Source of the DNA: Acidisoma sp. L85
GTDB lineage: Bacteria > Pseudomonadota > Alphaproteobacteria > Acetobacterales > Acetobacteraceae
Assembly: GCF_009765865.1 (NCBI RefSeq)
Contig: NZ_LMUQ01000026.1
Location: 1-64,000, forward strand
Length of the DNA: 64,000 nt
Direction of reading: 5' to 3'
Positions within the stretch are counted from its first letter, which is position 1. Each line of letters opens with the position of its first letter. Below, one piece after another: positions 1 through 64,000 of this stretch. The translations under genes were made by a program, and so were the position numbers. Below the pieces are notes generated by a model. It made no database searches. It had not been told where the DNA came from and worked only from the letters and a program-made list of their open reading frames with translations.

Positions 1-72
1 GCAGACGACATCTTGGCGTCAATCCAGCGCTTCTGCCAAAGAACCGTCGACGTCCAGCAGAGATGTGGATAG
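1..72 (+). mobile_element. C-terminal tail of an IS630-family transposase (partial)
   Basis: Frame 1 is open from the first base to a TAG at 70-72 and reads ADDILASIQRFCQRT followed by eight residues. As recalled from the family, IS630-type (DDE, Tc1/mariner-related) transposases end in an (A)DDILASx(K/R/Q)RF-type segment. The catalytic domain would lie outside the window to the left. The terminal inverted repeat should follow within a few tens of bases; two CTAG tetranucleotides follow (around 91-96 and 107-112), and IS630 elements insert at TA, but the exact end cannot be fixed from one side. Family assignment rests on a short segment. Confidence 0.55.
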
Positions 73-153
73 AAACTTCGGAATCAGGACACTAGGGTCA
101 TCACACACTAGACGGCGGAAGGGCCGGAACGAATTCCGCCCCACGCGGAACTC

Positions 154-963
154 CTAGCCTGGAACCTCATCCGTCGTGACGAGGAACGTCGTCAACAAAC
201 TCGGCCCGAAGATCGTGGAGATCGCGACGTCGGCCGCATCACGCCCGATGCCGATCAGCACGCGGCCGATGCGGCGCCGGTTGTGCCGTGCATCGAAGGT
301 ATACCAGCGGTTGCCGAGATAAGCCTCGAACCAGCCGCTGAAATCCATCGGCGCGGTATCCTTGGGCACGCCGATATCGCCGAGATAGCCGGTGCAGTAA
401 CGCGCCGGAATATTCATGCAGCGGCACAGCGTAAGTGCCAGATGCGCGAAATCGCGGCAGACGCCCTTCTGCTCCTGCCAGCCCTCATAGGCGGTCCGCG
501 TGTTGCGCGCGTCGTTATAGTTAAAGGTGATACGGTTGTTCGCGTATTCGACAATCGCCGCGACGCGTCCCCAGCCGGGCGGAATATGGCCGAACTCCCG
601 CCAGGCAAGGTCGGAGAGCTTCTCGGTCTCGCAATAGCGGCTGCCGAGCAGGAATTGGAGTGTTTCCGGCGGCAGGTCTTCGACCGCGTTCTGCACGGCG
701 TCAGGCTCGTAATCATCCAACACGCCAGGATCGTTGATCACCGTATCGGTGCTGAAACGTATTTCACCCGGCGGCACAAAGACCCGGCTGCAAAGGTTCC
801 CGAAGCTGTCGTAATATTGGAAAACCGGCAGCTCGGGTTCGCATTTGATGATGTCCGGCGCATGGAGATCCATGGCCCGTTCGGGCCGGACATTCAGCAT
901 GAGCACCATCGGCGTCGGCTGCGGAACCTGGAAGGCGATTTCGTAGCCAAGCCGGATCTGCAT
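154..963 (-). CDS. Transglutaminase-like cysteine protease family protein
   Basis: 269 residues. The N-terminal half (about 1-100) is a beta-rich region resembling the bacterial transglutaminase N-terminal domain. The core (about 130-235) contains the catalytic cysteine in KGVCRDFAHLA, then an aromatic segment GWFEAYLGNRWYTFDARHN that supplies the Asp/His part of the triad region. Bacterial members act as peptidases or amidases of unknown substrate rather than as cross-linkers. There is no signal peptide, so a cytoplasmic location is likely. It stands alone, followed by trpE on the same strand about 100 bp away and preceded by the transposase remnant. Start chosen at the ATG at 963, with purine-rich GGAGAC about 10 bases upstream. 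Confidence 0.85.
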   Translation of the reverse strand: MQIRLGYEIAFQVPQPTPMVLMLNVRPERAMDLHAPDIIKCEPELPVFQYYDSFGNLCSRVFVPPGEIRFSTDTVINDPGVLDDYEPDAVQNAVEDLPPETLQFLLGSRYCETEKLSDLAWREFGHIPPGWGRVAAIVEYANNRITFNYNDARNTRTAYEGWQEQKGVCRDFAHLALTLCRCMNIPARYCTGYLGDIGVPKDTAPMDFSGWFEAYLGNRWYTFDARHNRRRIGRVLIGIGRDAADVAISTIFGPSLLTTFLVTTDEVPG

Positions 964-1064
964 CTTGCGGTCTCCTGAGAGCGTTAGTGGGCATATCGGG
1001 AGCCGGCGCGGACTTTAGAAGGTGTCTCCCTTTTTCGCTATGCAGGAAACGGGCCGCGGCGGCG

Positions 1065-2579
1065 TTAACCTGTGCCGCGGGCCTTGACCGCGAAGCGCAC
1101 CGCTTCCTCGGCCGCGCGGAACAGGGCGCGCGCCTTGTGCCGGCTTTCCTCGTATTCGAGTTCGGGCACGCTATCCGCCACCACGCCGCCCCCGGCCTGC
1201 ACATGCATGACGCCATCCTTCACCACGGCGGTCCGCAGGCCGATGCAGGTATCCATCGTGCCGTCGGCCGCGAAATAGCCGATGCAGCCGCCATAGATGC
1301 CGCGCCGCGTGGGCTCCAGCTCCTCGATGATCTCCATCGCCCGCACCTTCGGCGCACCCGTTAGTGTGCCAGCCGGAAAACCGGCGACCAGGGCGTCCAG
1401 CGCCGTCAGCCCCGCCTTGAGCTTGCCGCGCACGTTGGAGGAGATGTGCATGACATGGCTGAACCGCTCGATCACGAAGCTCTGCGTCACCTCGACCGAG
1501 CCTGGCTCGGCGACCCGCCCGACATCGTTCCGCCCCAGGTCGAGAAGCATGAGATGCTCCGCGCGCTCCTTCGGATCGGCGAGCAACTCGGCCTCCAGCC
1601 GCGCATCCTCTTCAGGCGATGCGTTGCGCGGCCGGGTGCCGGCGAGGGGCCGGATGGTCACGTCGCCGTCTCGGTAGCGCACCAGGATCTCGGGGCTGCT
1701 GCCGACCACCGCGAAGCCCGGAAAGTCGAGATGGAACAGGAACGGCGCCGGGTTGATGCGGCGCAACGCCCGGTAAAGGGCGAGAGAGGGCAGCGGAAAG
1801 GGCACCGAGTAGCGCTGGCTCGGCACCGCCTGGAAGATATCGCCGGCGACGATGTATTCCTTCATTCGCTCGACGATGCCCATGAACTCGTCTTTGCTCA
1901 TATTCGAGCGCGGCTCGGGCAGCGGATCGATGGGTTTCGCCGGCGCCGAGGGTGGCAACGGCTGTTGCAGCGCCGTCTCCGCCTCATCGAGCCGCCCCTC
2001 GGCCAGCCTCAAAGCGGCCTCGGCATCGATGCCGGGCCGGGGATAGATCGGCGCGGCGAGGGTCAGCACGTCCCGCACATTGTCGAATATGGCAAAGAGG
2101 GTCGGGCGCGTCAGGATCGCGTCGGGCACGCCGAGCGCATCGGCATTCTTCTCCGGCAGCCGCTCCATCAGCCGCACCATGTCGTAGGCGAGGTAGCCGA
2201 CCAGCCCGCCCGCCATCGGCGGCAATCCGGGCGGCAGGTCGAGCCTTGTGCGCGCCACCAGCGCCCGCAGGCTATCGAGCGGTGCGGCGTCATCCACGGC
2301 ATAGGTCTCGGGCGTGCCGAGCGCATTGGCGTTCAGCTCGGCCCGCCCGTCGCGGCAGCGCCACACCAGATCGGGCGCCATGCCGATGATGGAATAGCGG
2401 CCACGCGAGGCGCCGCCCTCAATGCTTTCAAGCAGGAAGGAATAGGGCCGGCCATGGGCCAGCTTGAGAAAAGCACCGACGGGCGTTTCGAGATCCGCCG
2501 GGCTGTCCCGCCACACCAGCGCGCCCCGTCCTGCCTGATACGCGGCACGGAAGGCGGCGGCCATGGTCTCGGCGGTCAT
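1065..2579 (-). CDS. trpE: Anthranilate synthase component I
   Basis: 504 residues, the usual TrpE length. It converts chorismate to anthranilate, with glutamine-derived ammonia supplied by TrpG, in the first committed step of tryptophan synthesis. The Trp feedback-site motif LLES is at residues 49-52. The chorismate-binding domain shows SSPEILV, RPLAGTRPR, LMLLDLGRNDVGRV and GTLTGAPKVRAMEIIEELEP. The C-terminus GIYGGCIGYFAADGTMDTCI is also typical. It lies directly downstream of the PpiD-like foldase on the same strand (70 bp gap), suggesting cotranscription. No trpG or trpDC follows; the next gene downstream is the transglutaminase-like gene, so the pathway is split in this genome. Confidence 0.97.
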   Translation of the reverse strand: MTAETMAAAFRAAYQAGRGALVWRDSPADLETPVGAFLKLAHGRPYSFLLESIEGGASRGRYSIIGMAPDLVWRCRDGRAELNANALGTPETYAVDDAAPLDSLRALVARTRLDLPPGLPPMAGGLVGYLAYDMVRLMERLPEKNADALGVPDAILTRPTLFAIFDNVRDVLTLAAPIYPRPGIDAEAALRLAEGRLDEAETALQQPLPPSAPAKPIDPLPEPRSNMSKDEFMGIVERMKEYIVAGDIFQAVPSQRYSVPFPLPSLALYRALRRINPAPFLFHLDFPGFAVVGSSPEILVRYRDGDVTIRPLAGTRPRNASPEEDARLEAELLADPKERAEHLMLLDLGRNDVGRVAEPGSVEVTQSFVIERFSHVMHISSNVRGKLKAGLTALDALVAGFPAGTLTGAPKVRAMEIIEELEPTRRGIYGGCIGYFAADGTMDTCIGLRTAVVKDGVMHVQAGGGVVADSVPELEYEESRHKARALFRAAEEAVRFAVKARGTG

Positions 2580-2649
2580 GCGAGCGGGGTCCTTGGTTTA
2601 GGGGTGTTGTGCGCGGCGCCTCGTGCGCCCGTCGCGTTCGAGGGCTCGG

Positions 2650-4545
2650 TCACGGCTGGGCGATCTGCTGGATGACGGCTTGATTGACGTGCGGATTGGC
2701 CCGTGCCGTCACCGCGCCCGCGAAAATCGCCTGCATATCGCTGGAGACGGTGCCGGATAGCTGCGTCTTCAACTGGTCGTAACCCACCGGGTCCTTGCTC
2801 GGATCGGGCCTCTGGATGCTGTCGAGCACCGCGACCACGAAGCCATCGGGCGTCTCAACCATTGAGCTTTCGCCCACCGTCAGCCCGAAGAGCGGCGTGA
2901 CGAGGTTTTGCGGAATACCCGGCGGTAGCGCGCCGTTATGGGTGATCGGCCCGCTCGTCTGCACGGTGAGATTCAACGGCGAAGCCGCGCCTTGCAGGGT
3001 CCGGCCCGATTGCATGGCGCCGAGCAGACCGGCCGCGACGGTTTCCTGCTCGCGGCGGATCGCGGCATGCGTCCAAGCGGCGAGGACCTGCGGCTGCACC
3101 GCCAAGAAGTCGCGCTGCGCGGCGGGGGTGATGCCGTCCACGACCAGGGCGAAATAGCTGTGATCGGGGCCGTTGATGAGCGCCGCCTTCTGGTTCACGC
3201 CCTGCTTGAATGCCTGCGCCACCACCGCCGCGCGCAAGGCAGCGGCGCCGGGGATCGGCACAGGCTGGCCCTCGGGCGAGATGCCGTTGGTATCAACCGA
3301 CCCCTGCAATCCGACGAGTCCGAGATCGCCCGGAAGCTTGTCCAGCGGCGTACCGCCTGCCAGCGCGTCCTGGAACGCATTTACCCGCTGCTCGACCAGC
3401 GCGACGGCGCGCTCGCGCGCCACCTGCTGGCGCAAGGCGGGCGCCATCGATTCGAAGCCTGGTGCGCCGCCAGGCTTGATGCCGGTGACCTCGATCACCG
3501 CCCAGCCGCTGCCGGTATGGATCGGCGCGCTCACCACATTCGCCGCCGCCTCGAAGGCCGCGTCGGCGATCTCGGGGCTTGGTACCTGGGCGGCGGTGGT
3601 GTCGGGCAGTTGGATCGCATTGGCGCCAGCAGCGCTCGCGGCCTTCTGCATCGCGTCCCAGTCGGCGCCGGCCGACCAGGTGGCGGCGAGGCGTTTCGCC
3701 GTCGCCTCGTCGGAGGCCACCACCGCGTTGATGCTGCGGGTCTCGACCTTGGTCTGGGCAGCGCTCGCCTGCTGGTAGAGCGGCCGGATATCGGCGTCGG
3801 ACACCGTGATGCCGCGCGCGACCGCGTCCGGCGACAGCACCGCCACCGCGATGTGGCGATATTCCGGCGCGCTGAAATCCTGCGGGTGGTTGCGATACCA
3901 ACGCTGCAATTCCGCCGGTGTCGGCGTCGGGGGCGGCGGAGCGGCGGAGAAGGGCAGGGTGACGAAGCGCACGATCCGCGCCTCGTTCTGGATCGCATAG
4001 GCGGTGCGCACCATCGTCGCCGGCGCCGTTGCCGAAGCGCGGACGGTGTTGAGTAATTGGTTGCGCATGAGCTGCGCGCGCATAAGGTCGAGGAACTCGC
4101 CCTCGGTCATGCCGTTCTGCTGCAACACCTGGTCAAACCGCGCGCGGTTGAACTGGTGCTGCGCGTCCTGGAACACGTCCATGCCGTAGACTTCCGTCCT
4201 CAGAGCGGCGTCGGGCGCGGCGAGGCCGAGGCGCTGGGCCATCTGGTCGATCGCCGCCTGGGCAACCAGCCGCGCCGTCGCCTGCTCGGCGATCATCATG
4301 CGCATCGGCGGCGTGATCTGGTCGGGGCCGCCCAGTTGCTGGGCGGTCTGCTGTATCTGCTGGCGAAACGCCTGATCGGCGGCTTGCGGGCTTATCCGCG
4401 TGCTGCCGACCCGCGCCGCCGAACCGTCATTGCCGAGGTTGCGCACCACGTCGCCCACCCCCCAGACCGCGAAGGACGCGACGAGGACGATGAAGAGGAT
4501 CCGGGCGGGCCAGGTATTGAGGGAGCGGCGGAGGAGGGCGAGCAT
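2650..4545 (-). CDS. PpiD/SurA-type periplasmic peptidyl-prolyl isomerase (foldase)
   Basis: 631 residues. A short cytoplasmic N-terminus (about 1-14, several Arg) is followed by one membrane anchor (about 15-33, ILFIVLVASFAVWGVGDVV). A SurA_N-like helical chaperone region comes next (about 40-200, rich in Gln and Ala with GMTEGEFLDLMRAQLMRNQLL). A parvulin-like PPIase region sits near residues 255-355, followed by a second chaperone-like segment. The architecture matches PpiD, which assists folding of proteins emerging from the SecYEG translocon into the periplasm. The gene is divergent from tpiA and upstream of trpE on the same strand. Whether the parvulin domain is catalytically active cannot be judged by eye. 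Confidence 0.9.
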   Translation of the reverse strand: MLALLRRSLNTWPARILFIVLVASFAVWGVGDVVRNLGNDGSAARVGSTRISPQAADQAFRQQIQQTAQQLGGPDQITPPMRMMIAEQATARLVAQAAIDQMAQRLGLAAPDAALRTEVYGMDVFQDAQHQFNRARFDQVLQQNGMTEGEFLDLMRAQLMRNQLLNTVRASATAPATMVRTAYAIQNEARIVRFVTLPFSAAPPPPTPTPAELQRWYRNHPQDFSAPEYRHIAVAVLSPDAVARGITVSDADIRPLYQQASAAQTKVETRSINAVVASDEATAKRLAATWSAGADWDAMQKAASAAGANAIQLPDTTAAQVPSPEIADAAFEAAANVVSAPIHTGSGWAVIEVTGIKPGGAPGFESMAPALRQQVARERAVALVEQRVNAFQDALAGGTPLDKLPGDLGLVGLQGSVDTNGISPEGQPVPIPGAAALRAAVVAQAFKQGVNQKAALINGPDHSYFALVVDGITPAAQRDFLAVQPQVLAAWTHAAIRREQETVAAGLLGAMQSGRTLQGAASPLNLTVQTSGPITHNGALPPGIPQNLVTPLFGLTVGESSMVETPDGFVVAVLDSIQRPDPSKDPVGYDQLKTQLSGTVSSDMQAIFAGAVTARANPHVNQAVIQQIAQP

Positions 4546-4659
4546 AGGTGGTCACGAACCTGGCTGTGATGAGGGGCGCGCACCATAGGCATGCGAGCCA
4601 GTGTTTGCCAGTTCCCTCCGGCCGTCCTATCTGCCGGGGCCTGCACGGAGAGAATGACG

Positions 4660-5397
4660 ATGCGCCCCTTGATCGCCGGCAACTGGAAAATGCATGGGCT
4701 AACCGCGGAGTCGGCGGAGCTTGCGCAGGCACTACGAAAGGGTGTCGGCGCTCTGGCTCCCGAGATGCTGGTTTGCCCGCCAGCGACGCAGATCGCGGCG
4801 GTCGCGGCCATTCTGGAGCATTCCGGCATCGCGATCGGCGGCCAGGATTGCCATGCCGAGACGCAGGGCGCCCACACAGGCGAAATTTCCGCCGCCATGC
4901 TGCGCGATGTAGGGGCGAGCTTCGTGATCCTCGGCCATTCCGAGCGCCGGGCCGACCAGGGTGAAACCGACGAGTTGGTTGCCGCCAAGGCGCGCGCGGC
5001 CGTCGCGGCCGGGCTTGTTGCCATCATCTGCGTGGGCGAATCGGGTGCCGAGCGGGCCGCCGGCCAGGCTGAGGCTGTAGTGGAGCGCCAGCTCGCTGGC
5101 AGCCTCTGCGAGGATTTCGCGGGCGTCATCGCCTATGAGCCGATCTGGGCGATCGGCACCGGCCGCGTCCCGACCCTCGACGATATCGTCTGCATGCATC
5201 GCGTCATCCGCGACCACCTGCTCGGCGCGCATGAGCAGGGCGCCGCGGTTCGGATTCTGTATGGCGGTTCGGTCAAGCCGGGCAACGCCGCCGAGATCCT
5301 GAAACTACCGGAAGTCGGCGGCGCCCTGGTCGGCGGCGCCAGCCTGGTCGCCGCAGATTTCCTGGCGATCGCTGCGGCGGCGCCGGGCGTTATATAA
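4660..5397 (+). CDS. tpiA: Triosephosphate isomerase
   Basis: Interconverts dihydroxyacetone phosphate and glyceraldehyde 3-phosphate in glycolysis and gluconeogenesis. The start at 4660 gives 245 residues beginning MRPLIAGNWKMHG; GGAG at 4647-4650 is nine bases upstream. The ATG at 4654 (two residues longer) is possible but only three bases from that site. Catalytic Lys is in GNWKMHG, catalytic His in ILGHSERR, catalytic Glu in AYEPIWAIGTG, and the phosphate loop is YGGSVKPGNAAEI. In many alphaproteobacteria tpiA is followed by secG-pyrG; here secG lies 8.5 kb away with purine and other genes in between. Confidence 0.97.
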   Translation: MRPLIAGNWKMHGLTAESAELAQALRKGVGALAPEMLVCPPATQIAAVAAILEHSGIAIGGQDCHAETQGAHTGEISAAMLRDVGASFVILGHSERRADQGETDELVAAKARAAVAAGLVAIICVGESGAERAAGQAEAVVERQLAGSLCEDFAGVIAYEPIWAIGTGRVPTLDDIVCMHRVIRDHLLGAHEQGAAVRILYGGSVKPGNAAEILKLPEVGGALVGGASLVAADFLAIAAAAPGVI

Positions 5398-5940
5398 GGA
5401 TCGCGTTATACGGCCGCGCAGAGGCTTGGAGTGACGGGACGGCGAGAGGATATGTGGGCGGTGACAGGCTAGTTCGGCGCCCGCGTGAAGCTTCTGTTAT
5501 GTGGATAAGGCGAGTCCGACCGATTGGCTCCGCGCACGACTTCCGACGCTTTCGCCGCGTTTTGGGCGGCTCGCCATACCGCGTCGTCGACGGCAGAATG
5601 CTCCCAGTAGCGTTCACTGAGAGAGCTGTGAGTCCCTCCGGCTTCCGATGCTCGCCCGCCGCACGCAAAATGATTTCCCACAGTGTCTCCTCGTGAAGCA
5701 GTGCGTTACATCACGTTGATGCTGCGCTGCCAGGATAGGTGCAATTTGTTAGCGGGCCACTAACCCATGTCTAGCTTACTAACATAATAACTTGCTTATA
5801 TGTTTATGAGAGCCTCGCTCGTGCGAGGCTGTCATGTCGTGCCTCTCTGGTCGCTGTCCTGGCCCACTGCTATAGCGCGCGAGATACCCATGATCCGGCG
5901 GCGCCTCCCCGTGTGCCGGCAAGCCCTGAGGATCCCGCCA
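5398..5940. other. Long intergenic region between tpiA and purC
   Basis: Roughly 540 bases that code for nothing recognisable on the plus strand. The first 300 bases can hold one small minus-strand gene (listed separately). About 5745-5805 is unusually AT-rich for this genome and contains a near-palindrome around 5749-5765 (GTTAG, seven bases, CTAAC) followed by several TTA/TAA clusters. This is the likely promoter zone for purC on the plus strand and possibly for the small minus-strand gene. A plus-strand reading frame joins this region to purC but has no family features and ends with a clear purC start at 5941. Confidence 0.6.
5469..5681 (-). CDS. Possible small orphan protein (70 aa)
   Basis: A GTG start at 5681 is preceded by GAGGAG with a five-base spacer, a good ribosome binding site. 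The product is 70 residues with polar ends and a helical-looking centre (SERYWEHSAVDDAVWRAAQ). No family is recognised. It is convergent with tpiA and diverges from purC across the AT-rich segment. Like other orphans in the window it uses a non-ATG start and sits in a gap between conserved operons. An overlapping 92-residue frame on the same strand (5390-5668) and an 80-residue plus-strand frame lack comparable ribosome binding sites. Coding status is uncertain. Confidence 0.35.
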   Translation of the reverse strand: MGNHFACGGRASEAGGTHSSLSERYWEHSAVDDAVWRAAQNAAKASEVVRGANRSDSPYPHNRSFTRAPN

Positions 5941-6705
5941 ATGGCCCGTCGCCGACAGCTCTATGAGGGCAAAGCGAAGATCCTGTTCGAAGGACCGGAG
6001 CCCGGCACGCTCGTACAATACTTTAAGGATGACGCCACCGCCTTCAACGCCCAGAAGAAGGGCGTCATCACCGGCAAGGGCGTGCTGAATAACCGCATTA
6101 GCGAGTTTCTGATGACGCGCCTGGGCGAGATCGGCGTTCCCACGCACTTCATTCGCCGTCTCAACATGCGCGAGCAACTCATTCGCGAGGTTGAGATAAT
6201 CCCCCTCGAAGTCGTCGTGCGCAATGTCGCGGCGGGCAGCCTATCGACCCGGCTTGGCATTCCGGAGGGCACCCGCTTGCCGCGCAGCATCATCGAATTC
6301 TACTACAAGAACGACGCGCTCAACGATCCGATGGTCGCTGAGGAGCATATCACCGCCTTCGGCTGGGCCGCCCCACCGGATATGGACGACATCGTCTCGC
6401 TGACGCTGCGCGTGAACGACTTCCTGACTGGCCTGTTCCTCGGCGTCGGCATCACCCTTGTAGACTTCAAGCTGGAATTCGGCCGGCTCTGGGAAAACGA
6501 GGATATGCGCATCGTCCTTGCCGACGAGATCAGTCCGGATAACTGCCGTCTCTGGGACAGCAAGACCAACGAGAAGATGGACAAGGACCGGTTCCGCCGC
6601 GACCTCGGCAAGGTCGAGGAAGCCTATCAGGAAGTTGCCCGCCGCCTCGGCATCCTGCCCGAGGCCGGCATGCGCGACATGAAGGGGCCGGAGATGATGC
6701 AGTGA
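5941..6705 (+). CDS. purC: Phosphoribosylaminoimidazole-succinocarboxamide synthase
   Basis: 254 residues. Condenses CAIR with aspartate using ATP to give SAICAR in de novo purine synthesis. Motifs: YEGKAKILF near the N-terminus, the ATP-site region [33 protein letters not shown] and [14 protein letters not shown]. The frame is open 47 codons further upstream, but the homologous region starts at [13 protein letters not shown] and GAGG lies shortly before the ATG at 5941. purS, purQ and purL follow after a 185-bp gap that holds a dispersed repeat, so purC may be transcribed separately or read through. Confidence 0.97.
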
Positions 6706-6768
6706 GGGGCTCGCCCCGTCATGGCATGCGACCCTCCCGTCTTGGCACGCGAAGGCACCCCACTTCCT

Positions 6769-6856
6769 CGTCATGGCACGCGAATGCGTGCCATCCACGC
6801 CTTGCATTCGCAAAGCAAGCCAGACGTGGATGCTCGGCCTTCCCCGAGCATGACGG
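6769..6856. repeat. Dispersed palindromic repeat, copy 1
   Basis: About 88 bases in the purC-purS gap contain two short palindromes: TGGCACGCGAATGCGTGCCA near the left end and CCTTCCCCGAGCATGACGG, which pairs with TGGATGCTCGG, at the right. The reverse complement matches 50523-50611 over nearly the whole length with a few substitutions, for example GTCATGCTCGG, AAGGCCGAGCATCCA and GGCGTGGATGGCACGC. Further partial TGGCA(C/T)GCGA units lie at 6718-6750. The size and palindromic ends are typical of intergenic REP/BIME-like repeats; it may act as a transcriptional or mRNA-stability element between purC and purS. Confidence 0.75.
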
Positions 6857-6890
6857 GTTGTAGAGATTCTACGCTTCGCCGGAGAGCCAA

Positions 6891-7130
6891 ATGAAAGCCA
6901 TCGTTACCGTCATGCTGAAGACCGGCGTCCTCGACCCGCAAGGCAAGGCCATCGGCCATGCGCTTGGAACTCTGGGGTTTTCCGGAATCGGCGAGGTCCG
7001 CGCCGGCAAGGTCATCGAGATCGAACTAGCCGAAACCGACGCCGCGAAGGCCCAAGCGGCAGCCGAGGAAATGTCGCGGAAACTGCTCGCGAACACTGTC
7101 ATCGAAAGCTTCAAGGTGGAGATCGCCTGA
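6891..7130 (+). CDS. purS: Phosphoribosylformylglycinamidine synthase subunit PurS
   Basis: 79 residues, the normal size for PurS. It forms a complex with PurQ and PurL that converts FGAR to FGAM; PurS bridges the two catalytic subunits. The sequence begins [18 protein letters not shown] and continues with the typical [20 protein letters not shown] segment. GGAGAG is five bases before the ATG. It is followed two bases later by purQ, and purQ overlaps purL by four bases, so the three subunits are translationally coupled. The presence of PurS fits the short form of PurL found here. Confidence 0.97.
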
Positions 7131-7132
7131 CC

Positions 7133-7834
7133 ATGGCCTTCCGCGCCGGCATCGTCCTTTTCCCCGGCACCAATCGCGAGCGTGACATCGCCATCGCACT
7201 AGCCGCCGCCAATGGCGGGCGAGAGCCGGTGATCATCTGGCACAAGGACACGACACTTCCGCCGCTCGACCTCGTGGTCCTGCCCGGCGGCTTCAGCCAT
7301 GGCGACTATCTGCGCTGCGGCGCGATGGCCGCGCAGTCTCCGGTCATGCGCGCGGTGCGCGATTTCGCGTCGGCCGGCGGCCATGTTCTCGGCGTCTGCA
7401 ACGGCTTCCAGATCCTGACCGAGGCCGGGCTGCTGCCAGGCGCGCTACTGCGCAACGCCGGCCTCCGCTTCCTCGCGCAGGACCACCACATCCGCGTCGA
7501 GAGCACCGACACCATCTACAGCCGCGGCTACGTCCAGGGCCAATCGATCCGCGTCATCCTCGCCCACGGCGACGGCAACTACGCCGCCGACGAGGAGACT
7601 CTCGACCGGCTGGAAGGCGAGGGGCGGGTGGTCTTCCGCTACAGCCGCCGGGACGGCACGGTAGCGCCGGACGCCAACCCGAACGGCAGCGCCCGCGCCA
7701 TCGCCGGCATTTGTTCCGAGAACCGCCGCGTGCTCGGCCTCATGCCGCATCCCGAGGATGCGGTGGAAGCGCTGATCGGCGGCGAGGACGGTAAGCCGAT
7801 GTTCGCCGGTCTCGCGGAGGCGCTGGCCGCATGA
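7133..7834 (+). CDS. purQ: Phosphoribosylformylglycinamidine synthase, glutaminase subunit PurQ
   Basis: 233 residues, class I glutamine amidotransferase. It hydrolyses glutamine and channels ammonia to PurL. The nucleophile is Cys89 in [10 protein letters not shown], and the His/Glu of the triad are in the C-terminal [11 protein letters not shown]. The FPGTNRERD and [15 protein letters not shown] segments are characteristic. It lies between purS (two bases upstream) and purL (ATGA overlap). Confidence 0.97.
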
Positions 7835-10020
7835 GCAGCCGCCCAATCGATGCTGACCTCGCCCGCTCCTTCGGCCTGAACGCCGAGGAATATGCTCGCG
7901 TCCTTACCATCATGGGCCGCACGCCCAGTCTGACGGAACTCGGCATCTTCAGTGTGATGTGGTCGGAGCATTGCTCCTACAAATCGTCCCGCGTCTGGCT
8001 GAAGGAATTGCCGACCAAGGCCGCCTGGGTCGTCCACGGCCCTGGAGAGAACGCGGGCGTGGTCGATATCGGTGACAACCTCACCGCCATCTTCAAGATG
8101 GAGAGCCACAACCACCCGAGCTTCATCGAACCCTACCAGGGCGCCGCCACCGGCGTCGGCGGCATCCTGCGCGATGTCTTCACGATGGGCGCGCGGCCGA
8201 TCGCCAATCTCAACGCGTTGCGTTTTGGGCGCCCCGAGAATCCCCGCACCAAGCGCGTGGTCGATGGCGTCGTGCGCGGTATCGGCGGCTACGGCAATTG
8301 CGTCGGCGTGCCCACCGTGGGCGGCGAGGTGAATTTCCACGCCGCCTATGACGGCAATCCGCTGGTCAATGCGATGACCGTTGGCATCGCCCCGCGCGAC
8401 CGCATCTTCCTCTCGGCCGCCGCAGGCCAGGGCAACCCCGTGGTCTATGTCGGCTCCAAGACCGGGCGGGACGGCATCCACGGCGCGACCATGGCCTCGG
8501 CCGAATTCGCCGCCGATTCGGAGGAGAAGCGCCCGACCGTGCAGGTCGGCGATCCTTTCACCGAGAAGCTGCTCATCGAGGCTTGCCTCGAACTCATGGC
8601 GACCGATGCGATCATCGCCATCCAGGACATGGGCGCTGCCGGCCTCACCAGTTCGGCGGTCGAGATGGCAGGCAAGGGTGGCGTCGGCATTTCGCTCGAC
8701 CTCGATGCGGTGCCGCAGCGCGAGACCGCCATGACGGCCTATGAGATGATGCTGTCCGAGAGCCAGGAACGCATGCTCATGGTGCTGGACCCGGCGCGGG
8801 AAGGCGTGGCGCGGGCGATTTTCGAGAAATGGGATCTCGACTTCGCGGTGATCGGCCGTATCACGGATACCGGCCACATCGTGGTCTCCCATAAGGGCCA
8901 GATCGAGGCCGATATCCCGCTACAGCCGCTGGCCGATGAGGCGCCGCTGTACCGGCGGCCCTTCATCCTGCCAGTGGCACCAGCAGTACTCGATCACGCG
9001 GCGATCGAAAGCCCTGTCTCATTGAAGGACGCGCTGCTGACGCTCATCGCCTGCCCGGACCTGTGCTCGCGCGCCTGGATCTGGAACCAGTATGACGCGG
9101 CGGTGGGCGGCCAGACGGTGAAGCGGCCGGGCGCCGCCGATGCCGCCATCGTCCGGATCGAGGGTTCCCGCCGCGCGCTGGCGCTCACCACCGACTGTAC
9201 GCCGCGCTATTGCCAGGCGGATCCCCGCACCGGCGGCGCTCAGGCGGTGGCTGAGGCCTGGCGCAACATCACCGCGACGGGTGCTCGCCCGCTGGCCGTG
9301 ACCGACAACATGAACTTCGGCAATCCCGAGAAGCCCGAGATCATGGGCCAGTTCGCGGCGGCCATCCAGGGCATGGCGGCGGCCTGCACCGCGCTCGACT
9401 TCCCCGTCGTTTCCGGAAACGTAAGCCTTTACAACGAAACTGAGGGCCGCGGCATTTTGCCGACACCGGCCATCGGCGGCCTGGGCGTGATCGAGGATGC
9501 GGCCCGGGCGCGGGGCATCGCGCTGACGCCGGGGCTCGACCTGGTCGTGGTCGGCGAGGATGGCGGCTGGCTCGGCCAATCTCTTTGGCTGCGCGAGATC
9601 GCCGGGCGGGAGGAAGGCGCGCCGCCGCCTGTCGATCTGGTGCGGGAACGTCGGCATGGTGACTTCGTGCGCCACCAGATCGCGGCGGGCGATGTGGCTG
9701 CCTGCCACGACGTCTCGGATGGCGGCCTGCTGATCGCGGTCGCCGAGATGGCGCTGGCGGGCGATACGGGCGTGGCGCTGCTCGACCAGCCGGACGCCGT
9801 CACGGCGCATGGCTTTTGGTTCGGCGAGGATCAGGCCCGGTATGTGGTGGCGCTCGCCGATGGCACACCGCTACTCTCGGCGGCGCATACGGCCGGTATT
9901 TCCGCCCGGCTCATCGGCCGATCCGGCGGCCGGGATTTGACTTTGCCTGGCGGCGTTTCGATATCCTTGGCTACACTACGGGAGGCGCATGGGCGCTTCT
10001 TTGCCGAATGGATGGCGTGA
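7831..10020 (+). CDS. purL: Phosphoribosylformylglycinamidine synthase, synthetase subunit PurL
   Basis: 729 residues, the small PurL type that works with separate PurS and PurQ. It uses ATP and ammonia to convert FGAR to FGAM. Active-site segments include [49 protein letters not shown] and the duplicated synthetase half with [12 protein letters not shown] and [11 protein letters not shown]. The start overlaps the end of purQ. It is followed 15 bp downstream by a BolA-like gene and then grxD, so iron-sulfur/redox genes may share the transcript. Confidence 0.98.
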
Positions 10021-10035
10021 ACCGAGGAAAACACG

Positions 10036-10269
10036 ATGGCGATGTCGGCCGGCGCGATCGAGAGCCTCATTCTGGCGGCTATTCCCGACGCGCGGGTGAC
10101 CGTCGAGGATTTGGCGGGGGATGGTGACCACTACGCTGCTACAGTGGTCAGTGAGCAGTTTCGTGGCTTATCCCGCCTGAAGCAGCACCAGCTGATTTAC
10201 GCCGCCTTGCAAGGACGCATGGGCGGCGAATTGCATGCCTTGGCCTTGCAGACCTCGGCGCCCGAATAA
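10036..10269 (+). CDS. BolA-family protein
   Basis: 77 residues. BolA proteins pair with monothiol CGFS glutaredoxins to hold or transfer [2Fe-2S] clusters and sense iron or redox state. The sequence carries the class II KH-like core, with SRLKQHQLIYAALQGRM containing the conserved His, and ends LHALALQT. It lies 15 bases after purL and 13 bases before grxD, its expected partner, which is strong contextual support. The first codons MAM allow starts two residues apart. Confidence 0.93.
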   Translation: MAMSAGAIESLILAAIPDARVTVEDLAGDGDHYAATVVSEQFRGLSRLKQHQLIYAALQGRMGGELHALALQTSAPE

Positions 10270-10282
10270 GGAAGATCAGACA

Positions 10283-10642
10283 ATGTCCCAGAGCCTCGTT
10301 ACGGAGCGGATCCAAAAGGATATCGCCGAGAACCCCGTCATGCTGTTCATGAAGGGCACCGCGATGTTTCCGCAATGCGGATTCTCCGCCCGCGTAGTGC
10401 AGATCCTCAGCCACATGAACGTGCCGTTCAAGACCGCGAATGTGCTCGAAGACCCTGCTCTGCGCGACGGCATCAAGCAGTTCTCGAACTGGCCGACCGT
10501 GCCGCAGCTCTACGTCCAGGGCGAATTCATCGGGGGCTGCGACATTATTACCGAGATGTTCCAGGCCGGCGAGCTGGCGACCCTTTTCGCCGAGAAGGGT
10601 CTGGTCGAGCCCGAGGCCGCCCCTCAAGCCGTCAGCGCCTGA
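10283..10642 (+). CDS. grxD: Monothiol glutaredoxin (Grx4/GrxD type)
   Basis: 119 residues. Binds a glutathione-ligated [2Fe-2S] cluster and works with BolA in iron-sulfur trafficking. Key features: GSH-binding Lys24 in LFMKGT, CGFS at residues 32-35, TVPQLYVQGEF and GGCDII. The frame is open 16 codons further upstream but would overlap bolA; the ATG at 10283 with AAGGAAGA upstream fits the family start. It ends just before a strong hairpin at 10651-10676, which probably terminates the purS-grxD transcript. Confidence 0.97.
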   Translation: MSQSLVTERIQKDIAENPVMLFMKGTAMFPQCGFSARVVQILSHMNVPFKTANVLEDPALRDGIKQFSNWPTVPQLYVQGEFIGGCDIITEMFQAGELATLFAEKGLVEPEAAPQAVSA

Positions 10643-10650
10643 CATTCGCA

Positions 10651-10676
10651 CTGGGCGGAACGTGTGGTCCGCCCAG
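10651..10676 (+). terminator. Hairpin after grxD
   Basis: Perfect 9-bp stem CTGGGCGGA / TCCGCCCAG with an eight-base loop (ACGTGTGG), starting eight bases after the grxD stop. No long T tract follows, as is common in GC-rich genomes. Probable end of the purS-purQ-purL-bolA-grxD unit. Confidence 0.6.
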
Positions 10677-10754
10677 GCTGCTCCATGATCCCCGGCAGCT
10701 AGGCGACCCTCCGGAAACCTTTGCTGTGACGTTACGTTGCTATATCGTATCGAT

Positions 10755-11681
10755 ATGGCAGTGCACATCGCCGTCCTCATCGCTGCGCGGAACGTCGCCG
10801 CCTATGTGGCTTATGCGATCGAGTCGGTCATGGCTCAAACTCATCGCAACTGGACGCTTGTCGTTGTCGATGACGGCTCGACCGATCGCACCGGAGAGGT
10901 CACAGCGCGCTACAACGATCCCCGTATCCTTCAGCTAAGACAGGCGGCCCAGGGTGTCTCCGCGGCCCGCAACGCGGCTTCAGCGGGGGCGGGGGCGCCC
11001 GATGCGCTGCTGTTTCTGGATGCGGATGACTGGCTCGCGCCAAACGCTCTGGCGCGGCTCGCTGCTGCCCTGATGGCGGATCCGTCCGCTGTCGCCGCCC
11101 ACGCGCCCTATGCCTTTGTCGCGGAAGGCGCGACACCTCGGCGGCCGGGGAAAGTGGAGCGGCATGCGCCGGCCGCTCCGGCCGATCTGCTGCCCAGGCT
11201 CATACGCGGCAATATATTCGTGAATGGCGGCCATGTGCTCATCCGCAGCTCGGCCTGGATGAAGGCAGGCCACTTCCGCCGGGAGCTGAGCTTTGGCGAG
11301 GACTGGGAATTCTGGACGAGACTGGCGCTGCGCGGACGTTTCGTCGCGGTCAGCGGTCCGCCCGTCCTCTTCGTGCGTCGCCGCGACGGCAGCGCCATGC
11401 GACGCTTCGCGGCTGATCCCGCCGCCTATCGTCCGGCTTTGGCGGCGATCGCCACCAACCGCCAGCTCGCGATCCGGCTAGGCCCGGCCAGGCTCGAGCG
11501 TCTCGTTCGCGTCGCGGCGGCGGAGGTGAGCTGGACCGTTGGATGGGAACTGCTGCGGCGGGGCCGCCGCCGGGCAGGCGTTTCCAGCTTGCGCCGAGGT
11601 CTGCGCGCCAAGCCCGGACCGCGCCGCGCTGCGCTTCTGGCGCTGGTCGCCTGTGGGCTCCTCAGCCGCCGGAGAGTTTGA
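10755..11681 (+). CDS. Family 2 glycosyltransferase
   Basis: 308 residues from the ATG at 10755; the frame opens at a TTG six codons earlier. GT-A fold: IAVLIAARNVAAYV at the N-terminus, DDGSTD at residues 39-44, the metal-binding DADD at 89-92 and the acceptor-side segment FGEDWEFWTRLALRG. It transfers a nucleotide-activated sugar to an unknown acceptor at the inner face of the membrane; no membrane segment is obvious apart from a hydrophobic C-terminus (RRAALLALVACGLL). The downstream neighbour is a PfkB kinase, with no other envelope genes nearby, so the glycan it serves is not evident. Confidence 0.88.
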   Translation: MAVHIAVLIAARNVAAYVAYAIESVMAQTHRNWTLVVVDDGSTDRTGEVTARYNDPRILQLRQAAQGVSAARNAASAGAGAPDALLFLDADDWLAPNALARLAAALMADPSAVAAHAPYAFVAEGATPRRPGKVERHAPAAPADLLPRLIRGNIFVNGGHVLIRSSAWMKAGHFRRELSFGEDWEFWTRLALRGRFVAVSGPPVLFVRRRDGSAMRRFAADPAAYRPALAAIATNRQLAIRLGPARLERLVRVAAAEVSWTVGWELLRRGRRRAGVSSLRRGLRAKPGPRRAALLALVACGLLSRRRV

Positions 11682-11792
11682 TCCGCGCGGCCATGGCGCA
11701 GGGTCGGGCGGCTTGGCGTCTGGCACGAGGTCGCTCATGTTACCTGTCCCACCGGCGCAACTTAAGCGGCGGTGGATGGGAGGGGACCGCAC

Positions 11793-12743
11793 ATGGCCCA
11801 TGACGTTGTCTCGTTGGGAGAATTGCTGATCGACCTCGTGCCGCTGCCCGACGAAGGCCAGGGGCTGAGCTTTGTCGCGAAGCCCGGTGGCGCGCCGGGC
11901 AATGCCGCCGTCGGTCTCGCCAAGCTCGGCCGCTCGGTCGCGATGCTGAGCAAGGTCGGTGCCGACGCCTTCGGCCGCTTGCTGACCTCGACCGTCGAGG
12001 CGGCGGGCGTCTCCATCGCTGGCATCGCCGTCTCGCCGGTCCATCGCACCGGCTTGGCAGTGGTGACTCTGGATGCCGGCGGTGACCGGGACTTCCTGTT
12101 CTATCGGGAGAACTGCGCCGACGTGAACTTCTCGGTCGAGGAGGTGCGGGAGGATCTCATCCGAGCCGCCGGAATTCTCCATGTGAACAGCCTGGTGCTG
12201 GCCAGCCCGATCTCCGCCGACGCGCAGCGGCACGCGATCTCCGTCGCGCACAAGGCGGGGATTCTGATCTCGGCCGACCCCAATCTTCGCCCGCTCCTCT
12301 GGGCCGATCGCGCGGCGATGGTCGCGGCGGCGCGGGAAGTGGTGGGAACCGCCAATATCCTCAAGATCGGCGAGGACGAACTTGCGACCATCACCGGGAT
12401 CAGCGACCCGCATGAGGCTCTGAGGTCCCTGTGGCACCCCGGCCTTCAGGTCGCCGCCATCACGGCCGGCGCGCGGGGTGCGACCATCGTGACGCCTGAT
12501 GAGCGAGTGACGGTGCAGGGCATGCCGGTCCGCGTCGTCGATACCACCGGGGCCGGTGATGCCTTCATGGCCGCCTTCCTGGCCGGGCTGCTCGACTCAG
12601 GCTTCGATCTCTCGCGGGTCTCGCTGGAGAAGATCGGCATCGAGGCCTGTGCTTTCGGCGCCATCACCACCACCGCCGCCGGCGGCATGGACGCCATGCC
12701 GGACCGCGACAAATTGGAGAGTTTTCTAGGCGACAGGAGCTAG
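11793..12743 (+). CDS. PfkB-family carbohydrate kinase (fructokinase-like)
   Basis: 316 residues from ATG 11793, with GGAGGGGACC about 10 bases upstream. The N-terminal SLGELLIDLVP and GGAPGNAAVGLAKLG form the sugar-binding lid region. The C-terminal DTTGAGDAFMAAFLAG contains the anion hole and catalytic Asp. Ribokinase/fructokinase superfamily; fructose is the most likely substrate by similarity of the N-terminus to bacterial fructokinases, but substrate cannot be read from sequence alone. It stands alone between a glycosyltransferase and dksA. Confidence 0.9.
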   Translation: MAHDVVSLGELLIDLVPLPDEGQGLSFVAKPGGAPGNAAVGLAKLGRSVAMLSKVGADAFGRLLTSTVEAAGVSIAGIAVSPVHRTGLAVVTLDAGGDRDFLFYRENCADVNFSVEEVREDLIRAAGILHVNSLVLASPISADAQRHAISVAHKAGILISADPNLRPLLWADRAAMVAAAREVVGTANILKIGEDELATITGISDPHEALRSLWHPGLQVAAITAGARGATIVTPDERVTVQGMPVRVVDTTGAGDAFMAAFLAGLLDSGFDLSRVSLEKIGIEACAFGAITTTAAGGMDAMPDRDKLESFLGDRS

Positions 12744-12916
12744 ATCGGACGCCGCCTTCCGCCCGGTCTCTGAGATGACGCGGGGGCGGGAGATTGCAGA
12801 ACGTTGAACTTACGCCAATCTGCTTGGCGGCGCCGGAGGGCGCAGCTATAAGCCGCCTCGCTCGGCCGGATACATTCCGTAAACGGTTGCCGTGCGATAG
12901 CGGAGATCAAGCCCGC

Positions 12917-13333
12917 ATGATGGTGACGCTGCCACAAGACTACCAGCCGCTCGAGGAGGAGGAGTTCATGAACCCCCTCCATACCGAGTATTTCCGCCGC
13001 AAGCTGCTGCGCTGGCGTTCCGACCTCCTCAAAGAGGCAAATGGCACCCTGGCTAGCCTGTCCGAAGGAGGAATCCACGAGGCCGATATAACCGACCGCG
13101 CGAGTGTGGAGACAGACCGCGCCCTGGAACTCCGCACGCGGGACCGCGCGCGCAAGCTCATCGCCAAGATCGACCAGGCGCTGCAGCGGATCGAAAACGG
13201 ATCCTACGGCTATTGCGAGGATACCGGCGAGCCGATCGGCCTCCGACGGTTGGAGGCGCGGCCGATCGCTACGCTCTCGATCGAGGCACAAGAGCGCCAT
13301 GAGCGCATGGAGCGTGTGCACCGCGACGACTAG
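12917..13333 (+). CDS. dksA: RNA polymerase-binding transcription factor DksA
   Basis: 138 residues from the ATG at 12917 (next ATG at 12920); GGAG lies about 11 bases upstream. An upstream TTG at 12794 would add 41 residues of unlike composition and is rejected. DksA inserts a coiled coil into the RNA polymerase secondary channel and, with ppGpp, adjusts rRNA and amino acid promoters. The coiled coil is about residues 20-95 (YFRRKLLRWRSDLLKEANG... to RDRARKLIAKIDQAL). The C-terminal globular domain GSYGYCEDTGEPIGLRRLE has only one Cys, so the four-cysteine zinc site of enteric DksA is absent. Similar Cys-poor forms are usual among alphaproteobacteria. Confidence 0.95.
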   Translation: MMVTLPQDYQPLEEEEFMNPLHTEYFRRKLLRWRSDLLKEANGTLASLSEGGIHEADITDRASVETDRALELRTRDRARKLIAKIDQALQRIENGSYGYCEDTGEPIGLRRLEARPIATLSIEAQERHERMERVHRDD

Positions 13334-13366
13334 GCGCGAATTCTTCGTCGGCACTGGAACTGTACT

Positions 13367-13403
13367 GGGCGATGCGGCACTACTCCGCTCTGTCGCATCG
13401 CCC
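13367..13403 (+). terminator. Hairpin after dksA
   Basis: Perfect 10-bp stem GGGCGATGCG / CGCATCGCCC with a 17-base loop, 33 bases after the dksA stop. No T tract. Probable dksA terminator or 3-prime mRNA stabiliser; it isolates dksA from the orphan gene downstream. Confidence 0.5.
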
Positions 13404-13470
13404 GGGCAAGCTACGCTAAGTTAACCTTTTGTCTCGCAATGTCGAACTTCTTCGAAGAAGGAGACGACAC

Positions 13471-13803
13471 TTGCCTCAAGTAAATCGCTTCGACCCGAAC
13501 CGCGGGGTCATCAATGCTGGACTACAGAACGCCGAGAGGTTTGGAATTTCGGCGAACCCGCCCCCCAGCTCGCGACTTCCCGCGAATGTGGCCGGGCAGA
13601 CCGGCTTAGTGCCTAGGCAAACGGGCGGAAGTGGGAATCAGCAAAATACGGGCTACTCGTATCTACCGGATTTCGGTTTGAACGTTGGCGATACCTTCCT
13701 TGGTTTGGCTATGGGCGCCGCCGCTATGAATTGGATCAGGCACCGGCTCTGGCCGGCGCAGCCAGGTGGCCAGCCGGCACCAGGGGCAAACCAAAGACGA
13801 TAA
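13471..13803 (+). CDS. Small orphan protein with one hydrophobic segment (110 aa)
   Basis: The TTG at 13471 is preceded by AAGGAG with a seven-base spacer, which fixes this start over an upstream TTG at 13429. The 110-residue product begins MPQVNRFDPN. A polar Asn/Pro/Gly/Gln-rich stretch (1-63) is followed by SYLP at 63-66, a hydrophobic segment (about 73-88, GDTFLGLAMGAAAMNW), a basic patch IRHRLW and a Pro/Gln tail. No family recognised. Base composition is lower in GC than dksA and secG on either side. It resembles the small single-helix proteins at 28.5-32.2 kb. Possibly a secreted or membrane-inserted protein; function unknown. Confidence 0.6.
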   Translation: MPQVNRFDPNRGVINAGLQNAERFGISANPPPSSRLPANVAGQTGLVPRQTGGSGNQQNTGYSYLPDFGLNVGDTFLGLAMGAAAMNWIRHRLWPAQPGGQPAPGANQRR

Positions 13804-13871
13804 TGAAGCCCGGGTTTTGCAAGCGGGCGCCGATGCTCTAGAAGGCGCCCGTCTACCCCGAAAGGCCTCCT

Positions 13872-14252
13872 ATGTTTACCGTCCTGCTGGTCGTGCATGT
13901 CCTCGTCACCCTGGCGCTGATCGGCTCCGTGCTCATCCAGCGCAGTGAGGGCGGCGGATTGGGCATCGGCGGCGCTCAAGGCATGGGCAGCTTCATGACC
14001 GGGCGCGGCACGGCGAATCTGCTCACCCGCACCACGGCGGCGCTCGCCACCGTCTTTCTCGCGCTATCGCTGGTGCTGGCGCTGATGAGCCGCGGCAATT
14101 CCGGCGGCGCGAACTCGATCTTCAGCGCGCCGCCGCCGATCTCAACGGCCGCGACTCCGGCTATTCCCGCGGCGCCCGCCTCCAAGGCGGCGAAAGCCGC
14201 GCCGGCCGCGCCGTCCGTTCCCACGACTCCCGCAGCGCCCTCAACACCTTAA
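13872..14252 (+). CDS. secG: Protein-export membrane protein SecG
   Basis: 126 residues. SecG is the third subunit of the SecYEG translocon. Two membrane helices are visible (about 2-21, FTVLLVVHVLVTLALIGSVL, and about 54-72, ATVFLALSLVLALM), separated by the conserved QRSEGGGLGIGG and GTANLLTRTT cytoplasmic loop. The C-terminal tail (about 90-126) is rich in Ala, Pro and Lys and ends in proline repeats, common in alphaproteobacterial SecG. secG directly precedes pyrG, a common alphaproteobacterial order. Confidence 0.95.
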   Translation: MFTVLLVVHVLVTLALIGSVLIQRSEGGGLGIGGAQGMGSFMTGRGTANLLTRTTAALATVFLALSLVLALMSRGNSGGANSIFSAPPPISTAATPAIPAAPASKAAKAAPAAPSVPTTPAAPSTP

Positions 14253-14274
14253 CCGCCGCGTGGCTGCGTCACGC

Positions 14275-14297
14275 CCGGCCGGGGTTTCCTCGGCCGG
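14275..14297 (+). terminator. Short hairpin between secG and pyrG
   Basis: Stem CCGGCCG / CGGCCGG around a nine-base loop GGGTTTCCT, about 22 bases after secG and 26 before pyrG. Without a T run it may be an attenuating or processing structure rather than a full terminator. Confidence 0.35.
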
Positions 14298-14313
14298 CGG
14301 CGGACGTGTATGA

Positions 14314-15953
<1,640 letters not shown>

Positions 15954-15954
<1 letters not shown>

Positions 15955-16772
15955 TGGCGGTCGTGCGCATCCGTAACGTGGCGGTCGGCAACGACCTTCC
16001 CTTCGTCCTCATCGCCGGTCCCTGCCAGATCGAATCCGAGGCACATGCGCTGGAAGTGGCCGAGGCGCTAGTGGCGATCTGCGCGGCCGCCGGCATTCCG
16101 CTCATCTATAAGAGCAGCTTCGACAAGGCGAACCGCACCTCCGGCGGCGCGGAGCGTGGCGTGGGTTTGTCCAAGGGCCTCGCCATCCTCGCTGGCGTGC
16201 GCGAGCGTTTCGGTGTGCCGGTTCTGACCGACGTGCATGATGCGGCGCAGTGCCGCCCCGTCGCCGAAGCCGTGGACGTGTTGCAGATCCCGGCGTTTCT
16301 CTGCCGCCAGACGGATCTGCTGCTGGCGGCTGGCGAGACGGGTGCCGCCGTCAACGTCAAGAAAGGCCAGTTCCTGGCGCCCTGGGACATGAAGCATGTC
16401 GCCGCCAAGATCGCTTCCACCGGCAACGAGCGCATTCTGCTGACGGAACGTGGTGCGAGCTTCGGCTACAACACATTGGTGACGGACTTCCGCGGCCTGC
16501 CCGAGATGGCGCGCACCGGCTACCCCGTGGTCTTCGATGCCACGCATTCGGTGCAGCAGCCGGGCGGGCAGGGCGGTGCCTCCGGCGGGCAGCGCGAATA
16601 TGCGCCGGTGCTCGCACGCGCGGCTTTGGCGGTGGGTTGCGCCGCGATCTTCATGGAAACGCATCCCGATCCGGATCATGCGCCGTCCGACGGACCGAAC
16701 ATGATCCCGCTACGCGAGATGCCGGCGGTGCTGGCGCGGCTGAAGGCCATCGATCGCGTCATTAAAGGATAG
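15954..16772 (+). CDS. kdsA: 3-deoxy-8-phosphooctulonate synthase (KDO-8-P synthase)
   Basis: 272 residues. Condenses phosphoenolpyruvate with arabinose 5-phosphate to KDO 8-phosphate for lipopolysaccharide core synthesis. Motifs: AGPCQIESE near residue 24, YKSSFDKANRTS, TDVHD, and the C-terminal ATHSVQQPGGQGGASGGQRE and METHPDPDHAPSDGPN. The Cys in AGPCQIE marks the metal-dependent class (as in Aquifex) rather than the metal-free enteric class that has Asn there. Overlaps the pyrG stop by one base. Confidence 0.97.
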
Positions 16773-16862
16773 GCTGGCCGCGATCATGACGGTCGTACGA
16801 TCCGGGCGGATTGCTCGAGTGGCACCGAGTTTTTATGAAGCGGCGATTACCAAACCCATAAT

Positions 16863-16890
16863 TTGACGCGCAGGTTTACAACACTTAAAT
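16863..16890 (+). promoter_or_regulatory. Candidate sigma70-type promoter of the 1,217-aa orphan
   Basis: TTGACG at 16863-16868, 16-base spacer, TTAAAT at 16885-16890, about 86 bases upstream of the ATG at 16977. The surrounding 100 bases are distinctly AT-rich against kdsA. No enterobacterial-type hrp box was recognised here. Confidence 0.35.
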
Positions 16891-16976
16891 CAATACGATG
16901 TCGAAAATTTGAGGAAAGATCTTCACGAAACCAAAAGCTTTTTGCTGCTCCACTGTCGGTGCGGAGGAAAGCAAAA

Positions 16977-19900
16977 ATGGTTACCGCGCATCTCTGGGGG
17001 CATGATCCTGCCCCGTTCACACGCCAGCATAGGCCCGAGGACACAAGAAATTCGGCTGCCTTTGATGCCGGCCTCAAAGAGGCTCGTTCGGTGCCGAAGG
17101 ATATCTCTGAACCGAAGCTTCGCGGTCCGCCACCATCCTTAAGACCACGCGTCGCGCGGAAAGCGCATGAGCCCTCCCCAGCCAAGGTTGAAGGCGAACC
17201 TGTTTCAACGATCGATTGGAGCGATCCAGAGGCGGTTCGTCACTTCCTGATCGAGCTCCACAATAAGGAACCCAAAACAGCGGTTGCCAACGAAATCTTC
17301 CGAAACGGGATCATCAACCCTCGTGCGCTCGAGGGTTTTACGCGGGACTTCGCCAAGGAGTTAAAGTCACTGCCGCCCGGCGCGGATAGGGACGCCCTTG
17401 CACCACTTATCGCGAAACTCGAAGGACTGCCGGGCCGTCTCTACCAGGATTGCGTCGGGCTTGCCGCCAAAACGCCGGGCGAGCCTCTCGATCCGGCGCT
17501 GGCGATCGAACACCTCGCCGACCTGTTTGACGACATGCTGTTGGCCTGTAATCAAGCCAAGAAGAACGCGTCGACGGAGGACGGCAAGGCGCTTATCGGC
17601 TGGCTTGCCGCCATGATGCTGGCATCTAAGCGGATGGCGCGCACCAACTCGATCATTCCACTGATCGAACTTGCGGGGGTGGAGGGCTTCGCAGCACTCA
17701 AGAAAACGGCTCATCAGCATGGAATTCCCAGATCCGGGCATTCCGTTACTTATGGCGACAATGTCGGCGTGCAGGGCGGTGTTGGCCTTACCAAAGGAAA
17801 TAGTGGCATCTTCAATATTAGCGCCCTCCTTCCGGTGGGCCTGCAGCGAACCATCAGTTGGTCACGCGACAAGGACGGCGACCTCAACCGCTACAAGCTA
17901 ACGGGCTTCAAGGCCGGGTTGAAGGCAAGCTTCGGCGTTTTTGCGGCGGTCTCAGCTAGTCTGGGCTTTTCCGTTTTGGCTGAATGGGGCCGTTATCTCG
18001 AATCAAGCATGGATGCGCCGGGCATGGCAGTCGCGGCCTCGCAATATAGTGTTTTCCAAGGGCCCATCGGCAATCTCTTCTCCCACCGAGCAAATCGCGG
18101 CGCGCGCGAAAGGCATGAGGCGACACGAAGCTTCAAGAGTTTCTGGAGGCTCTTTTTTAGCGGTCATCGTGATCCGCTGCCAAACAAGCTGCCATACTTC
18201 ATGAACGCCGAAAAAATGGGAAAAGGGGTGAGCAGGGTCGGCATTCATCAGGCCGGCAGCCAGGTGGGCGCTTATCTCGATGCAGCGAGAGGTGGGCATC
18301 ATCATACAAATGCAATCGATCGCATGCTGCGCAAATACCTCCCGCGTAATAAAGATTTCGAGCGGATTGCTGAACGACAGGAGAATCCTGAGAACGCGCT
18401 CGCAGCGCTTTACCTCGACAATTACAACCAGAGGATTTCCGGGCCGGACAATGTGACAGATGCGAAATTGAAGGGAGACCCGCGCGCCTGGCAGCAGTTC
18501 ACCGCAGCCGTCAATGCCGATCTCCGATTTACACCCCTCTCGGCGGAGGCAGTCACCGGCGGAACGCTCAAGAATGTTTTTAATACTCGGATCGCCGGGA
18601 ATGCCGATCTGCTCGGGCAGCTTTACATCAAAAAACGAAGTGTCCGGCTCTCACGAACTAACAGGCCCATCGCCGAGATGATGAACATTGGCTACCTGAA
18701 AGAGAGCGACGAGGGCTTTAAATTCTTGGGACGTCTTTGGCATGATTATGGCGAGGCCGGCACCGCCCCCTCCGGGCCGCGCGCCACGCATCCGGCTTTG
18801 CGCCTTTCCAAGAAATTCTGGCCAATGTTCGGACAGAACAAACCTCATGCTCGGTATTTTGACGACGCGCGACGCAGATTTTACGGCGATCCGGCAGCGA
18901 TGGCGGACCATCATTTCCACGTGGCGGCCGAGCTCAGGGATGGCGGCGATCCGGTCGAGCTCATGAAACAGATCGATCGCAATCTGGATCGTCTCGTCGA
19001 GACGTACAAGGGCTTCATGTCCGACGTCGACGATGCGATGCCGGGCAACTTCTTTTCGCCCGAGCCAGCGCTGGACCGGATCAACCAGAACATTTTTGGG
19101 GGCGACTATCCGCTGGATGGAACGCCGGAGGCAACGCTCAAGATCCAGGCCGATGGCGTCAACAGCTTTTCTCTGGCGCTGTCGGACCTGGCGTTATCGA
19201 TTGCTGCCGCGAAGCACGAGGGGTCTCTCCGCGAACCCAATCCTGAGGCGGATAAGCTTGGACAGGCGCTCGACGCGCGGTACAAGGACGTCGCCAAGTT
19301 ATTGAGTAGCGAGTCATTTGCGATGCCGCGCCGCGATTCCCGCCGCCGGGCTGTCTTTCGGACCGCGGCTGCTTCGACGAAACTGACAACCTATGGGGAA
19401 TTCGATTTCGCGCTAAACTTCTTAAACCTCGGCCAGATGCTCGCTAACGTCAACAGCGCGGTTCTCCCAGTCCTGCCTTTCCAGCCCCAGGGCCAAGCCG
19501 AGGTCACGCTCTTTTTCGAGAGGGACGTGGTCAAACTTCACTCGGATCCGGGTCGTGTCGGAACCTACTGGACGCATGGCATGTCGGCGCAAACGCTGCA
19601 TGGACTTGGTGTGGCGAAGCGATTTTTTCAGAAACTATTCGGGAAAGGGCGCAATGAAATCCCGCCAGAAGATGTGGATGAAGATCTTCTAAAAGAGATC
19701 AAGCTCCATGGATTTCAAAGCTTGATCAACAATAATTGGTTTTTCAATGTAACCAAAGTCTATCATCGTCTGCCTGACGTCGCCCGTCATTCGCTTGTGG
19801 AGAAGCTCGAGACCAGGACCGTCTACCGGGGCCACACCAACAGCACCAGCTTTCCCACACCAAACCTGGCGTCGGCGGCTATGGCCCATGGTATCCCAGC

Positions 19901-20630
19901 GGTGCTCAACATCACCGGGGGTATGTCCTCCGGAACCCAGAAGGTGAGCAGCTTCAAACTCGGCGGCGATCTGCAGAACGCCTTGCTTCACTTCACTGGG
20001 CAATTCTCCAAGCTCTTTATTGCCGATCCCAATGGCGAACTCGATATCGCCGCCACCGCACAAGCCTTCGCGAAAGATCCTATGCTTCTGGAGGCATTGT
20101 TCTCCGATGAGGGTGCTATTCTCGATGTCTTGAATCAGATTATCCAGTTCGATCCAAAGCGTCCGTTCGCGCCCTTCGTCGATATCGACTGGAAGACACG
20201 CAACAGTTTCAATCCGATGGCGTTCTATGTGGATGAGGATCGGATGCGCGTGTTCAGGTCGAGCGCCGCGGCGAACCACTTCTCGCCGGGTTCCGGTAAG
20301 ATCGCGAGCGCGGGTCCGGGTAAGGAGTCCGCGGTACTTGAACTCTTCAAGCAGTGCCGGCGCCTGAGGCGGGACGAACCTGAGCTTCTCGCACGCATCA
20401 GGGAACTTTTCGTACAGCAGGCGGATTGGACGCCGAAGGAGCAGTTCGACTTTTTCACGAAGACTAAGGAGGGCCGGCACCTTTTCAAAACCTTCTATAG
20501 CCTTATGTCGAAGCTTGCCGAAGCGCGTGTCGACTTGCTCAACGCGCGTGGCTATCCGCTATTGTTGAACGAACCATTCCTTGACTCTTTCCCTACCACC
20601 TACTCTCGGGCACCCGTGGCCGCCCACTAA
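16977..20630 (+). CDS. Large orphan protein, effector-like (1,217 aa)
   Basis: The ATG at 16977 follows GGAGG with a nine-base spacer; an upstream TTG at 16863 would add 38 residues and overlaps the probable promoter. Residues 1-75 are polar and Pro/Arg/Lys-rich without a Sec signal. Residues 80-250 look helical. Residues 255-340 are Gly/Ser/Val-rich alternating segments (GDNVGVQGGVGLTKGNSG, FKAGLKASFGVFAAVSASLG) that read like amphipathic beta strands. Further strand-like stretches occur in the last third, around ITGGMSSGTQKVSSFKLGG and QAEVTLFFERDVVKL. No catalytic motif recognised. Size, non-Sec N-terminus and strand pattern recall type III effectors of the AvrE/DspE class, but this is only an architectural resemblance. 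GC is lower than in kdsA. It stands alone between kdsA and a permease. Confidence 0.75.
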   Translation: MVTAHLWGHDPAPFTRQHRPEDTRNSAAFDAGLKEARSVPKDISEPKLRGPPPSLRPRVARKAHEPSPAKVEGEPVSTIDWSDPEAVRHFLIELHNKEPKTAVANEIFRNGIINPRALEGFTRDFAKELKSLPPGADRDALAPLIAKLEGLPGRLYQDCVGLAAKTPGEPLDPALAIEHLADLFDDMLLACNQAKKNASTEDGKALIGWLAAMMLASKRMARTNSIIPLIELAGVEGFAALKKTAHQHGIPRSGHSVTYGDNVGVQGGVGLTKGNSGIFNISALLPVGLQRTISWSRDKDGDLNRYKLTGFKAGLKASFGVFAAVSASLGFSVLAEWGRYLESSMDAPGMAVAASQYSVFQGPIGNLFSHRANRGARERHEATRSFKSFWRLFFSGHRDPLPNKLPYFMNAEKMGKGVSRVGIHQAGSQVGAYLDAARGGHHHTNAIDRMLRKYLPRNKDFERIAERQENPENALAALYLDNYNQRISGPDNVTDAKLKGDPRAWQQFTAAVNADLRFTPLSAEAVTGGTLKNVFNTRIAGNADLLGQLYIKKRSVRLSRTNRPIAEMMNIGYLKESDEGFKFLGRLWHDYGEAGTAPSGPRATHPALRLSKKFWPMFGQNKPHARYFDDARRRFYGDPAAMADHHFHVAAELRDGGDPVELMKQIDRNLDRLVETYKGFMSDVDDAMPGNFFSPEPALDRINQNIFGGDYPLDGTPEATLKIQADGVNSFSLALSDLALSIAAAKHEGSLREPNPEADKLGQALDARYKDVAKLLSSESFAMPRRDSRRRAVFRTAAASTKLTTYGEFDFALNFLNLGQMLANVNSAVLPVLPFQPQGQAEVTLFFERDVVKLHSDPGRVGTYWTHGMSAQTLHGLGVAKRFFQKLFGKGRNEIPPEDVDEDLLKEIKLHGFQSLINNNWFFNVTKVYHRLPDVARHSLVEKLETRTVYRGHTNSTSFPTPNLASAAMAHGIPAVLNITGGMSSGTQKVSSFKLGGDLQNALLHFTGQFSKLFIADPNGELDIAATAQAFAKDPMLLEALFSDEGAILDVLNQIIQFDPKRPFAPFVDIDWKTRNSFNPMAFYVDEDRMRVFRSSAAANHFSPGSGKIASAGPGKESAVLELFKQCRRLRRDEPELLARIRELFVQQADWTPKEQFDFFTKTKEGRHLFKTFYSLMSKLAEARVDLLNARGYPLLLNEPFLDSFPTTYSRAPVAAH

Positions 20631-20763
20631 GGCGGTCCACGCCTAACCGCGAGGATATACGCGAAACGAGACGCTTGGATTAAATGCTTCGGTAATCACA
20701 AGTCTTTAGCTTCCCTCTCGAAAAGTCGCTACGGCGACGACACGATTAACCGAGGGGTAATTG

Positions 20764-22350
20764 ATGAAGGGTCACTTAAGGCGCGAGGTCGGCGCCTGGC
20801 CGCTGCTGTTTACAGGCATCGGATCGATTATTGGTTCGGGTTGGCTCTTCGGCGCGGGACGCGCGGCCGCGATCGCCGGACCCGCCGCCATTCTGGCATG
20901 GATCGTCGGCGGTCTCGTCGTCCTGACCATTGCGGGCGTCGCTTCCGAGTTGGGCGGCATGTTTCCGGAGACCGGCGGTACGGTGCGCTACGCCTATTAC
21001 ACCCACGGCTCGCTTGTCGGTTTTCTTTCGGCCTGGGCTAATTGGCTGGCGATCGTCACCGTCATTCCAATCGAGGCGGAAGCCTCGATCCAATATATGA
21101 GCTCCTGGCCTTTCGCGTGGTGCCACCGGCTGTTTCAGAATGGACACCTGACGTTTCTCGCGATCGTGCTCTCAGGTTTCCTCATCATTGGCTATTTCCT
21201 GCTGAACTATTGGGGCGTCCGGCTCTTTGCCCGGGTCAACACGCTCATCACCATCTTCAAGCTGCTGGTGCCGGCGATGACGGCGGTCGCATTGCTCTCC
21301 ACAGGCTTCCATCCGGGCAATGTGACGGGAGCGACGGGCGGCGGTTTCATGCCCTATGGCGCCGCCAGCGTGCTGACCGCCGTCGCGACGTCCGGCATCA
21401 TCTTCGCTTTTAACGGCTTCCAAAGTCCGCTTAATTTGGCAGGAGAAGCGCAAAACCCCGCACGCGATATTCTGTTCTCGGTCGTCGGCTCGGTGCTTAT
21501 CTCGGGTGTGATCTATCTGCTTCTGCAGATCGCCTATCTCGGCGCCGTCGATCCGCGTTTGGTGATTCATGGCTGGAGTGGGATAAAGTTCAGCTCACCC
21601 TTCGCGCAACTCGCGATGTCCTTCGGACTCTCCTGGCTCGCGATGCTGCTCTATTTCGACGCTTTCTTGAGCCCCAGCGGCACGGGTATCGCCTATGTCG
21701 CGGCAACGAGCCGCATGGTTTACGCGACGAGCCGAGGCGGCATATTGCCCGCGATGTTCTCCCGGCTTCATCCCATTACCGGCGCGCCGCGCCCGGCGCT
21801 TTGGTTCAACTTCGTCGTGTCCATCGTTTTCCTTTGTTTCTTTCGCGGCTGGAGCGCGCTGGCGGCGGTCATTTCGGTCGCCACCGTCATCAGCTTCCTC
21901 ATGATGCCGGTCTGCGCTCTCAGCTTGCGCCGTATCGCGCCCGATCTACGGCGCCCGATCAAGCTGCCGGCCATGGAGATTCTCGCACCGACGGGCTTTG
22001 TCTTCGCGTCCCTGTTGCTCTACTGGGCGCGCTGGCCGCTGACCGGGAAGATCATCCTGCTTCTATTGGCCGCCGTACCAATCTACGCCTTCTACCAGAG
22101 CCGCGTCGGCTGGAGTAGCTTCCGCCCCCAGTTGCGTGCCGGCTGGTGGTTCGTCGGGTATTTTCTGGTGATGTGCCTGGTGTCCTGGGGCGGCAGCAAA
22201 CGCTTCGGCGGCGCAAATTACGTGCCTTTTGGCTGGGACATGGTCTTGGTCATCGTGGTGGCGCTGGGCTTCTTCTGGTGGGGCATCCGGAGCGCCTGGC
22301 AAACACCGGACATCGTTGAAACACGAGCCAATGGCGGTTTCTGGGATTAG
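20764..22350 (+). CDS. APC-superfamily amino acid/amine permease
   Basis: 528 residues from the ATG at 20764 (a TTG immediately before it is possible); CGAGGGG lies about six bases upstream. About 12-14 membrane helices. The first contains the APC signature GIGSIIGSGWLFGAG, the unwound substrate-binding helix of this fold. FAFNGFQSPLNLAGEAQNP in helix 6 and the NYWGVRLFARVNTLITIFK loop are also typical. Substrate is not readable; amino acids or polyamines are usual for the family. The downstream BetI-like/Rieske fusion suggests possible uptake of a quaternary or other amine used by the oxygenase (inference). Confidence 0.9.
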   Translation: MKGHLRREVGAWPLLFTGIGSIIGSGWLFGAGRAAAIAGPAAILAWIVGGLVVLTIAGVASELGGMFPETGGTVRYAYYTHGSLVGFLSAWANWLAIVTVIPIEAEASIQYMSSWPFAWCHRLFQNGHLTFLAIVLSGFLIIGYFLLNYWGVRLFARVNTLITIFKLLVPAMTAVALLSTGFHPGNVTGATGGGFMPYGAASVLTAVATSGIIFAFNGFQSPLNLAGEAQNPARDILFSVVGSVLISGVIYLLLQIAYLGAVDPRLVIHGWSGIKFSSPFAQLAMSFGLSWLAMLLYFDAFLSPSGTGIAYVAATSRMVYATSRGGILPAMFSRLHPITGAPRPALWFNFVVSIVFLCFFRGWSALAAVISVATVISFLMMPVCALSLRRIAPDLRRPIKLPAMEILAPTGFVFASLLLYWARWPLTGKIILLLLAAVPIYAFYQSRVGWSSFRPQLRAGWWFVGYFLVMCLVSWGGSKRFGGANYVPFGWDMVLVIVVALGFFWWGIRSAWQTPDIVETRANGGFWD

Positions 22351-22373
22351 CCGCCACATCCTCTCGCCGAATA

Positions 22374-22421
22374 ATACGGCCATTCAACAATCTTGCCCAT
22401 ATTGTTGAATGGCCGTATAAC
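22374..22421 (+). promoter_or_regulatory. Operator-promoter of the TetR-Rieske fusion gene
   Basis: Perfect 18-bp inverted repeat, ATACGGCCATTCAACAAT (22374-22391) and its exact complement at 22401-22418, separated by nine bases. A promoter with TTGCCC at 22393-22398, 17-base spacer and TATAAC at 22416-22421 is embedded: the right arm fills the spacer and enters the -10. The expected transcript starts about 20 bases before the ATG at 22449. This is the geometry of a TetR-family autorepression site. It could also fold as a terminator for the upstream permease, but it has no T tract. Confidence 0.7.
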
Positions 22422-22448
22422 ACGGTCAGGGCGAGGCAGGAGAAGCCG

Positions 22449-24314
22449 ATGTCGGATGGTTTGGTGCGGGTCGATCGGGGCACACGAGAGGGACGGCGCC
22501 GCGAGCTCATCGAGGCGGCAACCGGGGTGATCGCCGAACATGGGCTTGCCGGCACGACGCTGGCGCGCGTCGCGGCCGAGGCGGGTCTGTCGGCAGGCAT
22601 CGTCAACCATCATTTCGCGACCAAGGACACCTTGCTGCTCGAAACCCTGCGAACCCTGTCCGAGGAATTTGGACGGCGGGTGGAGACGGTGCTGTCCGAG
22701 GCGGGTGATAATGCGGTGGATGGGTTGCGGGGTCTGGTCCTGCTGCATTTCGACCGTGACCTTGCAAGCGCCCGGCATGTCGCTGTCTGGTACGCGTTTC
22801 AGTCCGAGGCGCGCTGGCGAGCCTCCTACACGACCCTCTGCGGCGAGCATGACCGTTTCCAAATGGCCGCGATCCGCGATCTGATCGGCGCCGTGGGGGG
22901 CCCGAAATGTGATTCGGATGTGCTGGCGCGGTCGCTGATCGGCCTGCTGGATAGCTATTGGCAGGATATCCTCTTCGACGAGCCGGCCTTTGACCGGCAG
23001 GCGGCTGTGGCGGGCTGCCTGCGTTTCCTCGCGGTGATCCTGCCCGGCTTCCCCGCCGACCCTCCAGCCGCCAAATCCCCCGCGACCATCATCGCCTTCC
23101 CAGGCGGCGAGACAACCGACGGTGCCCCGGAAAAACCGGCAGGCCCGCCCGAGACGCTGCCGAGCTGGACCTATGTGAGCGAGGAGTTCTTCGCCCTCGA
23201 GCGGCAGGAGATCTTCCTCAAGGAGTGGCACATCGTCTGCCACATCAGCCAGCTCCAGAATCCCGGCGACTACCGCAGCTTCTCCTTGCTCGGGGAGCGC
23301 GCCTTTGTCATTCGCGGCAAGGATGGCGTGGTGCGCGGCTTCAACAACGTCTGCCGTCATCGCGCGCATGCGGTGGTGACGGGAGAGGGCGGCAATTGCC
23401 CCGGCGCCATTGTCTGCCCGTATCATGGCTGGTCCTTCAAGCTGGATGGCGCGCTGAACACCGTGGCGGCGCCTCATAGCTTCGCGGAGTTCGAACGCCT
23501 GGATTACGGCCTCTTCGGCGTCGAGACCGAAGTCTTCATGGGCTTCGTCTTCATCCGCTTCGGCGGCGACGGCCCCTCGGTTGCCGAACGCCTGGCGCCC
23601 TATGCGGAGGAGATGAAGGCGTATCGTTTCGACGAACTGGTTCCAGCGAGCGAACTCACCGTTCAGGAGAATCACGCGGACTGGAAGACCGTCTGGGACA
23701 ATTACCTGGAGGGCTATCACTTCGCCAAAGGCCACCCGGAACTCTTCAGCCTCATGGGCAACCGCTACGATCTCGCAGCCGATCCCGCGCGCCGGGTAGC
23801 GAGGCTGGGCCACTCGCTGCGGCAAAAGGCGGGCACGAGCTGGTCGGGCCGGATGTATCAGTCGCTGAGGCGCAGGCCGGAGCATCTGCCGGAGCATATG
23901 CGGGAAAACTGGACCTATCTCTTCTTCTTCCCGCTGCTTTCCTTCGACGTCTATCCTGAGATGATCGGCCATTTTCAGGTTCTGCCGACCGGCCCTGGAA
24001 CCTCTCAGCTTCGTTACCAGAATTTCTGTCTGCCCGAGCAACTCGAGGGGCGGCAGGCGCGGGCGGAGCGCTGGCTCAACGCGCGCATCAACAATCGCGT
24101 GCAAGGCGAGGATGACGCGCTTGTGACTTCGGTTCAAGGCGGCCTTAGTTCGAGCGCCTACAGCGTCGGCGTGCTTTCAGAGAAAGAAGTCATCGTCCAC
24201 AACTTTCAGAATTGGGTGAGGGATCGCCTGCCCATTGCGACAGTCCTCCGGCGTCCGGAGCCTGGAACAATGGCCGCCATCAACCGCGATTTGATGGCGC
24301 AGCGTATGAACTGA
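22449..24314 (+). CDS. TetR/BetI-type regulator fused to a Rieske non-heme iron oxygenase
   Basis: 621 residues in one unbroken frame. Residues 1-200 form a TetR-family regulator with helix-turn-helix about 36-56 (TTLARVAAEAGLSAGIVNHHF) and a BetI-like ligand domain (AVWYAFQSEARWR, ARSLIGLLDSYWQ). A Pro/Ala linker spans about 200-238. Residues 240-621 form an aromatic-ring-hydroxylase-type alpha subunit: Rieske [2Fe-2S] ligands C302-x-H304 and C323-x2-H326, and the mononuclear iron site around DNYLEGYHFAKGH (His424, His429). Related oxygenases attack glycine betaine, choline, carnitine or stachydrine. The gene has its own promoter and GGAG ribosome site. No reductase gene is adjacent, so an electron donor must be encoded elsewhere. 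The combination suggests a substrate-sensing enzyme that regulates its own synthesis. Confidence 0.93.
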   Translation: MSDGLVRVDRGTREGRRRELIEAATGVIAEHGLAGTTLARVAAEAGLSAGIVNHHFATKDTLLLETLRTLSEEFGRRVETVLSEAGDNAVDGLRGLVLLHFDRDLASARHVAVWYAFQSEARWRASYTTLCGEHDRFQMAAIRDLIGAVGGPKCDSDVLARSLIGLLDSYWQDILFDEPAFDRQAAVAGCLRFLAVILPGFPADPPAAKSPATIIAFPGGETTDGAPEKPAGPPETLPSWTYVSEEFFALERQEIFLKEWHIVCHISQLQNPGDYRSFSLLGERAFVIRGKDGVVRGFNNVCRHRAHAVVTGEGGNCPGAIVCPYHGWSFKLDGALNTVAAPHSFAEFERLDYGLFGVETEVFMGFVFIRFGGDGPSVAERLAPYAEEMKAYRFDELVPASELTVQENHADWKTVWDNYLEGYHFAKGHPELFSLMGNRYDLAADPARRVARLGHSLRQKAGTSWSGRMYQSLRRRPEHLPEHMRENWTYLFFFPLLSFDVYPEMIGHFQVLPTGPGTSQLRYQNFCLPEQLEGRQARAERWLNARINNRVQGEDDALVTSVQGGLSSSAYSVGVLSEKEVIVHNFQNWVRDRLPIATVLRRPEPGTMAAINRDLMAQRMN

Positions 24315-24388
24315 AGAGCCCATCTGCGCCTTGACCCAACGGCGGCGGCCCCCTTCTCTCGAAGACACGGGAGTAAGGAGGACATCGG

Positions 24389-25342
24389 ATGGATGCGCCG
24401 GCCGCCACCGAGAAAAAGCCTTGGGCAGTCTGGGCCATGACGAAAGACACGATCAGCGGCTATATCGAGGACAATTGCCTCAGCCGTGGCGCGTCGATCG
24501 CCTATTTCACCGTGTTCTCGCTGGCTCCTATCTTGCTGGTGATGATCGCCATCGCCGGCTTTGTGTTCGGCGAGGATGCCGCACGCGGCGTGCTATTCGG
24601 CAAGCTCAAGGGCATGCTGGGTCCGGACGCCGCCGGCCTCATCCAGTCGATGATCCAGAGCGCGTCGAACAAGAAGTCCGGCGTTATCGCGACGGTCTCC
24701 TCCGTTGTCATCTTGCTGATATCGGCGAGCGGCGTCTTTGGGGAGCTGCAGTCCTCCCTGAACGCGATCTGGAAAGCCGATCCCTCGGCGGAACACTCGA
24801 CCGTGACGCGGCTGGTCAAGGCGCGCGCGCAGAGCCTGGGCCTGGTCGCGAGCCTGGGCTTCCTGTTACTGGTGTCGCTCGCGATCAGCGCCGCCCTCAC
24901 CGCGGCCTGGAACCGCGTCAACCAAGTCGTTCCCGGCGTAAGTTTTCTGTTGCGCTTCATTAATATCGGCATTTCCTTCGCGATCACCGCGGTGCTCTTC
25001 GCCGCGGTCTATAAGGTCTTGCCGGACAAGAAACTCGAATGGCGAGACGTCATCATCGGCTCGCTGTTCACCGCTGTGCTCTACGTCATTGGCAAGACGG
25101 GCATCGCTCTCTACATCGGCAGCAGCCACGTCGCTTCTTCCTATGGCGCTGCCAGTGCGTTGGTGATCTTGCTTCTATGGGTCTATTACTCGGCGCAGAT
25201 CTTTCTGTTGGGGGCGGAGTTCACCAAGGTCTATGCGCATCGGCACGGTAGCCAGGCGCAGCGGTGGATGAACTGGCAGTTCTGGCATCGGTCTTCTCCC
25301 GCTAAGCCGCCGGTTCCGCCATCCGCACCGCAGCCACGCTGA
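24389..25342 (+). CDS. YihY/virulence factor BrkB family inner-membrane protein
   Basis: 317 residues, about six membrane helices. The family signature is at the N-terminus (DNCLSRGASIAYFTVFSLAPILLVMIAIAG) and ASGVFGELQSSLNAIW. The family was once annotated as ribonuclease BN in error; its true role is unknown (envelope integrity or transport are suggested). AAGGAGGACATCGG precedes the ATG. The tail is Pro-rich (SSPAKPPVPPSAPQP). It follows the fusion gene by 74 bp and may be cotranscribed with it. Confidence 0.92.
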   Translation: MDAPAATEKKPWAVWAMTKDTISGYIEDNCLSRGASIAYFTVFSLAPILLVMIAIAGFVFGEDAARGVLFGKLKGMLGPDAAGLIQSMIQSASNKKSGVIATVSSVVILLISASGVFGELQSSLNAIWKADPSAEHSTVTRLVKARAQSLGLVASLGFLLLVSLAISAALTAAWNRVNQVVPGVSFLLRFINIGISFAITAVLFAAVYKVLPDKKLEWRDVIIGSLFTAVLYVIGKTGIALYIGSSHVASSYGAASALVILLLWVYYSAQIFLLGAEFTKVYAHRHGSQAQRWMNWQFWHRSSPAKPPVPPSAPQPR

Positions 25343-25386
25343 GTCGAAACTCTTATTCAGGCTTAACACAGGAGCGGCGAGTTAGG

Positions 25387-25419
25387 AACGAATAGAGAAC
25401 GATCTGGTATCGTTTCGTT
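25387..25419 (+). promoter_or_regulatory. Cluster of AACGA/TCGTT half-sites before the first heptosyltransferase
   Basis: Two AACGA (25387-25391, 25398-25402) and two TCGTT (25410-25414, 25415-25419) pentamers. The inner pair forms AACGAT-N5-ATCGTT. It lies about 75 bases upstream of the ATG at 25492. The half-site is the same as in the palindromes at 26774 and 57866 but in the opposite arrangement. Candidate regulator binding region. Confidence 0.35.
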
Positions 25420-25491
25420 GTGGACAGGTGACGGCGAGAGCGGCGAAGAGTGGGGAGCCAAGCATAACCCCTCGCATCCGGAGACGCCGCC

Positions 25492-26742
25492 ATGGATGGA
25501 AGCTTTCCGCTACCGCGTATCGCCGATAATGCGAGCCCCGCTCTCGACCCCGCGGCCTCGCCACATCCGAAGGTCCCAGCGACCGTGGGGCCGGAGGTTC
25601 CGCAAATCCTGACGCAGGAGGGACCGCGCGGCATCCGCTTCGACTTCAACGACGGCGCCCGCATCGCTTTGCCACCAGGGCAATGGCGTGTGCGGCTGCG
25701 GGACCTCGATACGGCCAATGTCCTTTTCGACGGACCATCGGAGGGCGGCGTCGTCGCCAGCACGAAGCACTGGTTCATTCGGTTCGAAATGGAAGTGTGG
25801 GAGCACGGCGTCAGCATCTTCCGCCATGAATATGACGCGCGGGACAAGCCCGTTCTGCTGCGCTTCGACCGGGCGATAGGCGATACCATCGCCTGGTTCT
25901 CCTATGCCGTGCAGTTTCAGGAACGGCATGGATGCCGGATGACCTGCGAAATGGTCCCAAGTCTCATTCCGCTATTCCAGGGGGCCTATCCGCATATCAC
26001 CTTGGTTCCGCTCGGCACCCCGGATCCTGACCAATTCTATGCGACGTACAAGGTGATGGTCTTCTTCAACGACGTGAAGAATGATTGGCAGCCCTATGAC
26101 TATCGGGCGGACGCACTGCATCACATGGCGGGCGCCATCCTCGGCCTCCCAAGGCGGGAAGCGCGTCCGCGTCTCGCCTATGACGATCCCGGCCGGCCGC
26201 TTTTGGAGCCTTATGTTTGCATCGCGGTACAGGGTTCCGCGCAGCTTAAGAAGTGGAACAATCCGACGGGTTGGGACGACGTCGTCGGCTTCCTCAAGGC
26301 TTCTGGCTATCGCGTGATCTGCATTGATCGCAATGCGGTCGATGGGCGGGAGCATGTCCTCACGTCCATGCCCCGTGGCGCCGAGGACCAGACCGGTGAC
26401 AAGCCCTTTCCTGAACGAGCCCGTTGGCTGAAACATGCTGAGTTCTTCGTCTGTGTCTCCTCCGGGCTTTCCTGGCTAGGCTGGGCAGTCGGGACGCCTG
26501 TCGTGCTGATCAGCGGCTTTACCCATCCTCACAACGAGTTCCACACGCCCTACCGTGTCATTAACTGGCATAGCTGCAATTCCTGCTGGAACGATGTGCG
26601 CTGCCATTTCAGCCGTACCGATTTCTTGTGGTGCCCGCGGCAAAAAGACACGCCGCGGATGTTCGAATGCTCGCGCCTCATCACGGCCGAGCAAGTGAAA
26701 GGGCGTATTCGCCAGATCCCTGGTTTTCTCGGCAATCAATGA
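25492..26742 (+). CDS. Autotransporter O-heptosyltransferase (BAHT family), paralog 1
   Basis: 416 residues. Bacterial autotransporter heptosyltransferases (TibC, Aah class) O-glycosylate serines of AIDA-I/TibA-type passenger domains in the cytoplasm using ADP-heptose. Visible features: N-terminal beta domain (about 35-125, TQEGPRGIRFDFNDGARI and FRHEYDAR), GT-B-like catalytic part with PYVCIAVQGSAQLKKWNNP and FVCVSSGLSWLGWAVGTPVVLISGFT. The C-terminal iron finger is C362-x2-C-x15-C-x11-C393, matching the Fe(III)-binding Cys motif of TibC. ATG 25492 has GGAG eight bases upstream. The paralog downstream is clearly homologous throughout. No autotransporter substrate gene is in the window. Confidence 0.88.
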   Translation: MDGSFPLPRIADNASPALDPAASPHPKVPATVGPEVPQILTQEGPRGIRFDFNDGARIALPPGQWRVRLRDLDTANVLFDGPSEGGVVASTKHWFIRFEMEVWEHGVSIFRHEYDARDKPVLLRFDRAIGDTIAWFSYAVQFQERHGCRMTCEMVPSLIPLFQGAYPHITLVPLGTPDPDQFYATYKVMVFFNDVKNDWQPYDYRADALHHMAGAILGLPRREARPRLAYDDPGRPLLEPYVCIAVQGSAQLKKWNNPTGWDDVVGFLKASGYRVICIDRNAVDGREHVLTSMPRGAEDQTGDKPFPERARWLKHAEFFVCVSSGLSWLGWAVGTPVVLISGFTHPHNEFHTPYRVINWHSCNSCWNDVRCHFSRTDFLWCPRQKDTPRMFECSRLITAEQVKGRIRQIPGFLGNQ

Positions 26743-26773
26743 TGCTGTTGTGCGAAAGATCATTATAAGGCTG

Positions 26774-26788
26774 TCGTTTACTAAACGA
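26774..26788 (+). promoter_or_regulatory. 15-bp palindrome TCGTT-N5-AACGA before the second heptosyltransferase
   Basis: TCGTTTACTAAACGA, arms TCGTTTA/TAAACGA around one base. It follows TATAAG (26764-26769), a possible -10, so it would overlap the transcription start. A second hairpin, CCCGCA-N5-TGCGGG, follows at 26800-26816. The same TCGTT-N5-AACGA pattern recurs at 57866-57880 upstream of the outer-membrane barrel gene. Likely operator. Confidence 0.5.
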
Positions 26789-26853
26789 TAAGGCTTCATC
26801 CCGCAGATTGTGCGGGCGAGGTGGGGAGGTCTCCGCCAGGTGGAACCTTAGCC

Positions 26854-28209
26854 ATGACGATACCAAATCGTAACAGAATGACCCTCATGAGGCCGTCGCG
26901 TCGACAATTCCGCGGGGCCAGAGCAGATCGAAAGGTGGAGGCCGTGGACGGCACTATCAGTATTACCATCCCGAACAGCGAGACCAGTCAAGTAACGAAA
27001 TCCGTAACGCCGCCGGCTGTCGAGCCGGTGGCTGCGGTTCCCGCGAAAGTCAAAGGCAGCTTCCCCGAGCCGCCTCCGGTGCCGACTCAGGAGGGGCCGC
27101 TCGGCATCCGTTTCGACTTCAACCAAGGCGTTCGGGTCAAGGTGCCCGATGGCGATTGGCGTATCCAGCTCCGCGATCTGGATACCAACAACATCCTCTT
27201 CAACTCCCCCACCAAGGCGTCCTTCGTCGTCAGCTCGAAACGCTTTTATGTACGCTTCGGGGTCGAGGTTTGGCAGAATGAGGTCAGTGTCTTTCGTCAC
27301 GAATACGATGCGCGCGGAAAGGAGGTGCTGGTCAATCTGCCGGTCGGAACCTTGGGCGACACGCTCGGCTGGTTCCCCTATGTGGAGAAGATGCGCGTAA
27401 AACTTGGTTGCCGCATGAGCTGCGGCATGAACCCAGTCATCATTCCGCTGCTACAGCCCGCATACCCCGAGATTACCTTCGTGCCGATGGATGACATCAA
27501 TCCGGCGCTCTACTACGCCACCTACAATATCGGGCTGTTCTTCGATGATTCCGGCTTTGTCTATCAACCGACGGATTTCCGGCTTGTTGGATTGCATCGC
27601 ACGGCGGCCTATATCCTCGGCGTCGATCCCGAGGAACTGCCGCCGAAGCTCGCTCTTCCCGATGACAGGCCGCCGATCGCCGAACCCTATGTCTGCATCG
27701 CGGTGCAAGCGAGCACCCAGGCGAAGAAGTGGAACAATCCGCACGGCTGGGCGGAGGTTATCCGGTTTCTCAAGGATCGCGGCTACCGTGTCATCTGCAT
27801 CGACAAGGAATCGACTCACGGCCAAGGGCTTGCCTGGACCCATATTCCGCATGGCGCCGAGGATCAGACGGGGGACCGTCCGCTCGCCGAACGCGCACGC
27901 TGGCTACGTCACGCCAAATGTTTCATCGGCCCCTCCTCGGGCCTCGTCTGGCTCGCCTGGGCGGCTCAATGCCCCACTGTGATGATCTCGGGCTTCACCC
28001 ATCCGACGAATGAATTCGCGACCGACGGCCGCGTCATCAATTGGCACGCTTGCAATAGCTGCTGGAACGACCCGCGTCATCGCTTCGACCACAAGGATTT
28101 CCTGTGGTGTCCGCGCCACAAGGATACAGACCGGCAATTCGAATGCACACGGCTGATCACCGCGGAGCAAGTCAAACGCGCCGTGATCGCGGTGCTCGGC
28201 AAAGAATGA
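26854..28209 (+). CDS. Autotransporter O-heptosyltransferase (BAHT family), paralog 2
   Basis: 451 residues from the ATG at 26854. A GTG at 26944 also has an upstream AGGTGGAG and gives a protein beginning MDG exactly like paralog 1, so the shorter start is a serious alternative. Same domain order: PTQEGPLGIRFDFNQGVRVK, VFRHEYDARGKEVL, PYVCIAVQASTQAKKWNNP, FIGPSSGLVWLAWAAQ, and an iron finger with identical spacing C-x2-C-x15-C-x11-C ending at Cys431. Similar along its whole length to paralog 1, with differences concentrated at the N-terminus. The pair may glycosylate different passengers or act as a complex, as TibC forms large oligomers. Followed by a hairpin at 28272. Confidence 0.88.
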   Translation: MTIPNRNRMTLMRPSRRQFRGARADRKVEAVDGTISITIPNSETSQVTKSVTPPAVEPVAAVPAKVKGSFPEPPPVPTQEGPLGIRFDFNQGVRVKVPDGDWRIQLRDLDTNNILFNSPTKASFVVSSKRFYVRFGVEVWQNEVSVFRHEYDARGKEVLVNLPVGTLGDTLGWFPYVEKMRVKLGCRMSCGMNPVIIPLLQPAYPEITFVPMDDINPALYYATYNIGLFFDDSGFVYQPTDFRLVGLHRTAAYILGVDPEELPPKLALPDDRPPIAEPYVCIAVQASTQAKKWNNPHGWAEVIRFLKDRGYRVICIDKESTHGQGLAWTHIPHGAEDQTGDRPLAERARWLRHAKCFIGPSSGLVWLAWAAQCPTVMISGFTHPTNEFATDGRVINWHACNSCWNDPRHRFDHKDFLWCPRHKDTDRQFECTRLITAEQVKRAVIAVLGKE

Positions 28210-28271
28210 GGCGGATGGCGGCCGCGCTTTGGCTCGAAGCGTAGTGGTGCAGGCAGCTTGCAGATACCGCG

Positions 28272-28300
28272 GTGACGTGGAGTTTTAGCCACGTCACTTT
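28272..28300 (+). terminator. Hairpin after the heptosyltransferase pair
   Basis: Stem GTGACGTGG / CCACGTCAC (9 bp, perfect), loop AGTTTTAG, followed by TTT, 62 bases after the stop of paralog 2. Probable terminator. The rest of 28301-28497 shows no coding feature. Confidence 0.55.
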
Positions 28301-28497
28301 GGTTCGCGAGGCGGACGTCATTGAGGAGTGGAAGCCGCGGCAAGCCGTTTTCGCTGTGAATCCCGATAGCTTTGACTGAAGGCCTTCCCGGCGGTCGGTA
28401 TCGTCAAGCTCGAAGGATCCCGGCCGAGACCTCGGGTCGGTCGAGATCTCGGCGAGTCAGCCCTTGAGTCGTTCGATAGATGACAATCCTGGCAGGG

Positions 28498-28770
28498 TTA
28501 GACCCGCGTAACGAAAACTCCGAACGAGTCGGTGGTAGCATTCGAGGGCTGATTGGCTATCGGCAGATAGCTTGGCTGCTGGGTCCCTGACCGAGGGCCT
28601 GGCGCGCGATTGAGACGCCATAGGCTCCACGCTGACAGGACGAGAGCCAATGGGACGGCCGCCGCTGTGACCGCGCCTGGGGTGAACCTCGTTCCCGTGC
28701 CAGCGGGCCCTACACCATTATTGTTGGCCGACCACTCCACGACGGCTCTAGCGCATGCTCCCACGCACAT
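28498..28770 (-). CDS. Small single-helix orphan membrane protein A (90 aa)
   Basis: The ATG at 28770 follows GGGAG with an eight-base spacer; an in-frame TTG at 28845 lacks a site. Residues 1-32 are polar with Asn/Gly (SANNNGVGPAGTG). One membrane helix spans about 33-52 (AVTAAAVPLALVLSAWSLW), then a basic stretch RLNRAPGPR, then SYLPIANQ (67-74) and a Ser/Thr/Phe tail. No family recognised. The positive-inside rule puts the N-terminus outside. It lies just downstream of orphan B on the same strand (132 bp from B's end to this start), and the [Y/F]LP tail links it to orphans B, C and D. Confidence 0.5.
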   Translation of the reverse strand: MCVGACARAVVEWSANNNGVGPAGTGTRFTPGAVTAAAVPLALVLSAWSLWRLNRAPGPRSGTQQPSYLPIANQPSNATTDSFGVFVTRV

Positions 28771-28902
28771 ATTAACTACTCCCACCGGACATGGAGTTCT
28801 CCCGCTGTTATTGAATTGGGAGCTTAGCGGAGTACCATTAATCAACGACTAACAATCTGTTTCGATGCGGTGTCAGGATATCGATCGTTAGTGGATCTTT
28901 GG

Positions 28903-29220
28903 CTAAACTGAAGTCTCGGAAAGGCCGAGTGCCTCGGGCCCGCTCTCAAGCTGAACTTGCTGGGAAGCATTGACGACCGGCAAATAGCTTCGTCGACCAT
29001 GTGACGCCAGAGAGTATGTCACGTAGCCTGCCAGGCCCAGGCCGGCCGTTACTACAGCTACATACGGGAGGGTACCACGCATGGTCGGGTGCGCCAAAGT
29101 CTCTCCAAGGCGCTCCTGCGTGGACCCGAAAAGGTACTGCCACCAGGTTATATCGTCGCTGCCTCCGGGATACCGATTCGTAGGACCAAAGTCGCCGAAA
29201 GGCCCGTACACGTTACCCAT
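28903..29220 (-). CDS. Small single-helix orphan membrane protein B (105 aa)
   Basis: The ATG at 29220 has GGAGG six bases upstream. Residues 1-48 are polar (MGNVYGPFGDFGPTNRYPGG, then STQERLGETLAHP), followed by one helix about 51-71 (LPYVAVVTAGLGLAGYVTY), a basic ASHGRR, then SYLPVVNASQ (78-87) and an acidic/polar tail. No known family. The start resembles orphan C (GPFG versus PFGPF near the N-terminus). Composition is lower in GC than the neighbouring EVE and ccm genes. Possibly a membrane-inserted or secreted protein; function unknown. Confidence 0.6.
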   Translation of the reverse strand: MGNVYGPFGDFGPTNRYPGGSDDITWWQYLFGSTQERLGETLAHPTMRGTLPYVAVVTAGLGLAGYVTYSLASHGRRSYLPVVNASQQVQLESGPEALGLSETSV

Positions 29221-29382
29221 AAACGCCTCCGCTCCGTTGACGAGGCAAGCTAAGCATGACGTCGTTAACTTTGACTAAATGAAACGTCGCACGTTCTGTT
29301 CCGTCCGCGAAACCGGCGGCCTCGTCGAAAACTCAGCGCCAATCACCAGTATTGACCGCGCGCCGTCCGCAGAGCCGAAATC

Positions 29383-29802
29383 TTAAACGCTGCGGACACC
29401 ACCCAGCTTGCAGATGTAGCGCCAATGTTCGGCACTGATGGGTGCCACGGAAAGCCGCGAGAGCCGCAGCAACGACAATCCCTCGAGCTTGGGATCCGCT
29501 TTCATGGCAGCGAGCGTGACCGGTTTGGGTACCGGTTTCACCGCCTCCATATCGACACAGACCCAGCCGCCGCTTTCCGCCGTCGGATCGGGATAAGCCT
29601 CGCGCTTTACGCGCACGATGCCGACGATCTCCTTGCCGATATTCGAATGGTAAAAGAAAGCGAGATCGCCCTTGCGCATCGCCGCCAGATTGTTCTTCGC
29701 CATGTGATTGCGCACGCCGGTCCAGGGCTCGACTTCGTGCGCGACCTGCTGGTCCCAGGAGAAAGCATCCGGCTCGCTCTTCACGAGCCAATAGGCGGTC
29801 AT
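29383..29802 (-). CDS. EVE domain-containing protein
   Basis: 139 residues, a complete single EVE (PUA-like) domain: YWLVKSEPDAFSWDQ at the N-terminus, EPWTGVRNHMAKNNL, MRKGDLAFFYHSN, IVGIVRVKREAYPDP and a C-terminal LSLLRLSRLSVAPIS. EVE domains bind modified bases in nucleic acid (thymocytin in eukaryotes), and stand-alone bacterial members are widespread. The start at 29802 is 12 bases after the YciI-like gene, so the two form one unit. Confidence 0.93.
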   Translation of the reverse strand: MTAYWLVKSEPDAFSWDQQVAHEVEPWTGVRNHMAKNNLAAMRKGDLAFFYHSNIGKEIVGIVRVKREAYPDPTAESGGWVCVDMEAVKPVPKPVTLAAMKADPKLEGLSLLRLSRLSVAPISAEHWRYICKLGGVRSV

Positions 29803-29813
29803 TGGCGGCGCCC

Positions 29814-30107
29814 TCAGCCGACGCGCGCGCCATCCGCGAAGACTTCGCGGTAGGGCTGGATGGTCGTGCGCGCGAAGAGCCCGCTTTTGGTATAGGGGTC
29901 GGCCACCGCGAAGGCCTCCGCCGCCGCGCGGTCCGCCGCCTCCACAATCAGCAGGCTGCCGGTCGGTTGTCCCGCGTCGTTCAGCACCGGCCCGGCGAGG
30001 CGGATATTCGCGACGACACCCTCGAGATAGGCGAGATGCGCCTCGCGCGTGCTCGCTCGCAGCGCCTGGCTCTCGGGCTTGTCGGTATGGGTGATGGCGA
30101 AGAGCAT
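29814..30107 (-). CDS. YciI-family protein
   Basis: 97 residues with a ferredoxin-like fold typical of YciI/YCII proteins: MLFAITHTDKPES with the conserved His/Asp pair, AHLAYLEGVVANIRLAGPVL, GSLLIVEAADRAAAEAFAVADPY and a final PYREVF. The family is thought to contain small enzymes or binding proteins; the specific role is unknown. AAGGAG precedes the ATG. Upstream partner of the EVE-domain gene, a pairing seen in other alphaproteobacteria. Confidence 0.92.
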   Translation of the reverse strand: MLFAITHTDKPESQALRASTREAHLAYLEGVVANIRLAGPVLNDAGQPTGSLLIVEAADRAAAEAFAVADPYTKSGLFARTTIQPYREVFADGARVG

Positions 30108-30250
30108 CGCGGCAACTCCTTGACCCTGCGTCGCCAGCCCGCGACGCGAAGGTCGCGGACCCTACCGCAGGCCGCCGGGGCTTCAAACCCAAGCCGGGCG
30201 GAGGGGCTAAGGTCAGGGTCAAGCTGAGCGGGCCAGTTCCACGTGGTGGA

Positions 30251-30559
30251 TTAGACGGCCTCCACCTGAGGCACTGCCGGCAGGAAGGGTTGATTCGCAG
30301 AAGGGACCGGAACCGCGGTAGCGGCTCGCGGCGGATAAACGTAGCGATACCCGGCGATGACCGCCGCAGCACTAAACGCCGCTAGTGTTAGGCCAGCTCC
30401 CAAGTAGACACTCGGCATACCATCGAGGAAGCCGTCCCCGTAGCCTGCTCGACCGGGCGAGCCTGAACCGATTGGGGCCACGAATGGTTTTGGGCCGGAT
30501 ATTCCGCAGTTGGACCAACTGCCCACGATGTAAAATGGCCCAAATGGACACAACGGCAT
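30251..30559 (-). CDS. Small single-helix orphan membrane protein C (102 aa)
   Basis: The start at 30559 (MPLCPFGPFY) has GAGG nine bases upstream; the ATG three codons earlier abuts that site directly. Residues 1-50 are Gly/Pro/Ser-rich, followed by one helix about 51-70 (VYLGAGLTLAAFSAAAVIAG), an aromatic/basic YRYVYPPR and a tail with SANQPFLPAVPQ (87-98). No recognised family. It sits between the EVE-YciI unit and ccmC, antisense to the ccm genes. Architecture and tail match orphans A, B and D. Confidence 0.6.
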   Translation of the reverse strand: MPLCPFGPFYIVGSWSNCGISGPKPFVAPIGSGSPGRAGYGDGFLDGMPSVYLGAGLTLAAFSAAAVIAGYRYVYPPRAATAVPVPSANQPFLPAVPQVEAV

Positions 30560-30826
30560 AGAAAGCATCCTCGTGAATGTCGGGACCTTATCGAGCCATC
30601 GGTATCCACAATATTAACAACAGCCACACCACGCCTGACCCACATGCCTTTCCTTGATCTTTCCTCAGGCCTCCGTGCCCCGATTTCCGCCGGCCAAACC
30701 GGCTCGCGCGGCGATTGCCGCAACCCGATCCAATTCAGCGATGGCCGAGATAGCCAACCAACAATTCTAACCCCGCTTTGCGCGCGGGCGACTTCAAACC
30801 GGGCCCATCCTTCGCTAAGGAGACGT

Positions 30827-31615
30827 GTGGACGCCACCAGCCCAGCCCTTCCGTCGGTCGCGCCTAAACGGGGCCGCAACCTGCACCGCTTCGCCAATCC
30901 GGGGCGGTTTCTGCGGCTGTCGGGCCGCGTGTTGCCTTGGCTCGCGATCTGCGGCGCGGTCTTCACCCTGGCCGGTCTCGCCTGGGGCCTGTTCGTCGCG
31001 CCACCGGACTGGCAGCAGGGCGACGCGGTGCGGATCATGTATGTCCATGTCCCCGCCGCCTGGCTCGCTTCGATGGGCTATGCGGCGCTCGCCGTCTGCG
31101 CCGTCATCTCGATCGTCTGGCGCCATCCTTTGGCGGATCTCGCGGCGCTGGAGATCGGGCCGGTGGGCGCCGCCTTCACCGCGCTTTGCCTCGCCACCGG
31201 CAGTCTTTGGGGCAAGCCTATGTGGGGTGCCTGGTGGGTCTGGGACGCACGGCTGACTTCCGTTCTTGTGCTGTTCTTCCTCTATCTCGGCCAGATCGCG
31301 CTGATCCGCGCCTTCGACAATCCCGAACGCGGCTATCGCGCGGCCGCCATCCTGGCTCTGGTCGGCGCGGTGAACCTGCCGATCATCAAGTTCAGCGTCG
31401 ATTGGTGGAACACGCTGCACCAGCCCGACACCATCCATCTCTTCGGCCGGACCACCATGTCCGCCTCGATGCTTGACCCTTTGCTCGTCTCGGCGCTGGG
31501 TTTCACGCTTGTCTTCGCGGCTTTGGTGCTGGCGCGTCTGCGGTCGGCAGTGATGGAGCGGCGGATACGCTCACTGCTCAGCGCCAGGGCGCGGCAGGCG
31601 GAGGTGTCGGCGTGA
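30827..31615 (+). CDS. ccmC: Heme exporter/transfer protein CcmC
   Basis: 262 residues from the GTG at 30827, preceded by AAGGAG; the frame extends 61 codons upstream into low-complexity sequence that is rejected. Six membrane helices. The tryptophan-rich WWD segment is PMWGAWWVWDARLTS, with flanking heme-ligand histidines in YVHVPAAWLA and WWNTLHQPDTIH. CcmC loads heme onto the CcmE chaperone in the periplasm during cytochrome c maturation. It starts the local ccm cluster and overlaps ccmD by four bases. ccmA and ccmB, usually directly upstream, are absent. Confidence 0.95.
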   Translation: MDATSPALPSVAPKRGRNLHRFANPGRFLRLSGRVLPWLAICGAVFTLAGLAWGLFVAPPDWQQGDAVRIMYVHVPAAWLASMGYAALAVCAVISIVWRHPLADLAALEIGPVGAAFTALCLATGSLWGKPMWGAWWVWDARLTSVLVLFFLYLGQIALIRAFDNPERGYRAAAILALVGAVNLPIIKFSVDWWNTLHQPDTIHLFGRTTMSASMLDPLLVSALGFTLVFAALVLARLRSAVMERRIRSLLSARARQAEVSA

Positions 31616-31761
31616 CCAACCTCGCCTATATCGCGGCATCTTACGGTCTGGCGGCAATCGCGGTGCTCGGTCTGGCAGGGGATGCATGGCGTCGTCACCG
31701 CCTCGCGCGCCGCCGACTCGCAGTGCTGGAAGCGACCTCGGGCCGCCGCCGCCGTGGCTAA
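31612..31761 (+). CDS. ccmD: Heme exporter protein CcmD
   Basis: 49 residues: a short periplasmic start MTNLAYIAASYG, one membrane helix (about 7-23, ending LAVLGLAGD), then an Arg-rich cytoplasmic tail (WRRHRLARRRLAVLEA). This is the standard CcmD layout, which helps release holo-CcmE from CcmABC. The GTG start overlaps the ccmC stop (GTGA). Too short to rank as a gene on length alone, but position and layout make it clear. Confidence 0.88.
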   Translation: MTNLAYIAASYGLAAIAVLGLAGDAWRRHRLARRRLAVLEATSGRRRRG

Positions 31762-31823
31762 CTCTGGCAAGACGCAGCGGGACTTCCAGAGCAGTTACAG
31801 CGATGCTGCCAGAGTGTGCCGTA

Positions 31824-32174
31824 TCAAGGGGTAAGGGGCCTGGCTGGCAGAAAGGCTTGTCTGTTGTCCGCCGGGACCAGAATCTCGTGAAGCAATTGCT
31901 GCTGCTGCATTTCTTGGGCAGGCGGCTCCAATACTCGGGTGCCTCCCGCGACATAGGTAAGGGCGGCGTTCGCGATTTGCCTACGATAGGCAATTGCGTA
32001 CAATGCGAGAGCGCTGACGCCGAGGAAGCTGGCCACTCCAGCGGGAGGGACGCTCTCGACCACATGCTGAAGGAACGTCGGCTGGGTGGTGGTGAAAGGT
32101 ATGACTGGGTCGTATGTGTGGCCCTGGATGCTGTCTCTTGCGGGCCAGCCGCCGGAGTGGAAGCCATTGGGCAT
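31824..32174 (-). CDS. Small single-helix orphan membrane protein D (116 aa), inside the ccm cluster
   Basis: The ATG at 32174 has GGAGG with a seven-base spacer; upstream in-frame codons to 32258 lack a site. Residues 1-44 are polar (MPNGFHSGGWPARDSIQGHT, DPVIPFTTT), followed by one helix about 45-63 (AGVASFLGVSALALYAIAY), basic RRQ, a second half rich in Gln (QEMQQQQLL) and NRQAFLPARPLTP at the end. No recognised family. It is antisense between ccmD and ccmE, genes that are normally adjacent on one strand, so it looks like an insertion. Shares architecture and tail motif with A, B and C. Confidence 0.6.
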   Translation of the reverse strand: MPNGFHSGGWPARDSIQGHTYDPVIPFTTTQPTFLQHVVESVPPAGVASFLGVSALALYAIAYRRQIANAALTYVAGGTRVLEPPAQEMQQQQLLHEILVPADNRQAFLPARPLTP

Positions 32175-32529
32175 AGCGGTTCCTCCATCATTGGGTGAGC
32201 GGTGCCGCGTCACTCGACTTTTGACCGATCGCCCAAGGAACCGTCTCGCTGACAGCACTTGTTGAAAACGGATATCGAGCTACGGAAATGCGACGGTTCT
32301 TCGTAGCGCGAGAATGTTTCCGAAACGTAAATTCTCGCCAAAAACGAAGCCCGCAGTGGGGTGTTCATTAAGTGTAAGTCACGCTCTTGGCGGCGATCAC
32401 AGGCTGACTTCTAACACCGTCCGCTTTTCGGTAGAGAGGGCAGGTGCAAACCCATCCATCATCCCGGCCACTTCGCCGCCTCCGATCTCGCCGACCGGCA
32501 GCCGAGACCGGCGGCCGAGGCGGCGACCG
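32175..32529. other. Gap between orphan D and ccmE with a nested palindrome
   Basis: No gene recognised in 355 bases, although the ccmE frame stays open through part of it. At 32308-32338 there is a nested palindrome: outer arms GCGAGAAT / ATTCTCGC and an inner GTTTC-C-GAAAC. Such a structure could be a regulatory site or a terminator scar from insertion of orphan D. The 130 bases before ccmE are GC-rich again and probably belong to the original ccmD-ccmE spacer. Confidence 0.5.
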
Positions 32530-33036
32530 ATGACCCGCAAGCGGCGCCGGCTCTGGGTATTGGTGGCGTGCGGACTGGGTTTCGGGAGCGCCACGGCGCT
32601 TACCCTGTCGGCCTTCACTAGCGATATCGTCTTCTTCATGCTCCCCGGTGACGTGCTGACGAAGCACCCGGCACCCGGCCGCGCTTTCCGCCTGGGCGGC
32701 ATGGTGGCCGAGGGCACCTTGAAGCAGACCATGGTGGACGGCGCGCCCGGAGCGGTCTTCGGCGTGACCGATGGCCATGGCCATGTCGTGCCGGCTGAGT
32801 ATCAGGGCGTGCTGCCGGATCTGTTCCGCGAGGGCCAGGGAGTCGTCGCCATGGGCGCGATGACGCCGGATGGCGACTTCCGCGCCACTGAGGTGCTGGC
32901 CAAGCACAGCGCCGATTACATGCCGCCCGAGGTCGAGGCAGCGCTCAAGAAAAACCACATGTGGAACCCGGCGACCGGTGCGCCTCCGCCCGCCGCGGCA
33001 TGGAATGGCACTGGGGCGAAGCTGGCCGGTGGATAG
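32530..33036 (+). CDS. ccmE: Cytochrome c maturation protein CcmE (heme chaperone)
   Basis: 168 residues from the ATG at 32530 (MTRKRRRLWVLVACG); longer upstream frame rejected because it precedes the typical basic start. One N-terminal membrane anchor (about 8-28), then the periplasmic OB-fold. The heme attaches covalently to His126 in LAKHSADYMPPE, with Tyr130 as axial ligand. EFR-type turns GVLPDLFREGQGVVAMG are conserved. It receives heme from CcmC and hands it to CcmF/CcmH. Confidence 0.96.
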   Translation: MTRKRRRLWVLVACGLGFGSATALTLSAFTSDIVFFMLPGDVLTKHPAPGRAFRLGGMVAEGTLKQTMVDGAPGAVFGVTDGHGHVVPAEYQGVLPDLFREGQGVVAMGAMTPDGDFRATEVLAKHSADYMPPEVEAALKKNHMWNPATGAPPPAAAWNGTGAKLAGG

Positions 33037-33057
33037 AATGGACACGACCGAGGTTTC

Positions 33058-33095
33058 TCCTCTCCCTGCAAGGGAGGGGCCGGGGGTGGGTTCCT
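33058..33095. repeat. GC-rich hairpin repeat between ccmE and ccmF
   Basis: CCTCTCCCT-GCA-AGGGAGGGG followed by CCGGGGGTGGG. This CTCTCCC...GGGAG...GGGGGTGGG pattern is a type of dispersed intergenic repeat often met in GC-rich alphaproteobacterial genomes (general experience); only one copy was noticed here. Confidence 0.4.
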
Positions 33096-33114
33096 CTCGC
33101 GGCGGCGCCTCACC

Positions 33115-35097
33115 ATGATCCCAGAACTCGGCCACTTCGCGATCGCGCTCGCCTGCGTCATCGCTGCCGCGCAGGCGGTGCTGTCGATCTGGGGCGCGCA
33201 TCGCGGCGATGCGCGGCTGATCGCGGCGGCGCCCGCGCTGGCGCTCGGCCAGTTCATTGCCGTCGGGCTGTCCTTCTTGGCGCTGGTCTGGAGCGGTGTC
33301 GTTTCCGATTTCTCGGTGATGAACGTCGCCGAGTATTCGAGCGCGCTGACGCCTCTGCTCTACAAAATCACCGGCACCTGGGGAAACCACGAGGGTTCCA
33401 TCCTCCTCTGGTGCCTCATCCTGTCGCTCTGCGGCGCGACCATCGCGGTGTTCGGCCGCGGCCTACCTTCGGCCTTGCGGGCGCGGGTGATCGGCGTGCT
33501 CGGCGCAGTGTCCTGCGGGTTTCTGCTCTTCACCCTGACCGCATCCGACCCCTTCAACCGCATCTGGCCGCCGCCGCCGGACGGGCAGGGGGTCAATCCG
33601 CTGCTGCAGGATCCCGGTCTCGCCTTCCATCCGCCGATTCTCTATGCCGGCTATGTCGGCTTCTCGATCGCCTTCGCCTTCGCCGTCGCCTCGCTGATCG
33701 AGGGCCGGGTCGATGCCGCCTGGGGGCGCTGGGTCCGGCCATGGACCCTGGCCGCCTGGTGTTTCCTGACCTGCGGCATCGCCCTCGGGTCCTGGTGGAG
33801 CTATTACGAGCTTGGCTGGGGCGGCTACTGGTTCTGGGACCCGGTCGAGAACGCGTCTCTTCTCCCGTGGCTGACCGGCACGGCGCTGCTGCATTCCGCC
33901 ATCGTGGTGGAGAAGCGGGAGGCGCTGAAGATCTGGTCCGTGCTGCTCGCGATCATCACCTTCTCGCTGAGCCTCTCCGGCACCTTCCTGGTGCGCTCGG
34001 GGCTGCTGAACAGTGTGCATGCCTTCGCCAATGACCCGACGCGCGGGATTTTCATTCTCGCGTTGCTCGGCATCGTGATCGGCGGTTCGCTGCTGCTCTT
34101 TGCCCTTCGTGCGCCGGTATTGGTGCCGGCGGGTATCTTCGCTCCGATCTCGCGCGAGGGCGCGCTGGTGCTCAACAACATCCTGCTCTGCGCCATCGCG
34201 GCGGTGGTGCTGGTGGGCACGATGTATCCGCCCTTCGTGCAGTTGCTGTTCGGCCAGCAAATCAGCGTGGGCAAGCCCTTCTTCGACTCCACCGTGATTC
34301 CGCTCGCCGCTCCCGTGATGGCAGCGATGGGGCTGGGTCCCGTCTTGTCCTGGAAGCGCGCGGCATTGGCTCCCGCGCTCATCCGGCTTTGGTGGGCGGC
34401 CTTGGCGGCGCTCGTCGTCGGCCTGATCGCGGCGCACGGCTTGGGTGCCATTCCGGCATTGGGCTTCGGCTTCGCCCTCTGGATGGTGCTCTCCGCCGCC
34501 GCCGAGCTGGTCGAGCGCGGGCGGTTGTTCCGCGTGCCGCTCTCGGTGAGCTGGGCGCGGCTGCGGCAATTGCCGCGTGCGAGCTATGGCGCCGCCATCG
34601 GCCACGCAGGTCTTGGCGTGACCGTTGCCGGCATGGTCGGCATGTCGCTGGCGGTGCATTCGATTCAGCTGGTCAAGCCGGGCCAGACGGTGGCTTTGGG
34701 CGGCTATCGCTGGATGCTTGTCTCGCTGCATGACCAGCCGGGGCCGAACTGGATGGGGCGGGTCGCGACCCTCCAGGTCAACGACGCCGCCAGCGGGCGG
34801 CTGGTCGCGATCATGCATCCGGGCAAGCGATCCTTCCCGCTGCAGCAAACGACGACCACCGATGTCTCGATCAAGACCAACGGCCTGCGCGATCTCTATG
34901 TGGCGATGGGCGACGAGCGGGGCGGAGGCGTCGTGCTGCGGCTACACGTCAATCCGCTGGCGCCATGGATCTGGTTCGGCGCGCTGATCATGGCGATCGG
35001 CGGCTGGCTCTCGCTGTCCGACCGCCGCCTGCGGATCGGCGCGCCGCTGCGTCGCGTCGCCACGGCCCGGCGCGGGCCTGTCGTTCCCGCCGAATGA
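33115..35097 (+). CDS. ccmF: Cytochrome c heme lyase subunit CcmF
   Basis: 660 residues with about 14-15 membrane helices. The WWD heme-handling signature is GSWWSYYELGWGGYWFWDPV. Other family segments are WGNHEGSILLWCLILSLCG near residue 90 and LSLSGTFLVRSGLLNSVHAFA. CcmF receives heme from holo-CcmE and, with CcmH and CcmI, ligates it to CXXCH apocytochromes in the periplasm. The C-terminal periplasmic domain is about 500-630. The stop overlaps the start of ccmG by four bases. Confidence 0.97.
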   Translation: MIPELGHFAIALACVIAAAQAVLSIWGAHRGDARLIAAAPALALGQFIAVGLSFLALVWSGVVSDFSVMNVAEYSSALTPLLYKITGTWGNHEGSILLWCLILSLCGATIAVFGRGLPSALRARVIGVLGAVSCGFLLFTLTASDPFNRIWPPPPDGQGVNPLLQDPGLAFHPPILYAGYVGFSIAFAFAVASLIEGRVDAAWGRWVRPWTLAAWCFLTCGIALGSWWSYYELGWGGYWFWDPVENASLLPWLTGTALLHSAIVVEKREALKIWSVLLAIITFSLSLSGTFLVRSGLLNSVHAFANDPTRGIFILALLGIVIGGSLLLFALRAPVLVPAGIFAPISREGALVLNNILLCAIAAVVLVGTMYPPFVQLLFGQQISVGKPFFDSTVIPLAAPVMAAMGLGPVLSWKRAALAPALIRLWWAALAALVVGLIAAHGLGAIPALGFGFALWMVLSAAAELVERGRLFRVPLSVSWARLRQLPRASYGAAIGHAGLGVTVAGMVGMSLAVHSIQLVKPGQTVALGGYRWMLVSLHDQPGPNWMGRVATLQVNDAASGRLVAIMHPGKRSFPLQQTTTTDVSIKTNGLRDLYVAMGDERGGGVVLRLHVNPLAPWIWFGALIMAIGGWLSLSDRRLRIGAPLRRVATARRGPVVPAE

Positions 35098-35654
35098 ACC
35101 GCCGCCGCCTCCTGCTTGGATTACCGCTCGGCGTCGTCGCGGTCGCCGCAACCGGCTGGGGCGTCATGCTGGCCCGCATGCGCGAAGGAGAGTTCGACCC
35201 GCATACGCTGCCGAGCCCGCTCATCGGCCGCCACGTCCCCGACTTCTCGCTTCCCGGCCTTGGCGGCGGGTCGTTCGCCAGCGGCATCACTGGCACCGAA
35301 CTCCAGAAACCCGGCCGCCCGATGCTGGTGAACTTCTTCGCCTCCTGGTGCGTGCCCTGTGTCGAGGAAGCGCCGGTACTCGCGCAGCTGGCGCATCAGG
35401 GGCTGCCGCTCTGGGGCATAACCTATAAGGACGCGCCCGACGCCACCGCGGCGTATCTCGCCAGTCATGGCAATCCTTACGCTCGTATAGCTGTCGATCG
35501 CCCGGGCCGGGTCGCGATCGATTGGGGCGTTTATGGCGTGCCGGAGACCTATCTCATCGACGCGGCGGGCATCGTGCGCTGGCGTTTCGCTGGGGCGCTC
35601 ACGAACACGGTGATCGACCGCGACCTCGTGCCGCTGCTGCGGACCGCTTCATAA
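35094..35654 (+). CDS. ccmG: Thiol:disulfide interchange protein CcmG/DsbE
   Basis: 186 residues from the ATG at 35094, which overlaps the ccmF stop. A membrane anchor spans about 7-27, followed by a thioredoxin-like domain with the redox pair C86-x2-C89 in NFFASWCVPCVEEAP and the cis-Pro loop GVPETYLID. It reduces the CXXCH cysteines of apocytochrome c before heme attachment, drawing electrons from CcdA/DsbD-type partners located elsewhere. Confidence 0.96.
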   Translation: MNRRRLLLGLPLGVVAVAATGWGVMLARMREGEFDPHTLPSPLIGRHVPDFSLPGLGGGSFASGITGTELQKPGRPMLVNFFASWCVPCVEEAPVLAQLAHQGLPLWGITYKDAPDATAAYLASHGNPYARIAVDRPGRVAIDWGVYGVPETYLIDAAGIVRWRFAGALTNTVIDRDLVPLLRTAS

Positions 35655-36125
35655 ATGTCGCGCCGCGCGCCCCTCGTCGCCGCTGTCCTCGTGGCGCTCG
35701 CAGCCGCTCCGGCCTGGGCCGTCAGCGATCCCGCCGAGTTGCTGTCGAATCCTGCGCAGGAGGCGCGGGCCGAGGCCATCGGCGCCCGGCTGCGCTGCCT
35801 CGTCTGCCAAAATGAGAGCATCGAGGACAGCAACGCCGACCTGGCCCGCGACATCCGCACCATAATCCGCCAGCAGGTCGTGGCGGGGCGGAGTAACCGC
35901 GAGATCGTTGGCTACATGGTCCAGCGCTACGGCAACTTCATCCTGCTGAAGCCGCCCTTCAACGCGATGACCTTCGCGCTTTGGGCAACGCCGTTCCTGG
36001 CGATCGCGCTCGGACTTATCATCGCTGTGGGAGCCGCTTGGCGCCGCCACGGCAAGCGCGCCGAGACCTCGCCGCCCTTGACGGCGGCTGAACGCAAGCG
36101 GCTGGAGACGATCCTCCACCCATGA
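35655..36125 (+). CDS. ccmH: Cytochrome c-type biogenesis protein CcmH (CcmL-type thioredoxin-like subunit)
   Basis: 156 residues. Cleaved signal peptide (about 1-22, ending AAPAWA), the redox motif LRCLVCQNESI with Cys48 and Cys51, the helical SNADLARDIRTIIRQQVVAG segment and YGNFILLKPPF, then one C-terminal membrane helix (about 107-128). This is the short, alphaproteobacterial form without TPR domain; that part is the separate ccmI. The start is immediately after the ccmG stop and the end overlaps ccmI by four bases. Confidence 0.95.
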   Translation: MSRRAPLVAAVLVALAAAPAWAVSDPAELLSNPAQEARAEAIGARLRCLVCQNESIEDSNADLARDIRTIIRQQVVAGRSNREIVGYMVQRYGNFILLKPPFNAMTFALWATPFLAIALGLIIAVGAAWRRHGKRAETSPPLTAAERKRLETILHP

Positions 36126-36754
36126 TCTGGCTGGCGATCCTTGGCCTCTGCCTGGTGGTGCTGGCGCCGCTATGGTTCGCGCAACGCCGCATCCGTCTGC
36201 GCGGCCGGCGCGAGGCGGCGCTGACACTTTACCGCGCCCAGCTCGCTGAGCTGGAGCAGGAGGGCGCGCGCGGCCGCATCCTGCCCGCTGAGCAGGCGCA
36301 GGCGAAGCTCGAGATCGAGCGCCGGCTGCTGGCCATGGCGGACTCCCCGGACGAGGCTCTCCCCGCCGCGCGAGGCGGCTGGCTGCTGCCTGCGATGATC
36401 CTGCTGGTGCCGCTGGCGGCGATCGCGCTCTATTTGCCGCAGGGTGCGCCGAATTTGCCGGGGGCGCCGCTCGCCCCGCGCATCGCGGCGGCGGAGGAAC
36501 AGGCCCGCCAGGATGCCGCGATGCTCGACATACTACGCGCCAAGATCGCCACGCTCGATCCACAGAGCGAGCAGGCGCGCCAGGGATTCGTTCTCCTGGG
36601 CAATGCGGAGGCGGGCATCGGCGATGCCCCGGCGGCCTCCGCTGCCTGGGGCCGCGCCCTAGCGATCCGTTCGGACCCCAAGCTTGCAGCGCTCAAGGCG
36701 CAGGCGGATGCTTTCATCGCGCAGACGGCAAAGGGGGGCGCGCCCGCGCCGTGA
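36122..36754 (+). CDS. ccmI: Cytochrome c-type biogenesis protein CcmI
   Basis: 210 residues. Two membrane helices (about 2-18 and about 85-103) flank a cytoplasmic loop with a Leu/Glu coiled-coil pattern (LYRAQLAELEQEGARGRILPAE). The periplasmic part has about one TPR-like repeat (GFVLLGNAEAGIGDAPAASAAWGRAL). CcmI binds the C-terminal helix of apocytochromes. The TPR portion is shorter than in many homologues. Last gene of the ccm unit. Confidence 0.92.
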   Translation: MIWLAILGLCLVVLAPLWFAQRRIRLRGRREAALTLYRAQLAELEQEGARGRILPAEQAQAKLEIERRLLAMADSPDEALPAARGGWLLPAMILLVPLAAIALYLPQGAPNLPGAPLAPRIAAAEEQARQDAAMLDILRAKIATLDPQSEQARQGFVLLGNAEAGIGDAPAASAAWGRALAIRSDPKLAALKAQADAFIAQTAKGGAPAP

Positions 36755-36837
36755 AACTCATGGCAGCGGCGCGGTTGCGTGGGTGATTTATGCCCGGCGA
36801 CGCCAGATATTGTTGGCGGCGTGTGAAGGAATTACCA

Positions 36838-36996
36838 ATGAGCGAGTCTACCGCGAAGCCCGAACCCTCAGCTGGCGAGAAGCCGATCGAAACTCCGGCG
36901 ACTAAGCCAATGCCGAAGGAGATAGGTGGCCCCGCTGGGCCCGAGCCGACGCGCTATGGCGACTGGGAGCAGAAGGGTCGCTGCACGGATTTCTGA
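36838..36996 (+). CDS. Succinate dehydrogenase assembly factor 4-type protein (DUF1674)
   Basis: 52 residues. The conserved C-terminus EIGGPAGPEPTRYGDWEQKG, followed by RCTDF, is the DUF1674/SDHAF4 signature; the N-terminal half is a Pro/Lys/Glu-rich linker. SDHAF4 binds flavinylated SdhA and protects it before assembly of complex II. The ATG at 36838 has GAAGGA upstream; a longer frame from 36790 is less likely. It follows the ccm genes, so a respiratory-assembly theme is shared, although sdh genes are not in the window. Confidence 0.9.
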   Translation: MSESTAKPEPSAGEKPIETPATKPMPKEIGGPAGPEPTRYGDWEQKGRCTDF

Positions 36997-37053
36997 TAAC
37001 CTCTTGTTTAGACACGGATGATAAGGCAAGCGCTTGTCTCGTTGGAGGAAGCC

Positions 37054-37458
37054 TTGCCGAAGATCACCGGAACAACTCGATTAGATCTGCAGTGGCCGCT
37101 GGTCTCTGGGAGCGAAGTGCCGTACCCGACGTTGACCCCTCGCCAGGTTAAAAGAGCAATCAAAACTCTGGGCGGTTCTGGGGCACCTGCGGCGACTCCT
37201 TCGACCGTTGGGACACGGAGGCCGGGCCGGCCGGCGAAGCAGGTGTGCCCAATCCAATGTGCTCATGGAACGACGGCGCAATTGCCGCTCGGACAGCTTC
37301 TTCCGACAAGCGTGGCGCCGAAGGCTCAGGGCGTTGTTGAGCCGCCCGTGTCGATGGCCCCAAGTATGACCGCCGGTCGAACCGGGCAGGTTCTGCTGTC
37401 ACAAGGCTTCGGCCCCGGACCAACGGTGATCAGGTGGCCTTCAACTACAAATCTTTAA
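37054..37458 (+). CDS. Orphan Pro/Ser/Gln-rich protein (134 aa)
   Basis: The TTG at 37054 follows GGAGG with a five-base spacer; an in-frame ATG at 37018 has no site. 134 residues beginning MPKITGTTRLDLQW. A central RRPGRPAK motif (an AT-hook-like basic Pro/Gly core) is flanked by Pro/Thr/Ser-rich sequence; there is no membrane helix. No known family. Non-ATG start, lower GC and location between two conserved units (SDHAF4 and dnaQ) resemble the orphan at 13471. Could be a secreted or nucleic-acid-binding protein; not determinable. Confidence 0.5.
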   Translation: MPKITGTTRLDLQWPLVSGSEVPYPTLTPRQVKRAIKTLGGSGAPAATPSTVGTRRPGRPAKQVCPIQCAHGTTAQLPLGQLLPTSVAPKAQGVVEPPVSMAPSMTAGRTGQVLLSQGFGPGPTVIRWPSTTNL

Positions 37459-37504
37459 CGAAGATCGCTGCCCGGCGTGTGATCTTATCCATTGCGGCCA
37501 GGAA

Positions 37505-38197
37505 CTAGTTGGCCGTGGCCGTGGCTTGCCAGATCGGGTTCTTGATCTGCGCGACGAACGCAGCGTGGCGGGCCTCCTCCTCCTCCGACACCAGGATTGG
37601 CCGTACGGCACGGTCGGCGCGCATCTCGTAACGGGCGACCGATGCGGCCGCCGCCTCCACAGCCAAGGATAGGCCGCGCTGACGGCCGCCGGTCAGCTCG
37701 ATATAGACCTCGGCCAGCAAACGGCAGTCGAGCAACGCGTTGTGCGAGGTGCGTTCGGAGAGGTCGATGCCGTAGCGGCGGCAGAGGGCGTCCAGGCTAT
37801 TAGGCATGCCGGGGAACCGCGTCTTGGCGAGCGCCAGCGTATCGACCATGCGATGCGGCGGCAGATGCGGCATGCCGAGCCGCTTGAGCTCCGCATTGAC
37901 GAAGCCGAAGTCGAATGGCGCGTTGTGGGCGACCAGCATCTCGTCGGCGCCGAAGAAGGCGATCAGTTCCTCGGCGATGATCCGGAAGATCGGCTTTTCC
38001 TTGAGGTGCAGCAGCGTGATGCCGTGGATCCGCGTGGAGTCCTCGGGAACATCGCGTTCGGGATGGATGAGGTGGTGGAACTGGCGGCCGGTCGGCAATT
38101 CGTTGAAGAGTTCGAGGGCCGCGATCTCGATGATGCGGTGGCCGTCACCATGCTCCAGGCCGGTGGTCTCGGTGTCGAATAGAACGGAGCGGGTCAT
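37505..38197 (-). CDS. dnaQ: DNA polymerase III epsilon subunit (3-5 proofreading exonuclease)
   Basis: 230 residues. DEDDh exonuclease with ExoI FDTETTGLEHGDGHRIIEIA (Asp8, Glu10), ExoII HNAPFDFGFVNAEL and ExoIII HNALLDCRLLAEVY. It proofreads for the PolC/DnaE alpha subunit. The clamp-binding tail in the last 40 residues is not obvious. The start overlaps the coaE stop by four bases, giving the unit aroE-coaE-dnaQ read on the minus strand, an arrangement common in alphaproteobacteria. Confidence 0.96.
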   Translation of the reverse strand: MTRSVLFDTETTGLEHGDGHRIIEIAALELFNELPTGRQFHHLIHPERDVPEDSTRIHGITLLHLKEKPIFRIIAEELIAFFGADEMLVAHNAPFDFGFVNAELKRLGMPHLPPHRMVDTLALAKTRFPGMPNSLDALCRRYGIDLSERTSHNALLDCRLLAEVYIELTGGRQRGLSLAVEAAAASVARYEMRADRAVRPILVSEEEEARHAAFVAQIKNPIWQATATAN

Positions 38198-38781
38198 CCG
38201 CGAATCTCCTGGATCAGCCGGCGGATCGCGGCCTGGGAATAGCGGCGGGAGAGGCCGGTTTCAATCACGCGATCGGCGCGGCGTCGTTTCTCCCGGTCGG
38301 GCATCTGCCGCGCGACGATCGCGGCGGCCTCGGGCGGTGTCATTCGCCTCCGGCGCTTAAGGCGTGCGCGCTGCACCGCGCGAGGCGCCGAGACGACCAC
38401 GATCATGTCGACGGCAGGGCGAGGCTCGGTTTCCAGTAACAGCGGAATATCCAGGACAACGAGACGCGCACCACGCCGGCGATTGCGGGCGAGGAAGGCT
38501 TTGCGCGCGGTATTGATGCGCGGATGGATGATCGCCTCCAGCACCGGCCAGCCGGCGGGATCCGCCAGCAGCGACGCACGTAACCTGGCGCGATCGACCG
38601 CGCCTTCCCGGACCGTGCCGGGAAAGGCGGCCGCGATGGCCGGGACCGCGGCGCCTCCGCGTGCTTGGAGGTGGTGGACTTCGGCGTCGGCGTCGAAAAC
38701 GGGGATGCGGGCGCGGCGGAAGGCGGCGGCGACGGTGGATTTGCCCATGGCAATCCCGCCGGTGAGGCCGATGACCTTCAC
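38194..38781 (-). CDS. coaE: Dephospho-CoA kinase
   Basis: 195 residues. Phosphorylates the ribose 3-OH of dephospho-CoA in the last step of CoA synthesis. P-loop GLTGGIAMGKSTVAAAF at the N-terminus, FDADAEVHHL (substrate site), RINTARKAFL and VLDIPLLLETEP. Overlaps aroE by four bases upstream and dnaQ by four downstream. Confidence 0.95.
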   Translation of the reverse strand: MKVIGLTGGIAMGKSTVAAAFRRARIPVFDADAEVHHLQARGGAAVPAIAAAFPGTVREGAVDRARLRASLLADPAGWPVLEAIIHPRINTARKAFLARNRRRGARLVVLDIPLLLETEPRPAVDMIVVVSAPRAVQRARLKRRRRMTPPEAAAIVARQMPDREKRRRADRVIETGLSRRYSQAAIRRLIQEIRG

Positions 38782-39632
38782 CCCGCCAGTGGTGCCGCGG
38801 GCAGAAGATCGGCGGCGACGAAGCGATACAGCGCCTCATCCACCACCGGCGTCATGCCGAACCAGGCGGCGAAGCCTGGCGCCGCCTGGTGCAGCAGCAT
38901 GCCAAGGCCCCCGACCGCCAGCAGACCGGCTGCGCGGGCGGCGGCCAGCAGCGGCGTCTCGAGTGGCGCATAGACGATATCGGCGACGGCCATGCCGGGC
39001 GCGGCATGAGACAAGTCGAGATCGAGCGGCGGCTGCCCTGTCATGCCCAGAGAGGTCGTGTTCACCAGCAATGCGTGATCGGCGAGCGCATCATGCCGCG
39101 CTTCCCAGTCAATTACCCGAGCACCGGGAATGCGCCTGGCCAAGGCCTCCGCCCGGTCCTCGCTTCGATTACATATCGATATGTTTATATCTTTATCACG
39201 AAGTGCCGCGCCGATCGCGCTCGCCGCGCCGCCCGCGCCGAGGATCAGCGCGGGGCCGGACTTCGGCTCAACCTTGTGTGCCGCCAGATTGGCGATGAAT
39301 CCGGCGCCATCCGTGTTGTCGCCGATCACGCGGCCGCCCTCGAATTTCAGCGTATTGACGGCGCCCGTCGCGCGCGCGGCGTCTTCCAGCGCATCGCAAC
39401 AGGCGAAAGCCGCCTGCTTATGCGGAAGTGTCACATTGGCGCCCGCGAAGCCTGCGGCCATCAACCCGCGCACGGCCACCGAAAAATCCTCGGGGCGAAC
39501 GGGGAGGGGCAGGTAAACGCCGTCGATGCCGTAGCGTTCGAGCCAAAAGCCGTGCAGGCGCGGCGAGCGGGAGTGGCTGACCGGCCAGCCCAGCACGCCG
39601 GCAAGCCGCGTATGCCCCGTGAGGATTGGCAT
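38778..39632 (-). CDS. aroE: Shikimate 5-dehydrogenase
   Basis: 284 residues. Reduces 3-dehydroshikimate to shikimate with NADPH. Shikimate site: GWPVSHSRSPRLHGFW, NVTLPHKQAA (catalytic Lys) and GDNTDGAGF (Asp). NADP-binding Rossmann loop LGAGGAASAIGAALRD, then ICNRSEDRAEAL. First gene of the aroE-coaE-dnaQ unit. A maf gene often lies upstream of aroE in relatives; none is visible here. Confidence 0.96.
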   Translation of the reverse strand: MPILTGHTRLAGVLGWPVSHSRSPRLHGFWLERYGIDGVYLPLPVRPEDFSVAVRGLMAAGFAGANVTLPHKQAAFACCDALEDAARATGAVNTLKFEGGRVIGDNTDGAGFIANLAAHKVEPKSGPALILGAGGAASAIGAALRDKDINISICNRSEDRAEALARRIPGARVIDWEARHDALADHALLVNTTSLGMTGQPPLDLDLSHAAPGMAVADIVYAPLETPLLAAARAAGLLAVGGLGMLLHQAAPGFAAWFGMTPVVDEALYRFVAADLLPAAPLAG

Positions 39633-39672
39633 CGAGCGATGTGCCGGGTTGCTGTGCTACGCCGCCGCCGTC

Positions 39673-40188
39673 TCAGTTGACGGGCTGCACCGTGGCCTGG
39701 GCGCGGCGCGCCTGCCACAAGGCGAGGAAGTCGATCGGTCCGAGCATGACCGGCGGGAAGCCACCGTCGCGCGTCACATCGGCCAGGATATTGCGGGCGA
39801 AGGGGAAGAGCAGGCGCGGACCCTCGACCACAAGGACTGGCTCGATCTGGTTCTCGGGGATGCCGGAGAGGGTGAAGATGCCGGCATAGGTAAGCTCAGC
39901 GAGGAAGACGATACCGGATTGCTGGGCGCCATTATTCCCCTCGGGCACCTGGGTCGCCTCGACCCGGCAGACCAGCGCCACCTCGAAGACCAGCTGATCC
40001 TCCTGCAACCGCTTGACCTGGACGTCTAGGTTGACGGCGACCTGCGGCGCGGTGCGGAGGGTCGCGTAGATCTGCGGCGCGCCGGGAACCTCGAAGGACA
40101 AATCCTTCACGTATTGCGCGTTGATCACGAGCGGACCCTGGCTCGGAGCCGCGGCTTCCGGCGGGGTCTGCGGGGCTTGGTCGGACAT
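39673..40188 (-). CDS. secB: Protein-export chaperone SecB
   Basis: 171 residues. Homotetrameric chaperone that keeps preproteins unfolded and delivers them to SecA. Family segments: INAQYVKDLSFEVPGAP, VNLDVQVKRLQEDQLVFEVAL, LTYAGIFTLSGIPENQIEPVL and FPFARNILADVTRDGGFPPV. The first 25 residues are Ala/Pro/Gln-rich. It is a short distance downstream of a phosphatase gene and near the divergent tim44-like gene, as in other alphaproteobacteria. Confidence 0.97.
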   Translation of the reverse strand: MSDQAPQTPPEAAAPSQGPLVINAQYVKDLSFEVPGAPQIYATLRTAPQVAVNLDVQVKRLQEDQLVFEVALVCRVEATQVPEGNNGAQQSGIVFLAELTYAGIFTLSGIPENQIEPVLVVEGPRLLFPFARNILADVTRDGGFPPVMLGPIDFLALWQARRAQATVQPVN

Positions 40189-40262
40189 CCTAGGGTAACT
40201 CCGGACTGCTTCGGCGCTGCGTTAGCATTACGGCCGGGGCCACGCCAGCGCGCCGCGCGTCT

Positions 40263-40805
40263 TCATTCGAGCGGCGGATCGCCTGCCTCGGGATCGACCA
40301 CGATCCATTCACAGTTGCCCAGGCTCTCTCCTGTTACGGCCAGGATGAAGGCCCAATGCGTCACCACCAGGGTTTCCGCGTGATCCGGGCGGCCGGCCAT
40401 TTCCTGGCGGAAATGCCCCGCGCGTTCCAGCACGGCTTCCTCGGTTTCGGTATGGGCCGGCCACCAGGTCTCGGCGAGATCGCTGAAGTCGTGCTGCGGC
40501 CAGGCTCCGGCGAGGACATCGGGCGGCGAGCCGATATCGCAGGCGAATTTGTAGCGCTCGCGGATGAGGGGGGTGATCGTCACCGGCAGGCCGAGGCGCT
40601 TAGCGAAGGGCGCGGCGGTCTCCATCGCCCGGGTATAGGGCGAGGCGATGATGCGTTTGATGGGAACGCCGGACAGCGCTTCCGCAGCGGCGGCGGCCTG
40701 CTCGTGCCCTAGCGGCGTGAGCTTGGGGTCGGGAATCCCTGGGTCGATTCGGGTTGCGCTGAAATGCAGGTTGAACTCGCTCTGGCCGTGGCGGAGAAGA
40801 ATCAT
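40263..40805 (-). CDS. Histidine phosphatase family protein
   Basis: 180 residues from ATG 40805 (MILLRHGQSEFN); a GTG at 40868 would add 21 residues and neither start has a strong ribosome site. Phosphoglycerate-mutase-like fold: catalytic RHG motif at the N-terminus, IASPYTRAMETA with the phosphate-binding Arg, and the second catalytic His in LVVTHWAFILAV. Substrate unknown; such proteins act on small phosphomolecules or phosphoproteins. Confidence 0.9.
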   Translation of the reverse strand: MILLRHGQSEFNLHFSATRIDPGIPDPKLTPLGHEQAAAAAEALSGVPIKRIIASPYTRAMETAAPFAKRLGLPVTITPLIRERYKFACDIGSPPDVLAGAWPQHDFSDLAETWWPAHTETEEAVLERAGHFRQEMAGRPDHAETLVVTHWAFILAVTGESLGNCEWIVVDPEAGDPPLE

Positions 40806-40978
40806 CCGCCGAGTATAAAGACGGTGAGGAACGAAAACACCCGTGCGGGCGTCGTTTGCGGTGATCACGTTAAGGGGTGCGTGTCGGCTGTTGTTGCGGC
40901 GTAGTGGCCATGGCCTTATGTCTGGCCTGGAAGGAAGGGTGTGGCGGCCAGAATCGTCGCTCCCAGCGGACCTCTCTC

Positions 40979-41668
40979 ATGAACTTCCCCGGCGGCTTTC
41001 CGATCGACCTCATACTCTTCGGGTTGATCGCGGCCTTTCTGATCTTGCGCTTGCGCAGCATCCTCGGCCGGCGAATCGGCTTCGAGGGTCGCGGCCAAAC
41101 CGCGTCTCCTGTCCGTCCCGCCGGGCGTGCCAATGCGGGACGCCCCGAGGCGCCGGTCATCGAAGGGCGTGCGGAACCGCCGCCCGCTCGACCCGCGCGG
41201 CCGATGCCGGATCCCGCTGGCCCTATCGGCACCACCCTTCGCATGATGCGGGACATCGATCGCGGCTTCGATCCAACGCGATTTCTGGACACCGCCGAGA
41301 CGTCCTTCCGCACCATCGTCTCGGCTTTTGCGGCGGGCGACCGGGTGACATTGCGCGGCATGCTGACGGACGAGACCTATCGGGCCTTCGAAACCGCGAT
41401 CGCGGCGCGCGAGACGGCGAGCGAGACGCAGCGCACCGAGATCAAGGAAGTCACCGTCGCGTCGATCCAGGATGCCGAGCTGCACGAGAAGATCGGGGAA
41501 ATCACGGTTCGCTTCGTGTCGGATCAAATCAACCTGACGCTTGGGCGCGACAATCAGCCCAAGGCCGGCACCGACGCGGTGACCGAGATCGCCGATCTCT
41601 GGACCTTCGAGCGTGACCTCGCGCTGCGTGACCCCGTCTGGCGCCTCGCCGCCGCGCGCAGCGCATAA
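40979..41668 (+). CDS. Tim44-like/TimA membrane-associated protein
   Basis: 229 residues from the ATG at 40979 (MNFPGGFPIDLILFGLIAAF). One N-terminal membrane helix, a Pro/Arg-rich linker (about 35-80), then a Tim44-like domain (about 90-229: FDPTRFLDTAETSFRTIVSA, LRGMLTDETYRAFETAI, WTFERDLALRDPVWRL). This is the bacterial relative of the mitochondrial import motor subunit Tim44. In alphaproteobacteria it is usually encoded beside secB and mltA, as here, with likely envelope quality-control or lipid-binding function. The end overlaps the probable mltA start. Confidence 0.93.
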   Translation: MNFPGGFPIDLILFGLIAAFLILRLRSILGRRIGFEGRGQTASPVRPAGRANAGRPEAPVIEGRAEPPPARPARPMPDPAGPIGTTLRMMRDIDRGFDPTRFLDTAETSFRTIVSAFAAGDRVTLRGMLTDETYRAFETAIAARETASETQRTEIKEVTVASIQDAELHEKIGEITVRFVSDQINLTLGRDNQPKAGTDAVTEIADLWTFERDLALRDPVWRLAAARSA

Positions 41669-42884
41669 ACTCCGCTTGCCGTTCGCTCTTTGGAGACGCC
41701 TGGCGGGAGCCGCGTCGGTAGCCCTTGCGCTCGCGGGATGCGTCGTTCCGCCCAAAGGCACGGTCGCGGTGAGTGGCGCAGGCATGACCCTGACGCCCGT
41801 GGCTTTCGCCGCGCTGCCCGGCTGGAATGCCACCCAGCCGTCCGGCGCTTTGGCGGCCTTCGTGACGAGCTGCCAGCGAATTCAGTATTTCCCGCCGGAC
41901 CAGAGTTTGGGGGGCAGCGGCACCGCCGCGACGCTCGGGGGCAATGCGGCGGCCTGGAGCAATGTCTGCGCGGCGGCGCGTGGCACGCCGCTCTCGGATG
42001 ACGCCGCGGCGCGGGCCTTCTTCCTGGCCCAGTTCCAGCCCTATGAAGTCGCGGAGACCGGCAGTTCAGCCGCCCGGTTCACCGGCTACTACGAGCCTGA
42101 AGTGGCGGGGAGCACCACGCAAACTGACTCGTTTCAGACGCCGCTCTTTGGGCTGCCGCCCGACCTGGTCAGCTTCGACCTTGGCGGCTTCGAGCCGTCG
42201 CTCGCCGGGAAAACGGCGGTCGGACGCATCGCTGGTGACACTGTGGTGCCCTACTACGACCGATTTCAGATCGACAACGGCGCGCTGGACGGCCAGCAAC
42301 TGGCGATTGCCTGGGTAGCCGATCCGGTCGATGCCTTTTTCCTGCAGATTGAAGGCTCCGGCCGCATCGACTTGCCGAACGGCGATACAATGCGAGTGGT
42401 CTATGCGGGGAAGAACGGCCGCCCCTATGTGCCCATCGGCCGGGTGATGGTGGAGCAGAAGCTGTTGCCCCCCGATGGCGTGTCGGAGCAGAGCATCCGC
42501 GCCTGGCTGGAAGCCCATCCGGACCGCGCGCGTGCCATCATGGAGCGCAACCCCTCCTATGTGTTCTTCAAGACGGCGCCGGAATTGCAGAGCGACGCCG
42601 GACCGCCGGGTGCGCTTGGCGTCAGCCTGACGCCGGGGCGCTCTATCGCGGTGGACCGCAAATACCTACCCCTGGGCGCGCCGGTCTGGGTGGATACGAC
42701 CGACCCGACGACGCACGCGCCGTATCAGCGACTGATGGTCGCGCAGGATCTCGGAGCGGCGATCCAGGGTCCGCTGCATGTCGATATCTTTTTCGGCACG
42801 GGTGCGGCCGCCGCGATCCCCGCGGGTGCGATGAACGCGGGCGGAAAGGTTTACGTGCTCCTACCGAAGCCGGCGGCGCCCTAG
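41613..42884 (+). CDS. mltA: Membrane-bound lytic murein transglycosylase A
   Basis: 423 residues from the GTG at 41613; GTG 41628 is also possible. Both overlap the tim44-like gene, and the lipoprotein signal (LAGAASVALALAGC, lipobox LAGC at about residue 43) starts well inside, so the true start could be later. MltA domain: FTGYYEPEVAGS, AYVDDP-like IAWVADPVDAFFLQIEGSGRI, and the 3D domain at the end (VDRKYLPLGAPVWVDT, RLMVAQDLGAAIQG with catalytic Asp, VDIFFG). It cleaves peptidoglycan glycan strands to 1,6-anhydro ends in the periplasm. Confidence 0.94.
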   Translation: MTSRCVTPSGASPPRAAHKLRLPFALWRRLAGAASVALALAGCVVPPKGTVAVSGAGMTLTPVAFAALPGWNATQPSGALAAFVTSCQRIQYFPPDQSLGGSGTAATLGGNAAAWSNVCAAARGTPLSDDAAARAFFLAQFQPYEVAETGSSAARFTGYYEPEVAGSTTQTDSFQTPLFGLPPDLVSFDLGGFEPSLAGKTAVGRIAGDTVVPYYDRFQIDNGALDGQQLAIAWVADPVDAFFLQIEGSGRIDLPNGDTMRVVYAGKNGRPYVPIGRVMVEQKLLPPDGVSEQSIRAWLEAHPDRARAIMERNPSYVFFKTAPELQSDAGPPGALGVSLTPGRSIAVDRKYLPLGAPVWVDTTDPTTHAPYQRLMVAQDLGAAIQGPLHVDIFFGTGAAAAIPAGAMNAGGKVYVLLPKPAAP

Positions 42885-43666
42885 CTAACCGGCTGCGCCT
42901 TCAGAAAGGGCGCCACTGCTGCGAGGAAACCCGCCGGATCCTCCGCATGCAGCCAATGCCCGGCATTCGGCAACACCACGAATTGCGCCGCGGGAAAGAG
43001 GTCGCGGATCGCGCCTTGGTCGGTTTCCGCGACATAGGTGGAGCGAGCACCGGAAATGAAGAGGCTCGGGCCGCCGTAAGGCGATGTCTCGCCATTCTCC
43101 CACCCCTCGATGGTCGCCATACCGCCAGCGATCTCGGACAAACCGATACGCCATGCGGGCATCGCCTCACCGCCGAGGCGCAGGCTGAGCAATAGAAACG
43201 ACCGGGTAGCCGGATCGGCCACACCATCGGCGAGCGCCTTATTGGCTTCGGCGCGAGTCATCCCCGGATGCAGCGGCAGAGCGAGCATGGCGGCCGCGAT
43301 CTCTCGGTTGCCGTGCCGATAGCCACGCGGCGCGATATCGGCGACGACCAGACGCGACACCAATGTCGGCTGGTCCAATGCGAGGCGCATCGCGACCTTG
43401 CCGCCCATCGAGTGTCCCAGCAGCGCGCAGGGCAGGGCGCTCATGGCGCCCAGCGTCTCGCGCACATCGGCGGCCATCTCGTCGTAGCTCATGCCCTTCG
43501 CATGCGGGCTGTCGCCGTGGTTGCGGAGATCGAGCGCCACGACGCGATGGCCATCGGTGGCGAGAGCTTTTTGCAGCGAATGAAGATTGCGCGAGGCACC
43601 GAACAGGCCATGCAGCAGGACAATCGGCGGCCCGTCTCCGCCGAGCGTTACGGCGTTCAGGCGCAT
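42881..43666 (-). CDS. Alpha/beta-fold hydrolase (esterase, YbfF-like)
   Basis: 261 residues. Oxyanion-hole segment LLHGLFGASRNLHSL, ALDLRNHGDSPHA, nucleophile Ser86 in LLGHSMGGKVAM, and catalytic His near the end in NAGHWLHAEDP. Closest in layout to the short acyl-ester hydrolase YbfF; substrate unknown. Convergent with mltA, with a four-base overlap of the stop regions. Confidence 0.92.
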   Translation of the reverse strand: MRLNAVTLGGDGPPIVLLHGLFGASRNLHSLQKALATDGHRVVALDLRNHGDSPHAKGMSYDEMAADVRETLGAMSALPCALLGHSMGGKVAMRLALDQPTLVSRLVVADIAPRGYRHGNREIAAAMLALPLHPGMTRAEANKALADGVADPATRSFLLLSLRLGGEAMPAWRIGLSEIAGGMATIEGWENGETSPYGGPSLFISGARSTYVAETDQGAIRDLFPAAQFVVLPNAGHWLHAEDPAGFLAAVAPFLKAQPVS

Positions 43667-43720
43667 CGGGACCTCATCGCGACCAGGACGCGAGGGTGCG
43701 CGACCGTCCCTGCCGGCTTC

Positions 43721-44722
43721 TCATGGGACGCGCAGCATGATCTTGCCGATATGTCCGCGCGTCTCCATCAGGCGATGCGCCGCCGCGACCTCGGCCAAGG
43801 GAAAGCTCGTTTCGATCACTGGCGCGCAGCGGCCTTCATCCAGCAGCGGCCAAACTTTTTCGCGCAGACCTTGCGCCACCGCCGCCTTTTCCGCGGCGCT
43901 GCGGGGCCGCATCGTCGAGCCGGTGACGACCAGACGCTTTGTCATGATATGCAGCAGATCGACACGTTCGATCGTGCTGCCCTGCATGAAGGCGATGATC
44001 TGGAGCCGTCCATCCTTCTTGAGGCTCGCGATGTTGCGTGCGAAATAGGGGGCGCCGACCATGTCGAGAATGACATCGACGCCGCGATGCATGGTCAGGC
44101 GCGTGATCTCCTCGGCGAAGTCGGCTTCGTTGTAGTTGATCGCGGCATGGGCGCCGAGGCGCTCGCAGGCGCGCGCCTTGTCGGCGCTGCCGACGGTAGT
44201 GAAGACCACGGCGCCGAAAGCCTGGGCGAGTTGGATGGCGGTGATGCCGATGCCGCCTGTGCCGCCATGGATGAGCACGCTGTCACCGGCGCCGAACGGA
44301 CCGGCCTGAAACAGATTTGCCCAGACGGTGAAATAGTTTTCCGGCAATGCGGCGGCCTGTAAAGCGTCATACCCGCGCGGCCAGGGCAAGCATTGGCCGA
44401 CCGGCGCCACGCAGTATTCGGCATAGCCACCGCCGTTGACGAGGGCGCAAACCCGATCGCCCTCGGCCCAGCCCGTCACCGCGGCGCCGATAGCCGCGAC
44501 CGTGCCCGCGACTTCGAGGCCGAGATTGGGATTGGCGCCCGGCGGCGGCGGGTAATGGCCCTGGCGCTGCGAGATATCCGGCCGGTTGACCCCCGCCGCC
44601 TCGACACGGATGAGAACTTCGCCGTCCTGGGGAACCGGAACGGGCGCGGTCCGCAGCAGCATCGCCTCCGGCCCGCCGGGCTGTTCGACCACAATGAATT
44701 GCATTTCGGTTGGGAGTGTCAT
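43721..44722 (-). CDS. NAD(P)H-quinone oxidoreductase (zinc-free MDR, PIG3/QOR family)
   Basis: 333 residues from the ATG at 44722, with GGAGG about seven bases upstream; an in-frame GTG at 44797 lacks a site. GroES-like N-terminal domain (VRVEAAGVNRPDISQRQGHYPPPPG) and Rossmann domain with IHGGTGGIGITAIQLA. Zinc ligands of alcohol dehydrogenases are missing. PNLGLEVAGTV and the C-terminal HRLMETRGHIGKIMLRV fit the TP53I3/PIG3-like quinone oxidoreductases. Reduces quinones or related carbonyls with NADPH. Confidence 0.92.
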   Translation of the reverse strand: MTLPTEMQFIVVEQPGGPEAMLLRTAPVPVPQDGEVLIRVEAAGVNRPDISQRQGHYPPPPGANPNLGLEVAGTVAAIGAAVTGWAEGDRVCALVNGGGYAEYCVAPVGQCLPWPRGYDALQAAALPENYFTVWANLFQAGPFGAGDSVLIHGGTGGIGITAIQLAQAFGAVVFTTVGSADKARACERLGAHAAINYNEADFAEEITRLTMHRGVDVILDMVGAPYFARNIASLKKDGRLQIIAFMQGSTIERVDLLHIMTKRLVVTGSTMRPRSAAEKAAVAQGLREKVWPLLDEGRCAPVIETSFPLAEVAAAHRLMETRGHIGKIMLRVP

Positions 44723-44862
44723 GCTTCGTCCTCCAGCGGGTGACGCGGCTCGCCACGCGCCCATTACCTTGATTTCGGAGCGCGCCGGTTGCGTCAAGAG
44801 CGGCGTCGTGCATGAACGGGTTTGACGGCTCGGTCGCCGCGCTCAACGCGAAGGGAAACCCG

Positions 44863-46155
44863 ATGTCCAGGCCACGGCGCGACGTGCTGGCCGGTCTTGG
44901 CCTGGCGGGTCTCGGCCTGCTGCCGGGCGTGGCCGCGCCGTTGCTGGCTCACGCTGGCGAGACGGTGCCGCGCAATGCCGCTGGCAGGGTGCAGCCGCTG
45001 CGGATCGGCGCCCTGTTTCCGGCAACCGGCCCGCTCGCGGCGCAAGGTGACGAATGCCTGCGCGGGGTCCGGCTCGCGGTAGCCCTCAGCAACCAGGCTG
45101 GCGGTGTTTTGGGACGGCCGGTGCAACTGGTCACTGGCAACGCCGCGGATCCGGATCGCGCGGTGGCGGAAGCGCGGCGGCTCATCACCGAGGGTCCGCC
45201 GGTTCTCATCCTCGGCACCGGAGCGAGCACGCTCAGCCTTGGCGCCACCGAGGTCGGCGAGGGTTCCGGCATTCCGTATTGGGAGCTGAGCGCGACGGCT
45301 CCCGGCATCACCACGCGGGGCTTTCGCTATCTGGTGCGCGTTTGCGAGACGGCGAATGCGATCGCCGATCGGGCGCTGCAGGTCGCGACCGAGTTTCAGC
45401 CGAGCTTCGGCCCACCACAGAGAACACCGATCGGCATAGCGGTAGTTTTTGGCAACGACACCAACGGCAGCACGATGGCGCAGCTCATCAACGCGGGGGC
45501 CCTGGCGCGCAAGATGCCCGCGCCGGAGGCGATCGCCTATCAGGCCGACACCGCCGATTTCAGCGGCATCGCGCGGCGCCTGCAAACATTGCGTCCCGAT
45601 GTCGTCATCCATCACGGCGACGTCGATCAGGTGGTGTTGTTCTACAACGCGCTCGAGACCATCCATTGGAAGCCGCGCATGCTGATCGGCACCAGTGACG
45701 CCTATCAATCGAGTGAAACCGCGACGATGGTCGGAGGCACCTTCGATGGCACGGTCACCATCGGTGCCACGCCCTATCGGGTCGATCAGCGTTTCGCGCC
45801 GCAGGCGGCTGCTGTCGCCCAGGCCTATGCGGCGGCTTATGGCGGTCCGCCGCGATCGGGTGAGAGCCTCGCGCATTACGCCGGCACGCGGCTTTGCCTG
45901 GAGGCGCTGGCTCTGGCGGGTTCCCCTGATCGGGACAAGCTCATTGCCGTGGTGCGCAAGCTCGACCTTCCCGAGGGCACGCTGGCCGATGGCTGGGGCG
46001 CGGTGTTCGGCACCGGGGGCCAGAACACGCGCGCTTTCGCTTGTGCGAGCCAGTGGCAGGGCGGCGCGCCGGTGGCTCTGCTGCCGCGCGGTGCCGCTGC
46101 GGGGACCTATTCGCCGCGCTTCCAAACGATGTTCGGCGACCTGGACAAAAGCTAG
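44863..46155 (+). CDS. Periplasmic amino-acid/amide-binding ABC transporter protein
   Basis: 430 residues from the ATG at 44863; a possible ATG at 44812 adds 17. The N-terminus has a Tat-like signal (RRDVLAGLGLAGLG) ending near AHAGE. Type I periplasmic binding fold (peripla_BP_6): IGALFPATGPLAAQGDECLRG, PVQLVTGNAADPDRAVAEARRLI, PYWELSATAPGIT and DTADFSGIARRLQTLRPDVV. Family members bind branched-chain amino acids, amides or urea for Liv/Urt-type transporters. No permease or ATPase genes are adjacent, so it is an orphan receptor or serves a transporter elsewhere. Confidence 0.9.
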   Translation: MSRPRRDVLAGLGLAGLGLLPGVAAPLLAHAGETVPRNAAGRVQPLRIGALFPATGPLAAQGDECLRGVRLAVALSNQAGGVLGRPVQLVTGNAADPDRAVAEARRLITEGPPVLILGTGASTLSLGATEVGEGSGIPYWELSATAPGITTRGFRYLVRVCETANAIADRALQVATEFQPSFGPPQRTPIGIAVVFGNDTNGSTMAQLINAGALARKMPAPEAIAYQADTADFSGIARRLQTLRPDVVIHHGDVDQVVLFYNALETIHWKPRMLIGTSDAYQSSETATMVGGTFDGTVTIGATPYRVDQRFAPQAAAVAQAYAAAYGGPPRSGESLAHYAGTRLCLEALALAGSPDRDKLIAVVRKLDLPEGTLADGWGAVFGTGGQNTRAFACASQWQGGAPVALLPRGAAAGTYSPRFQTMFGDLDKS

Positions 46156-46199
46156 GGGCCGCCCCACGTGAGCCGCATTGAAAACATGGGGTGTTCGTC

Positions 46200-46370
46200 A
46201 TGCTGAAATGGGCGCTCATCTTCGCGGTCATCGCCATCATCGCAGGTGTCTTCGGGTTTACCGGGATAGCGGCGGGCGCGGCGTCCATCGCGAAGATTCT
46301 GTTCTTCATCTTCCTGGTCGTTTTTGTGGTGTTCCTGGTCATGTCGTTCACAGCCGCACGAAACTTGTGA
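46200..46370 (+). CDS. DUF1328 small membrane protein (YtjA-like)
   Basis: 56 residues: [20 protein letters not shown], then [20 protein letters not shown] and a third hydrophobic run to RNL. Two membrane helices around a [10 protein letters not shown] turn are the DUF1328 hallmark. Function unknown; members are often stress-induced. The ATG at 46200 follows GGGG. A strong terminator starts 35 bases after the stop. Confidence 0.9.
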
Positions 46371-46404
46371 CGACGCGACTCCGCTGAGGATTCGACCTGA
46401 GATG

Positions 46405-46436
46405 AAAGGGCCCCGCGGTTTCGCGGGGCCCTTTTT
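46405..46436 (+). terminator. Rho-independent terminator
   Basis: Perfect 13-bp stem AAAGGGCCCCGCG / CGCGGGGCCCTTT with a GTTT loop, running into TTTTT. Best terminator in the window; ends the DUF1328 transcript. Confidence 0.9.
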
Positions 46437-46573
46437 CGTCTGGCGAGACCTGGAAGGCGATTATTTTACTCTAAGGCGGTGATCGGGCAGCCGCTCCTTA
46501 TTCTCTCCACAGAGATTTGCGCTATTGGATCCGCGACGCGCGATAGAACCGGCGCGGCGATGAGAGCCTGCCG

Positions 46574-48361
46574 ATGTCCACCCGAACCCTAAGCAACCGC
46601 CAGCGCCGGCCCTTCGGCGACTGGGTGCTGCATGCGCCGCAAACTCTCAGGGCCCTCGTCCGCGCGGACGAGCTCTGGCTCACCGTGCTCGCGGCGATCG
46701 TTGGCGTGTGCGCCGGCAGTGTTGTCGTTGCGATGAACGGTATCATCCAGGTGATGCACGAAAACTTGTTCGAGCTGCCCAGCGGCGGCCGGCTGAGTTC
46801 GGCGGCCTCTGTTCCGCTGTCTCGGCTGCTCTTAGTGCCGACAATCGGCGGGCTGGTGATGGGTCTGCTGGCCTTGGCGCTCGCGCGCTGGCGCCCCCGC
46901 CGGGCGATCGATCCGATCGAGGCGAATGCACTTTATGGCGGGCGCATGTCGATGCTCGACAGCCTGGTCGTTTGCGGGCAGACGCTGATTTCCTGCGGCG
47001 TGGGCGCTTCCGTCGGTCTGGAAGCGGGCTACACGCAGATGGGATCGGCGCTGGCGTCCCGCATCGGGCGCAGCTTCCGCCTGCGGCGAAGCGACCTGCG
47101 GCTGATGGTGGGATGCGGCGCGGCCGCGGCGATCGGCGCCGCCTTCAACGCGCCGCTGACCGGCGCCTTCTATGGCATTGAGCTGGTCATCGGCACCTAT
47201 TCGGTCGGCATCCTCGCCCCCGTGGTCGTTGCCTCGCTGACGGCGGTCTTCGTGCAGCGCTGGTTGCTGGGGGGCGTGCAGCCTTTTGACCTGCCGCTGC
47301 CGACGGATATTCCGCTGACGCAGTTCATTCCGATCCTGGCGCTCGGCATCATCTGCGCCCTGATCGGCATCGCCATCATGCGCGGCGTGACCATCGCCGA
47401 GGATCTGTTCCGCCGCAGTCCGCTGCCAGTGTGGTCCCGGCCGATGGTGGGGGGGCTCATCGTCGGTCTTTGCGGGATGGTGACGCCGATGGTGCTGTCC
47501 TCGGGCCATGGCGCTCTGCGGGACGGGCTCGATATCGACTATCCCTTTTTGCTGGTCGGCACGGCGCTGGTGCTGAAGTCGCTCGCTTCGGCGGTGTCGA
47601 TTGGCTCGGGTTTTCGCGGCGGGTTGTTCTTTGCGTCGCTGTTCCTGGGCTCGCTGGTGGGGAAGTGTTTCGCGGATGTCCTCACGCTACTCTCGGTGGG
47701 ACCGGTGCTGCCGCCGGTGGTCTATGGCCTCATCGGCATGAGCGCCATGGCGGTCGCCGTCATTGGCGGGCCGCTCACCATGTGTTTCCTGTCGTTGGAA
47801 ACCACCGGCAGCTTTCCGCTGACCATCGCGGTGCTGGCGGCGGTCATCGTGTCCTCGGTCACGGCGCGGCGCACCTTCGGCTACTCCTTCGCCACCTGGC
47901 GCTTCCATCTGCGGGGCGAGGCGATCCGCAGCGCCGTCGATATCGGCTGGGTCAATACGCTGAGCGTCGGGCGGATGATGCGGCGGGATATACGGACGAT
48001 CCACGCGGATATGACGCTCGCCGCCTTCCGGCGGGACTTTCCGCTCGGCTCGACCCATCGCGTGGTCGTGGTGGATGACGCCGATCGCTATGCCGGGATC
48101 GTGCAGACCGCGGAGGCCTATAGCCCCGACCTCGCCGTGGACCGGGTGGGCGATATCCTGCATTTCGAGAAGGAGATGCTGACTCCGCAGATGACAGTGA
48201 AGACCGCCATCGTGATCTTCGAGGAGGCGGAGAGCGACGCGCTGGTGGTGGTCGATTCGAAGGAGTCGCGCCACGTCATCGGGCTCCTCACCGAGCAGCA
48301 TGCTTTGCGCCGCTACACTGAGGAACTTGACCGCAGACGACGCGAATTGGCTGGGGAGTAA
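46574..48361 (+). CDS. ClC-family chloride channel/transporter with CBS domains
   Basis: 595 residues. Membrane part (about 25-430) has ClC selectivity and gating segments: GVGASVGLEAGYTQMGSALA (with the Glu of the usual GxEGP region), GAAFNAPLTGAFYGIELV, and SIGSGFRGGLFFASLFLGSLVG. Two C-terminal CBS domains (about 455-590: MMRRDIRTIHADMTLAAF and ESRHVIGLLTEQHALRRY) form a cytoplasmic nucleotide-sensing module. It exchanges chloride or other anions, possibly with protons, and may help acid resistance. The proline of the canonical GxEGP is replaced (GLEAG). Confidence 0.92.
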   Translation: MSTRTLSNRQRRPFGDWVLHAPQTLRALVRADELWLTVLAAIVGVCAGSVVVAMNGIIQVMHENLFELPSGGRLSSAASVPLSRLLLVPTIGGLVMGLLALALARWRPRRAIDPIEANALYGGRMSMLDSLVVCGQTLISCGVGASVGLEAGYTQMGSALASRIGRSFRLRRSDLRLMVGCGAAAAIGAAFNAPLTGAFYGIELVIGTYSVGILAPVVVASLTAVFVQRWLLGGVQPFDLPLPTDIPLTQFIPILALGIICALIGIAIMRGVTIAEDLFRRSPLPVWSRPMVGGLIVGLCGMVTPMVLSSGHGALRDGLDIDYPFLLVGTALVLKSLASAVSIGSGFRGGLFFASLFLGSLVGKCFADVLTLLSVGPVLPPVVYGLIGMSAMAVAVIGGPLTMCFLSLETTGSFPLTIAVLAAVIVSSVTARRTFGYSFATWRFHLRGEAIRSAVDIGWVNTLSVGRMMRRDIRTIHADMTLAAFRRDFPLGSTHRVVVVDDADRYAGIVQTAEAYSPDLAVDRVGDILHFEKEMLTPQMTVKTAIVIFEEAESDALVVVDSKESRHVIGLLTEQHALRRYTEELDRRRRELAGE

Positions 48362-48537
48362 GCCCGTCCTAGACACTGGCGGACGCGATGCCGGCGATTG
48401 GAGGCGGCTCTGCGCCGATCCAGCTTGACCTGACAGGGGGTGATGCCCCATGTGGCGCCCTTGTTATGGGCATATCATGTCCGGTTCTTCGCCGCCCTAT
48501 CGCGGCGGGATGAGGCCGGGCGGCGGAAAGTGGAATC

Positions 48538-48705
48538 ATGGCCAAGTCGAATACCGTTCAGATCAAACTCGTCTCCTCAGCGGATACGGGTTATTTCTAC
48601 GTCACGAAAAAGAACACACGCGCCCAGACCGGCAAGCTGGCGATGAAGAAATACGACCCGGTCGCCCGCAAGCATGTCGAGTTCCGCGAAGCTAAAATTA
48701 AGTAA
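48538..48705 (+). CDS. rpmG: 50S ribosomal protein L33
   Basis: 55 residues: [20 protein letters not shown], then [20 protein letters not shown] and [10 protein letters not shown]. This is the proteobacterial, cysteine-free (zinc-independent) L33. It binds 23S rRNA near the E site. The gene stands alone after the ClC gene; its ribosome binding site is weak (GGCGGAAAG 8-17 bases upstream). Confidence 0.97.
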
Positions 48706-48791
48706 GCTTCGCCTAACCCGCCTCACTGAGCCCGAAATACCAGCCACGCTGCGCGGAAGCGCCTCGTGGCTGTCGACGTTTGTTTTGCGTT

Positions 48792-49619
48792 TCAGTTTGC
48801 TTCCGCACCCGGCGGGGGCGCCGCGCTTCGCCCGATGATGGCGTCACAGGCGACCGGCATTGCCGGTGGAACCCCACCGCCGGGCGGCGGCGGCTGTATT
48901 CCGCCAGAGGGCGGAAACCACCAGGCCAGACTCGCCCCACATCCGTCCCCCGGCGGCACCGGCGCCTGATCGACGCAGAGCGGTTGGCCCGGCGGGCAGG
49001 CGAAATGCAGATGCATATGCGCCCGATGGCCCCACCAGGGCCGGACACGACGCAACCAGCTGCGGTCCCCCGTGACAGTTTCGCAAAGTTCGCGCTTGAT
49101 CGCCGCGTTTACGAGGAGCCGGTCGAGCCCCGGCAACTCCGTCGCCAGCCGGATGAGCTCGACCGTTGCGGCGGAGAATCGCGATGGATCGACCATCGCC
49201 GATCCCGGTGCCACGAGGGCTGGCGGGGTCAGGTTCTCCATCTGCCACGGCGCGAGGCGTGGCTTGGGATCCGTGTCGAGGTAGATGTCCACGTCCAGCC
49301 CGCGCTGATGCGCGATGTGACCCCCGGCAAGCGGGCCGCCGCGCGGGCCAGAAATGTCGCCGATGTAGAGTTCCGATAGCCCATCGGCTTGGGCCTCCGC
49401 CGCGAGCAGTGAAATCCCGCGCAGCGTATTGGGCGCGCCCCAGAAGCTGCTCTGCCCGGCGCGGATCACGATATAGCCGGGGCCTTCGGGCGGCAGCGCA
49501 TGGGCACCCGCGATGCAGCCGGTGCTCGCGCCGATGATCCGCAAGGGGCCGGGCGCGGGTGAGCCACCCGCTGCGGCGAGAGTCAGAAACAGGAGAGGCG
49601 CCAGCCCAGCAAGACGCAT
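48792..49619 (-). CDS. mepA: Penicillin-insensitive murein DD-endopeptidase MepA
   Basis: 275 residues. Signal peptide about 1-17 (MRLAGLAPLLFLTLAAA). LAS-type metallopeptidase: zinc ligands in AGGHIAHQRGLDVDIYL (His and Asp) and WWGHRAHMHLHFACP. It cleaves D-Ala-meso-DAP cross-links in the periplasm. The C-terminal 45 residues are Pro/Gly-rich with Cys pairs, longer than the enteric enzyme. The downstream end approaches rpmG convergently. Confidence 0.95.
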   Translation of the reverse strand: MRLAGLAPLLFLTLAAAGGSPAPGPLRIIGASTGCIAGAHALPPEGPGYIVIRAGQSSFWGAPNTLRGISLLAAEAQADGLSELYIGDISGPRGGPLAGGHIAHQRGLDVDIYLDTDPKPRLAPWQMENLTPPALVAPGSAMVDPSRFSAATVELIRLATELPGLDRLLVNAAIKRELCETVTGDRSWLRRVRPWWGHRAHMHLHFACPPGQPLCVDQAPVPPGDGCGASLAWWFPPSGGIQPPPPGGGVPPAMPVACDAIIGRSAAPPPGAEAN

Positions 49620-49622
49620 CGC

Positions 49623-50408
49623 TCAGGTCCCGACTGGCAGCGTGAAAGCCTCGCGGAAACGGCGCAGCGCCAATTCGTCATCGCCCGAGGCCCAGGCTTC
49701 GAGGCCGATCGTGCCGCGATAGCCAATCGCCGCCAGCGCCTGGGCGATTGCCGGGTAGTTGATCTCGCCGGTGCCTGGTTCGCAGCGGCCGGGCACATCG
49801 GCGACCTGGATCTCGCCGATGAAGGGCGCCGCCCGGCGTAGCAGCTCGATGAGATTCCCCTCGCCGATCTGCGCATGGTACAGGTCGAGCATCAGCCGCA
49901 GCCCCGGCCGCCCCACCGATTCCACCAGCGCCAGCGTATCGGCGGCGCGGGCGAAGGGGACGCCGGGATGATCGACGGCATTGTTCAGATTCTCCAGGCA
50001 GAACACGACCCCCGCGCGTTCCCCAAGATCAGCGATACGGTCGAGCGTGTGCCGGGCCTTCAGCCACATCGCGGGCGTCGTCTCATGGGCCACGACCACC
50101 GGCAGTCCTTGGTTGTCGAGGCCGGTGCCGTGCAGGTTGAGACGAGGGATACCGAGCTTCGCGGCGACCGGCAGGGATTGCTCGGCGGTGCGTAGCAGCT
50201 CATCGGCGCCAGCATCATCGGCGAGCGTGCCGGTGACGTAGCCGGTCATGGACGAAAAGGTGACGCCGGTGCGGCTCAGCGCATCGATGTCATGCCGCGT
50301 CCAGTCCCAGATCTCGACGTCGAAACCGAGATCCGCGATGCGCCGCACCCGCTCGGTGATGGGAAGATCGCGGAAAACCATCTCGGCGCAGACGGCGAGG
50401 GTGAACAT
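49623..50408 (-). CDS. Hydroxypyruvate isomerase-family TIM-barrel protein
   Basis: 261 residues from the ATG at 50408 (MFTLAVCAEMVF) with GGAG six bases upstream; an upstream frame to 50510 adds 34 residues without support. Xylose-isomerase-like barrel (AP_endonuc_2): FDVEIWDWTRHD, LNLHGTG, VVFCLENLNNAVDHPG (metal-binding Glu), LMLDLYHAQIGEGN and IQVADVPGRCEPGTGEINYP. These match hydroxypyruvate isomerase (Hyi) and 2-oxo-tetronate isomerases. Four bases separate it from mepA, so the two may share a transcript. Confidence 0.88.
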   Translation of the reverse strand: MFTLAVCAEMVFRDLPITERVRRIADLGFDVEIWDWTRHDIDALSRTGVTFSSMTGYVTGTLADDAGADELLRTAEQSLPVAAKLGIPRLNLHGTGLDNQGLPVVVAHETTPAMWLKARHTLDRIADLGERAGVVFCLENLNNAVDHPGVPFARAADTLALVESVGRPGLRLMLDLYHAQIGEGNLIELLRRAAPFIGEIQVADVPGRCEPGTGEINYPAIAQALAAIGYRGTIGLEAWASGDDELALRRFREAFTLPVGT

Positions 50409-50522
50409 GACGGGCTCCGGGTTGGTGGTCCTTGCCTTCTCGTTCAGCCCGGTTCGGGGCGCAACCATGCGCGGGACGCTAGAGCGGCAGGTTGCTGGTT
50501 GGAAGCGCACTTATTCCACCAT

Positions 50523-50611
50523 CGTCATGCTCGGCGAAGGCCGAGCATCCATGCCTTTGCTTGCGTGACGAAGGGAAGGCGTGGATGGCACGCCTGCGCG
50601 TGCCATGACGG
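50523..50611. repeat. Dispersed palindromic repeat, copy 2
   Basis: About 89 bases in the intergenic region between the Hyi-like gene and the Wza-like gene. Near-identical to the reverse complement of 6769-6856. Contains the palindromes TGCTCGGCGAAGGCCGAGCA and TGGCACGCCTGCGCGTGCCA. The two arms can fold independently, giving a BIME-like double hairpin. Confidence 0.75.
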
Positions 50612-50648
50612 ATCTCTTGGGCGGGGTCGAATAGTAGATCAGCACGCG

Positions 50649-51227
50649 CTAAAAACGACGATCATAGACGGTGATGACATCGCCGGGTGCGACCTTGTCC
50701 TCCGGCTGCGCGCGGCCGGTGACCGCGGTCGTTCCCTCCTTGCGTAGGATGCCCACATAGGCCTCGATGGCGCGGTAGGTGTAGCCGCCCGCGATCGAAA
50801 CGGCGGCGATCGCGGTCATGCCAGGCTCGTAAGGGTATTGGCCGGGCTTCGTGACCTCGCCGAGAATGAAGATGGGACGGTAACTCTCGACCTCCACTGC
50901 AACCGAAGGGTCGAGCATCATCCCGCGGCTCTTCAGCGCGGTGGCGATGCCCGCGGCGACGGCGGCGGTGCTGCGCCCGGATGCCTGCACCGTGCCCGCG
51001 AGCGGCAGAGACACGGAGCCATCGTCCGCGATGGCGAAGCTGTCCGAGAGTTCCTTGTCGCCATAGACCATCACGCGGACGCGGTCGCCCGCGCCGAGCC
51101 GGTAAGGCGTGACCGCAGGCGGCGGCAGCGGCGGCAGATCGGACCCCGCCATGCCGCAGCCGGCGAGTGATACGGCGAGGGCAGCCGCGAGGGTGGAGTA
51201 GCGCCACGGTAGCGTAAGGAAAAACAT
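50649..51227 (-). CDS. Polysaccharide export lipoprotein (Wza/GumB-like)
   Basis: 192 residues. Lipoprotein signal with lipobox LAGC (Cys24). Poly_export domain: PYRLGAGDRVRVMVYGDKEL, DDGSVSLPLAGTVQASGRS and a SLBB-like end (RPIFILGEVTKPGQYPYEPGMTAIAAVSIAGGYTYRA). Forms the outer-membrane channel for exopolysaccharide together with the Wzc-like protein encoded divergently at 51312. The short form without extra SLBB repeats resembles GumB. Confidence 0.94.
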   Translation of the reverse strand: MFFLTLPWRYSTLAAALAVSLAGCGMAGSDLPPLPPPAVTPYRLGAGDRVRVMVYGDKELSDSFAIADDGSVSLPLAGTVQASGRSTAAVAAGIATALKSRGMMLDPSVAVEVESYRPIFILGEVTKPGQYPYEPGMTAIAAVSIAGGYTYRAIEAYVGILRKEGTTAVTGRAQPEDKVAPGDVITVYDRRF

Positions 51228-51311
51228 AATGGTCTAGTAACTAATTCCCTTGTTCGCGCCTAGATTTCGTGATGACTCCGGAACGGAATGACACGGTGTC
51301 GGGGGCGTTGA

Positions 51312-53486
51312 ATGTCTGCGGAGGCTGGCCGCTACCCGCCCTCCGCCCCTTTGCCCGACGGCGCGGTCGAGATCGAGCACGACACCCGGCCGGAACGGCT
51401 TCTGCCGAGGTCGCCGCTGCTCAACGCGCTGGCCGGATTGCGGCGCCATCTGTGGCTTGTGGTGGCGCCGGTGGTCATCGTCCCCGCGCTCGCCGCGGTC
51501 GCGGTGTCGCGCATGCCGGCGATGTATACGGCGTCGGGCACTGTTTTCTACGACCCGTCCGGCTACGCCCCGGAAGTGCTGCAGAGCATCCTGCGCAGCG
51601 ATCCCACGACCGATGCTGTCATGGCGAGCCAGGCCGAGATCCTGGGCAGCCTTGCGGTCGCGCAAGGCGTCGCGCGGACCCTTGGGCTCGCCAACGACCA
51701 GGACTTCGCGCGCTCGGCCGGTTTGCAACAACGCACTCCCGCCGATCCCGAACACCGCCGGACCGTCGTCGAGCTTGCGCTGCTTCGCGGCCTCGAAGTC
51801 GTGCCACTGAACTCCTCGCGCGTGCTTCAGGTCTCGTTCACGGCGCGCAAGCCGGCCCTGGCCGCGGCGATCGTTAATTCGGCCATGGACGGTTACATCG
51901 CCTTGGGACTCGCCCAGAAGGAAGTGGCGTTGCGGGCGGCCGATGGCTGGCTCGCCACCCGCGCCGCCGAACTCAGTGCGCGGGCACAGGCTCAGGACGC
52001 CGGGATCGCCACCTATCGCGCCCGGCATGGCCTGCTGGAAGGCGTGCAGGCGACGCTTGGGACCGAGGAGGTCAGCCGGCTGAGCGCCGACCTCATCCAG
52101 GCCGAGAATGATTTCGCCACGGCTGAGGCGCGCCGCCAGGCGATCTTCCATGGCTCCGGCGGTACCGCCGCCGCCAGCCTTGCCCAGAGCGCCGCCATTT
52201 TGCGGGAGGCAGCGGCGAATGCCGAAGCGTCCTATGACGCGGCCGCCGCCCGGCTTGGCCCTAATCATCCGCTGCTTCGGGGGTTGCGGGACCAGCGGGA
52301 CGCGCTGCGTGGCGCCGCCGGAGCCGAGACCGCGCGCGTTCTGTCCGGCATCACCGCCGATGCCCGGGCCTCGGCCGCGCGCGTGGCCGCCCTCCGCGCC
52401 GAACTCGGGACGCTGCGGGACAAAAGTGCTGTGGAGGCGCATGCCAATGTGGCCTTGGCGGCGATGCAGCAGGATGCCGTGGCGACGCGGGCGCTGTTGC
52501 AGTCGGTGCTGACCCGTCTGCAGCAATCGGCACAGCCCAGCCTGCTTCAGGCGCCGGATGCCCGCGTGCTGTCCGAGGCAGTGCCGCCGTTGTCGCCATC
52601 CTCGCCCAAGCGCGGTTTGCTCATGAGCGCGTCTGTAGCGGCAGCCGTTGTGCTCGGCCTCGGTCTTGGCTGGTTGCGCGAGCTGACGGTCACGACAGTG
52701 CGCAGTCAGGAAGAGGCGGAGGCGCTGCTCGGCCTGCCATGTCTCGGCACGATTCCGGCACTTACTCGCCGGCAGCGGCGCCGGGCCGCGCCCGAGGACT
52801 TCGCCCTGGTCTACCCGCAGTCACTGTTTGCCGCGCAGCTCCGCGCGCTGCGAGTGCGCCTGGCGGCGGCATCGGATTCACGCATCCTGCTCATCACGGC
52901 GGCGCGGCCGGAGGAGGGCAAGACGACACTCGCTATCGGTCTGGCACGGCTCGCGGCGGCGGCCGGGGAGCGTGTTCTGCTGGTTGATTGCGATTGGGTG
53001 CGTCCCGCCGTGGCGCGGCTGATGGGCGCCAGCGAGGTCGGGCTCGCAGAACTCATCACCGGCGAGGCGCATCCTGGCACCGCCATGGCGCGGGAGCCCG
53101 ATACCGGGCTCGTGGTGATATCGGCTGGCCAAGTCAGCGAGATCGCCGGGGCCGGCCTCGCCTCGCCCGAGCTCCAGCGGATCGCCGCGACCTGGCGGCT
53201 CAACTTTGACCTGGTGATCCTGGACGGTCCGCCCGCTCTGGCAGGTCCGGATGCGCTGCTGCTCGCGGGGCTTGCCGATGGCGTGGTGCTCTGCCTGCGG
53301 TGGCACGATACGCCGCGCCATGTCGTGGCCCGCGCGGCGGCGCTGCTCGCCGAGGCGGCGGCGCATAAGGCCGGGCGGCTGCTCGGTTCGGTGCTGACGC
53401 GGGTCGCGATTCACGATGCCGCGTTGACGGGCTCGGCAGAATCGGACGTTTATTCCCGGCGCTACGCTGCCTATTTCAGGGAATAG
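51312..53486 (+). CDS. Polysaccharide co-polymerase with BY-kinase domain (Wzc/GumC-ExoP-like)
   Basis: 724 residues. The N-terminal Wzz part has membrane helices about 50-70 and 435-455 and a long Ala/Gln-rich coiled-coil periplasmic region between them. The cytoplasmic kinase part (about 500-724) has Walker A AARPEEGKTTLA (Lys537), Walker A-prime LLVDCDWVRP and Walker B DLVILDGPP. The C-terminus carries a Tyr cluster (DVYSRRYAAYF) for autophosphorylation. It regulates chain length and export of the exopolysaccharide through the Wza-like channel. Divergent promoter region with the Wza-like gene at 51228-51311. Confidence 0.95.
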   Translation: MSAEAGRYPPSAPLPDGAVEIEHDTRPERLLPRSPLLNALAGLRRHLWLVVAPVVIVPALAAVAVSRMPAMYTASGTVFYDPSGYAPEVLQSILRSDPTTDAVMASQAEILGSLAVAQGVARTLGLANDQDFARSAGLQQRTPADPEHRRTVVELALLRGLEVVPLNSSRVLQVSFTARKPALAAAIVNSAMDGYIALGLAQKEVALRAADGWLATRAAELSARAQAQDAGIATYRARHGLLEGVQATLGTEEVSRLSADLIQAENDFATAEARRQAIFHGSGGTAAASLAQSAAILREAAANAEASYDAAAARLGPNHPLLRGLRDQRDALRGAAGAETARVLSGITADARASAARVAALRAELGTLRDKSAVEAHANVALAAMQQDAVATRALLQSVLTRLQQSAQPSLLQAPDARVLSEAVPPLSPSSPKRGLLMSASVAAAVVLGLGLGWLRELTVTTVRSQEEAEALLGLPCLGTIPALTRRQRRRAAPEDFALVYPQSLFAAQLRALRVRLAAASDSRILLITAARPEEGKTTLAIGLARLAAAAGERVLLVDCDWVRPAVARLMGASEVGLAELITGEAHPGTAMAREPDTGLVVISAGQVSEIAGAGLASPELQRIAATWRLNFDLVILDGPPALAGPDALLLAGLADGVVLCLRWHDTPRHVVARAAALLAEAAAHKAGRLLGSVLTRVAIHDAALTGSAESDVYSRRYAAYFRE

Positions 53487-53536
53487 CACCCGATGTATTT
53501 TCGTCCGCAAGCGGCGGCCCACAGGAGCCGGCCGCG

Positions 53537-54529
53537 ATGAACGGCCGCGCCTTTCTGGTCACGGGGGGCGCCGGCTATGTCGGCAGCCATCTCGTCGCCC
53601 ATCTCGCCGATCAGGGGGCGGAGGTGGTGGTGCTGGACAATCTGCGCCAAGGCCATGCAGCCGCTGTCCCGCATGGTATCCGGCTGGTGGTGGGGGAGGC
53701 GGGCGATCCTTCGACGCTCGAGGAAGTCTTCAGCCGCACGCGCTTCGACGCGGTGTTCCATTTCGCCTCGCTCTCGCTGGTGGGCGAGAGCATGCAGCAG
53801 CCGTTCCGCTACCTCGAGGAGAACAGCCTTCAAGCGCTGCGGCTGATCGAGGCCGCCTGCCGCCATCAGGTGATGCGCTTCGTGCTGTCCTCGACTGCCA
53901 ACCTTTTCGCGGCCCCCGAGCGGCTGCCGATCGACGAGAGCGAGGCGATCGATCCAGGCTCGCCCTATGGGGAGAGCAAATACATCATCGAGCGGGCGCT
54001 GGTCTGGGCGGATCGCATTTTCGGCCTGCGCTCGGCGGCGCTCCGCTACTTCAATGCGGCGGGGGCGGATCCGGAGGGGCGGCTGGGCGAGGATCACGAC
54101 CCGGAAACCCATCTCATTCCGCTGCTGATCGACGCGGCTTTGGGGCGGCGGCCACCGATCACCGTCTTCGGCTCGGATTACGACACGCCGGACGGCACCT
54201 GCATCCGCGACTACGTGCATGTCTCCGACCTCGCTACGGCGCATTCGGCGGTGCTCGATCTGCTGGAGACGCGCAGCGCCACCTTCAACCTCGGCAGCGG
54301 CCATGGCCATTCGGTGCGGGAGGTGATCGCGGCGGTGGAGCGGGTGAGCGGACGGGCGGTTCCGTTGGTGGAAGGTGGCCGGCGAGCTGGCGATCCACCG
54401 GCTTTGGTAGCGAGCGCCGCCGCGCTGCAGCGCGACACCGGCTGGGCGCCTCGCTTCACGGATCTCGACGAGATCGTCGCGACCGCCTACCGCTGGCGGC
54501 TCGACCATCCGGAAGGTTACGCGGAATAG
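53537..54529 (+). CDS. galE: UDP-glucose 4-epimerase
   Basis: 330 residues. Short-chain dehydrogenase fold: NAD loop VTGGAGYVGSHLVAHLAD, DNLRQGH, catalytic SSTANLF and YGESKYIIE (Tyr-x3-Lys), and the ADPEGRLGEDHDPETHLIPL and PDGTCIRDYVHVSDLA segments typical of GalE. Supplies UDP-galactose for the exopolysaccharide. It lies 50 bp after the Wzc-like gene and 28 bp before a membrane protein, in one operon. Confidence 0.95.
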   Translation: MNGRAFLVTGGAGYVGSHLVAHLADQGAEVVVLDNLRQGHAAAVPHGIRLVVGEAGDPSTLEEVFSRTRFDAVFHFASLSLVGESMQQPFRYLEENSLQALRLIEAACRHQVMRFVLSSTANLFAAPERLPIDESEAIDPGSPYGESKYIIERALVWADRIFGLRSAALRYFNAAGADPEGRLGEDHDPETHLIPLLIDAALGRRPPITVFGSDYDTPDGTCIRDYVHVSDLATAHSAVLDLLETRSATFNLGSGHGHSVREVIAAVERVSGRAVPLVEGGRRAGDPPALVASAAALQRDTGWAPRFTDLDEIVATAYRWRLDHPEGYAE

Positions 54530-54557
54530 GCTTTCCGTCTTCGGCGCGGGGTGTGGC

Positions 54558-55907
54558 GTGAGGCGGAGCCTCATGCCCATCTTGGCGTGCCAGCCCTGGC
54601 TGCTCTGGCCGGCGCTGTGGAACGGCTATCCGCTGCTCTTCTCGGATAGCGGCACGTATGTGTCTCAGGTCGTGGAGCGGCACCTCGGCTGGGACCGGCC
54701 GCCGTTTTATGCGCTGGCGGTGATGCTCGTTTCGCTGCGTTTCTCGCTGTGGCCGGTGGTTTTGGCGCAAGGGCTGCTGACGGGCTGGATTCTGCATCTG
54801 CTGCGGCGGATGTTATGGCCGGAGATTGACGCTTGGAGCCTGCCGGTTTTGGCGGCGGTGCTCAGCTTGGTCACGGCTTTGCCCTGGGTCACGGCCGAGA
54901 TCATGCCGGACTTTCTCACGGCACTGATGGCGGCGGCGCTCTGGTTGTTGCTGGTGCGGCCGGGGGGGCTTCGGCGCGTCGAGAGCTGGGCACTCGCATT
55001 GCTGATTGCTGGCGCCATCGCCTGCCATCAGGCGAACTGGCCGATCGCAACGCTTTTGGGCGTCGGCTTGTGGCTGATTCGGCGGCTGTTCGGCGGTCGG
55101 GTCGCGCACAAGCGCGGCGCGGTGCTGCAACTTCTGGTAGGACCGGCGCTGGGTATTGGCGCGCTGCTCGGCGCCAATCTCATCGGCCATGGCCGGCTGG
55201 CGTTGTCGCCTTATGGCGATGTGTTTCTCCTCGCCCGGCTGTTGGGCGACGGGCCGGCGCGGTTAGCTCTGCGGCGCGATTGCCCGGAAGCAGGATGGCA
55301 ACTCTGCCGTTTTCGGACCGCACTACCGGCAACAGCCGATGATTTCCTGTGGCGGGCGGATAGTCCGCTTTATGCGGCGGGTGGGCCGAAGCGTCTGACG
55401 CGAGAGGCGGGGGAGATCGTCCGCAGGAGCCTGAAAGAGGCACCGGGGATGGTGATCCGGGCGGCGGCGAACAATGCGTTTCGCCAATTCGCGACCTTTG
55501 GCACGGCAACGCGCGACGAGCTCGAACCCTGGCCACTAACCGCCGGGCGTGCCGTGGCGCGCGACCTGCCGCTCGATCGGGTCACGTACACTGCCGCGCG
55601 CCAGACGTTGGGGATGCTCGGCTTGCCCGCTTGGTGGCGCGCGGCGGAGCAAGCGATCGCCGTCGCTTGTATCCTCGGCTGCATGCTGGCGTTGGTGGCG
55701 TTTTGGCGACGTGATCGTTTGGCGGCAGGATTCTGTGCGACGGTGCTTTTGGCGTTGCTCGCGAATGCCGCGTTGCTTGGCGCGCTGTCCGGTCCGCATG
55801 CGCGCTACCAGTCCCGCATCGTCTGGCTGCCGGTGATGGCGATGATCCTCACGGGCGGTCGGGCGATCAGCCGGTCATGCGGTCGAGCAATGGCAGCGGA
55901 CGAATGA
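54558..55907 (+). CDS. Polytopic membrane protein, possible GT-C glycosyltransferase or polymerase
   Basis: 449 residues with about 9-11 membrane helices. An extracytoplasmic LFSDSGTYVSQVVERHLGWD loop near residue 30 carries the Asp often seen in GT-C enzymes, and there is a second loop TAEIMPDFLTALM. A large soluble loop (about 215-330) contains a FRTALPATADDFLWRADSP segment. No family recognised with certainty. In this gene set, which lacks recognisable Wzx and Wzy, it is a candidate glycosyltransferase or polymerase for the exopolysaccharide. GTG start at 54558; another start is possible. Confidence 0.7.
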   Translation: MRRSLMPILACQPWLLWPALWNGYPLLFSDSGTYVSQVVERHLGWDRPPFYALAVMLVSLRFSLWPVVLAQGLLTGWILHLLRRMLWPEIDAWSLPVLAAVLSLVTALPWVTAEIMPDFLTALMAAALWLLLVRPGGLRRVESWALALLIAGAIACHQANWPIATLLGVGLWLIRRLFGGRVAHKRGAVLQLLVGPALGIGALLGANLIGHGRLALSPYGDVFLLARLLGDGPARLALRRDCPEAGWQLCRFRTALPATADDFLWRADSPLYAAGGPKRLTREAGEIVRRSLKEAPGMVIRAAANNAFRQFATFGTATRDELEPWPLTAGRAVARDLPLDRVTYTAARQTLGMLGLPAWWRAAEQAIAVACILGCMLALVAFWRRDRLAAGFCATVLLALLANAALLGALSGPHARYQSRIVWLPVMAMILTGGRAISRSCGRAMAADE

Positions 55908-56829
55908 GAAGCCGCTTGGCGATCACAGGTCCGGCGATTCCAGCGATTGTCAGCAGGATCGCGTAGAGCGGGAAATTCGCGGTGGTCCAGGGCAAAGCGA
56001 GCATCAGCACGCCCTTGGCGAGGCCGATGCAAATCGTATTGAGCAGGTAGATCGCGAAGCCGTAGGGAGCGAGCGCATCGAGTACGGCTTCGGCGCGCGG
56101 CGGCAGTCCGCGCATCAGGGCGTGCAGTGCGGGCAATGCAATGAGGCTCGTCGCCAGTCGGCGCAGAGATGTCGGCAACCCACCCGGCGCGGCGACATCC
56201 AGGAAGAGCATAGCGGCGAGCGCGACGAGCAGGCCGCAGGTCAGTGCTCGGCGGTTACTGTCAAGCCAAGGCGTCCAGTTCGCGTCTTTGCTCGCCGCCG
56301 CGAAGAAGACGGCATTGCCGCAGACGCCATGCAGATAGAGCAGCCGAGGCATCGAGACCAACGACAGACCGGCGAGGCCGAGCAAGGAGAGGGCGCAGGC
56401 GAAACCGCCTCGGTCTCCAAGAGCGAGACGAAGTGGCGGGGTCGCGGCCACAAAGATGAAGAGAACCACGAGATACCAGACCGATTGCGCCGGGCTGCGG
56501 TCGGTATGCCAAACTAGATCAATCACGCCGCTCCATGGGCTCGCTGGCAGATTGTCGACCATGATGAAACGCGCCGCGACAAGCTTGCCGGTGAGAATGA
56601 CGAGGCCAAAAAGCAAAGCGGGCAGCAGCAACCTTGCCCCGCGTCGCCGTACCATCAGGCGATAGGCACCGCCGCTTCGCCGATCGCTGCCCGAAAGCCC
56701 GGTCGCGTAGCCGCTGAGATAAAAGAGGAAGGCGATGTGGAAGCTGTAAAGCACGGCCCGCAGCGGTTCGTACCACTGCAATCCGGCAGGCTCCTGCCGC
56801 GCCACAAGATGCCCGAGCACCACGAGCAA
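55867..56829 (-). CDS. Acyltransferase family 3 (OafA/ExoZ-like) membrane protein
   Basis: At least 320 residues with about 10 membrane helices. MLVVLGHLV (catalytic His region) and FHIAFLFYLSGYATGL are typical of integral membrane O-acyltransferases that acetylate or succinylate surface polysaccharides. The frame is open and homologous further upstream: codons before 56829 read RRADLERGKIFAILLVV, the usual N-terminus, yet no ATG, GTG or TTG is available there. A CTG at 56883 may be the real start, or the N-terminus is impaired. The 3-prime end overlaps the end of the membrane-protein gene. Confidence 0.85.
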   Translation of the reverse strand: MLVVLGHLVARQEPAGLQWYEPLRAVLYSFHIAFLFYLSGYATGLSGSDRRSGGAYRLMVRRRGARLLLPALLFGLVILTGKLVAARFIMVDNLPASPWSGVIDLVWHTDRSPAQSVWYLVVLFIFVAATPPLRLALGDRGGFACALSLLGLAGLSLVSMPRLLYLHGVCGNAVFFAAASKDANWTPWLDSNRRALTCGLLVALAAMLFLDVAAPGGLPTSLRRLATSLIALPALHALMRGLPPRAEAVLDALAPYGFAIYLLNTICIGLAKGVLMLALPWTTANFPLYAILLTIAGIAGPVIAKRLLIRPLPLLDRMTG

Positions 56830-56905
56830 AATCGCGAAAATCTTGCCGCGTTCAAGGTCGGCGCGGCGCGCGCTGGCTGACAGGGGGTTGGGGCGCGGGC
56901 GCGTG

Positions 56906-57832
56906 TCAGGCGCGGTAGCCGTTGAGAAAACCCCAGGCGAAGGCGAGGCGGCAGCGCATGCGGAGAAGCCGTGCCCCGCGCCTCGGCCACAGCGCCAGCG
57001 GCGCCAGAAGGATGGCGCGAAAGGCGAGGCGACGCGCCTTCGACCGCGCCCGCTCGCCCTCGGCCAGAAGCTCCAGCATCTGAGCCTCCGAGGCGCCGCT
57101 GGAAAATTGTCGCGCGATCAGCCAGCCCGGCGTGAGACGTTCGGGCTCGATCACATGGGCGACCGCGGCCCGTGGCAGGAAGTGAATCTGCTGCCCGCAA
57201 TGCAGCAGCCTGTGGAGCGTGAAAGTCTCCTCACCGGAGGCGAGCGACCTGCCGTTGCGACCGAGCCGCTCGGGAAAGCCGCCGATGGCACGCAGGGCGA
57301 CCGCGCGGAAGACGATATTCGCGCCGAACACCGTGAGATCGGCCGGCAAATCGCTGTCTCCGATGCGCCCCGACCTCTGACAGTCGATCAGGGAGAGGCA
57401 GGGCCGCAATTCGGCTGGCCACCAGTCCGGAATTTGCTGCCCGGGCAGCGGCCGGATCGGGCCACCGGCGGCGGCGGCCAGTGGCGGCAGGGCGGAGGTG
57501 CCGTCGAGCACGGCCTCGGCCCAGCCGAGGGCGGCGCGGACATCATCATCCAGGAAAGCGACCCATTCGGCGCGGGCCGCGGCAAGGCCGTGATTGCGGG
57601 CGATGCTGAGGCCCGGTGTCGTCTGGCGGAGCAATCGGACGCCCTCGCGGGCGGCGAGGCGGCCGATCTGCCTCGCCGTCTTGGCGTCGGAGCCGCTGTC
57701 CACGACGATGATGTCGAGCCAATCCCGGCGCGGCAGCGACCGCAGACAAGCGGCGAGCGACGATACGCGGTCATGCGTGCAGATAACGACCGAGAGGAGG
57801 GGCGAAGCGACCAGCGGGGCCGGTGGCGACAT
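56906..57832 (-). CDS. Family 2 glycosyltransferase
   Basis: 308 residues. LLSVVICTHDRVSSLAACL at the N-terminus, VVDSGSD, the metal-binding LDDD at about 93-96, and ASGEETFTLHRLL in the acceptor region. The C-terminal 60 residues are Arg-rich with a hydrophobic helix. It adds a sugar to the lipid-linked exopolysaccharide repeat unit (inferred from context). Divergent from the outer-membrane barrel gene across 66 bases that hold a palindrome. Confidence 0.92.
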   Translation of the reverse strand: MSPPAPLVASPLLSVVICTHDRVSSLAACLRSLPRRDWLDIIVVDSGSDAKTARQIGRLAAREGVRLLRQTTPGLSIARNHGLAAARAEWVAFLDDDVRAALGWAEAVLDGTSALPPLAAAAGGPIRPLPGQQIPDWWPAELRPCLSLIDCQRSGRIGDSDLPADLTVFGANIVFRAVALRAIGGFPERLGRNGRSLASGEETFTLHRLLHCGQQIHFLPRAAVAHVIEPERLTPGWLIARQFSSGASEAQMLELLAEGERARSKARRLAFRAILLAPLALWPRRGARLLRMRCRLAFAWGFLNGYRA

Positions 57833-57865
57833 GAGTTACGTTCCGGTTTAGGAACCAATAACGTA

Positions 57866-57880
57866 TCGTTTCAAGAACGA
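57866..57880. promoter_or_regulatory. TCGTT-N5-AACGA palindrome between divergent exopolysaccharide genes
   Basis: TCGTTTCAAGAACGA lies in the 66-base gap between the glycosyltransferase (minus) and the barrel gene (plus). It has the same half-sites and spacing as 26774-26788. GTTCC-N6-GGAAC at about 57840-57855 is a second small palindrome in the same gap. Candidate shared operator. Confidence 0.5.
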
Positions 57881-57898
57881 AAATGATAGCGTCTTGGC

Positions 57899-59206
57899 AT
57901 GCTCAACGCCTCATTGCCATCGCGCCGCAGCTGCCGCCTCGCCGCAATGGCTGTCGCCGCAGCGGTCTCGACGACGCTGCCGGCTACCGCTCAGCTTATC
58001 GAAGGTGTCTATCCGGCGGATGTTCCCGGTTTCGGGGGTGCGCCGGGGGTCTCGGTCACATCCCGCATTCATGACGACACCGATTGGCAATCGATCCGTC
58101 TCGGCTCGGCCTTGCTGCATCCTGAACTGACGCAAAGCTTCGGCTATGACAGCGCCGTGCTGGCTGGGCAACGCGGCAGCGCCACGCTCGATACTTCCGG
58201 CACGCTTTCGCTCTCTGATTTCGCGGGTGATCAGGGTTACGTCGCTAACCTGTCGCTCAACCACCAGCAACTCACCGGCGATCCTTCCCAGTCGCAAACT
58301 GATTGGACGGCGGCGGTTGGCAGCGCAATCCCGTTGTCCTTCGGGCAGATGACTGTCGCCGTTGCGCATCTCTCGCTGCACGAGACGGATACGGATCTGG
58401 ATGCCGCAGCTTTCGCGGAGCCGCTGCCCTTCACGGTCGATACCCTGCGGCTTGGCGGAGCGCTGCCCGCAGGGCGTTTCGACCTGACCCCAAGTTTCGA
58501 CGTCACGCGCTACGCTTTCGGCAGCACAAGCATCGACGGCATCGCAGCGCCGCAATCTTTCCGAGACCGCAACGTCTATGAGGCAGGCCTAACCGCCTCC
58601 ACAGGCCTGACGAGCGTCGGCGATCCTGATCGCGCGCTCCTCATCCTGCGAGGCACTGACACCTCGTACACGGATCCGACGGCGGGGCCGGGTGGCACGG
58701 CCGAGCCTTCGCGGGATTCCACCGGCGGGTCGGTGTTGGTCGGCACCGCGCATGACCTCGACGGCATTTGGGGTTGGCGGGTCGCTGTGGGCGCTGGAGG
58801 CCGCAGCTTCAGCAGCTCGGCGTATAACAGCCGGATCGCCCCCCTGGCCGAGGCCGCGCTGACCTGGCAGCCCACGGAGCGGACGACTTGGCACGCCGCC
58901 CTCATCCGCCGCATCGAGGACGCCTCCGACGAGGGCGAAGGCAGTTACGTCGCGACCATCGCCGGGGTCGCCGCGGATCATGAGGTCAAGCGCAACCTCA
59001 TCCTTCACGCTGGGATCGACTTCGAAAACGCCAATTACAGCGGAGGCACGACGCAGACCATCACCACCGGCCGGCTGTCCCTGCTCTGGCTGGTCGATCG
59101 CAATGTCCGGATGTCAGCGAAGGTCGAGCTTTCGGACCATGCTGGCGGAGTGGGCGGCACCTATGGCGAGGATGTGGTGCTGCTCGGCATGACGGTGGGG
59201 ATATGA
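57899..59206 (+). CDS. Outer-membrane beta-barrel protein of the exopolysaccharide block
   Basis: 435 residues. Signal peptide about 1-31 (ends PATAQ). The rest is a succession of amphipathic strands with Thr/Ser/Gly (YVANLSLNHQQLTGD, LTPSFDVTRYAFGS, GWRVAVGAGGRSFSS, NVRMSAKVELSDHAGG), ending LLGMTVGI. This is an outer-membrane barrel of the BBP2-like group found in acetic acid bacterial and alphaproteobacterial exopolysaccharide clusters. It may assist export or surface attachment. The stop overlaps the start of the WecG-like gene by four bases. Confidence 0.85.
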   Translation: MLNASLPSRRSCRLAAMAVAAAVSTTLPATAQLIEGVYPADVPGFGGAPGVSVTSRIHDDTDWQSIRLGSALLHPELTQSFGYDSAVLAGQRGSATLDTSGTLSLSDFAGDQGYVANLSLNHQQLTGDPSQSQTDWTAAVGSAIPLSFGQMTVAVAHLSLHETDTDLDAAAFAEPLPFTVDTLRLGGALPAGRFDLTPSFDVTRYAFGSTSIDGIAAPQSFRDRNVYEAGLTASTGLTSVGDPDRALLILRGTDTSYTDPTAGPGGTAEPSRDSTGGSVLVGTAHDLDGIWGWRVAVGAGGRSFSSSAYNSRIAPLAEAALTWQPTERTTWHAALIRRIEDASDEGEGSYVATIAGVAADHEVKRNLILHAGIDFENANYSGGTTQTITTGRLSLLWLVDRNVRMSAKVELSDHAGGVGGTYGEDVVLLGMTVGI

Positions 59207-59958
59207 CCGAGAGCGCGTCTGACACGGCCTTTCTCGGTCTCCGCTTCGCGGATCTGGATGCCGAGGCCGCCGCCGGCCTGATCGCGCGCCGACCTGAGAA
59301 TGCGTGTTTCGGATACCTCGTCACTCCAAATGCGGATCACCTCATACGGCTCCTCCATTCCCCCGAGTTGCGGCCGGCCTACGAGGCGGCAACGCTCTGC
59401 TGCCTCGATTCTGTGGTTGTCTTCCGATTGGCCAGGCTTCTGCGCTTGTGCCCGCCGCGTGTCGCGACCGGAGCCGATATCGTTGAGGCGCTCCTGACCC
59501 GCCATCTTCAAGCGGGTGACCGACTGACGATCATTGGTCTCGCCCCGGCGGCCTTGCCCGCGTTAGGCGCCATGCTTGGCGCGGTTCACATCGCCCATCA
59601 CGCGCCGCCGCGGGGTTTCGCGCGGGACCCGGCCGCCTTCGATCTGGCGTTGCGATTCGCACTCGCGCATCCCGCTCGCTTTACTCTGATCGCACTGGGT
59701 TCGCCGGCCCAGGAGCGGCTCGCCGCCGCGATCACTGGCATCGGGGGTGTCAGTGGCTATGGCCTCTGCATCGGCGCGGCGCTCGACTTCCTCACCGGCG
59801 TGCAGCCTCGGGCGCCGAGGCTGCTGCGGCGGCTCGGTCTCGAATGGCTGCATCGCCTCTACCGGGAGCCTCGGCGGCTGGCCCGGCGCTACCTTCTGGA
59901 AGACCCGGCAATTCTGGGAATCCTTCTCGCCGAGCGGCGCCGGGCGCGGGGCGGCTAG
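59203..59958 (+). CDS. WecG/TagA/CpsF-family glycosyltransferase
   Basis: 251 residues, GT26 family. Conserved segments: FGYLVTPNADHLIRLLHSPE (nucleotide-sugar and catalytic Asp region), DSVVVFRLARLL, VATGADIVEALL, and the C-terminal LGLEWLHRLYREPRRLARRYL. Members transfer ManNAc(A), glucose or glucuronic acid to a lipid-linked acceptor, as GumM does for xanthan. Last gene of the exopolysaccharide block; followed by a hairpin at 59969. Confidence 0.92.
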   Translation: MTESASDTAFLGLRFADLDAEAAAGLIARRPENACFGYLVTPNADHLIRLLHSPELRPAYEAATLCCLDSVVVFRLARLLRLCPPRVATGADIVEALLTRHLQAGDRLTIIGLAPAALPALGAMLGAVHIAHHAPPRGFARDPAAFDLALRFALAHPARFTLIALGSPAQERLAAAITGIGGVSGYGLCIGAALDFLTGVQPRAPRLLRRLGLEWLHRLYREPRRLARRYLLEDPAILGILLAERRRARGG

Positions 59959-59968
59959 CCGTGCCGTG

Positions 59969-59991
59969 CAGAGCCGGCGGCCCCGGCTCTG
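59969..59991 (+). terminator. Hairpin after the exopolysaccharide operon
   Basis: Stem CAGAGCCGG / CCGGCTCTG (9 bp) with a five-base loop, ten bases after the stop, followed by TT. Likely terminator separating the exopolysaccharide genes from hfq. Confidence 0.6.
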
Positions 59992-60096
59992 TTGATCCCA
60001 GGGACGACTGATATAAACAGAGGCTTCTCCGCGCTGCCACGCATTGAATAGCGCGAGGGATTATGCGGAAACCGCAACAACAAAAAGGATAGAACC

Positions 60097-60387
60097 GTGG
60101 CCACTGAAAAGACGCAGAATGTCCAGGACGTGTTCCTGAACCATGTGCGTAAAAATAAGACGCCCGTGACGGTGTTTCTCGTCAATGGCGTCAAGCTCCA
60201 GGGCATCATCACCTGGTTCGACAACTTCTCCGTACTGCTCCGGCGGGATGGACATACTCAGCTCGTCTATAAGCACGCCATCAGCACGGTGATGCCGGGG
60301 GCGCCGATCCAGCTCTTCGACGCCGCCAAGGTCGAGGGCACGGCCGCCACGCCAACGCGGGAGACGCTATCGGTCAGCGGTGCGTGA
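60097..60387 (+). CDS. hfq: RNA chaperone Hfq
   Basis: 96 residues. Sm1 motif [20 protein letters not shown] and Sm2 motif [11 protein letters not shown] are intact, with [19 protein letters not shown] between them. The hexamer pairs small RNAs with mRNAs. The tail (about 75-96) is short, as in alphaproteobacteria. GTG start at 60097 with AAAAAGGA nine bases upstream. The stop overlaps the hflX GTG start by four bases. Confidence 0.97.
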
Positions 60388-61691
60388 ACGAGGAGGCCGC
60401 CGGCCCCGGCACACGGGCCGCCGTCATCCTGCCTTGGGAGCGTGCCGAGGCTTCTGACAGCAAGCGTTCCGCCGAAGCGAGGCTGGCCGAGGCGGTGGGA
60501 CTGGCCGCCTCGATTGGCCTGATCCTCACGCATTCGGCGATCGTTCCGTTGCGCCAGCGGCGGCCCTCGACGCTGCTCGGATCGGGTCAGATGGAGACCA
60601 TCAAAGCGGATCTCGTGGCGCATGAGGTGGCGGTCGTGGTGATGGATACGGCGCTGTCGCCGGTCCAGCAGCGCAACCTGGAACGCGCCTGGGAGTGCAA
60701 GGTAATCGACCGCACCGGCCTCATCCTCGACATTTTCGGGGAGCGGGCGCGGACGCGGGAAGGCGCGCTGCAGGTGGAACTCGCCCATCTCGACTACCAA
60801 CGCTCCCGCCTCGTGCGGTCCTGGACCCATCTGGAGCGGCAGCGCGGCGGCTTCGGCTTCCTCGGCGGCCCTGGCGAAACGCAGATCGAGGCGGATCGCC
60901 GCCTCATCGCGACCCGCATGGCGCGGCTGAAGGGCGAGATCGCCGAGGTTCGCCGCACCCGTGGCCTGCATCGCACGGCGCGCAAACGCACGCCGCATCC
61001 GGTGATCGCGCTGGTGGGCTACACCAATGCCGGCAAGTCGACGCTGTTCAACGCGCTGACCGGCGCCACGGTACAGGCCGAGGATCAACTCTTCGCGACG
61101 CTCGATCCCACCATGCGCGGCATCGCCCTGGCATCGGGCACGCCGGCGATTCTGTCGGACACAGTCGGGTTCATCAGCGACCTGCCGACCCAGCTCGTCG
61201 CCGCCTTCCGGGCGACGCTGGAGGAGGTGGCGCAGGCCGATATCATTCTGCATGTGCGTGACATCGCCCATCCCGATACGACGGCGCAGAAAGCCGATGT
61301 GCTGGGCGTGCTGAACGGCATGGTCAAGGATGGCAGCCTCGATGCCGATTGGCCGAAGCGCTGCATCGATGTTCTCAACAAGGCCGATCTCCTCGGCGGC
61401 ATCGGCCAGGTCCCCGGACAGGTCGAGGGCGACGAGGCGATTCCCATCTCCGCGCTGACCGGCGAGGGTCTTGATGTGCTGAGCCGCGCCATTGATGCGC
61501 GGCTCGCCGAAAGCCGGCATGTGGCGAGTTTCGACCTTGCCCCATCGGATGGCGCGCGCCTCGCCTGGCTCTATCGTCATGGCGAGGTGCTCAGCCGCAC
61601 CGATGGCGACGAGACCATCCACCTCACTGTGCGGCTGCTGGCCGCCGACCGTGCCCGTTTCGAGGGCATGGCCTCAGGAAACGCATCATGA
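60384..61691 (+). CDS. hflX: GTPase HflX
   Basis: 435 residues. N-terminal HflX domain ([37 protein letters not shown]), a Gly-rich loop [19 protein letters not shown], and the G domain with P-loop [28 protein letters not shown] and LNKADLL. It binds stalled or heat-damaged 70S ribosomes and splits them. The overlap with hfq and with the following phosphatase gene indicates one operon. Confidence 0.97.
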
Positions 61692-62518
61692 GCCGACTAA
61701 CCGCCGCGCAGCTGCACGACCTCTGGATGCTGATGCGGCAGGCCGCCGAAGCCGAGATTCTGCCTCGCTTCCGCAAGCTCGGCCGCGATGGCGTCCGGAC
61801 CAAGAGTGGCCCGCTGGATTTGGTGACGGATGCCGACGAGGCGGCGGAGCGTTTCATCACCGCCGGCATCGCGCGGCTGTTTCCCGGTGCGGTGGTGGTG
61901 GGCGAGGAGGCGACGGCCGCGGATCCGTCTTTGCTCGGCCGGCTGGGCGATGCGGATCTCGCTTTCGTGGTCGATCCAGTCGATGGCACCGCGAATTTCG
62001 CGGCGGGCCTGCCATTGTTCGGCGTGATGGTGGCGGCGATTTCGCGCGGGGAGACCATCGCGGCGGTCATCCACGATCCGATCGGCGACGACGCGGCGCT
62101 CGCGTTGCGTGGCGAGGGCGCGTGGATGGAGACGCCCTCAGGCAAGCGCCACGACTTGAAGGTCGCCGCCCCGGTGCCGCTCGAGGAAATGATCGGCGCG
62201 ATCAACTGGCGATATTTCGACGAGCCGTTCCGGACGAACACTCTGGCGATGCTGCCGCGCATGGCCTCGACCTGGGATTATCGCAACGCCGCGCACGAAT
62301 ATCGGCTGTTGGCTCAGGGCCACGCGCATGTCGCGGTGTTTGCTCGGATGATGCCGTGGGACCACGCGCCTGGCTTGCTCATCCATGCGGAAGCGGGCGG
62401 CTATTCCGCCCGCCTCGACGGGCGGCAATACACGCCGACCGAAACGACGCACGGCATCATCGCGACGCCCGATGAGGCAAGCTGGCGGATGGTGCGGGAG
62501 ACTGTGGGGGGTCAGTGA
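61688..62518 (+). CDS. Inositol monophosphatase-family phosphatase
   Basis: 276 residues. Mg-dependent phosphatase fold: VVGEEATA (metal-binding Glu), DPVDGTANFAAGLPLFGVMVA, and WDHAPGLLIHAEAGG (third metal ligand Asp). Close to SuhB/HisN-type enzymes that hydrolyse inositol or histidinol phosphates; the sequence alone does not choose. The start overlaps hflX by four bases. Its tail converges on the orphan gene at 62523 with a gap of four bases. Confidence 0.92.
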   Translation: MSRLTAAQLHDLWMLMRQAAEAEILPRFRKLGRDGVRTKSGPLDLVTDADEAAERFITAGIARLFPGAVVVGEEATAADPSLLGRLGDADLAFVVDPVDGTANFAAGLPLFGVMVAAISRGETIAAVIHDPIGDDAALALRGEGAWMETPSGKRHDLKVAAPVPLEEMIGAINWRYFDEPFRTNTLAMLPRMASTWDYRNAAHEYRLLAQGHAHVAVFARMMPWDHAPGLLIHAEAGGYSARLDGRQYTPTETTHGIIATPDEASWRMVRETVGGQ

Positions 62519-62522
62519 GGGA

Positions 62523-63614
62523 TCACTCCCATGGTCGATGAAATACTACGGGCGCAGCTGCGGTTGGATCGACTGATACAGGTGGCTGGACGATGGCCGA
62601 CGCAACGGCGAGAACCGCGTCAGTCGAGGACTGCATTGTGCCAGGCGCCTTCGGTATGTCTGGCGGTGCGAGCGGCGCGTTCGGTGCGGCCGCTGGCAGT
62701 GGTGGCGAGAAAGGCCGGGCACTTTGATTAAACATCGCGGGTGAAGCCGATTGCCCGACCGGAATGGATGCTTCGGCAATCGGCACCGGCACCGGCAATG
62801 GCAGGGCGGTCGGGATCGGTGGTGGGAAGAGCGTGGGCTGGTATATCGAGCTGATCCGTGGAGGAGGCAGAGCCCCCGGTGTACTGACAGTTTCGGAGTT
62901 GGCCACAGGGAAGTAGTTCGCAGCAGAGTTGCCGGTGGACCCAGAAGTAGCCATTGGCAATAGGCCATTCCCAGGTTCCGCAGTTCGGCTGGGCCAATTC
63001 CCATGGTACAAAGGTATCGGTCTAACGACGAGCGAGGGGCTTTGGTTAGTCTCTAAGGTCGTTGGTTGTGGGTTTTCGAACAGCTCGGTGGTCGTCCTTG
63101 GCGTGTACGAAGCCGAATGCTTCGCCGGCGGCAGATTGAGACTGCCTAATCGCCGCTTCGCAATGATGATGGGATCGTTCGGCGCGACATTCGAAATCTG
63201 ATTGGCCGTTGGTCCCAAAGAAGGCAACGCTAAAGGTTGCCCGCGGAGCCGAAAAGCGTGATCAGGCATGAGCACGTCTTTGACCGTTAATTTTTTGCCC
63301 TCGGATAATTCAAAGAATTCAGGCACTGCCGCGAGAATCTTGTGTATATTATTGTCGCCAATTTTCTCTCCGAGGGCCTTCAGGTGCGGTACGAGTTTAC
63401 GGTTGTCAATCGTCCTCGATTCCGGATGCTCTGAAATGTATCGCATCATCTGATTCGCGGGTTCTTGACCTGTTCTTCCGAAGTAAAGGTCAAAGTGGCC
63501 CATCTCCTTTCCCGATAGACCTGCCCCAAGTCGTTCGATTCTCTTTTGTACGCTCGGGTCAGCGGTCTCGCCGACTACGGCGTTGAGTGATTGACGACCT
63601 GGGTAGTCCAACAT
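62523..63614 (-). CDS. Orphan protein with proline-rich C-terminal half (363 aa)
   Basis: 363 residues from the ATG at 63614; no strong ribosome site is visible. Residues 1-160 look globular and helical (QKRIERLGAGLSGKEMGHFD, HLKALGEKIGDNNIHKILA, KLTVKDVLMPDHAFRL). Residues 170-363 are Pro/Ser/Thr/Asn-rich, with short tracts such as LFPPPIPTALPLPVPVP and a YFPVAN segment (234-239) recalling the YLP(I/V) motif of the small orphans. No family, signal peptide or membrane helix recognised. GC is below that of the neighbouring operon. Downstream of the gene at 63663, probably in one unit. A secreted or scaffold-like role is possible but unproven. Confidence 0.65.
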   Translation of the reverse strand: MLDYPGRQSLNAVVGETADPSVQKRIERLGAGLSGKEMGHFDLYFGRTGQEPANQMMRYISEHPESRTIDNRKLVPHLKALGEKIGDNNIHKILAAVPEFFELSEGKKLTVKDVLMPDHAFRLRGQPLALPSLGPTANQISNVAPNDPIIIAKRRLGSLNLPPAKHSASYTPRTTTELFENPQPTTLETNQSPSLVVRPIPLYHGNWPSRTAEPGNGLLPMATSGSTGNSAANYFPVANSETVSTPGALPPPRISSIYQPTLFPPPIPTALPLPVPVPIAEASIPVGQSASPAMFNQSARPFSPPLPAAAPNAPLAPPDIPKAPGTMQSSTDAVLAVASAIVQPPVSVDPTAAAPVVFHRPWE

Positions 63615-63662
63615 ATGTGAAGCTTGGCCGGAAAACTCTATGTTGTTGGCGCTCCTTAGACC

Positions 63663-63998
63663 TTAGGCTGCTTGATGTAGAAGGGTGACATCTCTGGCGG
63701 TCACTCCGAAGTCTAGTTCGTCCGAAAATTTTTTGATTAGACTCAACGACCATTTCTTCGGTTGTTCCTTCGGGAGGTGCCGTTGGGCCATTTCTATGAT
63801 CCAGCCCCTCGCATCTTCGTGCATGATGGGAACACCGAGTGTGTCCAATCGAATCCATTGTGTGTTGAACGCTGTCTGGATCGTGGGCCGCATTGCCGTC
63901 GTCCCTGCGGTTGGCGCAAAGGGCGCGCCCGCGATCGGAACTTCATTCGTGGTGATTAAGGGTCGCTTGCTACCGCTGACATGATCCGACATGGCCAT
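63663..63998 (-). CDS. Orphan protein at the window edge (about 110 aa, start uncertain)
   Basis: 111 residues if started at 63998, 109 from ATG 63992; the true start may lie beyond the window. Residues 1-45 are polar and unstructured-looking (MSDHVSGSKRPLITTNEVPI), followed by a helical domain (IHEDARGWIIEMAQRHLP-like stretch, WSLSLIKKFSDELDFGVTAR). No recognised family. It precedes the Pro-rich protein by 48 bases on the same strand and may be its partner. Low GC for this genome. Confidence 0.6.
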   Translation of the reverse strand: MAMSDHVSGSKRPLITTNEVPIAGAPFAPTAGTTAMRPTIQTAFNTQWIRLDTLGVPIMHEDARGWIIEMAQRHLPKEQPKKWSLSLIKKFSDELDFGVTARDVTLLHQAA

Positions 63999-64000
63999 CC

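Follow-up and report, generated by a model that had tools for sequence, protein, structure and literature searches.

A fused TetR repressor-Rieske oxygenase gene in Acidisoma sp. L85, a candidate self-controlling enzyme

The window analyzed here, a stretch of 64,000 nt, comprises bases 1-64000 of contig C45 in a 6.4-Mb assembly (85 contigs, 99.5% complete). Its + strand carries an open frame at 22449..24314 that starts with ATG and runs for 621 codons (621 aa) with zero internal stops, encoding a TetR-type repressor part followed by a Rieske oxygenase part. Four Pfam domains are found in the protein, all above their gathering scores: a TetR_N helix-turn-helix domain (residues 20-65, 22506..22643; E 3.9e-12, 46.2 bits against a cut-off of 24), a TetR_C_6 "BetI-type" ligand domain (residues 91-198, 22719..23042; E 6.7e-08), a Rieske [2Fe-2S] domain with C302, H304, C323, and H326 (residues 259-348, 23223..23492; E 2.7e-17), and a Ring_hydroxyl_A catalytic domain with E421, H424, H429, and D555, the last by motif (residues 408-594, 23670..24230; E 2.9e-33). 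The two parts are joined by a Pro/Ala-rich linker of 37 residues (200-236, 23046..23156). The first-pass annotation had described a frame unbroken from the helix-turn-helix to the iron site, with both Rieske ligand pairs and the His-x4-His motif intact; this description is borne out by the 621 open codons, the four domains, and the presence of C302-x-H304, C323-x2-H326, and H424-x4-H429. In terms of sequence architecture, an enzyme and a DNA-binding domain are contained within one chain.

Directly upstream on the same strand lies a gene for an APC-type amino acid permease (20761..22350, 529 aa, by Pfam), which by its position is a possible uptake partner of the fused oxygenase, and directly downstream a gene for a BrkB-family membrane protein (24389..25342, +, by Pfam). 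Ten more window genes were scanned, and most have housekeeping or surface roles (purine and CTP synthesis, DAHP-synthase family, glycosyltransferases, cytochrome c assembly). Upstream of the permease there is a 1255-aa open frame (16863-20630, +) with no Pfam match at 1e-5, and at 25492-28209 (+) two TibC-like/family 9 glycosyltransferase genes stand in tandem.

Between the permease and the fused gene there is a perfect inverted repeat (22374..22418) with two 18-bp arms, 22374-22391 and 22401-22418, in agreement with the palindrome that had been noted upstream of the gene. A search of the 6.4-Mb assembly allowing up to 3 mismatches gave one other match, with 3 mismatches, and the reversed control also gave one. 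The repeat was rejected as a dispersed repeat, as no genome copy has fewer than 3 mismatches, and as an intrinsic terminator, as no terminator-like site was found in 22300-22500. With a palindrome consensus, TTGAATGNNCATTCAA, drawn by eye from the window, L029/L030, L038, and L039 (fused loci described below), two operator-like sites were recognized: site 1 at 22371..22388 (10 of 14 consensus bases) and site 2, 33 bp from it, at 22404..22421 (11 of 14). The whole window holds 5 sites that score at least 10/14, and mononucleotide shuffles give an expectation of 6.1; the position of these sites, not their number, is therefore what is informative. Site 2 is overlapped by a promoter-like element seen by eye on the + strand, TTGCCC-17 bp-TATAAC (22393..22421); the promoter scan, which requires a T at the end of the second hexamer, did not list this element and listed one on the - strand.

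The oxygenase half is best read from its residues as a group V-like Rieske monooxygenase. Its nearest solved chain is CntA, the carnitine monooxygenase (E 1.7e-39), and Y419, E421, H424, and H429 align with CntA Y203, E205, H208, and H213 (chain numbering offset 20); the alignment reaches residue 433, and D555 as the third iron ligand is assigned by motif alone. As described in PMC7948474, CntA is a head-to-tail alpha-3 trimer in which Y203 makes a cation-pi contact to the quaternary ammonium and E205 serves as an electron bridge between subunits. The features of group V present in the fused protein are the C-x-H and C-x2-H pairs, the His-His-Asp iron site (Asp by motif), and the bridging carboxylate. 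The Cys-x-x-Cys pair beside the iron site is absent, with G422 and F425 at the places of CntA C206 and C209, and this pair is described as occurring in some group V enzymes only (PMC10952381). Because of Y419 and the CntA alignment, and with the Cys-x-x-Cys pair lacking, an N-methylated or quaternary amine would be a fair guess at the substrate, and no more. Homarine or trigonelline was considered for the pathway as a speculative idea. On the glycine betaine monooxygenase (GbcA) model NF058607 the oxygenase half scores 136.1 bits against a cut-off of 670, and GbcA equivalence was rejected; other Rieske genes of the same genome score much higher on this model, up to 470 bits. The earlier label "betaine oxygenase" is thereby reduced to a family resemblance. 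Among the matches listed, the Rieske relatives in the same genome are 27-39% identical to the fused protein. Another Rieske gene in this genome lies beside an FAD oxidoreductase gene on contig C59 (L104, 3991-6758, -); it has close relatives in three congeners (L013, L014, L016) and a 10/14 palindrome upstream.

The repressor half also falls below its family models, at 83.9 bits against a cut-off of 201.3 for TIGR03384 and 79 against 118 bits for PRK00767, and as both scores are below cut-off it was rejected as a BetI equivalog; "BetI", as the repressor had been named, likewise denotes resemblance to the family. Two congener loci, L010 and L011, have a TetR-only gene that is 58-59% identical to the repressor half, stops where the linker would start, and is followed by a BrkB gene as in the window. 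BrkB serves as a synteny marker here, the window and L011 copies being 71% identical. At L035 (167-1447, +) a TetR relative was observed with a different C-terminal extension of about 150 residues that has no Pfam match; this branch of TetR proteins may acquire C-terminal domains more than once.

The TetR-then-Rieske order was found in at least ten other records, nine of them full length and one ended by a contig edge; counting the window, the total is at least 11, of which ten are full length. Because the same order recurs in these ten other records, the fusion is neither a chance event nor a misassembly. The first-pass annotation had proposed a one-polypeptide fusion and advised a search for the same domain pair in relatives, and the proposal is upheld by what that search returned. 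A scan of genome contigs found the fused order in two MAG loci, L029 and L030 (59% identity). In taxon samples that overlap each other, and in which the best 3-4 candidates were scored in most genomes so that lower-ranked fusions may be missed, the fusion was seen in at least 2 of 299 genomes of the family (own and G180), 2 of 395 of the order (own and G408), 3 of 385 of the class (own, G624, and G797), and at least 1 of 398 of the phylum, where the own genome was the only one among the best candidates scored. In the family of G624 it occurs in 5 of 16 genomes, and a sixth, G845, has a copy that starts at a contig end within the last TetR residues. In the genus, one of five genomes has the fusion, two have the TetR part alone, and two have neither at comparable strength. 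Identity to the window protein is 33-60% over full-length alignments (30-55% for the TetR half and 30-65% for the Rieske half). The dN/dS of the pair L029/L030 is 0.06-0.12 in the four domain segments and 0 in the linker, and that of L040/L068 is 0.05-0.22 in the four domain segments and 0.05-0.26 over five segments. Of the 11 fused proteins, 10 keep the full set of four Rieske ligands and two iron histidines; L037 is the exception.

Homologous parts also occur apart. In Shinella (L087), Rhizobium (L089), and Fuscovulum (L088) the TetR and Rieske proteins are encoded by separate genes of one putatively catabolic cluster, together with two NAD(P)/FAD oxidoreductases, a GcvT-like aminomethyltransferase, a PotABCD-kind ABC transporter, and an aminotransferase, which in Fuscovulum is of class III. 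Parasedimentitalea has most of the cluster genes, with TetR absent from the stretch examined, and Sphingobium has the Rieske and an FAD gene with the rest of the cluster absent. Some fusion loci share genes with this cluster: FAD, GcvT, and transporter genes in L029, FAD and GcvT genes in L038, and an FAD gene in L040. In three further genomes (G723, G499, and G626) a separate TetR relative comes after the Rieske match on the same strand, with 111-122 bp between the matches. Separate neighbors on one side and a fusion on the other make a Rosetta-stone pattern, in which cluster mates have turned into one chain. Relatives with two separate genes had been named beforehand as evidence that would speak against the fusion: such relatives do exist, and two congeners have the TetR part only, but the fusion itself stands with ten other fused records. 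Among plasmid records with a match at E 1e-40, all eight have the Rieske part only and none is fused; carriage of the fusion on known plasmids was rejected, as the TetR part is lacking in 8 of 8. The own genome has a second, unfused set with its own TetR on contig C83, and the fused gene of the window stands apart from these cluster genes. Within the C83 locus (L102) an FAD1-like gene at 10788-12655 is split over two overlapping frames (homology 4-390 and 426-538), by decay or a sequencing slip, and a gene for a Hint_2-domain protein (17069-18412, -) adjoins the unfused cluster.

A TetR tree of 28 rows, from which duplicate loci and the weak matches L045, L047, and L052 had been removed, makes the window protein sister to the TetR-only L010/L011 (95/88) and groups all of these with the fused L038, L029, and L030 in one clade (99/96). 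In the Rieske tree (61 rows; L004, L017, L018, and L065 of the 65 left out by hand), the oxygenase halves of the window, L038, L029, and L030 form one clade (100/98). The simplest reading of the window clade is a single fusion, after which the two congeners lost the oxygenase half; a clade of its four fused TetRs without L010/L011 was weakly rejected (p 0.042). The fused genes of the G624 family form their own group (83/79) in the other half of the TetR tree, and the fused L037 is sister to the unfused TetR of L035 (100/100). A single clade of all ten fused TetR halves was rejected (p 0.00016), which makes a repeated origin likely: the join probably arose at least twice, with TetR first each time, and recombination or repeated splitting may be an alternative to two or more fusions. 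At least 3-4 changes are required to explain the fused rows of the Rieske tree; one solo row of this tree, L069, is the cut fusion, and L037 lies near the window clade on a very long branch (3.25), its placement unsure.

Next, the distribution of operator-like sites was compared over 59 promoter regions, a set that includes duplicates of one gene (L015/L104) and two L065 pieces and in which the fused gene of L037 is unscored. Sites of at least 11/14 are present at 6 of the 9 scored fused genes; among separate Rieske genes they occur at 9 of the 15 whose locus also holds a TetR relative, compared to 3 of 35 without one. This association of site and TetR gives Fisher p 2e-5 over 59 regions, many of them close kin; with kin collapsed to 14 clusters (54 of the 59 rows; L015, the two L065 rows, L064, and L069 dropped) it is 5/7 versus 1/7, p 0.10. 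Three fused genes, L040 and L068 (8/14) and L067 (10/14), have no good site, and none was found upstream of the TetR-only genes of L010 and L011. In Shinella and Rhizobium, which were not used for the motif, all three sites of at least 11 in the 25 kb scanned for each are at cluster promoters: one precedes the Rieske gene, one lies between the genes for the aminotransferase and the transporter, and one between those for the TetR and FAD proteins. The sole operator-like site in Fuscovulum is inside a gene, and Parasedimentitalea has none in the stretch scanned. In the window clade a second site was found at all four promoters, 33, 54, 54, and 21 bp away (about 3, 5, 5, and 2 helical turns), with shuffle p values of 0.017, 0.007, 0 of 300, and 0.003; a second site at p < 0.05 occurs at 1 of 16 unfused promoters, and the fused L039 and L066 have none.

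Because the fusion is real, the metal-site motifs are intact, and a conserved operator-like palindrome lies at the promoter, a self-regulating enzyme is the natural reading. We put the probability at roughly 60% that the product of the fused gene is a self-controlling bifunctional "trigger enzyme", PutA-like in its logic. The BetI-like TetR half would bind the palindromes over its own promoter and keep the gene off. A pathway amine, probably a quaternary or N-methylated ammonium compound, would release the repressor and allow the protein to accumulate, and the Rieske half would then oxidize the amine with electrons from a reductase presumably encoded elsewhere (no reductase gene was identified). 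Once the amine is consumed, repression would return. DNA binding by the TetR half and catalysis by the oxygenase half are inferred, as are the effector, the reductase, and any allosteric communication between the two. An extension, put forward tentatively as a minority possibility, is that the metal centers themselves act as the sensor of the repressor, so that substrate, O2, or the redox state of the cluster sets DNA release. If this were true, and if a CntA-like trimer is kept and the TetR halves dimerize, the protein would be a multi-headed repressor bridging paired operators on one DNA face, and the enzyme half of L037 would be one that decayed into a pure sensor domain.

The two halves could instead be tethered and yet uncoupled, each acting as its separate homologue does, with the join fixing their ratio, the amount of enzyme providing autoregulation, and neither the amine nor allostery connecting the two. 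A flexible linker, 18 to 58 residues long among the full-length fusions, and the occurrence of both parts alone in relatives agree with this; that the same two partners seem to have been fused more than once, each time in one order, hints indirectly at some gain from the join, and we regard the uncoupled arrangement as rather unlikely. More doubtful still is an oxygenase half that mainly senses substrate, iron, or redox state while separate Rieske enzymes catalyze. In its favor, the oxygenase half of L037 (G180) has D where the second Rieske histidine would be and has lost the two iron histidines, but 334 codons of it stay open and both of its Pfam domains pass, and operator-like sites precede a separate Rieske gene at this locus, itself interrupted by unread bases. 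This suggests that an oxygenase half can persist as a sensor. In both L039 and L066, the last 4 nt of the fused gene are shared with a second Rieske gene. Such a role fits poorly with the ligand motifs, which the remaining 10 of the 11 proteins retain, that of the window among them, and with the window gene, which has no second Rieske gene beside it.

It is very improbable that the TetR half is vestigial or serves for oligomerization only. This half is less conserved than the oxygenase half (54-55% versus 64-65% identity between the window and L029 or L038), but the helix-turn-helix is preserved in all ten full-length fusions, its dN/dS is low in the two pairs, and operator-like sites are present. 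We consider it hardly credible that two products arise, by cutting of the chain or from an internal start for the oxygenase. Separate-gene relatives exist, and some fusions have candidate starts in the linker region: an in-frame ATG preceded by AGGAG in L029 and L030, and a GTG with a weaker Shine-Dalgarno-like match ahead of it in L029 and in the cut L069; the ATG of L029/L030 lies beyond the conserved TLPxW motif, however, and in the window's linker region no in-frame start codon has a Shine-Dalgarno-like match, its two in-frame GTG codons included.

If the trigger-enzyme reading holds, the protein would join the few enzymes that have a built-in DNA-binding domain and act as repressors of their own genes, and two large and much-studied families, TetR and Rieske, would be newly paired in it. 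Why regulators fuse with enzymes becomes a testable question with this natural series, which comprises separate neighbors, fusions that probably arose at least twice, congeners that seem to have lost the enzyme half, and a relative in which that half has decayed. The fused protein might also serve as a one-chain sensor and catalyst for methylated amines. Literature searches found, among the matches listed, no description of the TetR-Rieske pairing, which protein databases may list as an architecture; for TetR/AcrR proteins, 70 kinds of companion domains have been counted, with no Rieske domain named in the part of the account used here (PMC5882156).

Among known systems, BetI, the choline-responsive TetR repressor, belongs to the same TetR branch as the repressor half (TetR_C_6 and the best NCBIfam repressor models), whereas the repressor half scores below both cut-offs, is fused to an oxygenase, and is not found among bet genes. 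With CntA and group V enzymes the fused protein shares the aligned Tyr, Glu, and two iron His, and it differs from them by the extra TetR domain and the lack of Cys-x-x-Cys beside the iron site. The unfused amine cluster has homologous TetR and Rieske proteins, but as two genes. PutA, the proline-utilization trigger enzyme, is described as a catabolic redox enzyme and a repressor of its own gene (PMC8249747, PMC6978683), and an E. coli survey lists five trigger enzymes (PMC8249747). The fused protein resembles PutA in having enzyme and repressor in one chain and a permease gene next door (putP there, the APC permease here). The DNA-binding domain of PutA has a fold other than TetR. PutA is a flavoenzyme, whereas here a TetR domain is joined to a Rieske iron oxygenase for which we infer a similar regulation.
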